Made by a program: the position numbers and the translations under genes. The notes below the pieces were generated by a model. The model was not told where the DNA came from. It ran no database searches and saw nothing but the letters and a program-made list of their open reading frames with translations. 27,429 nucleotides of DNA, taken from positions 1 through 27,429 of IMG/VR virus record IMGVR_UViG_3300037137_000781; one strand, written 5' to 3'. Of this stretch, positions 1-27,429 are shown in pieces. Within the stretch, counting starts at the first letter, position 1. Every line of letters begins with the position of its first letter. The stretch is from a virus.

Positions 1-92
1 CTGATTAAACTATTATTTTTTAAGACTGCATAACGTTTGACACAAATAAATCCTCCTCTAGTTTCTATGTGGTAACCGTTTCTTTCTTTCAT
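1..92 (-). CDS. Small leftward gene, cut by window edge
   Basis: The reverse strand reads ATG at 92-90 and stays open to the left edge: 30 codons, beginning MKERNGYHIETRGGF. A strong Shine-Dalgarno sequence (AGGAGG, forward strand about 99-104) lies a few bases upstream. The stop codon of the preceding leftward gene (105-107) is next to this site, so the two genes probably form one operon with coupled translation. The visible part is short and basic, has no motif I recognise, and is incomplete, so I assign no function. Its direction is opposite to the structural genes. That fits an early or regulatory gene, but this is inference from position only. Confidence 0.6.
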   Translation of the reverse strand, partial: MKERNGYHIETRGGFICVKRYAVLKNNSLI

Positions 93-104
93 TTTTTATC
101 CTCC

Positions 105-296
105 TTATTTGGTAGTTATAATGTTTCTTTCCTGTAAGTATTTTATAGTTGCGTCTAAACTTTCTTTTTCTGTATATCTATCTAACAAAGTTGAACCGCC
201 TAATCCATATTTTCCATTACTTTTGCGGGAAGGATAAGATAATCCTTCTTTTCTAAATTGTTCCTTTATGTCTCCCTGCAAGTCTATATTTTTCAT
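105..296 (-). CDS. Small hypothetical leftward protein (63 aa)
   Basis: A 63-residue, soluble, charged protein beginning MKNIDLQGDIKEQFRKEGL, with a Gly/Ser-rich middle and a short predicted helix near the C terminus (ESLDATIKYLQERN). The frame could start six codons earlier at 314, but the sequence AAGGAGGTGA lies inside that extension, immediately before the ATG at 296. The inner ATG is therefore the likely start. The product resembles no family I can name. It is followed directly by the leftward gene at 92 and preceded by a candidate promoter near 333-361. Transcription diverges from the structural operon, as is common for small early or regulatory phage genes. Confidence 0.65.
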   Translation of the reverse strand: MKNIDLQGDIKEQFRKEGLSYPSRKSNGKYGLGGSTLLDRYTEKESLDATIKYLQERNIITTK

Positions 297-332
297 CGTC
301 TCACCTCCTTTCATTGGTTGTCTCCTTCTCTC

Positions 333-361
333 TCTATCTATAAGTAAGTATATCTTGTCAA
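333..361 (-). promoter_or_regulatory. Candidate promoter for the leftward genes
   Basis: On the reverse strand a perfect TTGACA (forward 356-361) is followed 17 bases later by GATAGA (forward 333-338), a weak match to the -10 consensus. It lies about 40 bases upstream of the start at 296. The surrounding sequence is very AT-rich, so chance matches are likely. The -35 match and the position favour it and the poor -10 counts against it. Confidence 0.35.
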
Positions 362-430
362 GTATTATTTTACTTATTTTTCTCCTAGTCTCTATTACCT
401 ATATTATATATACTCTCTCTAGATTTATCT

Positions 431-559
431 TATGGGTTATAACTTAAAGGCTATGGGCTATATGTTATGGGCTATGGGTTATAAGGTGATAAGGTTATTA
501 GTTATGGGTTATGGGGTATGGGTTAGAATAGGTTAGGTTATGGGTTATGGGGTAAAGGT
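431..559. repeat. Degenerate 7-base tandem array, consensus TATGGGN
   Basis: TATGGG occurs at 431, 452, 466, 473, 503, 510, 517, 539 and 546. The spacings are 21, 14, 7, 30, 7, 7, 22 and 7, so nearly all copies fall on a 7-base register with two small slips. Intervening heptamers are degenerate (TATAACT, TATATGT, TATAAGG). One strand is rich in GGG or GGGG runs separated by 3-4 bases (503-522), like a telomeric or G-quadruplex-prone tract. No gene overlaps it. The function is unknown; an origin, pausing or packaging element, or simple replication slippage, are all possible. Confidence 0.75.
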
Positions 560-623
560 GTAAAATGTATTATTGAGACTGTATAGGCTTATAGAGGGCT
601 TATAGAGGGATTAGAATAGGTTA
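523..623. repeat. Short direct repeats after the 7-base array
   Basis: The 13-mer TTAGAATAGGTTA occurs at 523-535 and again, identical, at 611-623. Just before the second copy an 11-base unit TTATAGAGGGN is tandemly duplicated (589-599 and 600-610). These share the T, A and G composition of the heptamer array and may derive from it. Confidence 0.6.
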
Positions 624-727
624 TCTCTCCGCAGTAAACATCTCCCTAAAACTCCCAATCTAGAGCCTATAAAGCCTCTTCTTGGCAGCTTCCAGGCTCA
701 TATTCTCCAGGTATAGTCAATATCCAT

Positions 728-746
728 TATACAAAGTGATTGTATA
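728..746. promoter_or_regulatory. Operator-like palindrome TATACAA-N5-TTGTATA
   Basis: A perfect inverted repeat of 7-base arms around AGTGA in the intergenic control region. The size (19 bases) suits a dimeric repressor half-site pair. GGTATAG at 710-716, just upstream, recurs in the second palindrome at 920. No binding protein can be named from the window. Confidence 0.4.
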
Positions 747-807
747 GCAAGGGGTTATGCATACAGCTCTTATAATAATTCTTATGTCAACTACGCACTT
801 AGTCAAG

Positions 808-813
808 TATAAT
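808..813 (+). promoter_or_regulatory. Possible -10 box for rightward transcription
   Basis: A perfect TATAAT occurs at 808-813 on the forward strand, upstream of the packaging genes, but no good -35 lies 16-18 bases upstream and there is no extended -10 TG. The AT-rich setting makes this weak. It is listed because the rightward operon must be transcribed from somewhere in this gap or from further left. Confidence 0.2.
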
Positions 814-919
814 GATTGCAATGGCTTATGATAATTAATATAACTGTTCATTATAAAGGGGTTATGATAAATAAGCATAAGATAAGAATATAAAACGAAG
901 CTGGGATTTACACCCCCCT

Positions 920-939
920 GGTATAGAAATATCTATACC
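920..939. promoter_or_regulatory. Palindrome GGTATAGA-N4-TCTATACC
   Basis: Perfect 8-base arms around AATA. Its left arm and following bases (GGTATAG then AATATC) resemble 710-724, suggesting a repeated binding site. It could also be a weak terminator, since a run of T follows at about 948-953, but the stem is AT-rich and the T run is not immediately adjacent. Confidence 0.4.
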
Positions 940-1024
940 CCTAACAAATTTTTATATCTCCCAAAACTCTCTTCCTACCCTCCAAAACACATAAAACATC
1001 AATTTAGCAACTATTTTCACAGCC

Positions 1025-1089
1025 TTTTCCACTATACTTAAGGTTATATGTTATAAAGGTTTATCCACTTATTAACATACTTATCAACA
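1025..1089 (+). other. Cluster of DnaA-box-like sequences, possible origin
   Basis: Three 9-mers each differ at one position from the bacterial DnaA box TTWTNCACA: TTTTCCACT at 1025-1033, TTATCCACT at 1061-1069 and TTATCAACA at 1081-1089. The last two are exactly 20 bases apart, about two helical turns. They sit at the end of an AT-rich, gene-free stretch. No replication gene is in the window, so an origin role is inference; chance matches in AT-rich DNA are possible. Confidence 0.3.
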
Positions 1090-1108
1090 ATCAGTAAGGG
1101 GGTTAATA

Positions 1109-1516
1109 GTGAGAGGGTATATGCCTAAGACAATAAATCCCGTAAATAAAGCAGGAGTCTTAAACGACCTTAAACGAGGTCTTACTACCGCCCAAGCCCT
1201 AAGGAATAACGGCTACGCAGAAACCACTATTACCAGAAGCACCACCCTTAAGGTAGTCAAGCAGTGCAAGGAGGAGATTATGGCAGAACTGAAGGCTAAA
1301 GACCTTAACGCCGACTACTTCATCAACAAGGTCGAGGAGCAGGTAATCTCCCAGACCCAAGACCCCGACATCAAACGCAAAGGCATCGTAGACCAGGCAC
1401 GGTTCGCTGGCATAGACAAACAGCAGCAAATTACGAATGTCTGGAACATCGGCAACATGGACGAGAAGGATACCGAGATACTGACCAAGATGGCGAGACG
1501 GAGGACAAGTGGCTGA
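1109..1516 (+). CDS. terS: Terminase small subunit
   Basis: A 135-residue soluble protein that would recognise the packaging site and load DNA onto the large terminase. The N-terminal third has the helix-turn-helix look of small terminases (residues about 13-45, including GLTTAQALRNNGYAETT). A helical oligomerisation region and a basic C-terminal tail (MARRRTSG) follow. The GTG start has AAGGGGG a suitable distance upstream (about 1096-1102). An ATG four codons later (1121) is an alternative. The identification rests mainly on the pattern and on its position directly before the large terminase, which it overlaps by 8 bases. Its DNA target, a pac or cos site, could lie in its own gene or in the repeat-rich gap upstream. 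Confidence 0.8.
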   Translation: MRGYMPKTINPVNKAGVLNDLKRGLTTAQALRNNGYAETTITRSTTLKVVKQCKEEIMAELKAKDLNADYFINKVEEQVISQTQDPDIKRKGIVDQARFAGIDKQQQITNVWNIGNMDEKDTEILTKMARRRTSG

Positions 1517-3365
1517 GATTATAACCCCTCCCCCAGTTTCCGTAGAGAACCCCCAAGACGTTTGGTTCAATAAATCCTCACCCCTCTGGTTTACCCCCGC
1601 AGGAGACCTAAAAGTTCCCCGCAACCATGAGGAGAATCTTAGATACCGTGTTTGGCTAAGGGAGTTAGAGAAACCTGGGGTAGACGATACCCACTCCATC
1701 AAAGCCAGCCTTTTGAATAGATGCAAGAATGATTTGCTGTTTTTCTTCAACACCTTCCTCTGGACACAAGACCCACGCAAAAGACCCCCAGACCTGCCTT
1801 TCATTACTTACGAATACGAGGATAATTTTATCGGTTGGATTGCCGAACACATCAAGAATGGCAAGGACTGCCTTACCGAGAAATCAAGGGACATGGGAAT
1901 CTCCTGGAGCGTCCTTGGGGTAATCCTCTGGTTCTGGCTTTTTAGTGACGGGTTCAAGGCTCACCTCGGTTCCAAGAAGGAAGACGATGTTGACAGGAGC
2001 GGAGATATCCGTTCCCTGTTTGAGAAACTCAGATATATGATTCAGGAGTTTCCCCCCTGGATGCTTCCCTATGGGTTCAACTGGAAGACCCACTCTATGT
2101 TCATGAGGATTTTAAATCCTATGAACTCCGCAGCGATGACTGGAGAATCAAGCAACCGAGACTTTGGTAAGGCGGGGCGTTATTCCTGCATTTTGCTTGA
2201 CGAGTTTGCAGCTATGGAATACGCAAACGAGGCGTGGACTGCGACTGGTGACGCATCTCCTTGCCGTATCGTTATCTCCACCCCCTTAGGGACAGGCAAC
2301 AAGTTCTGGCAGTTACGTTACAAATCTCAGATTGATATCTTAACCGCCCATTGGTCACTACATCCTGAAAAGTCAAAAGGGATAATAAGGGTCAAGGACA
2401 AACTCAGTATTAACTCTTTACAGGGATTTGAACTCTGGAAAAAGGGCGAGGAGATAAGCTCCCCCTGGTATGAGGCTGAAAAGAACCGCAGACTTACCCA
2501 GGAAACCCAGTCAAAAGTTGACATAGCCCAGGAACTTGACATTGACTATATCGCTTCTGGTAACCCATACTTTGATGTCAAGGCTCTCCAGAAACAGGAA
2601 GAGTGGAAGGAAACAGACAACTGGATTGGGTTCTGCGAAGGGAACAAAAAGAACGTTATCATCGGAACCTTAACCATAATTGACGGGAATGTAGAGTTCA
2701 GGCAGAACAAGAACGGGTGGTTACGGCTTTTTGAAAAACCGCAATCAGGCGGTCAGTATGTCGGGGCGTTGGATGCAGCCGAAGGGCTTGAACACGGGGA
2801 TTACTCGTCAGGTGCTTTCAGGAACAAGAAGACCCGTAACCTTGTCGCTGGTGTTTATGGTCATTACGATTATGATGAACTTGCTTATCGAGGATATTTA
2901 GTTTCAAAGTATTTCAACAACTGCCTTATATGTGCTGAGGCGGGGGGGTATGGTGCTGCGGTTAACAAGCGTCTCTATGACTTGGGGGCTAATGTCGGCA
3001 GGGCAGTGGACTTCTCCGAAGGTCCAGTTGACGAAAGCACGAAATTAGGTTGGATAAATTCGGTTGCCTCCCGCCCCAAAGCTTTAGGGGATATGGAAGC
3101 TGAAATCAGGGAAGGTGCGGTTGAAATAAGAGATAAGGATTTGAAAACCGAGTGCATGAACTTCATCAACAAGGATGGAAAACCCCAGGCAAGCGAAGGT
3201 GCGAATGACGACTACATTTGGGCTTTTGCCATCGCTGGTCAGCTTTTAAGGTTCCGTCCTTATTCCCTTGAAATGGAAAAACGTCAAAGTAAGTTCACAA
3301 AATTACTCCATAATCTCCCCAAGAGCAATATGGGTTTTGGATTTTTAGCAGGAAAGAAGAAATAA
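1509..3365 (+). CDS. terL: Terminase large subunit (ATPase-nuclease)
   Basis: The DNA-packaging motor, 618 residues, about the usual family length. The ATPase half shows a variant Walker A (EKSRDMGIS, residues 124-132), Walker B (CILLDE, 227-232) and a coupling-type motif (STP, 257-259). The C-terminal half has the RNase H-like nuclease pattern, with candidate metal-binding acids at D422 (GALDAAEG), E477 (CAEAGG) and D567/D568 (ANDDYIWA). It would act at the portal vertex, cutting concatemers and driving ATP-dependent translocation. The GTG start at 1509 has GGAGG just upstream inside the small-subunit gene, which indicates translational coupling. The next small gene begins two bases after its stop. 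Confidence 0.93.
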   Translation: MAEIITPPPVSVENPQDVWFNKSSPLWFTPAGDLKVPRNHEENLRYRVWLRELEKPGVDDTHSIKASLLNRCKNDLLFFFNTFLWTQDPRKRPPDLPFITYEYEDNFIGWIAEHIKNGKDCLTEKSRDMGISWSVLGVILWFWLFSDGFKAHLGSKKEDDVDRSGDIRSLFEKLRYMIQEFPPWMLPYGFNWKTHSMFMRILNPMNSAAMTGESSNRDFGKAGRYSCILLDEFAAMEYANEAWTATGDASPCRIVISTPLGTGNKFWQLRYKSQIDILTAHWSLHPEKSKGIIRVKDKLSINSLQGFELWKKGEEISSPWYEAEKNRRLTQETQSKVDIAQELDIDYIASGNPYFDVKALQKQEEWKETDNWIGFCEGNKKNVIIGTLTIIDGNVEFRQNKNGWLRLFEKPQSGGQYVGALDAAEGLEHGDYSSGAFRNKKTRNLVAGVYGHYDYDELAYRGYLVSKYFNNCLICAEAGGYGAAVNKRLYDLGANVGRAVDFSEGPVDESTKLGWINSVASRPKALGDMEAEIREGAVEIRDKDLKTECMNFINKDGKPQASEGANDDYIWAFAIAGQLLRFRPYSLEMEKRQSKFTKLLHNLPKSNMGFGFLAGKKK

Positions 3366-3366
3366 A

Positions 3367-3510
3367 ATGCCTTTTAAGTCTGAAGCTCAGCGTCGGTATA
3401 TGTATGCAAAGCATCCAAAGATAGCCAAGCGGTGGAGCAAGGAATATCCAAACCAAAAGAAACTGCCCGAACATAAAGAAAAAAAAGGGAAACGCTACTT
3501 TTCAGCATAG
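3367..3510 (+). CDS. Small basic phage protein (47 aa)
   Basis: A short gene fills the gap between large terminase and portal. It reads MPFKSEAQRRYMYAKHPKIA and ends GKRYFSA. It is strongly basic with many Lys, Arg, Tyr and aromatic residues. Small proteins starting with a similar MPFKS-(K/E)AQRR-YMYA pattern are, from memory, common in the packaging and head regions of unrelated phages, though their role is not known to me. The coding start follows the terL stop after one base, and the stop lies 7 bases before the portal ATG, so it is part of the operon. Nucleic-acid binding is possible from the charge but is not shown. Confidence 0.75.
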   Translation: MPFKSEAQRRYMYAKHPKIAKRWSKEYPNQKKLPEHKEKKGKRYFSA

Positions 3511-3517
3511 GATAAAA

Positions 3518-5602
3518 ATGGACGAAAAACAGAAATTAGACATAAAGATAAAAAAAGCAACTGAAGAGGATTTGTCTCCAGACAAACCATTATCCTTCGG
3601 GAATTATCTTGACTTGAATTTAAGCGATATCGACCTTGAGAACCACACCAAGCATATTATTAAACGGCTGGACATGATACTCGAAGACCCTGACCGCAAG
3701 GAAATGATGGAGGCTGCGGAAAGTTGGAGGAACCAGTATTACGGGGTGGTGGCTGAAAAGACCTCTCCTTGGGCTGGGTGTTTTAACCTTGACATAAGAA
3801 TGACCCCCAAGATACAGGATGCTGTCGTCGCCCAGACCGAGGAAGCGTTTGACGATACTGACCCACACTGGGCGGTTGGACCTTCCACCACCGAAACAGT
3901 CCTTGATATACGGGAGAAACAAGAACACATCCTTGACTATTATCACGATTCCGAGATGATGAATACCGAGGATATCGAAGCTATACGGCACGATGCTTTC
4001 CTTCTTGGGGTCGGGTGGGAAGCAATGTTGTTTGACCGAAAAATTGAACGGGTCAGGGATTACAAGGTTTATAATTCGCTTGACCAGTTTGTCACTGACT
4101 TTCCAGATGATTTCCAGAATTATCCGAAATACATCCAAGACTTAGGCGAAGGCAAGGAAGTAAAAGTAATCGTTGAATACAACTTTGAAGTCAGGCGTTC
4201 CCCCCGCAGGAAACACGTTGAGTTCGAAGACGCTATCGTTCCCTTGAGTGCGAAAGGAGTAGATGGGGTAAACGCAACTGATATCCGTGGAAGAAGAATA
4301 TGGATGAAGTATGACGAGATTACCAATCTCGAAGAAAACGGAGATTATATCAAAGGTGCTTCCGAACGCCTGAAATACAAGCCAGAACTCGGAAAGAACA
4401 ATGAACTTCTTTTAGAACCTGAATTTGAAACAAAAGAATTTGAAACATTTGAGATTATCTATGACCTCAACTTGATGATTGGAGGGAAGAAGCAGAAGGT
4501 CAGGACTATGTGGAATATTGAAAAAGAACATAAGGTCTGCCTTCGTGCGATACGCTATCCCTACAACCACAATCGTAGTTATTTAATCCCCCACTGCATA
4601 AAATTTACTCAGCCAGGACTTTACCAGGATGGTCTCGGCAAAATGCTTCAAGACTTGCACATCGCTGCAAATGCCACCATCAACCACATACTGGATAGTT
4701 CGGTTCTGGCTAATTCACTTTCATTAAAGGCAAGAGAAGGTTCAGATGCAGCCCGTCGTATTATGGAACACAGGTGGTATCCAGGTTCGGTTCTTGAACT
4801 ACAGAATATGGATGACGCACAACAGTTTGAGTTCTCAACTCCAAACTTGAGTTCCCTCGTTTCTATGTTCAGCATTATTGAACGTTTTTCACAGGATGTT
4901 TCAGGGATAGTCAATTACCAGTTAGGGATGGAAAGCAGTGAAGACCCTTCAGCCCCAGCGTCAAAGACGATGGCATTGATGCGTAAGGCTGAAATTAAAT
5001 TGAGGCGTTACATAAAGAACCTAAAGCGTTCGGAAGACGAAGCGGGTTATCAAGCTCTACGCCTCATTTACCAATTTATTGACGCTTCAAGATTGTCGCA
5101 GATTTTAGGAGAAGATATTGAAGCGACCAAGAAATTCCTCCAACCGCCTTTGAGGGTATTGACTCAGGCTGCTGGATTCGCCATAGAGAAGATTTTTGCC
5201 AAACAGGACAACATCCAATTTGCCCAGATGCTTATGCAAGGAGAACCGTTGGTAGCGATGGATGCTGAACGCAGGGTAAAACTTTGGAAGATAGTGGCTA
5301 AAGATTTTGGAAGCAACTGGGACAAGAAGATAGTCGGCATTGTTCCTACACCTGAAGAAATACAAGCACAAAGGGAAAAGATGGAGCAGGAGAAGAATCA
5401 GAAAAAAACTGAAGTTATACAACAGGTAGCACGGCAGGCATTACAACAAGGTGCAAGCCCTGAAGAGGCAAAACAAGTAGCTTTGGATGCAGGGAAGAAG
5501 TGGGATACTTTACAGAGTCAAAAACCACCCACCCCTTATTCACATCCTACACAGCAACAGCAATTACCAGTTGGTCAATCTTTACCAACAGGAGGTAAGT
5601 AG
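3518..5602 (+). CDS. Portal protein
   Basis: A 694-residue protein that would form the dodecameric ring at the packaging vertex. The N-terminal part has the features of portals of podovirus-type phages: an aromatic segment at residues 70-76 (WRNQYYG), then PWAGCFN (84-90) and a long helical region leading into a DxDPHW-like stretch near 113-118. The C-terminal 80 or so residues are Gln/Lys-rich and helical (REKMEQEKNQKKTEV...), then low complexity with poly-Gln and Pro, typical of a portal barrel or crown extension. It lies after the terminase genes and before the scaffold-like gene, the standard order. The ATG has only a modest AGGAT site upstream. Confidence 0.88.
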   Translation: MDEKQKLDIKIKKATEEDLSPDKPLSFGNYLDLNLSDIDLENHTKHIIKRLDMILEDPDRKEMMEAAESWRNQYYGVVAEKTSPWAGCFNLDIRMTPKIQDAVVAQTEEAFDDTDPHWAVGPSTTETVLDIREKQEHILDYYHDSEMMNTEDIEAIRHDAFLLGVGWEAMLFDRKIERVRDYKVYNSLDQFVTDFPDDFQNYPKYIQDLGEGKEVKVIVEYNFEVRRSPRRKHVEFEDAIVPLSAKGVDGVNATDIRGRRIWMKYDEITNLEENGDYIKGASERLKYKPELGKNNELLLEPEFETKEFETFEIIYDLNLMIGGKKQKVRTMWNIEKEHKVCLRAIRYPYNHNRSYLIPHCIKFTQPGLYQDGLGKMLQDLHIAANATINHILDSSVLANSLSLKAREGSDAARRIMEHRWYPGSVLELQNMDDAQQFEFSTPNLSSLVSMFSIIERFSQDVSGIVNYQLGMESSEDPSAPASKTMALMRKAEIKLRRYIKNLKRSEDEAGYQALRLIYQFIDASRLSQILGEDIEATKKFLQPPLRVLTQAAGFAIEKIFAKQDNIQFAQMLMQGEPLVAMDAERRVKLWKIVAKDFGSNWDKKIVGIVPTPEEIQAQREKMEQEKNQKKTEVIQQVARQALQQGASPEEAKQVALDAGKKWDTLQSQKPPTPYSHPTQQQQLPVGQSLPTGGK

Positions 5603-5968
5603 GTGCAGAATCCTTTCCGTAAACCTGATGTTACTACGATTGAATTGAAGGAAGCTGAGAATATTGTTAAGGCTAACTTGCAGGAATTAAGAAGGATAGC
5701 GAATGACTTGTTACTCGACAACCGCTATCGCAAGTTTTCAGAAACCGTCAGAAACGCTGAGAGGAATACTCTTGATTTGCTTTTTAGATACAAAGAAAGC
5801 GACCCATACAAATATAAGTCAAAGGTAGATGAGTTCTTAATTGAGTTACGGGTTTACAAGACTATTTTAAATTCGGTTAAGGATTTAAGTATCAGCAAAC
5901 CCGTAAGCAACCCAGATTTCACACAGCAGTATAAACAAGAAATGGCTCAGGTAATTGAAAAGCTATGA
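5603..5968 (+). CDS. Small helical protein after portal (121 aa)
   Basis: A charged, almost entirely helical protein of 121 residues with no membrane segment. The middle carries regularly spaced Leu, Arg and Glu residues suggesting a coiled coil (residues about 15-60). The GTG start begins directly after the portal stop (TAG, 5600-5602), with AGGAGG at 5590-5595, so start choice is firm. Position between portal and scaffold suggests a virion-assembly or head-completion role, but I do not recognise the family. Confidence 0.72.
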   Translation: MQNPFRKPDVTTIELKEAENIVKANLQELRRIANDLLLDNRYRKFSETVRNAERNTLDLLFRYKESDPYKYKSKVDEFLIELRVYKTILNSVKDLSISKPVSNPDFTQQYKQEMAQVIEKL

Positions 5969-6207
5969 TGATTATAACCCATTCCCGTAAGGACTTAGTA
6001 AAAAAACAAAAGGCATGTATCGATTATGTCAGTAGGGGGATACAGAATGGGAAAAGTTCTACCGACCCGAAATTACAGGAAGCAGTGCAGGACTTGCAAC
6101 GCTGGTCGCAGGATACCAAGATTTATAAAAATGAAAATTCCAAAGGGTTGAGGCATATCGCCACATTCGAGGGAAAGGATAAAAATGGCAAGCCACAGAC
6201 CCGATAG
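5965..6207 (+). CDS. Small hypothetical protein (80 aa)
   Basis: A basic 80-residue protein, MMIITHSRKDLVKKQKACID at the start. Its ATG overlaps the preceding stop (ATGA, 5965-5968); a second ATG follows at once at 5968. No recognisable motif, no membrane segment. The overlap places it in the same translation unit as the portal-adjacent protein. Between its stop and the next gene are 75 bases with no other convincing frame. Function unknown; some phages carry small head proteins here. Confidence 0.6.
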   Translation: MMIITHSRKDLVKKQKACIDYVSRGIQNGKSSTDPKLQEAVQDLQRWSQDTKIYKNENSKGLRHIATFEGKDKNGKPQTR

Positions 6208-6282
6208 ATTTTACGGAACCCTGACCGTCAGAACAGGGAAGGCGGTTGTCCCCTAAAATGGACTCGGTAAACGGAGGTTGAA

Positions 6283-7110
6283 ATGGCACGTTCTTTAAAA
6301 GAGTTTGAGTATGAACAGGGTGCTCCAAGTTCCACAGAAATCATCACCCCCTCGGCTGCGGGTGAACCAGCTGTAAAAGAGGATGTGGTAATTATTGGAG
6401 GAAAAGAAAGACCGTTAAAGAATTACGAAGCGGAGTTGCGAAGGAAAGCGGACGAGGAAAAAGAACGCTACAAGCAAGAGCTTGAGCAAAAAATAGCCTC
6501 ACAGCAACCGCCACAACAAACGCAACAAAGTTGGTATGATATGGTTCAGCAGAGAGCGGAACAGGAAATGGCTATGACTGGCAAGGCAGTCCCTTTACAG
6601 ACTATCCTTGAGGTCGCCAATTCATTGTATGAGCGTAATGTGTCTAAGACACTTACTACCCGTGATTCTGCTGATAAGGAAGTGCGTAATTTCAAGCGGT
6701 CAATCAAAAAAGACCCTGACTTCAATGATTTGGAGGATGATTTTGACTCCCTGGTTGAACAGTTAAGACCAGAGCAGATAAACTCCCCGACCCTTGAAGT
6801 AATCCTTAACTCCGTCAGGGGCAAGCGGGTCAACGAGCTTGTCAAGAAAGCGGAGGAAAAGGGAAAGGAAATGGCATTGAAGGACACTCAGATTCTTGGT
6901 GCTCCGACGGAAACAGTTTCCTCAGGAACACCGCCAAAGACCTCCCTCACCGCTGAACAACGGAGCGAGATTGTCCGTATGAACAGCGAGAATACAATGG
7001 AGTGGACAGAGCAGGAATATTTGAATGCTCTGATTAAAAAACAAAATCGTTTCAAAGCTGCGGGTGCTAAGAATATCCCGCAGTTGATGAACGATACAAT
7101 GATAAAATAA
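6283..7110 (+). CDS. Scaffold-like capsid assembly protein
   Basis: A 275-residue, highly charged, mostly helical protein without predicted membrane segments, lying between portal and major capsid genes where scaffolds are encoded. It has a disordered N terminus, a coiled-coil-like charged segment at about residues 48-72 (ELRRKADEEKERYKQELEQK), a Gln/Pro linker, a helical middle and a basic C terminus (KKQNRFKAAGAKNI). Such proteins guide shell assembly and then leave or are degraded. The start has GGAGG nearby (6274-6278). The identity comes from composition and position rather than a sequence motif. Confidence 0.68.
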   Translation: MARSLKEFEYEQGAPSSTEIITPSAAGEPAVKEDVVIIGGKERPLKNYEAELRRKADEEKERYKQELEQKIASQQPPQQTQQSWYDMVQQRAEQEMAMTGKAVPLQTILEVANSLYERNVSKTLTTRDSADKEVRNFKRSIKKDPDFNDLEDDFDSLVEQLRPEQINSPTLEVILNSVRGKRVNELVKKAEEKGKEMALKDTQILGAPTETVSSGTPPKTSLTAEQRSEIVRMNSENTMEWTEQEYLNALIKKQNRFKAAGAKNIPQLMNDTMIK

Positions 7111-7122
7111 GGATAGACACAA

Positions 7123-7599
7123 ATGGCAAGACCAGTCACTTATGGTCAAGCGTTTGGTGGACGTTCAATAGTCCAGATTCCTGTTGATGCAAGTATTTCT
7201 TTCAGACATGAGGGTGGAAGATGGGTAACACTCGCCGCCACTCGTTATGCAAGAATAGCATCCAATAATGTCAATGACCTTGTTGGTTGGGCAGAAACAA
7301 CGGGAACCTGGTCGTCATCCGCTACCGCTGGAGCTGATGTAATAGCTGTCAACGTAGCTTATGACGCAGTATATGAAATGCCAATCGTTTCGGCAACTAC
7401 CGAATCTACTTGCAAAGGTTTAATTGGAAAGCAAAGTGATTTGGAGCAACTTTCTGACATTCAGTATGTCAATGCCGATGCCTCTGCGATAGGGAACATT
7501 CTTATCGTAGGGTATAAGTATTATGGTTCAGCGGTTGGTGAACAGTCATTACTGGTAATGAAAAATGCTCGTAATGCTTCTTCAACGGGTGCTTCTTAA
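7123..7599 (+). CDS. Candidate head decoration protein
   Basis: A 158-residue protein, predicted beta-rich, with many Ala, Val, Gly and Ser residues and no membrane segment. It starts MARPVTYGQAFGGRSIVQIP and lies directly before the major capsid gene, a common place for decoration or stabilising proteins. A conserved-looking core has VIAVNVAYDAVYEMPIVS near residues 73-90. No diagnostic motif is visible, so decoration is inferred from position, size and composition; another minor structural role is possible. Confidence 0.58.
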   Translation: MARPVTYGQAFGGRSIVQIPVDASISFRHEGGRWVTLAATRYARIASNNVNDLVGWAETTGTWSSSATAGADVIAVNVAYDAVYEMPIVSATTESTCKGLIGKQSDLEQLSDIQYVNADASAIGNILIVGYKYYGSAVGEQSLLVMKNARNASSTGAS

Positions 7600-7615
7600 T
7601 AGGAGGATTTAACCA

Positions 7616-8593
7616 ATGGCTACAAGAGCTAGTTTTGTAAAAGCGATGGTTAAAGACTCTTATGAGTGGGCAATCGAAAGTTATGAGCAAGTCCCCACTG
7701 TCTTTGACCAGATATTCGCTACAGAATCATCCGATTCGGCGTATGAACAATATACGTCAGCAATCGGACCAGGTGCGATTACCGAAATTGCTGAAGGTGT
7801 TTCCATACCAAGACAATCAGCACAAGAAGGATATACTGTCTATTGCTCAAATAAGAAATATCCTACCGAATTGCCTCTTACCAATGAGGCGATTGATGAC
7901 AATACCAAGGTAGCTAATTTCTTAAAGGCGTGGGCAGGTGGTCTTGGTGAATCAATCAGGAACAAACAGGAAGAGACACACGCTAATGTATTTACCAAGG
8001 GTGGGTTTACCTCTGGTGATGCAACTACATTCAGCCAGTCAATTCCTGGTGTTCTTGCCCCCAGCTATGGTAATTTAACCTATGATGGGAAACCATTCTT
8101 TGCATTAAGTGGTAACAATCACCCAGCGAAGAACGGTGCAACGTATTACAACTCCATAGCCACTTTACCTTTGTCTGGTGCTAACCTGGAAACCATAAGC
8201 AAGATTATAAGCGTTACTAACGCTTTTAATGAAGCTGGTATGGAAATTCAGATTATGCCAGATACTTTGCTCGTCCAGTATGGGTCGGCAAATTATTACA
8301 AGGCGAAGAGGATATTGGAATCAATGGCTGATGTTGATGCCGCACAATCAGGTGTAACAAACGTGTGGAAAGGGTCGCTTTCCCTTATCGGTTGGAGGTT
8401 CTTGACCAATGCTGACGCATGGTTCGTCGGATGCCGTAGCAAAGGGTTAATTTCCTTAAATCGTATGCCTTTGAAGATTGATTACTACGAAGACCAGAAC
8501 ACTGACTCCCAAATCGTAAGGTCAAGAGCCAGATGGGGTCGAGCAGTAAGAAACTTCAGGTATTGGGCTGCGGCTGGATTAGCAACTTCTTAA
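7616..8593 (+). CDS. Major capsid protein
   Basis: A 325-residue protein of the HK97-fold major head type, with features like the Mu gpT group: LPLTNEAIDDN (residues 86-96), then DGKPFFALSGNNHP (157-170), MPDTLLV (214-220) and LTNADAWF (263-270). It would form the icosahedral shell. The strong ribosome binding site AGGAGG (7602-7607) ahead of the ATG fits high expression. It follows the scaffold-like and decoration-like genes. The N terminus is helical and could be a short assembly segment. No cleavage site or protease gene was seen nearby. The HK97 fold is inferred from motif pattern and context. Confidence 0.88.
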   Translation: MATRASFVKAMVKDSYEWAIESYEQVPTVFDQIFATESSDSAYEQYTSAIGPGAITEIAEGVSIPRQSAQEGYTVYCSNKKYPTELPLTNEAIDDNTKVANFLKAWAGGLGESIRNKQEETHANVFTKGGFTSGDATTFSQSIPGVLAPSYGNLTYDGKPFFALSGNNHPAKNGATYYNSIATLPLSGANLETISKIISVTNAFNEAGMEIQIMPDTLLVQYGSANYYKAKRILESMADVDAAQSGVTNVWKGSLSLIGWRFLTNADAWFVGCRSKGLISLNRMPLKIDYYEDQNTDSQIVRSRARWGRAVRNFRYWAAAGLATS

Positions 8594-8612
8594 TAAGAGA
8601 ACTGGAGAAAAT

Positions 8613-8951
8613 ATGGCTTTTGTGTTTGCACGAGACCCCTCAATGAAGTTAGGGGTCGCACGGGTGCACAATAATCCTATGATTCAGCTCGTTTCCAGCA
8701 CTCTTATTACTGCAGGGACTAAAATACTCGGCGTCGGAATCGCAAATCTTTCTGCTGCTGCAAGCTATGTTCATCTTTGCGATGAAGCTGCTGCTACGGG
8801 TAATATTTCTATTACCTCGTATTTTGCCCTCGGAGTTGCTGCAAGCGATACTGTGTATCAGGATTTACCTGCACCGTATGTTTGCGTAAGTGGAACTTCA
8901 GTGAAAATGAATACGTCTAATATGACGACATTCATTTTCTATGAAGCGTAA
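8613..8951 (+). CDS. Small beta-rich structural protein (112 aa)
   Basis: A 112-residue, Ala/Val/Thr/Ser-rich, predicted beta-sandwich protein downstream of the major capsid gene, ending just before the terminator hairpin. It begins MAFVFARDPSMKLGVARVHN and has GGAG upstream. It has no membrane segment or enzymatic motif. Placement suggests a capsid decoration or head-completion protein, but the exact role is not visible from sequence. Confidence 0.55.
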   Translation: MAFVFARDPSMKLGVARVHNNPMIQLVSSTLITAGTKILGVGIANLSAAASYVHLCDEAAATGNISITSYFALGVAASDTVYQDLPAPYVCVSGTSVKMNTSNMTTFIFYEA

Positions 8952-8960
8952 AATGGAGAG

Positions 8961-8984
8961 GGCGGGGCTAATAACCCCGCCTTT
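8961..8984 (+). terminator. Hairpin terminator after the capsid genes
   Basis: GGCGGGG (8961-8967) and CCCCGCC (8975-8981) form a perfect 7-base GC stem around CTAATAA, followed by TTTCC. It lies ten bases after the stop of the 112-residue protein. The T run is short, so termination may be partial. This is the only strong intrinsic-terminator-like hairpin seen in the structural region. Confidence 0.6.
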
Positions 8985-8989
8985 CCACT

Positions 8990-9199
8990 ATGGAATCTAA
9001 ACGGCAGGGAAGATGCCAGAAATGCAACACCACATTAGTTCCCCTCTATGAGTTTGATGGAAGATTGCTTTGTAAGGTATTTTTGTGTTATGAGGAGGAA
9101 GTAGAAAAGTCAACCGAAAAACACATCAGGGATGAGGAGAAGCTGACGGAATACAGGAGTCTTGTGGCAGGAACCAAGTGTATTCCTCCTTCTGAATAA
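8990..9199 (+). CDS. Cys-rich small protein, possible zinc ribbon (69 aa)
   Basis: A 69-residue protein with a CQKC pair near residue 9 and a second, looser pair LLCKVFLC near 27-34, with an acidic helical tail. The first pair fits a zinc knuckle; the second spacing (C-x4-C) is atypical, so metal binding is uncertain. The ATG lies 5 bases after the terminator T run and has no visible Shine-Dalgarno, so translation may be weak, or transcription through the hairpin may be needed. Similar small Cys-pair proteins occur in phage morphogenesis regions; function unknown. Confidence 0.5.
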   Translation: MESKRQGRCQKCNTTLVPLYEFDGRLLCKVFLCYEEEVEKSTEKHIRDEEKLTEYRSLVAGTKCIPPSE

Positions 9200-9202
9200 A
9201 AA

Positions 9203-9496
9203 ATGTTGTTTTGGAAAAAAGTTATACCTAAGCCCAATCAAACTACCGTAGTTTCGATACCAGAAACTAAACCAGCAGAAAATAATATCCCGCCAATAGA
9301 ATTGAAATCTATCATTGAAGATGAAAATGACAAGGAAGATTTTACAACTATCGACGTGAATCTTGCCTTTTCCTTACAGGATAAATTTACTGTCAAAGCA
9401 GTATACTTTGACAAACACAATAATGGATTCAAGACCTTTGTTTTCAATGCCACCAATAAAGAAATCGAGAACTATTTAAAGGAGGTAAAATGTTAG
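9203..9496 (+). CDS. Hypothetical protein (97 aa)
   Basis: A 97-residue soluble protein with a basic, Trp-containing start (MLFWKKVIPKPNQTT), then a Pro-rich acidic stretch and a C-terminal beta-alpha segment. No motif is recognised. It ends in a frame overlapping the next start by 7 bases (9490-9496). There is no clear ribosome binding site just upstream, so it may be coupled to the Cys-rich gene, whose stop is 3 bases before. Confidence 0.5.
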   Translation: MLFWKKVIPKPNQTTVVSIPETKPAENNIPPIELKSIIEDENDKEDFTTIDVNLAFSLQDKFTVKAVYFDKHNNGFKTFVFNATNKEIENYLKEVKC

Positions 9497-9879
9497 GTAA
9501 TACTCATTTGCTGGGTAGTTGGACAACTATTAATGGTTCAGGTGCTACGTTTATAAAATCTACAGACGCAATAGACCTTCGCCATTGTGATACGACAAAA
9601 TTAGGGTTATATGTAAAAGTGCATAGTTATGCACTTGCCTGTGCTTCTCCATCTCATTTATTTTGGTATGAGTCGAGTCTGTATCCTGATGGACCATTTA
9701 CAATACCTGGAGGAACGAATAGCATAATATTAACAGGGGCAACGGCATCGGCAACATATGTTTACAATTTAAGTGCTAATTATATGCCTTACGTAAGATT
9801 ATGTTCTGTTAATGTAAGTGCAACACCATCAACATACTTGACGGCGGGAATATTTTACCAAGACGATTATACAGGATAG
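9490..9879 (+). CDS. Virion-type beta protein (129 aa)
   Basis: A 129-residue Ser/Thr/Tyr-rich, predicted beta protein beginning MLGNTHLLGSWTTINGSGAT. It ends near AGIFYQDDYTG. AAGGAGG precedes the ATG (9479-9485). Small beta proteins of this sort are often minor virion components, and the last gene in the window's small-protein series (26846-27313) has a loosely similar make-up. Role unknown beyond a probable structural one. Confidence 0.55.
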   Translation: MLGNTHLLGSWTTINGSGATFIKSTDAIDLRHCDTTKLGLYVKVHSYALACASPSHLFWYESSLYPDGPFTIPGGTNSIILTGATASATYVYNLSANYMPYVRLCSVNVSATPSTYLTAGIFYQDDYTG

Positions 9880-10188
9880 ATGTTACTCAAAGAACGTTAC
9901 GAAAAAACACCTGTCGCTGGGGCAGTCCAGTGGAACACATATTCGGATATCCGTGGGGAGATGACACAGCTATCCGTCAATCCTTCAACATCAACAACCA
10001 CCTATGATGTATGGATTACGGATGATGTGGGAAGCGTAATTTACAAGCGTGAAAATGTCAGGGGAACTTTCGTTGATGATAGCAAGATTGCTTTATATGG
10101 ATATTACACCATTAACATTACCAACACCTCCACGAGTTTGTATTCATTCACCACCACGCTATTGTGGAATGAAAGAGTGAGGGCATAA
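9880..10188 (+). CDS. Small structural protein, possible connector component (102 aa)
   Basis: A 102-residue predicted beta protein (MLLKERYEKTPVAGAVQWNT at the start) whose ATG is directly after the preceding stop. The stop overlaps the next gene start by 1 base (TAATG, 10186-10190). It is Thr-rich. Position before the connector gene suggests a head-completion or connector piece, but no motif confirms this. Confidence 0.5.
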   Translation: MLLKERYEKTPVAGAVQWNTYSDIRGEMTQLSVNPSTSTTTYDVWITDDVGSVIYKRENVRGTFVDDSKIALYGYYTINITNTSTSLYSFTTTLLWNERVRA

Positions 10189-10913
10189 TGAATTTAGGAC
10201 AATTATGTATCTGGGCAGAAACACTGGTTCCTGAAGCCGATGAAACTGTCCTGCCAAGCATATCAACTACGCAGTTATGCAAGAGGGATATTTTTAATCA
10301 GGCAACAACTGAGTTCACAGCGATAACAAAATGTTTACCCAAAGATATAAAAGTAGATGTCCGACCTGGAATCCAATCCTATTCAATGAGTTCAATAACT
10401 TCTGATTTCTCCGATTTGCGTGAAGAAGGTATTTGGCATTACAGGGGAAATACACAGTGGTGGAGAGTGGTTCCCAAAACAATGCGTGAATTAGACCAAG
10501 AGATTCCGTTTTGGAGAATACAATCAGCAAGTGATTTGGTAATGCATTACTGGCGTGACGGAGATGTGGTAGGTTTTTATTATTGCCCTTCAACTGCCGT
10601 GACTAAAGGTCTGTGGTTCTATTATTATGCCCAACCCCAGGCTATGCACTCTATGACTGACTTTCCTTTTGTTGGTAGCGGGACTGAGGATGCAAGGTTG
10701 GCGAATTATGATAATGTTCTTCTTGATTATTACAAGGCAAAGACATTGGGTATCCTTGGATATAAGACTGATGAGTCAAATTTGATGACAGGTTTTTATC
10801 AGAAATGCATAGCTTCCAGACAGATAATGCAATCACGTAGGGACTTGGCACAAAGTTCAAAAGCAAGGGTAAATACAAACATGAAATACAACCCTTTCAG
10901 AAAAAATAGATGA
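10188..10913 (+). CDS. Head-tail connector-like protein
   Basis: A 241-residue protein located between the head genes and the large nozzle-like gene. It begins MNLGQLCIWAETLVPEADET, a helical N-terminal region of the sort found in podovirus gp4/connector proteins, then has a beta-rich, Trp/Tyr-rich core (residues about 80-160), and a helical C-terminal part with basic residues (MKYNPFRKNR). It would bind the portal and pass DNA on to the nozzle. Overlaps of 1 base upstream and 4 bases downstream (ATGA) show a coupled operon. Assignment is by pattern and order, not by a catalytic motif. Confidence 0.6.
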   Translation: MNLGQLCIWAETLVPEADETVLPSISTTQLCKRDIFNQATTEFTAITKCLPKDIKVDVRPGIQSYSMSSITSDFSDLREEGIWHYRGNTQWWRVVPKTMRELDQEIPFWRIQSASDLVMHYWRDGDVVGFYYCPSTAVTKGLWFYYYAQPQAMHSMTDFPFVGSGTEDARLANYDNVLLDYYKAKTLGILGYKTDESNLMTGFYQKCIASRQIMQSRRDLAQSSKARVNTNMKYNPFRKNR

Positions 10914-13267
10914 GCAACCCAAAAACTGTCCTTTATATTGTAAATGATTTCAAGACCATGGACCAGAAGACAGAACGAAATTCGCTGCCTAAAGATACTT
11001 CATATTATTCTGGAAACCTTCGGTATGACACTTTTTACCATGCAATTTCAAAAAGACTTTCCCGTTCAAAATATAATGCAGCTTCAATAACCACCCAACA
11101 AATCCCATTCATTTACAGATATTACAAGAATTCTACCAATTCAGTTGCGTTGATTACGGGAACCTCAAGCGTATTGAAAGTAGGATATGATGCCTTAGGG
11201 ACATTCTCTGATATAAAGACAGGGTTAGTTTCAAATACTTGGGATGCCCTTACCTACAAAAACCTGTGTTACCTAGTTAATGGCGAGGATAGCAACCTTG
11301 TTTTTAATCTCTCAACACAAACTTTGGCGGTAGAGGTCATGGGAGTTGCTTCGGCAACTGCACCAAGTGGGGTTGCATCACAAGCAACGGGAAACCTCTC
11401 AGGAACACTTTATTGGGCGGTATCTTATCAGCTTGATGGTTATCAGGAAGGGAGTATCGGACCATCCTCAACAGGAGTTGTCTGCACCGCTTCCCAATGC
11501 ACTCTTACTATCCCCACCTCAACCAATACTAGATGCACGGGTAGATATATTTACAGGACAAAATCAAATACTACCACGATGTATCGGATGGCAACGATAG
11601 CGAATAACTCGATAACTACCTATGTGGACAATATTGCGGATTCTTCGTTAGATACGTTAATTACATCACCAATTGATTACGGAGCACCATCTTCCTATCG
11701 ATACGGATGCTTGCACAAAGAGAGAGTTTATTTGGCTTGGAACAAGACCTATAATTCAATGGTCATATTCTCTGACATAAGAAACGGTATTTCCTATCCT
11801 GATGTATTTCCATCACAAAACTATCTTAATATAGCAAGGGATGACGGCGATGAAATAACATTCATAAAAAATGACCACATAAACCAGTTGATAGTTGCAA
11901 AAAAGAATTCCATACGAATCATTAACACAACTACTAATGCCCCAGAAACTTGGGGAATAACCGAACCGTTCTCAAACCAAGGTTGTATCGCTCCTTATTC
12001 GGCAGCAGTCACCCCTATAGGGATAATTTACTTGACGAGATACGGTGAAAACAAGAAAAGGCTTGTTCTTTGGACGGGCAGTGAGGTAAGGATAATCTCT
12101 GAACTTGAAGGGATAGTGAACATACTTTCCGATATCCCTGAAACAATGCTTGAACTTGTAAGGGGTCATTACCACAATGGATTTTATTACCTTGCCTATA
12201 GAGACCCTATCGCTGGAGGTTCTTTTAACAACAGGGTTATGGTAATAGATATTTTTAGGAATTGGGCTACGGCAATAGATAAGAAGAATATTGCTTCTTT
12301 TTGTTCATGGAATGGCGGTAATGACTTCGGCGAGTTATATAGTGCTACTGCTGATGGGACAGGAACCATACACAGAGAAGATGTAAATTCCTATGACTTT
12401 ATGATACGTTATCTTTCAGAACTTAACCAGGGAACTAACAGTTTTACTCAGACTTCAGGAACTGAAAATTACCCAAGCTTGGGACTTCTTGGGACGGTAT
12501 CGGGTGCTGGCGGGCAAACATGGTCAACTGCAACCATTTGGTCAAATTATACTGGTGCGTTTGATACATGGTGGCTTAACGGGGAATGGGTTGATACGGT
12601 CAGAGAAATATCAGCAAAGATATTATCGGGTTTAGTATGGAATAAAGTTGAAACTGGAAATACTGTTGTAGTTTTATACATACGAGTTGGAGATACGATA
12701 GCTGAATGTCAGACAGCCGCATGGAATGGTCCTTATCTCTCCAATTCTGGTTCAGATATTTCATCGGTAACCGCTAAGAAATATATCCAGATTAAAGCAA
12801 AACTTTTCACAAAATATGTCGGGAATTATAATGAAGTATATATGACAAGGGACGGAACCGAAGATTATAATTATGTAATAAAATTATCTACTAACTCTGG
12901 AACTCCAGAAGAAACAACCATAGAGTTTGACTGGCAGTCGGGAAGGATAGACCTCGGGGATATGAACGAAGTCTATAAAAGGCTGCGTAAAAGGCTCCGT
13001 TCAGTAAAAATTGAATATGAGAGAGATTCAACCGCAGTTGGAGCATTTGATTTTATGTGGTATAACGATTCAGCAACCTCCCCCACTGGTCAATTCAATC
13101 ACAGCTATTCTACAAGTGAACTCGATGTTATTTATAATTTTCCTCTCGATAAAAGTTATTTTATGGATTTCATCTACCGTATTTACTCAAACTATGATGT
13201 CGGAGATTTAGAGATTAAAAGGATAATTTTTACAATCAGCACTGAACCGTATTATGTAAAAAGATAA
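10910..13267 (+). CDS. Tail nozzle / tubular protein, beta-propeller-like
   Basis: A 785-residue protein, the largest tail-side gene after the repeat protein. The N-terminal half is beta-rich with many W, Y, T and N residues; repeated blade-like segments (KSNTTTMYRMATI, ERVYLAWNKTYNSM, IDIFRNWATAI) suggest a propeller, as in the nozzle proteins of podoviruses (P22 gp10, T7 gp12 types). Such proteins form the tail tip below the connector. A fibronectin-like segment may be present near residues 145-255 (SGTLYWAVSYQLDGYQEGS, GRYIYRTKSNTTTMYRMATI). The ATGA start overlap with the connector gene, length and order support the call; the exact fold is inferred. Confidence 0.68.
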   Translation: MSNPKTVLYIVNDFKTMDQKTERNSLPKDTSYYSGNLRYDTFYHAISKRLSRSKYNAASITTQQIPFIYRYYKNSTNSVALITGTSSVLKVGYDALGTFSDIKTGLVSNTWDALTYKNLCYLVNGEDSNLVFNLSTQTLAVEVMGVASATAPSGVASQATGNLSGTLYWAVSYQLDGYQEGSIGPSSTGVVCTASQCTLTIPTSTNTRCTGRYIYRTKSNTTTMYRMATIANNSITTYVDNIADSSLDTLITSPIDYGAPSSYRYGCLHKERVYLAWNKTYNSMVIFSDIRNGISYPDVFPSQNYLNIARDDGDEITFIKNDHINQLIVAKKNSIRIINTTTNAPETWGITEPFSNQGCIAPYSAAVTPIGIIYLTRYGENKKRLVLWTGSEVRIISELEGIVNILSDIPETMLELVRGHYHNGFYYLAYRDPIAGGSFNNRVMVIDIFRNWATAIDKKNIASFCSWNGGNDFGELYSATADGTGTIHREDVNSYDFMIRYLSELNQGTNSFTQTSGTENYPSLGLLGTVSGAGGQTWSTATIWSNYTGAFDTWWLNGEWVDTVREISAKILSGLVWNKVETGNTVVVLYIRVGDTIAECQTAAWNGPYLSNSGSDISSVTAKKYIQIKAKLFTKYVGNYNEVYMTRDGTEDYNYVIKLSTNSGTPEETTIEFDWQSGRIDLGDMNEVYKRLRKRLRSVKIEYERDSTAVGAFDFMWYNDSATSPTGQFNHSYSTSELDVIYNFPLDKSYFMDFIYRIYSNYDVGDLEIKRIIFTISTEPYYVKR

Positions 13268-13277
13268 AGGAGGCACT

Positions 13278-13925
13278 ATGGGTTTCTGGACGCCATCAAA
13301 TCCAGCATTGAACGAATCCCTCGCTACTTCACAAGGACTTCTTCAGAGCAATTTTTTTATGATACAAGGAGTCTTGGGAAGTTCAACCTTATCGGCTGGT
13401 ATTACATGGGCACAGGGTGATGTTCCTTATGCTTCTGGTGTCCAATTTGTAAAAAATTTAGCCAAGGTATCTGCTTCGTCGATGCTTACCAATTATGGGA
13501 CTACTAATAATCCTTCATGGGTTCCTATAGCAAATGCCTTCACGAATACAACCCTTACGGCAACTGTCAGTGGGACTTTAATCTTGGCGAACAACATCTC
13601 TGGGGCATTTACAGGGATAATCTCATCAAGTGCAAAAATACTTGGTTCCTGGGTAGACAAATCTGCTAGTTATGGAGCACAACAGGCGGTAAGTGATGGA
13701 TTTGTTTTAGTAATTAGCGGTGGGGGGACCAACCAGGACATTTCTGCCTATAGTGATTCTGCTGCTGACCCTACTACAAAGCGTGGTTGGATAAGATATT
13801 TTAATGCAGGTGAAAGTAATAATGCCAGCACTATCACAATGCCCGTTAAAAAGAATGACTATTGGAAGGTTGTCCTTGATGCTGGTAGTGCAATCACGGT
13901 ATATTGGATACCACTTGGGAACTAG
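13278..13925 (+). CDS. Tail or fibre protein (215 aa)
   Basis: A 215-residue Ser/Thr/Ala-rich, predicted beta protein beginning MGFWTPSNPALNESLATSQG. The ATG has AAAGGAGG ten bases upstream (13266-13273). It has no membrane segment and lies directly before the glycosyltransferase-like gene. A tail-fibre or decoration function is likely from composition and context. The Ser/Thr abundance makes it a conceivable O-glycosylation substrate for its neighbour, which is speculation. Confidence 0.5.
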   Translation: MGFWTPSNPALNESLATSQGLLQSNFFMIQGVLGSSTLSAGITWAQGDVPYASGVQFVKNLAKVSASSMLTNYGTTNNPSWVPIANAFTNTTLTATVSGTLILANNISGAFTGIISSSAKILGSWVDKSASYGAQQAVSDGFVLVISGGGTNQDISAYSDSAADPTTKRGWIRYFNAGESNNASTITMPVKKNDYWKVVLDAGSAITVYWIPLGN

Positions 13926-15263
13926 ATGCTCTGGATAACATTGCTCGTTCTCATAACTTACTTACAATCGCTTTTCAACGGGTTCATCAGCGACGACATC
14001 ACCATCAACAACCAACTAAAGACGATAAATTACCCGTTGCTGACGCCTAAGACTTTGGAGGTCTTCACTCACTTTTTTGATTGCCTTGAGTGGAGATACC
14101 TGAAGGAGAACAAGTTCGGGCATCACCTGATAAGCACCATAATTTTCGCTGTTCTATCCTGTTCTTTCTATTTTGTGGCAAAGAAATACATCCCCGAACC
14201 TGTGGCATTTTTGGCTGCACTGATATTCGTGGTGCATCCATGTAACAACCAAGTAGGGGCATGGGCAAGCTCAAAATGGTGGGCAGTTTCTTGCACCGTA
14301 GCTTTGTGGGGGTTGTATTTTAACAACCCGATACTTTACTTGTTCTCGGTATTCTTCAGCCCAGTGACGGTTCCTTTCATATTGTTTTATAAGATAAACT
14401 GGGCGTTCAAGATTATAGCGGTAATCATAGCGTTGTTCATATTGAAGAAGGAACTGAAGGACAAGGTTACAATGAACAATTTTGAGGGGGAATTCAAGGG
14501 GGAAAACCTAAAAATTTACCCAAGGAAGTTAGTAGTTATGGTCAAAAGCTTTGCTTATTACTTCGGTCTTGCCCTTTTTCCTGTTAAAATGGGGTGGTTC
14601 CACGAGATTGGCGAGCCGATTGATGATAAACTGAAGAAAATGAACCTCCATTTCTGGTTAAGCGTAGGTTTAATCGCTACAATTCTGTTTTTTGTCAAGG
14701 CAAAGGCGTTTTTAGGGATGTTTATGTTCATTCTTTTCATCGCCCCCTTCTCAAACTTTCTGACCTTTGCCCTTTTCACCTCTGAAAGATATATGACCCC
14801 TGCTATAATGGGTTGGGCAATATTCTGTGCCTATGTGCTTGTAAGTTACCCAGTTGCGGGTGCAGCTCTAATAACTCTTTACTTCGCAAGAACCCAGTTG
14901 CAGTTATGGTCTTTCAAGAGTGATTTCCACTTGGCTATGTCAAGTTTGATTAATTTTGATAATAGCGGGTATGCTTTAACTAACTTCGCCAACATACTCC
15001 TTGCGATTGGCAGACCTTCCGCTGCGTATGACCTGTTAAGGCACACGGAAAGCAAATTGCCTGGATTTCCTACTACTTATTGGGTTCTTTATACTATGTA
15101 TAGGGCAGTTGATGTATTGAACAATGCTGATGAGGCATATATCAACCTTGAGAAGGCTGTAAGATACGGAAAGCACTCCCATTGGAGAAGTGAACTCGAT
15201 AACTTCAAGAAGATGATATTAATCGATAGAATCGCTAAATTTAAGGCAAAATATGTTAAATAA
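13926..15263 (+). CDS. TMTC-like GT-C membrane glycosyltransferase with TPR-like tail
   Basis: A 445-residue integral membrane protein with about 8-9 hydrophobic segments (from residue 2 to about 320), then a soluble helical tail. It matches the TMTC-like GT-C pattern (polyprenyl-phosphate-sugar-dependent transferases): an acidic DD pair in the first outer loop (FISDD, 20-24), HPCNNQVGAWASSKWWA (104-120, like the family HP...V.W.S.R stretch), ALFPVKMGWFHE (216-227) and SERYMTPAIMG (286-296, like the family AERYLYLPS). The tail (about 345-425) holds TPR-like helices (ALTNFANILLAIGRPSAAYDL). The ATG follows the previous stop immediately. It presumably acts in the host cytoplasmic membrane; the substrate is unknown. 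No catalytic activity can be proved from sequence. Confidence 0.72.
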   Translation: MLWITLLVLITYLQSLFNGFISDDITINNQLKTINYPLLTPKTLEVFTHFFDCLEWRYLKENKFGHHLISTIIFAVLSCSFYFVAKKYIPEPVAFLAALIFVVHPCNNQVGAWASSKWWAVSCTVALWGLYFNNPILYLFSVFFSPVTVPFILFYKINWAFKIIAVIIALFILKKELKDKVTMNNFEGEFKGENLKIYPRKLVVMVKSFAYYFGLALFPVKMGWFHEIGEPIDDKLKKMNLHFWLSVGLIATILFFVKAKAFLGMFMFILFIAPFSNFLTFALFTSERYMTPAIMGWAIFCAYVLVSYPVAGAALITLYFARTQLQLWSFKSDFHLAMSSLINFDNSGYALTNFANILLAIGRPSAAYDLLRHTESKLPGFPTTYWVLYTMYRAVDVLNNADEAYINLEKAVRYGKHSHWRSELDNFKKMILIDRIAKFKAKYVK

Positions 15264-15795
15264 TATACGTGTCTTGCCAAGTCTTAACGCCCAGGAAAAT
15301 TCAGCTTTACAACTTATTGGAAAGCTTGCATTGGGGATGGTTCCTGAAGTGGCTACTAATTCAGCCACCATTACAAGGGACACCCTCCCTCCCCTTTATT
15401 GCCAATTATATAAAAATGACGCCGACACTGCGTTATATTTTAATATCAACAATTCAATATGTTATTTGGGATTTAATGGGACTATGGGATTAAACGCTTC
15501 ATCTGGGGACACGATTTATTATATCAATGGAAGTTGGGTATGCCATCCACCCTCAAGAATATATGATGCCGACCAGGATACGAAAGTAGACACCGAGGAA
15601 TCTCCTGATGAGGATGTTATACGTATGGATTGTGCGGGGACTGAAATCGTAACAGCCAATAATGACCAGTTTGCGGTGAACACAGGGATTAAACTCGGTC
15701 TTGAGGGTAAACTAGGGGACACTTACATGAAATTCAATACTCCTACGAGTTACCTTGAGATGTGGGTTGACGGGATAAAAAGGGTGGAAATGTGA
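15253..15795 (+). CDS. Tail/collar-type protein (180 aa)
   Basis: A 180-residue predicted beta protein overlapping the glycosyltransferase gene by 11 bases. The middle has YDADQDTKVDTEESPDEDVI (an acidic motif around residues 104-123) followed by a C-terminal segment with Gly and hydrophobic alternation that ends in MWVDGIKRVEM. The acidic D-x-D-T-K-x-x-x-E-E-S-x-D-E-D pattern recurs, from memory, in phage collar or fibre proteins with intramolecular or chaperone-type tail domains. Start MLNNIRVLPSLNAQEN. Binding role is inferred. Confidence 0.5.
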   Translation: MLNNIRVLPSLNAQENSALQLIGKLALGMVPEVATNSATITRDTLPPLYCQLYKNDADTALYFNINNSICYLGFNGTMGLNASSGDTIYYINGSWVCHPPSRIYDADQDTKVDTEESPDEDVIRMDCAGTEIVTANNDQFAVNTGIKLGLEGKLGDTYMKFNTPTSYLEMWVDGIKRVEM

Positions 15796-16358
15796 TAGTC
15801 AGTCAGACATTATATCCTACTTATTCAATCGGGACTTTTGATGTCCTGACTATGAATAAGAGTATCACTGCAACAGCTTCGAACACTATCCCTTCATTCA
15901 ATTTTACCTCTGTTGACCAAACCGTCAACAACATAAATACCTCGTTCTTTTTCACCGTAATCACCATGAACAAGTCGGGGATGATTACTGTAACTCCTTC
16001 CTGTTCTTGGAATCAAGCAGTATCATTGATACATAACCAGACTCTTGACTGTGATATTGCCAGTGTCGTTATTGCCGAGATAGGCAAGCCATTCATATTC
16101 TCCGAGAAGGACAATGACGAACCAATAGTTACTTATGACAGGGATGCTTCGCTTCCTATAGTTTTCTATAGTAGAAGTTACGGGTTCGACAAGTTTATAC
16201 ACAACAGATTAAAGATTATTTCAAGTATGAACAGATATACTAGGGCAGGAAACGAATCATTGATAAACCCTATAAGGAATATACAGGCGATAAATATGAA
16301 CAAGTCGGCTCCGACAGTTTATTCTATGTCGGCTGCCTTTAACACATCGGTATTCTAA
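15792..16358 (+). CDS. Tail protein, beta-rich (188 aa)
   Basis: A 188-residue Ser/Thr/Asn-rich, predicted beta protein. GTG start overlaps the preceding TGA by 4 bases (15792-15795). It contains two related NKS segments (MNKSITATASNTI near 21 and MNKSGMITVTPS near 59), hinting at an internal repeat, and ends NKSAPTVYSMSAAFNTSVF. It lies immediately before the four paralogues but does not share their motifs. Likely a tail component; function not known. Confidence 0.5.
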   Translation: MIVSQTLYPTYSIGTFDVLTMNKSITATASNTIPSFNFTSVDQTVNNINTSFFFTVITMNKSGMITVTPSCSWNQAVSLIHNQTLDCDIASVVIAEIGKPFIFSEKDNDEPIVTYDRDASLPIVFYSRSYGFDKFIHNRLKIISSMNRYTRAGNESLINPIRNIQAINMNKSAPTVYSMSAAFNTSVF

Positions 16359-16915
16359 TGGAAAATTTAAGTCTTAAATTGCAGTATGATATCGTAAAGG
16401 ACAATAAGTTAATTTATAAATCTGATATAGAAGAATGCCACAGTTTTGTAAAGGCATGGTTAATTTATCTTACTTATGCAATAGGAGGAGCATATAGTTT
16501 TAATCTAAAGGATACTGGAAATGTAACCCGTAGTGGAACAGGTGATGTTGATAATCGAATGAAGGTTGCAATATCTGCTGGAGACGTAAGTCAAGGAATA
16601 GTGGCAGGAATTGGAACAAATGCGGTAACTTTAGATGATTATGCTCTACAGACTATAATAGGTCATGGGGCGGGAGCAGGTCAATTGCAGTATTCTGATT
16701 GCTCTGTAGGTGCACCTGGTTACACGGCAAGCACCATAACTGAAACCATAACAAGAGTATTTACTAATGCTTCTGGAGGAACAATTACCATAAAAGAAAT
16801 TGGTATATATGGATTTTCTAATCGTGCTTATTGCATCGCTAGAGATTTGGTAGATATAGAGCTTTTTAATGGTGCCCAATTAACTCTTAATTATATCTTA
16901 GAGGTTAGCATATGA
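16358..16915 (+). CDS. Tandem tail paralogue 1 (185 aa)
   Basis: First of four adjacent related genes. Shared features: an N-terminal beta-strand segment then SFVKA (residues 30-34), a G-(I/V)-x-x-G-I/V-G-T-x region, a DDYALQTIIGHG-type motif (about 91-102), an FTNASGGTITIKEIGIYG segment (about 134-151) and a RD...L-x-x-x-Y ending. The start overlaps the preceding stop by 1 base (TAATG). The gene is AT-rich compared with neighbours. Similar IGTG...DDY.L...HG...EIGIYG patterns are, from memory, widespread in small phage structural proteins. Tail or fibre role inferred. Confidence 0.55.
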   Translation: MENLSLKLQYDIVKDNKLIYKSDIEECHSFVKAWLIYLTYAIGGAYSFNLKDTGNVTRSGTGDVDNRMKVAISAGDVSQGIVAGIGTNAVTLDDYALQTIIGHGAGAGQLQYSDCSVGAPGYTASTITETITRVFTNASGGTITIKEIGIYGFSNRAYCIARDLVDIELFNGAQLTLNYILEVSI

Positions 16916-17466
16916 GAGATAATTTTCAGGCGTATTATAGCTATCAAATAAGTGAAGGAGATAAGATAATAAAAAAAGGAAGAAAGAAAAGTCATAGCTT
17001 TGTAGAAGGTATGGCTCATGCATTTTCACATTTTCTTGCTCTAACATATAATTTTTCCTCTACTGATACAGGAGGAACTGTAAGGAGTTATAGTGGATAT
17101 GGGGGATATGGTGCTGGTATTACAGATGGAACTTACGGGATTCTGATTGGAACTGGAAGTAATTCGGAATCAATAAGTGACTATAAACTCCAAAGCCAAA
17201 CAGGTCATGGGACTACATCTAACTTTGTATATTATAATGCTTGCACCATAGGAGCTGCTGCTGCAACTCCAAGCGATATAAGCGTAAGGGTGGCAAGGAC
17301 ATTCACTAACCAATCTGGTGTAACTAAAACTATAGAAGAAATAGGGCTAGCTAGTCGGCATAGCACGGGATATAAATTTCTGCATATCCGTGATTTGACT
17401 GGGGGAATTACGGTAAATAACGGGCAGACACTAACCATAAACTATGATTTTATAACTATGCTATGA
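16912..17466 (+). CDS. Tandem tail paralogue 2 (184 aa)
   Basis: Second paralogue, beginning MRDNFQAYYSYQISEGDKII, overlapping the first by 4 bases (ATGA, 16912-16915). It keeps SFVEG, IGTGSNSESISDYKLQSQTG, the HG following it, FTNQSGVTKTIEEIGL and a RDLTGGITVNNGQTLTINY ending. Gly/Tyr-rich segment near residues 62-70 (SYSGYGGYG) is specific to this copy. Divergence from copies 1, 3 and 4 is large, so the duplication is not recent. Confidence 0.55.
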   Translation: MRDNFQAYYSYQISEGDKIIKKGRKKSHSFVEGMAHAFSHFLALTYNFSSTDTGGTVRSYSGYGGYGAGITDGTYGILIGTGSNSESISDYKLQSQTGHGTTSNFVYYNACTIGAAAATPSDISVRVARTFTNQSGVTKTIEEIGLASRHSTGYKFLHIRDLTGGITVNNGQTLTINYDFITML

Positions 17467-18068
17467 ATCTTTTTTATAAGCTTACTTTTTTAGACGATAA
17501 ATACAAGATAATAAGGGAAACTGTCCCAATCCAGTCAAAAAGCTTCCTGAAAGGTTTTGTATGGTGCTTAAATTCGGCATTTACATCTGCTAAGGCTACA
17601 AGTGCAATACAGGATACACAAGGGAATATAGATACGCCAATTTCTGGTTATCAATGGTCATTCCATCCAGGAGGAGACTCTCAATATTTATTCTCGTCTT
17701 CTAGCTATTTAAAAACAGATGAAGTGGGAATAGTGGTAGGAACAGGTAATACCCCGATTACCGTAGACGACTATAAATTAGCATCGCAAATATATCATGG
17801 TTCTACTTCAGGAAAATTTGAATATCTTAGTTGTGCGATAACTAATTTGGTAGTTTCTGGTGCTGCATATTCATTTGATTTACAAAGGATATTCCTTAAT
17901 TCAAGTGGGGGTTCAATAGACATAGCAGAGATAGGAATATATTCAAGAATTTATTTATCTCCAAGTGGAAATTCTAATTTTATGATAATTAGGGATATCG
18001 TTTCTGCAGCGGAAACCGTAACTGATGGAGTTTATATCAAGGCAACTTATACATTCCAGATAACATGA
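17463..18068 (+). CDS. Tandem tail paralogue 3 (201 aa)
   Basis: Third and longest paralogue, beginning MNLFYKLTFLDDKYKIIRET and overlapping copy 2 by 4 bases. It shows KSFLKGF, VVGTGNTPITVDDYKLASQ, HG, LNSSGGSIDIAEIGIYSR and a RDIVSAAETVTDG ending. Extra length lies in an insertion between the SFLKG segment and the GTG motif (near residues 50-85). Function as for the other copies. Confidence 0.55.
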   Translation: MNLFYKLTFLDDKYKIIRETVPIQSKSFLKGFVWCLNSAFTSAKATSAIQDTQGNIDTPISGYQWSFHPGGDSQYLFSSSSYLKTDEVGIVVGTGNTPITVDDYKLASQIYHGSTSGKFEYLSCAITNLVVSGAAYSFDLQRIFLNSSGGSIDIAEIGIYSRIYLSPSGNSNFMIIRDIVSAAETVTDGVYIKATYTFQIT

Positions 18069-18625
18069 AAGTATATTATAACCTTAAAGTTTTCGGTGAT
18101 GGGAAGTTAAAGAGGAAAACAAGGAAATACAGGAGTAGGAGTTTTTTAAAGCCGTTCCTTTATATTTTTGGCAATTCTGTAGGAGGAATATCTAATGTCT
18201 GTTCAGATATTGGTGGAAGTTCAAGGAATACGAATGGGATTATAAAAGTCAGTTATCCTGGGCTTCTTAGTTATGTTAACCCAGATAATGTGGGCATACA
18301 AATAGGGACAGGGAATACTGCCGTGACTCTTACCGATTATAAATTGCAGACCGCAGTTCTTCATGGGGCATCTGCTAATAAAATGCTGAAACACGGGACT
18401 TATACAAGGAATTTTATCACGGGAGCGACTACTTCCTCTTTTGATATTGAGTGCATGTTCTTAAACTCAAGTGGTGGAAGTATCACAGTTAAAGAAACTG
18501 GGATATATGGATATGACAATAATTTGTATTATTTTTGTGTATTAAGGGATGTTTTGGCTTCAACAGTCCAGGTAGATGATAATGAATATTTACTAGTAAC
18601 TTACACAATACAGGTTGCAGTATGA
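18065..18625 (+). CDS. Tandem tail paralogue 4 (186 aa)
   Basis: Fourth paralogue, beginning MKVYYNLKVFGDGKLKRKTR, overlapping copy 3 by 4 bases (ATGA). It carries RSFLKPF, QIGTGNTAVTLTDYKLQTAV, HG, LNSSGGSITVKETGIYG and a RDVLASTVQVDDN ending. The basic run KLKRKTRKYRSRS near residues 14-26 is a feature of this copy. Its stop overlaps the next gene start by 4 bases. Confidence 0.55.
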   Translation: MKVYYNLKVFGDGKLKRKTRKYRSRSFLKPFLYIFGNSVGGISNVCSDIGGSSRNTNGIIKVSYPGLLSYVNPDNVGIQIGTGNTAVTLTDYKLQTAVLHGASANKMLKHGTYTRNFITGATTSSFDIECMFLNSSGGSITVKETGIYGYDNNLYYFCVLRDVLASTVQVDDNEYLLVTYTIQVAV

Positions 18626-19137
18626 GCCAGATATTCAAGATTTGGAATACATATATTTCTCCCGCAAGCGACGAACAGCTTGACTTGGGTTCGGGGGCTT
18701 TGCACTGGAAGGACTTATATTTAAGTGGTATTGCTTATCTTGACAATGTAACTATGGGGGGCAATTTAGACCTCAACGATTTCTCCATAGAATCAATAGG
18801 ATATTTATACGGGATTTCCAGTGATGATTATATCCGAATGAGCCAATTAGGAAGGTTAATCATCAATATGACGGGAATCGGCACTCCCTATTTAGACCCC
18901 GACATAGACATCACTGGGTCAGTCTATTTTGACGATGACATTGGTTTAGCCATTGACAAAAAGATAATGTTCGGAGATGAGGAGTCCTATATCCTGAGTG
19001 ATGACACCGACCACCTTGATGTGACTTCTACTAATATAGATTTGAATGGAAAGGTAAATTTTACGGGAAGCACTAACTTAATGTTCTCTGAAGGGGATTT
19101 GGTGAGTTATGACGAGGAGGTAGTTTTTTATGCCTAA
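18622..19137 (+). CDS. Tail-fibre-like protein (171 aa)
   Basis: A 171-residue acidic, predicted beta protein that starts MSQIFKIWNTYISPASDEQL. The segment GALHWKDLYLSG (about residues 25-36) and DTDHLDVTSTNIDLNGKVNF (about 137-156) resemble the repeated shaft-like motifs found in phage fibre and collar proteins. GC content is higher than in the four upstream paralogues. The ATGA overlap with paralogue 4 keeps it in the operon. Receptor binding or attachment is inferred. Confidence 0.5.
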   Translation: MSQIFKIWNTYISPASDEQLDLGSGALHWKDLYLSGIAYLDNVTMGGNLDLNDFSIESIGYLYGISSDDYIRMSQLGRLIINMTGIGTPYLDPDIDITGSVYFDDDIGLAIDKKIMFGDEESYILSDDTDHLDVTSTNIDLNGKVNFTGSTNLMFSEGDLVSYDEEVVFYA

Positions 19138-19154
19138 AGAAAGTCAGGTGAACC

Positions 19155-19532
19155 TTGCCTAATTTAAAAGAGAAGGCTATTACTCTGCTCAACTCTACTA
19201 ATGTATCTTTGGCTGCTGACGCTGATACTGTCCTTTACACAGTCCCTACAGGAAAAAGGTGTATCCTGACTAACGGGATACTTGTGGTAGGGGCAGATGC
19301 AGGGACTAGCATGATAAGCATAGGGCAGAACAGCTCGGAAACTGACTTCGCCCCTTATAATATGTTAGCTGCGATAAACGCTGCCTATGACACCGCTATC
19401 ATAATGCCTGTCCCTAATACAAGCACCACCTTGACTAAATCATATCCAGCGGGGACAGTGATAGAAGCCAGGGTCAGTTCTAACGCAGGCGGGGCAGCAA
19501 ACACACTCTTTTTATACGGGATGATTTACTGA
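19155..19532 (+). CDS. Small beta-sandwich virion protein (125 aa)
   Basis: A 125-residue protein, predicted beta-sandwich, starting at TTG (19155): MPNLKEKAITLLNSTNVSLA. The core has YTVPTGKRCILTNGILVV (about residues 28-45) and the C terminus GAANTLFLYGMIY. A 10-codon frame (19130-19162) with GAGGAGG upstream overlaps the start and may couple translation, or AGGTGA (19146-19151) may serve as the site. TTG is the only plausible start that keeps the full domain. Composition suggests a minor structural component. Confidence 0.5.
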   Translation: MPNLKEKAITLLNSTNVSLAADADTVLYTVPTGKRCILTNGILVVGADAGTSMISIGQNSSETDFAPYNMLAAINAAYDTAIIMPVPNTSTTLTKSYPAGTVIEARVSSNAGGAANTLFLYGMIY

Positions 19533-19945
19533 TGAGATACCATATCGAGCGACTACCCTACGAACAGCTTGAGGAACTTGAAGAAGTCGCTACCCTTGCG
19601 GGTATGACTGAGCCTATTGATTACAACTGCGATTTCTTCGTGGCACGGAACGGGAGTTCAAAGATTTATGGGTTCGCTGGGGTGAACCTGAACATGCCCT
19701 TATACCCCCAGTTTGAGCATATTGTCATACACCCCCAAGTCCAGAAGTCAAGGTTAGCCATGATTCTTATGACTGCTGTAGAGGATTTCCTTAAGAAAAA
19801 CAAATACAGCGTCTATGTATGTTACATACTGAACACGATGAACTGGATGCAGGAGTATGCCGTCAAGTTTGGATTTTCTTCCTATTCCCATGATGATGAA
19901 GGTGTTTGGTTTGTCAAGAACTTAAACAAAAAAGGAGTGACCTAA
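19532..19945 (+). CDS. GNAT-like acetyltransferase
   Basis: A 137-residue protein with the shape of the GNAT N-acetyltransferase fold: a beta stretch at about residues 46-54 (YGFAGVNLN), then motif A, EHIVIHPQVQKSRLAMIL (62-79), with an acyl-CoA pyrophosphate-type loop Q71-K-S-R-L-A76 in which the usual Gly is Arg, and a C-terminal region WMQEYAVKFGFSSY (105-118) like the family's aromatic 'x-x-GF' ending. It would use acetyl-CoA on an unknown amine. The start overlaps the preceding stop by 1 base (TGATG). The altered motif A makes activity uncertain. Confidence 0.55.
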   Translation: MRYHIERLPYEQLEELEEVATLAGMTEPIDYNCDFFVARNGSSKIYGFAGVNLNMPLYPQFEHIVIHPQVQKSRLAMILMTAVEDFLKKNKYSVYVCYILNTMNWMQEYAVKFGFSSYSHDDEGVWFVKNLNKKGVT

Positions 19946-19946
19946 A

Positions 19947-20600
19947 ATGTGCGGTGGTAAGGAAAAACAGCCTGAAGTTTCGTGGAGTCAATCTCCTGAA
20001 TATGCAAAACAACAGGAATTGTTCACGAAATACCAAGAACCCTATATGGCGAGCCAGTATAATTTGTATCAGGATGTTTTTGAACCACAGGCGAGGTCAT
20101 TAGGGCAGAAACTTGGGAACCAACTCAACCAACCACTTTCTCTCCCCGATGATATTTGGAACAGCCTTTGGCAGAAGGGCAGGGAGAATGTCGGTGCTGA
20201 ATATGGGAATATTAGGCAATCAGCAAGCGAGAGGGCTGCAGGGTCGGGAATGTTAGGTCAGGGTCCAACTGAAAAATACTTCCAGAACCTTGATTTGTCT
20301 CAAGCTAAATCAATGGAATCCCTTGCAGCGGATATGGCAATACAGGAATGGATGGAAAAGAAAACTTCCCAACAGCAGGCAATACAGAATTCCATGGGTT
20401 ATCAGGGTATGCAACCATCATTCAACTTACAGATGCCTACGAGCCAACAGGTAGTGAGTCAAGATGAAGGATATGGTGGATTATTAGGTGGTTTAGGAGG
20501 AGTGGGAGGTGCATTACTTGGTGCATGGATGGGTGGTCCTGCGGGAGCAGCAGTTGGTTATTCGGCAGGTAGTTCACTAGGTCAAGGGATAGGGGGATAA
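19947..20600 (+). CDS. Candidate internal/ejection protein 1 (217 aa)
   Basis: A 217-residue protein: charged and helical N-terminal part beginning MCGGKEKQPEVSWSQSPEYA, Gln-rich centre, and a hydrophobic glycine-rich end (about residues 176-217, GGLLGGLGGVGGALLGAW and GAAVGYSAGSSLGQG) that looks like a glycine zipper able to insert into membranes. AAGGAGTGA precedes the ATG. It opens a block of three such genes followed by a lytic transglycosylase, the usual composition of the genes for internal virion proteins that make the DNA-ejection path in podoviruses. Confidence 0.58.
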   Translation: MCGGKEKQPEVSWSQSPEYAKQQELFTKYQEPYMASQYNLYQDVFEPQARSLGQKLGNQLNQPLSLPDDIWNSLWQKGRENVGAEYGNIRQSASERAAGSGMLGQGPTEKYFQNLDLSQAKSMESLAADMAIQEWMEKKTSQQQAIQNSMGYQGMQPSFNLQMPTSQQVVSQDEGYGGLLGGLGGVGGALLGAWMGGPAGAAVGYSAGSSLGQGIGG

Positions 20601-20602
20601 TA

Positions 20603-21670
20603 ATGCCGATTCCTATTAGTTATCCGATACAACAACAATCGCCCTTGGATTTGGCAAGCATCCAGCAGCGACAGCAAGCACTTAAACAGCAGCAGCAACA
20701 ACAGATGATGGCTAATATAATGGCTGTTGCTGAAGTTATGCAAAAACAAAAACAGCTTAAACTAGAAGAGCAGAAATTAAATCCCACTCCCCAGACTGCT
20801 GCTACCCAGATATTAGCAAATCCTATGGCAATGATGGTAGCAGGTTCAGACCCTGATTTTAGTAAAAGACTTACTGATATGCTTAACGCTAAGACTTGGG
20901 ATGATTATATGTCAAGTCAACTAAATAGTAAAGAGGGAATATCAACTGAACCTAAAAGTATAAATATACCTGCTATGCAGCCAGCAGAACAACAAACAAC
21001 TAGTCCAATACAGAATTTTCCGCAATTAGGTTCTCTTGAAGATGTTTTTGCTCAGATGAGACAACCTGGTGGTATGCCTATGAGTTTTAAGGGTGGGACT
21101 TTTAAAGGTATGCAGTTTGGTGCCGACCCTATGGCACAGGAATATATGAAGCGTAAGTTTGAAGTAGCTACTGAAAATCTTAAGGCTGAGTCTAAAAGAA
21201 AGCAGTCTGCTGAAGCTACAATGAGCGGGACAGCAAGATTTACAAAACAATTTGGCAGGTCATATAATGAATTGAAGACTATGTTCCCAGATATCGGGGA
21301 AATAGGTTATACTGGATGGATGACTAGGAAAGGTGCACAGATAGCGAACTATTTTGACCAGTTGCCAGAAACAAAGGCGTTTACTGTCAGACTGAAGCCT
21401 ATAGCTAACCAGATGGCTCGTGATGTTGAAGGCGGGAGAATAACTGACCAGGACAGGCAGATTTATGCCGATAGTTTTGTTAATGCCTTGAAAAACCCAT
21501 CTGAAACTAATATCAGGCTTGCTTCAGAAGCTTTACTTGACCTGAGGGACAAGGGCGGTGATATTAGCAAAGTTGTCAATGAACTGGCAACTTCTGAAGT
21601 AGATATTATACAAAAGATTGTTCTCCAGGTTTTAGAATCGTCTCCTGACTGGGAGGTTTCAAATGAGTGA
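20603..21670 (+). CDS. Candidate internal virion protein 2 (355 aa)
   Basis: A 355-residue protein, very Gln-rich at the start (QQQQQ runs in residues 12-38) and helical. The C-terminal half is less biased and carries charged, Leu-rich helices. No enzymatic motif, no signal peptide. Position between the two glycine-zipper proteins suggests an internal (ejection) protein. The ATG lies 2 bases after the preceding stop. Assignment is by context. Confidence 0.52.
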   Translation: MPIPISYPIQQQSPLDLASIQQRQQALKQQQQQQMMANIMAVAEVMQKQKQLKLEEQKLNPTPQTAATQILANPMAMMVAGSDPDFSKRLTDMLNAKTWDDYMSSQLNSKEGISTEPKSINIPAMQPAEQQTTSPIQNFPQLGSLEDVFAQMRQPGGMPMSFKGGTFKGMQFGADPMAQEYMKRKFEVATENLKAESKRKQSAEATMSGTARFTKQFGRSYNELKTMFPDIGEIGYTGWMTRKGAQIANYFDQLPETKAFTVRLKPIANQMARDVEGGRITDQDRQIYADSFVNALKNPSETNIRLASEALLDLRDKGGDISKVVNELATSEVDIIQKIVLQVLESSPDWEVSNE

Positions 21671-22871
21671 AGTGATAACTTTTAAAAATAAGAAGACAGG
21701 AGAAACTATTACTTTAGACAAAAAAGTAGTTTCTCCCGCACCTGTGAAAAATAAATCTGCTACTATCGCAGAGGATATAAAAAGTAGGGGGACTATACAA
21801 GGTCAGATAGGTTCTAATCTATTTGCTCAAAGTCCTCTAAGGAAAGGTGTAGGGGCTTTACAGACTATAGGTGCACCATTACCAATGATAGAAGCTGGAA
21901 TTGCTAATCCTGCTTTGGCTATGCAATCTGGTAATTTCAATCCAATAGATTTAGGGAAAGAGGCTATTGCAGGTTTCACAGGTCAAAAGCTAGGTCAATA
22001 TGGTGATGTGTTCAGAGGAGCTAATTTTCCTGAGCCAGTTGCTGCTTCATTAGGGCTTGTATTGGCGTCATCACCATTAAAAGCACTGAATATGGCAAAT
22101 AAAGCATTTGGGAAAATATCAAAGATGTCTGATAAGGGTATTCTGCGTGCAGGAGATTCTTTACTTAGTGCAGTCAAGAATGCTACAACCGAAACAGGCA
22201 CTAAGCTAGAAGAAGCATATAAAGTTGTCAATGATGTAACTGTGAATCCTGTTGTTTTCAATAGTCTTTTGAAAAGAATGCCTAAACCTTTACTTGAGGA
22301 ATTTGAAAATACCATAGGAAAAAGTATTTTTGCAAACCCTACAGTTGGCAACTTAAGAAAAGTAAAGCAGATAGTAGGCAAATATAAACCTTCAATTTTT
22401 GGTAGGGAAGAAAGAGGTATGAGCGAGAATATAGAAGGAGAGAAATTAAATCAGCTCTATGGTAATATAAAGATGTTTATTGATACTGTAGTAACAAGCA
22501 AGAAGGGTGGTTCCGTAGCACAAAGGTTGTCAAAAGCTGATGATGCTTTTACGGAAGTTGCTAATGCCTCTGATTATATACAGAAGACTATTACTGACCC
22601 TACTTTGCATTTAGCTACCAAAGGCGGGGCTATGGCTAAGAAGTTAGCTTTAGAAGGTGATGTTTCAGGCAGAAAAGCTCTTAATATATTGAAAAGCTCA
22701 GGGGCGAGGAAGGCAATAAATAAGGCGTTGAGTGACTTAGAGTCCTTCAATAAATGGCAGTTTGTAGGTAAACTCGCAGAGCATGCAGCAGGTGCAGCAA
22801 CATTTGGTGGAGCTATTGGTGGGGCAGGTGGTTATATTGGAAGTAAGATGTATAATAGGAATTTAGAATAA
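21663..22871 (+). CDS. Candidate internal/ejection protein 3 (402 aa)
   Basis: A 402-residue, mostly helical protein starting MSEVITFKNKKTGETITLDK. It ends with AAGAATFGGAIGGAGGYIGS (about residues 373-392), a second glycine-zipper-like segment. The ATG overlaps the preceding gene by 8 bases and the stop overlaps the transglycosylase ATG by 1 base (TAATG). A role in the ejection channel is inferred from neighbourhood and the zipper; no diagnostic motif was recognised. Confidence 0.55.
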   Translation: MSEVITFKNKKTGETITLDKKVVSPAPVKNKSATIAEDIKSRGTIQGQIGSNLFAQSPLRKGVGALQTIGAPLPMIEAGIANPALAMQSGNFNPIDLGKEAIAGFTGQKLGQYGDVFRGANFPEPVAASLGLVLASSPLKALNMANKAFGKISKMSDKGILRAGDSLLSAVKNATTETGTKLEEAYKVVNDVTVNPVVFNSLLKRMPKPLLEEFENTIGKSIFANPTVGNLRKVKQIVGKYKPSIFGREERGMSENIEGEKLNQLYGNIKMFIDTVVTSKKGGSVAQRLSKADDAFTEVANASDYIQKTITDPTLHLATKGGAMAKKLALEGDVSGRKALNILKSSGARKAINKALSDLESFNKWQFVGKLAEHAAGAATFGGAIGGAGGYIGSKMYNRNLE

Positions 22872-23332
22872 TGGCAGGCGAAAAAGACTTATCTTTGAAT
22901 CTTCCAGCAAACCTTATTGATGCTCTTATCCAGCAGGAAAGTGGCTGGAATGCTAATGCCTATAATCAACAATCTGGAGCTACTGGTTTAGGACAAATTA
23001 CACTACCTGCTTTACAGGAATTTAATCAATATAATAATTCTCAGTATTCAATGAATGATATGTATGATGCCCAGAGTAATCAGAGAGTAGCTTACTGGTA
23101 TCTGATGGATAGAATACCGAGAATGCTGAAAGCATATAAAATACCAATTACTCTGGACAATGTCTTATGGGCTTATAACGCAGGGATAGGGAATGTCAAG
23201 AAGAACAGGATGCCTAAGGAAACAATAAATTACATAAAGAAAGTCAAGGACAACCTTTCATTATTCGGGGGTGAAGCATTTTCAGGTTCATACAGCAACT
23301 CAAATGGGCAGGGGAACGCAGGGCAGAGGTAA
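22871..23332 (+). CDS. Lytic transglycosylase (SLT-type)
   Basis: A 153-residue peptidoglycan-cleaving domain with the SLT motifs: catalytic Glu23 in QQESGWN, GATGLGQI (36-43), and AYNAGIGNV (101-109) followed by YIKKV (121-125). It has no signal peptide, so it probably enters the wall as a virion protein during ejection rather than by secretion for lysis. It follows the three ejection-type genes. The last twenty or so residues are Gly/Ser/Asn-rich linker, and a second reading frame overlaps this end (23278-23484). Confidence 0.88.
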   Translation: MAGEKDLSLNLPANLIDALIQQESGWNANAYNQQSGATGLGQITLPALQEFNQYNNSQYSMNDMYDAQSNQRVAYWYLMDRIPRMLKAYKIPITLDNVLWAYNAGIGNVKKNRMPKETINYIKKVKDNLSLFGGEAFSGSYSNSNGQGNAGQR

Positions 23333-23484
23333 GGCGGGTAGGTAATGTTTCTGCCGACAGGATTATCAAGCGAAGGAGTAAGCTCTACCAGGAGTTCCTT
23401 GACCTTGAGAAACGCAAGAATGACTTCAGAGACCACAAGGTCAGGTTAGAGGAACTTGACTGGATTATAGGCGGGTGCAAATGA
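23278..23484 (+). CDS. Charged coiled-coil frame without a standard start
   Basis: A reading frame, open from 23275 to a TGA at 23482, overlaps the transglycosylase end in the -1 frame. The part beyond the overlap is strikingly protein-like: ADRIIKRRSKLYQEFLDLEK, then RKNDFRDHKVRLEELDWIIG, a charged helix. Its stop overlaps the next ATG (ATGA, 23481-23484), a hallmark of real genes in this operon. There is no ATG, GTG or TTG in frame before the helix. A candidate AUU start at 23278 has GGGGGTGA just upstream; alternatively a -1 frameshift near GGGG (23311-23314) would fuse it to the transglycosylase. The coding of the helix is fairly sure, its start is not. Confidence 0.5.
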   Translation: MFRFIQQLKWAGERRAEVRRVGNVSADRIIKRRSKLYQEFLDLEKRKNDFRDHKVRLEELDWIIGGCK

Positions 23485-23723
23485 GCTACAAAGACCTCCA
23501 GGTAAATAACAGACCAGTAATACCTATTGATGGGAATCTTTGGGGGACTATCATCTTTGACCCCGACGAGGGCAGCCCTTCATACATAGGGTTACATACT
23601 TCACGCTCAGCTGCTTATTCTTCAAATGACTGGAGAATATTAAGACTTTTCCGAGGGACAGGAAGCATTACCCAGATTCACACCGAACACGGGTCTTGGA
23701 GTGCAAGGAGCTTGATATTTTAG
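23481..23723 (+). CDS. Small phage tail-type protein (80 aa)
   Basis: An 80-residue protein beginning MSYKDLQVNNRPVIPIDGNL, with SYIGLHTSRSAAYSSNDWRI (about residues 34-53) and a C-terminal GSWSARSLIF. The same 'PxYIGLHx...DWxIxx...GSW' arrangement is, from memory, seen in many small phage proteins. The frame could be opened at GTG 23475, but ATG 23481 overlaps the preceding stop and is preferred. Immediately after its stop another frame (-1) continues coding-like sequence, so this gene may be one half of a frameshifted pair. Confidence 0.58.
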   Translation: MSYKDLQVNNRPVIPIDGNLWGTIIFDPDEGSPSYIGLHTSRSAAYSSNDWRILRLFRGTGSITQIHTEHGSWSARSLIF

Positions 23724-23863
23724 ACTTCCATTTTGACATTTTTAGCGGGCAGTTCCTAATGATTTTCAGGGATACCATACAGGCAGCTGGACCGTATGTC
23801 CCTCCGAATACTGGTATGCCTATGGGGTTGTTGCTATTATTAACTTACCCTGCACCACCTTAA
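23696..23863 (+). CDS. Short frame in -1 register after the 80-aa protein
   Basis: A frame of up to 55 residues from TTG 23696, or 34 from ATG 23759, ending TAA 23863: it contains LDFHFDIFSGQFLMIFRDTI and later AAGPYVPPNTGMPMGLLLLL. It overlaps the end of the 80-aa gene and otherwise fills the gap to the 902-aa gene. The first part looks like real coding sequence although ATG 23759 begins inside it. A 1-base insertion at the T4 run 23718-23721 would fuse it to the 80-aa protein. Options: an independent small gene, a frameshift mutation or sequencing error, or programmed frameshifting (no classical slippery heptamer is present). Confidence 0.4.
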   Translation: MECKELDILDFHFDIFSGQFLMIFRDTIQAAGPYVPPNTGMPMGLLLLLTYPAPP

Positions 23864-23872
23864 AGGAGTTTT

Positions 23873-26581
23873 ATGTCAGTCTATATATCGTCAGGAACAA
23901 ACACGCCAGTAGCAACCGATTCTACTGCGTTAAGTGCTGCACAATACCAGATAATCAAGATAGCTGACGGCTCCCAGTTTTCCGATGCTATGGTTTCTGC
24001 CTCTTCCCTTTACGGGCTTCAGGTAGATGTGTCTCGGATGCCTTCAGTTGCCTTGGTCGCTGGTACTAATGTCTCTGCCACCTTGACAGGGATATCCTCC
24101 GTTGCCCCCACGACACATAGCGTCACCTCAATGATTTACAACACGCCTTCGGTAGCCCCTACCACGCATAGCGTGACCTCGATGATTTATAATACCCCCT
24201 CTGTAGCTATAGCAGGAGGGGCTAACATATCAGCCACCTTAATAGGAAGCCCTTCGGTTACCATATACGGAATTCCTTCCGTAGCGACTTTCGGTGGCGG
24301 GACTTCGGGGATTATGTCCTTGTCAGGATTACCTTCAGTCACTTTGTTCGGAATCCCTTCCGTAGCTACTATGGGTGGAGGAAATGTATCCTTAACTGGT
24401 TCTCCTTCCGTAACTTTGGTCGGAATATCTTCAGTAGCTTTAATGGCTGCTGCCGAAGTCCACGCTGAACAACTTGGTGCTTGGAATGTATCATTATCAG
24501 GTTTGCCTTCGGTAACTATCTTTGGGACTCCAAGCGTTGCCATACTTGGAAACATCACCACAAGTCCCAATGTCTCACTTACTGGTTCACCAAGCGTAAC
24601 TCTCTTTGGGATACCTTCTGTCGCTATCTTAGGGACTATAAATACTTCCCCTAATGTTTCCTTGACTGGTAGCCCATCGGTTACGCTTTTTGGAACTCCC
24701 TCAGTAGCAATCTTAGGGACTATAAACACAGGAAACTCTTCAGTAAGCCAGTTAGGCAACTGGAATGTCACCGCAACCCAACTTGGTATCTGGAATGTAT
24801 CTGCCACCTTTATCGGGATTCCCTCGGTTGCCACTATGGGTGGAGGAACGGGAATTACTTCGCTCTCTGGGCTTCCTTCGGTTACTCTTTACGGCACTCC
24901 GAGTGTGGCAGTTCTTGGTGGAGGGGGAAATACTTCAGCTTCCCAGATAGGAATATGGAATGTCTCGTCTTCCCAGATAGGAAATTATAATGTTTCCGCT
25001 TCCCAGATAGGCACTTTCAATGTAACTTCTACAATCTTAGGAACTCCTTCAGTTGCGGTTACTGGCGGTGTGGGAGTATCGGCTGCCATAACAGGAATGG
25101 GTCTTTCTTCTGTCGCCCTTTGGGGATTGACTTCAGTTTCACTGGTTAATCCTGTCAATGCTACTATATCGCAACTTCCTGCTGGAGCTTGGAATACCTC
25201 ATTAAGTGGAAGTCCTTCCGTTACTCTCGTAGGGACATCAAGCGTAGCTGCTGTTGCAGGATTACAGGTAAACTCCTCAGCAAGGCAGACTGGTGCCTGG
25301 TCTATGACTTTAATGGGCAGTTCTGCAAATATAGGTTCGGTAGCAACTACCTATATGGGGACACAAAGTGTATCTTTGTTAGGTAGCTCCGCTTACATAG
25401 GTTCTGTTACCGCTATGGCAATGGGGACTTACTCCGTAGGGGCTACAGGAATAGTCTCAATATCTGGCTCGCCTTCAGTAACACTTGTCGGAATTTCTTC
25501 AGTCGCTCCCACAACTCATAGTGTAACTGCTATGCTTTACAGTTCCCCATCAGTAGCTATTACTGGTGGAGGTAGCCATAATGTTACTGCTACCCAGTTG
25601 GGAATTTGGAATGTCTCAGCGACTTTTATAGGTATCCCCTCTGTCGCTACAATGGGGGGTGGTACAGGGATAACTTCCCTTTCTGGTTCTCCGAGTGTTA
25701 CCTTGTTCGGAATTCCTTCTGTAGCTATCATGGGAGAGGTAGCAGCAAGTCCTAATGTTTCCCTCACAGGTTTGCCTTCAGTTACACTATTCGGTATACC
25801 GTCAGTAGCTATCTTAGGTTCAATCACCACTATGTTGGGGAATATTAATGCCTCAGCTTACCAGGTAGGAGCGTGGAATACTTCATTGAGCGGTTCTCCT
25901 AGTGTAACACTATTCGGTATTCCCTCAGTAGCCATTGTAACCCCTATCAATGCTTCAGTAGGGCAGATAGGTGCTTGGAATATCTCTCTATCTGGAAGTC
26001 CTTCAGTTACTTTAGTGGGCACTTCAAGCGTTGCTATGATGGGAGGAGTGAATGTTTCGGGGTCAGTCTCCGCTTCTCAAATCGGAGGTTGGAATGTTTC
26101 ATTAAGCGGTTCACCGTCAGTTACTTTGGTAGGGATTTCATCTGTTGCTATGGTGGCTAATCCTTCAGTTACGGTAGGGGCGTTATACGGAACTCCGAGT
26201 GTAGCCCCGACTACCCACTCCGTTACAGCGATGATTTACAATACTCCTTCTATTGCTATTACCGCTACTGCTTCAGTCGCTTCCTTGAGAAAATCACTTT
26301 TGACCACTAATACGGTGACTGCTCCTGTAGTTCTCTGGTCTAATGCTGCCACCACAAAATGGTGTCTAACAGCCCTGGCTATTTCAGTAAATAATACCTG
26401 CACGGTGAGTCTATATGACGGGATAGCTTCAATGGCTACATTCTGGTTTATGCCATACGGAGGAATGACCCAGGAATTTGACATACCCTTGAAATCGGGA
26501 GGGATAGGCTCAAATATAATGATAACGGCGATAGGGACGGCTTCAACAGGATTTCTTGCCGTCGGTTATGAAACTACATAA
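23873..26581 (+). CDS. Long Ser/Thr-rich repeat protein, tail fibre-like (902 aa)
   Basis: A 902-residue protein in which residues about 50-800 are built from short beta-type repeats. The core unit G(S/L)PSVT(L/I)xG(I/T)(P/S)SVA occurs 14 times. QIG or QLG plus xWNVS and PTTHSVTxMxYxT (4 copies) are further modules. The N-terminal segment (YQIIKIADGSQFSD, 26-39) resembles the start of known phage virion proteins with 'YQ+VK' entry motifs, and the last 100 residues look like a beta-sandwich cap (CLTALAIS..., TQEFDIPLKSGG). Ribosome site AAGGAG at 23863-23868. Repeats imply an elongated fibre; the synonymous codons differ widely between copies. Confidence 0.65.
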   Translation: MSVYISSGTNTPVATDSTALSAAQYQIIKIADGSQFSDAMVSASSLYGLQVDVSRMPSVALVAGTNVSATLTGISSVAPTTHSVTSMIYNTPSVAPTTHSVTSMIYNTPSVAIAGGANISATLIGSPSVTIYGIPSVATFGGGTSGIMSLSGLPSVTLFGIPSVATMGGGNVSLTGSPSVTLVGISSVALMAAAEVHAEQLGAWNVSLSGLPSVTIFGTPSVAILGNITTSPNVSLTGSPSVTLFGIPSVAILGTINTSPNVSLTGSPSVTLFGTPSVAILGTINTGNSSVSQLGNWNVTATQLGIWNVSATFIGIPSVATMGGGTGITSLSGLPSVTLYGTPSVAVLGGGGNTSASQIGIWNVSSSQIGNYNVSASQIGTFNVTSTILGTPSVAVTGGVGVSAAITGMGLSSVALWGLTSVSLVNPVNATISQLPAGAWNTSLSGSPSVTLVGTSSVAAVAGLQVNSSARQTGAWSMTLMGSSANIGSVATTYMGTQSVSLLGSSAYIGSVTAMAMGTYSVGATGIVSISGSPSVTLVGISSVAPTTHSVTAMLYSSPSVAITGGGSHNVTATQLGIWNVSATFIGIPSVATMGGGTGITSLSGSPSVTLFGIPSVAIMGEVAASPNVSLTGLPSVTLFGIPSVAILGSITTMLGNINASAYQVGAWNTSLSGSPSVTLFGIPSVAIVTPINASVGQIGAWNISLSGSPSVTLVGTSSVAMMGGVNVSGSVSASQIGGWNVSLSGSPSVTLVGISSVAMVANPSVTVGALYGTPSVAPTTHSVTAMIYNTPSIAITATASVASLRKSLLTTNTVTAPVVLWSNAATTKWCLTALAISVNNTCTVSLYDGIASMATFWFMPYGGMTQEFDIPLKSGGIGSNIMITAIGTASTGFLAVGYETT
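24096..26250 (+). repeat. Protein-level repeat array with diversified codons
   Basis: The repeat-coding DNA is not a clean nucleotide repeat. PSVT, for example, is written ccttcggttacc, ccttcagtcact, ccaagcgtaact, ccgagtgttacc and other ways, using most Ser and Pro codons. One 17-residue unit, PSVAPTTHSVTSMIYNT, is tandem (about 24098-24200) yet also differs in many third positions. A block ATQLGIWNVSATFIGIPSVA recurs around 24775 and 25590. Confidence 0.75.
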
Positions 26582-26592
26582 AAGGAGGATAT

Positions 26593-26835
26593 ATGTCATT
26601 ACAGGATACTATCTATGCTCTGATAAAAGATGAAATCGCAAAAGACCCCCAGAAAATAGGTTATGCAGGGAAAACTGATGATGAGATAGCCGTTCTCTTG
26701 AATACAAACCCAGTCAGGATAAGCAGTATGGCTAATATTGATGTCCCCCCGATAAGTAGGATATTGCAGGGGGTTCCGATGGCTCCAAATCTGGTTACAA
26801 AAGACGAAGTTATAAGTGCTCAATCAATAATATAA
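26593..26835 (+). CDS. Small phage protein (80 aa)
   Basis: An 80-residue helical protein starting MSLQDTIYALIKDEIAKDPQ. It contains GYAGKTDDEIAVLLNT (about residues 23-38), a pattern I recall from many small phage proteins found near tail or virion genes. AAAGGAGGAT precedes the ATG. Function unknown. Confidence 0.58.
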   Translation: MSLQDTIYALIKDEIAKDPQKIGYAGKTDDEIAVLLNTNPVRISSMANIDVPPISRILQGVPMAPNLVTKDEVISAQSII

Positions 26836-26845
26836 GGAGGAAAAT

Positions 26846-27313
26846 ATGTCAGTTTGCACAGTATCATATGGGACAATAGCTTCGGTGGCAATCACTTTGA
26901 CTTCGTTAGCGGCTAAGGCGGGAAGGGAAAGTGCAGTAATAGATAATACTACCAATAAGGCGACGGACGCTATGCTACAGGCGGTATTTTATACGGGGAC
27001 TCCGAGTTCGGATAGTTGCGTATATGTCTATTTCGGAGGGTCAATGGACGGGGTTCACTATGAGACTCCTTTAACTGGGGCTGACGCTGCGTGTAATGTC
27101 CCCTCAAACTCAACCTTGCGTGGACCTTGGGTGATACCGACCCCTTCTAATAACTTTTCAACCTATTCGGCTACCACTTTTGTGAGCAACTTTTTCGGCG
27201 GGACTTTGCCCCCGAAGTGGAGTTTTCTAGTTAATAACGAAATGAATGTTTCTATGGCAGATACAGCGAATACTTCTTGGGCATATCTGCCTATCTGGAT
27301 GAGTGCAAGCTAA
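26846..27313 (+). CDS. Small virion-type beta protein (155 aa)
   Basis: A 155-residue protein beginning MSVCTVSYGTIASVAITLTS, predicted beta-rich with many Ser, Thr and Asn. The middle carries YVYFGGSMDGVHYET (about residues 60-74) and a Gly/Pro-rich ending. AAGGAGG is immediately upstream. It looks like a small head or tail virion protein of the type seen in neighbouring genes. No specific role is recognised. Confidence 0.55.
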   Translation: MSVCTVSYGTIASVAITLTSLAAKAGRESAVIDNTTNKATDAMLQAVFYTGTPSSDSCVYVYFGGSMDGVHYETPLTGADAACNVPSNSTLRGPWVIPTPSNNFSTYSATTFVSNFFGGTLPPKWSFLVNNEMNVSMADTANTSWAYLPIWMSAS

Positions 27314-27314
27314 A

Positions 27315-27429
27315 ATGGCTGATGTCTTCACGATAAAGAAAAACTGGAACAAAAAACCCATCGTTGGTTCCCAAATCAACTGGGGGAATCCTCTCTCTCA
27401 AGGTCTTGTGGGTTGTTGGCTGATGAACG
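27315..27429 (+). CDS. Start of a LamG/concanavalin-like tail protein, cut by window edge
   Basis: Thirty-eight codons from ATG 27315 to the edge: MADVFTIKKNWNKKPIVGSQ, then INWGNPLSQGLVGCWLMNE. The 'NPLSxGLVGCWLMNE' start is typical of LamG/concanavalin A-like domain proteins in phage tails, which bind sugars or pack in fibres. The ATG follows the preceding stop at one base. Only the N terminus is visible, so length and further domains are unknown. Confidence 0.6.
   Translation, partial: MADVFTIKKNWNKKPIVGSQINWGNPLSQGLVGCWLMN

Follow-up and report, generated by a model that had tools for sequence, protein, structure and literature searches.

A predicted TMTC-like GT-C glycosyltransferase encoded in the late operon of a tailed phage with a probable Omnitrophota host

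What might a membrane-embedded sugar transferase do when its gene lies among the virion genes of a phage? The question is raised by the virus record IMGVR_UViG_3300037137_000781, whose whole stretch of 27,429 bases is here called the window and whose glycosyltransferase is designated P0001. The gene and its immediate neighbours are as follows.

13278..13925, + strand: upstream co-directional gene, 215 aa, no family match
13926..15263, + strand: TMTC-like GT-C glycosyltransferase gene, 445 aa (open reading frame; structure and profile evidence)
15253..15795, + strand: downstream overlapping gene, 180 aa, no family match

The gene is genuine. The TAG stop codon of the 215-aa gene ends at 13925 and the ATG of P0001 follows at 13926, while the end of the P0001 gene and the next reading frame (from 15253) overlap by 11 nt. 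The open reading frame and the direct start behind the preceding stop, both named in the original prediction, agree with the list of reading frames and the coordinates, as do the residues that it had singled out (DD at 23-24, H104 and P105, W113, LFP at 217-219, SERYMTP at 286-292). An assembly error was rejected, because the gene is coupled to both neighbours and homologues occur in other late operons. Besides P0001, the late operon of the window includes terminase, portal, capsid and tail-type genes. A position inside a tail operon, as predicted, is broadly correct: the terminase (1509), portal (3518), major head protein (7616) and a tail protein (16358) match PHROGs families, and a transglycosylase-type protein is encoded at 22871. 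The 215-aa and 180-aa neighbours matched nothing in PHROGs and family searches. The neighbours had also been described as Ser/Thr-rich, which is true of a 902-aa repeat protein (28.9% Ser+Thr) and weakly so of the 215-aa protein, which at 22.3% ranks about seventh of the 32 window proteins (mean 16.5%). As only the 902-aa protein stands out among the 32, Ser/Thr-rich neighbours were rejected as evidence for an acceptor.

Two further observations concern the window. The 902-aa protein (23873-26581) contains many PSV/GIPSVA repeats and has no family match. The region 16358-18625 encodes four consecutive proteins of 184-201 aa that by eye look like tandem paralogues, with common GT..HG..G and SGG.I..EIG.Y stretches, the first of which matches a tail protein family.

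By its predicted structure, P0001 combines a GT-C transferase domain with TPRs at the C-terminus. A first model built with 9 sequences reached a pLDDT of 75.6 and a pTM of 0.75; with 32 sequences these values rose to 87.5 and 0.88. The top VIA-align match was Pmt4 (Z 16.0, 292 residues, 4.7 Å), along with ALG12 (Z 15.9), human STT3 (15.2), yeast STT3 (14.8), ArnT (14.4), AglB (14.4) and PglB (13.8). The best 23 VIA-align matches were all GT-C proteins, aligned over model residues 1 to about 340, and the first match outside this group was a TPR protein aligned to the tail of P0001 only. Foldseek E-values were weak (best 0.024, PglB), with most of the leading matches again GT-C. The helices of the model fit a reading with 11 transmembrane segments in which TM5 and TM6 are short, and positive-inside charge counts give no clear side. 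The tail is placed as follows.

14922..15260, + strand: residues 333-445, TPR-type helical domain at the C-terminus (helices of the model; structure matches to TPR proteins; Pfam TPR matches in six of nine relatives)

Both the GT-C fold and the TPR-like tail had been predicted from the sequence. The fold is borne out by the structure matches together with the profile searches described below, and the tail by the model, by TPR structure matches and by Pfam TPR matches in six of the nine relatives, P0001 itself reaching no Pfam model. A search with the A5 profile against PDB sequences is silent on the membrane domain, since its best 60 matches covered the TPR part only. The best viral Foldseek match of the first model was BFVD entry A0A514K300 from Nitrosopumilus spindle-shaped virus 1 (Foldseek probability 1.0, E 6e-3), which may be a further GT-C protein of viral origin.

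Searched alone, P0001 had no match in Pfam, PHROGs, PDB sequences or deposited phages (tblastn) and returned noise only from NCBIfam; exact peptide patterns taken from it found nothing. One degenerate pattern gave three chance matches. Another degenerate DNA pattern, F..HP...(E/Q)..AW..G(R/S), gave seven loci in viral contigs, among which L006, L010 and L011 are true relatives. By type, L006 and L011 (25% and 28% identity to P0001) belong with the phage proteins and L010 with the bacterial ones. Profile scans added L012-L016, L020-L022 and L075, and a second pattern added L070 and L072. Homologues of the phage type or on clear phage contigs occur on ten contigs, or nine if the near-copies L070 and L072 are merged; in all, homologues were found in at least 9 other viral contigs (11 gene copies), a lower bound because the viral pattern scans require one conserved stretch. 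Two contigs carry two copies each: 3300035698_007301 (L017) and, in tandem, 3300031707_002348 (L015). In L070 (1281-3761) and L072 (3-2354), an insert of roughly 1 kb with a 164-aa reading frame, possibly an intron or homing element, separates the membrane part of the TMTC-like gene from its TPR part. An HMM of the membrane domain built from cellular TMTC-like proteins only detected P0001 at E 2.4e-21 (best of 500 shuffles 0.15), and one built from the eight other phage proteins did so at E 9.6e-46 (best shuffle 0.44). As shuffled sequences fail where P0001 matches both HMMs, a chance membrane protein was rejected. In hhalign, the phage and cellular membrane-domain profiles aligned over 304 columns with a probability of 99.9% and an E-value of 3.5e-35. 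Among the loci compared, the best BLASTP match of P0001 was L091 (26% over 427 aa, E 1.8e-30).

The conserved residues of P0001 map to the following codons.

13992..13997, + strand: D23-D24, motif M1, acidic pair in the first extracytoplasmic loop; DD in 9/9 phage and 48/48 cellular sequences
14235..14240, + strand: H104-P105, where the second outer loop starts; HP in all nine phage sequences, H in 46/48 and P in 48/48 cellular sequences
14262..14264, + strand: W113; 9/9 phage, 28/48 cellular
14580..14603, + strand: P219-H226 (PVKMGWFH), with P219 and an F-H that replaces the DW motif of TMTCs; P219 in 8/9 phage, 46/48 cellular
14784..14792, + strand: E287-R288-Y289, motif M7; R in 9/9 phage, 39/48 cellular

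The positions proposed as hallmarks (acidic pair, HP, W and ER) are thus conserved in the nine phage and most of the 48 cellular sequences. D23 and D24, the acidic residues expected of a GT-C enzyme, are invariant across all 57, and the nine-phage alignment keeps D23, D24, F101, H104, P105, W113, R288, Y289, G296 and R322. R288, in the ER of M7, is presumably the arginine that contacts the lipid phosphate in GT-C structures.

Whether P0001, which the original prediction called TMTC-like, is a TMTC proper was examined in the 32-sequence alignment against motifs M1-M7, which were defined for the human TMTCs (PMC7801869). The general build stands, with a GT-C membrane domain followed by TPRs and with the named residues in place, as do the DD of M1 and the ER of M7, which the phage proteins keep; motifs M3, M4 and M5 do not. 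M3 (RxD, second outer loop) is absent, its place being taken by SSKWW in P0001 and by S/T-G-x-x-Y in the other phage relatives; M4, KE(T/Q)xxT, is absent from 9/9 phage proteins and from five Omnitrophota pilus-operon proteins; and M5 (DW) is lost, with F/Y-H instead in most phage members. M7 (ERxxY) reads ERYMT in P0001, so that its tyrosine is replaced by T291; the other eight phage proteins have an aromatic Y or F there. PF08409 (TMTC_DUF1736) did not match P0001 up to an E-value of 10 and did not figure in the 25 most frequent families among 28 cellular relatives. TMTC proper was therefore rejected; with M3, M4 and M5 lost, M7 altered and PF08409 unmatched, P0001 is TMTC-like in build and belongs to a separate subfamily. 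The five aligned Omnitrophota pilus-operon proteins share the changes of the phage proteins: S(G/A)xxY, no KE, and F/Y-H at the DW position.

The placement of the gene had been thought unusual, and it proved not to be unique: several unrelated viral contigs carry such genes amid their virion genes, for the most part directly adjoining them. In L017, one copy is located 3' of capsid-region genes and the other overlaps a 444-aa gene with virion/fibre matches; in L015, L021 and L022, a copy directly follows a capsid gene and a 130-151-aa protein. Glycan cassettes adjoin three homologues: in L020 and L013 the copy stands behind late virion-type genes and heads the cassette, and in L014 it ends a cassette that faces the virion operon. 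According to Pfam, the cassette genes encode a GDP-mannose 4,6-dehydratase, GT2, cupin, DegT aminotransferase, epimerase and polysaccharide deacetylase. No other window protein had a BLASTP match (1e-4) in the homologue-bearing contigs; the phages are thus distant, and the gene recurs across them. Fibre-like phage genes with clear Sec signal peptides lie near the TMTC-like gene in L022 (15188-17192) and L075 (3718-6909). Exported virion-type proteins of this kind were unexpected. The fibre-like protein at L022 15188 carries an NLGLTKP...WG..LNTNFD stretch, and L016 has several similar genes.

In a 57-row tree, a branch (100/99) set the nine phage proteins apart, with the Omnitrophota pair L023/L024 next to them. 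A larger tree grouped ten phage proteins with L091, an Omnitrophota chromosomal gene (99/95), and this group adjoined a six-member Omnitrophota clade (100/100). L075, also a phage protein, fell inside a different Omnitrophota clade (100/100). Because L075 and the main phage clade fall apart in the tree, phages took up such genes from Omnitrophota at least twice. The sister of P0001 was L012b in one tree; in the next, P0001 stood inside the phage clade with no resolved sister, and its surroundings have long branches. All six members of the Omnitrophota clade belong to type IV pilus operons: five of the genes come straight after a pilin gene, and the sixth neighbours a PilM-type gene; L091 lies among housekeeping genes, outside any pilus operon. 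In the sister clade of L075, L093 overlaps a pilin gene. In total, Omnitrophota TMTC-like genes were seen in type IV pilus operons at L023, L024, L061, L062, L065-L068 and L093, and those behind or overlapping pilin genes are candidate pilin glycosyltransferases.

As judged from its genes, the window belongs to a tailed phage that probably infects Omnitrophota, an uncultivated bacterial phylum. This host phylum is likely because relatives of its terminase (TerL) and capsid genes occur in Omnitrophota genomes. The TerL relative (38% over 561 aa, E 5e-131) is found on an Omnitrophota chromosomal contig near tRNA-Ser and serS; the best-scoring matches among deposited phages showed 35% identity at 47% query coverage. 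Relatives of the capsid gene and its upstream neighbour adjoin on a 3.2-kb contig of another Omnitrophota MAG, which may be a phage contig that was binned with the MAG. No relative of the window portal turned up in Omnitrophota genomes, and neither CRISPR spacers nor a complete prophage confirmed the host link. The TerL locus (L100, 1936-6634), which holds TerL with a small terminase-like gene and a primase-like gene by tRNA-Ser and serS, reads as either the remnant of a prophage or a satellite, in both cases akin to the window phage.

The sugar donors of GT-C enzymes are of the polyprenyl-phosphate type, and catalysis takes place at the outer face of the membrane (PMC7801869, PMC6801728). In Pseudomonas aeruginosa, the pilin transferases TfpO and TfpW give protection against pilus phages (PMC11841053). 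As an integral-membrane GT-C glycosyltransferase, P0001 would take a sugar from a polyprenyl-phosphate carrier and pass it, outside the cytoplasmic membrane, to a host protein that is secreted or anchored in that membrane and that the TPR domain probably binds. The best candidate acceptor would be a type IV pilin or pilus-like component of the Omnitrophota host, and its modification might change the adsorption surface and so limit re-adsorption or superinfection. The computation supports the GT-C fold, the TPR tail, the conserved acidic pair and ER, the recurrence in phage late operons and the Omnitrophota ancestry. That P0001 glycosylates an extracytoplasmic, likely pilus-type host protein and thereby alters the phage receptor is the reading we favour, at a little under an even chance; a host surface protein, most likely the pilus, is preferred on account of the pilus-operon relatives and the TfpO/TfpW precedent. 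Several points weigh against it: the gene sits among late virion genes and not early host-takeover genes; the KE residues, proposed metal and phosphate binders in TMTCs, are missing; the pilus link comes from cellular relatives, the closest of which, L091, is outside a pilus operon; and neither a sugar-synthesis gene nor a pilin was recognised in the window.

The late position is also what keeps alive the possibility that P0001 glycosylates the phage's own virion proteins (fibres, decoration), exported to or exposed at the outer face of the membrane, which we consider unlikely but worth serious weight. The gene is repeatedly found right behind decoration- or fibre-type genes, L017 and L015 have two copies per contig, and the L022 and L075 phages encode the signal-peptide-bearing fibre-like proteins nearby. 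Tailed-phage virions, however, assemble in the cytoplasm, whereas GT-C active sites face outward. The signal peptides lift this topological objection in the L022 and L075 phages, but not in the window, where no protein has one; virion glycosylation is thus possible and topologically harder than modification of a host protein. Distinctly improbable is transfer of the sugar onto a glycan or lipid of the host, such as LPS or capsule, instead of a protein, in the manner of phage Gtr serotype-conversion enzymes. GT-C enzymes such as ArnT modify lipid A, and three homologues lie beside the polysaccharide-type cassettes; however, both the TPR tail and the nearest cellular relatives speak for a protein as acceptor, and a flippase/bactoprenol glucosyltransferase pair was not recognised in the window. 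That KE, RxD and the M7 tyrosine are missing would suit a GT-C-derived pseudoenzyme acting via its TPRs, for instance an exclusion protein of the membrane that stops pili from assembling or DNA from entering, yet DD, HP and R are invariant in nine diverged phage copies, which is hard to explain without catalysis and makes this reading more improbable still.

Beyond the favoured host-protein reading, recurrence in late operons and the pilus-operon relatives suggest that phages sugar-coat surface proteins with enzymes of the P0001 type. We propose, with somewhat greater reserve than for the acceptor, that Omnitrophota phages captured a pilus-linked GT-C transferase at least twice for late-operon glycosylation of the host pilus or of exported phage fibres, which would amount to a phage-borne O-glycosylation system for pilin or virion proteins, built on a GT-C/TPR subfamily with altered catalytic motifs. 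No earlier report of TMTC-like GT-C transferases in tailed phages was found in the open-licence literature, and Pfam, PHROGs and NCBIfam contain no entry for the P0001 family. Should the pilus link prove true, P0001 would be a phage-carried counterpart of the Pseudomonas pilin-glycosylation defence and an example of how host surfaces are managed by phages of an uncultivated phylum. The analysis also names an Omnitrophota pilus-operon transferase whose acceptor is directly testable and provides a sequence-based way to recognise such genes on other viral contigs.

Among known systems, TMTC1-4, which are GT-C/PMT-clan O-mannosyltransferases with TPRs, share with P0001 the GT-C domain with C-terminal TPRs, the first-loop DD and the ER of M7; P0001 differs in its lack of TMTC_DUF1736, RxD, KE and DW, in its short TPR tail and in being phage-encoded. 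The Omnitrophota pilus-operon proteins (L023, L024, L065-L068) and L091 have a homologous membrane domain and TPR tail and the same SGxxY, (F/Y)H and SERY motif variants; the pilus-operon proteins differ in being chromosomal and are 49-54% identical to L024, compared with 18-23% to P0001. Phage Gtr O-antigen glucosyltransferases are likewise phage-encoded membrane transferases that alter the host surface, the kind of change proposed for P0001, but they belong to a lysogeny module with a flippase and a bactoprenol transferase, whereas P0001 is in a virion operon. By role, P0001 is likened to TfpW, the GT-C pilin arabinosyltransferase of Pseudomonas aeruginosa: TfpW is a bacterial gene with a defence role, but it too is a membrane transferase encoded beside the pilin, a feature of the pilus-operon relatives, and its pilin modification alters phage adsorption, as is proposed here for P0001 (PMC11841053).
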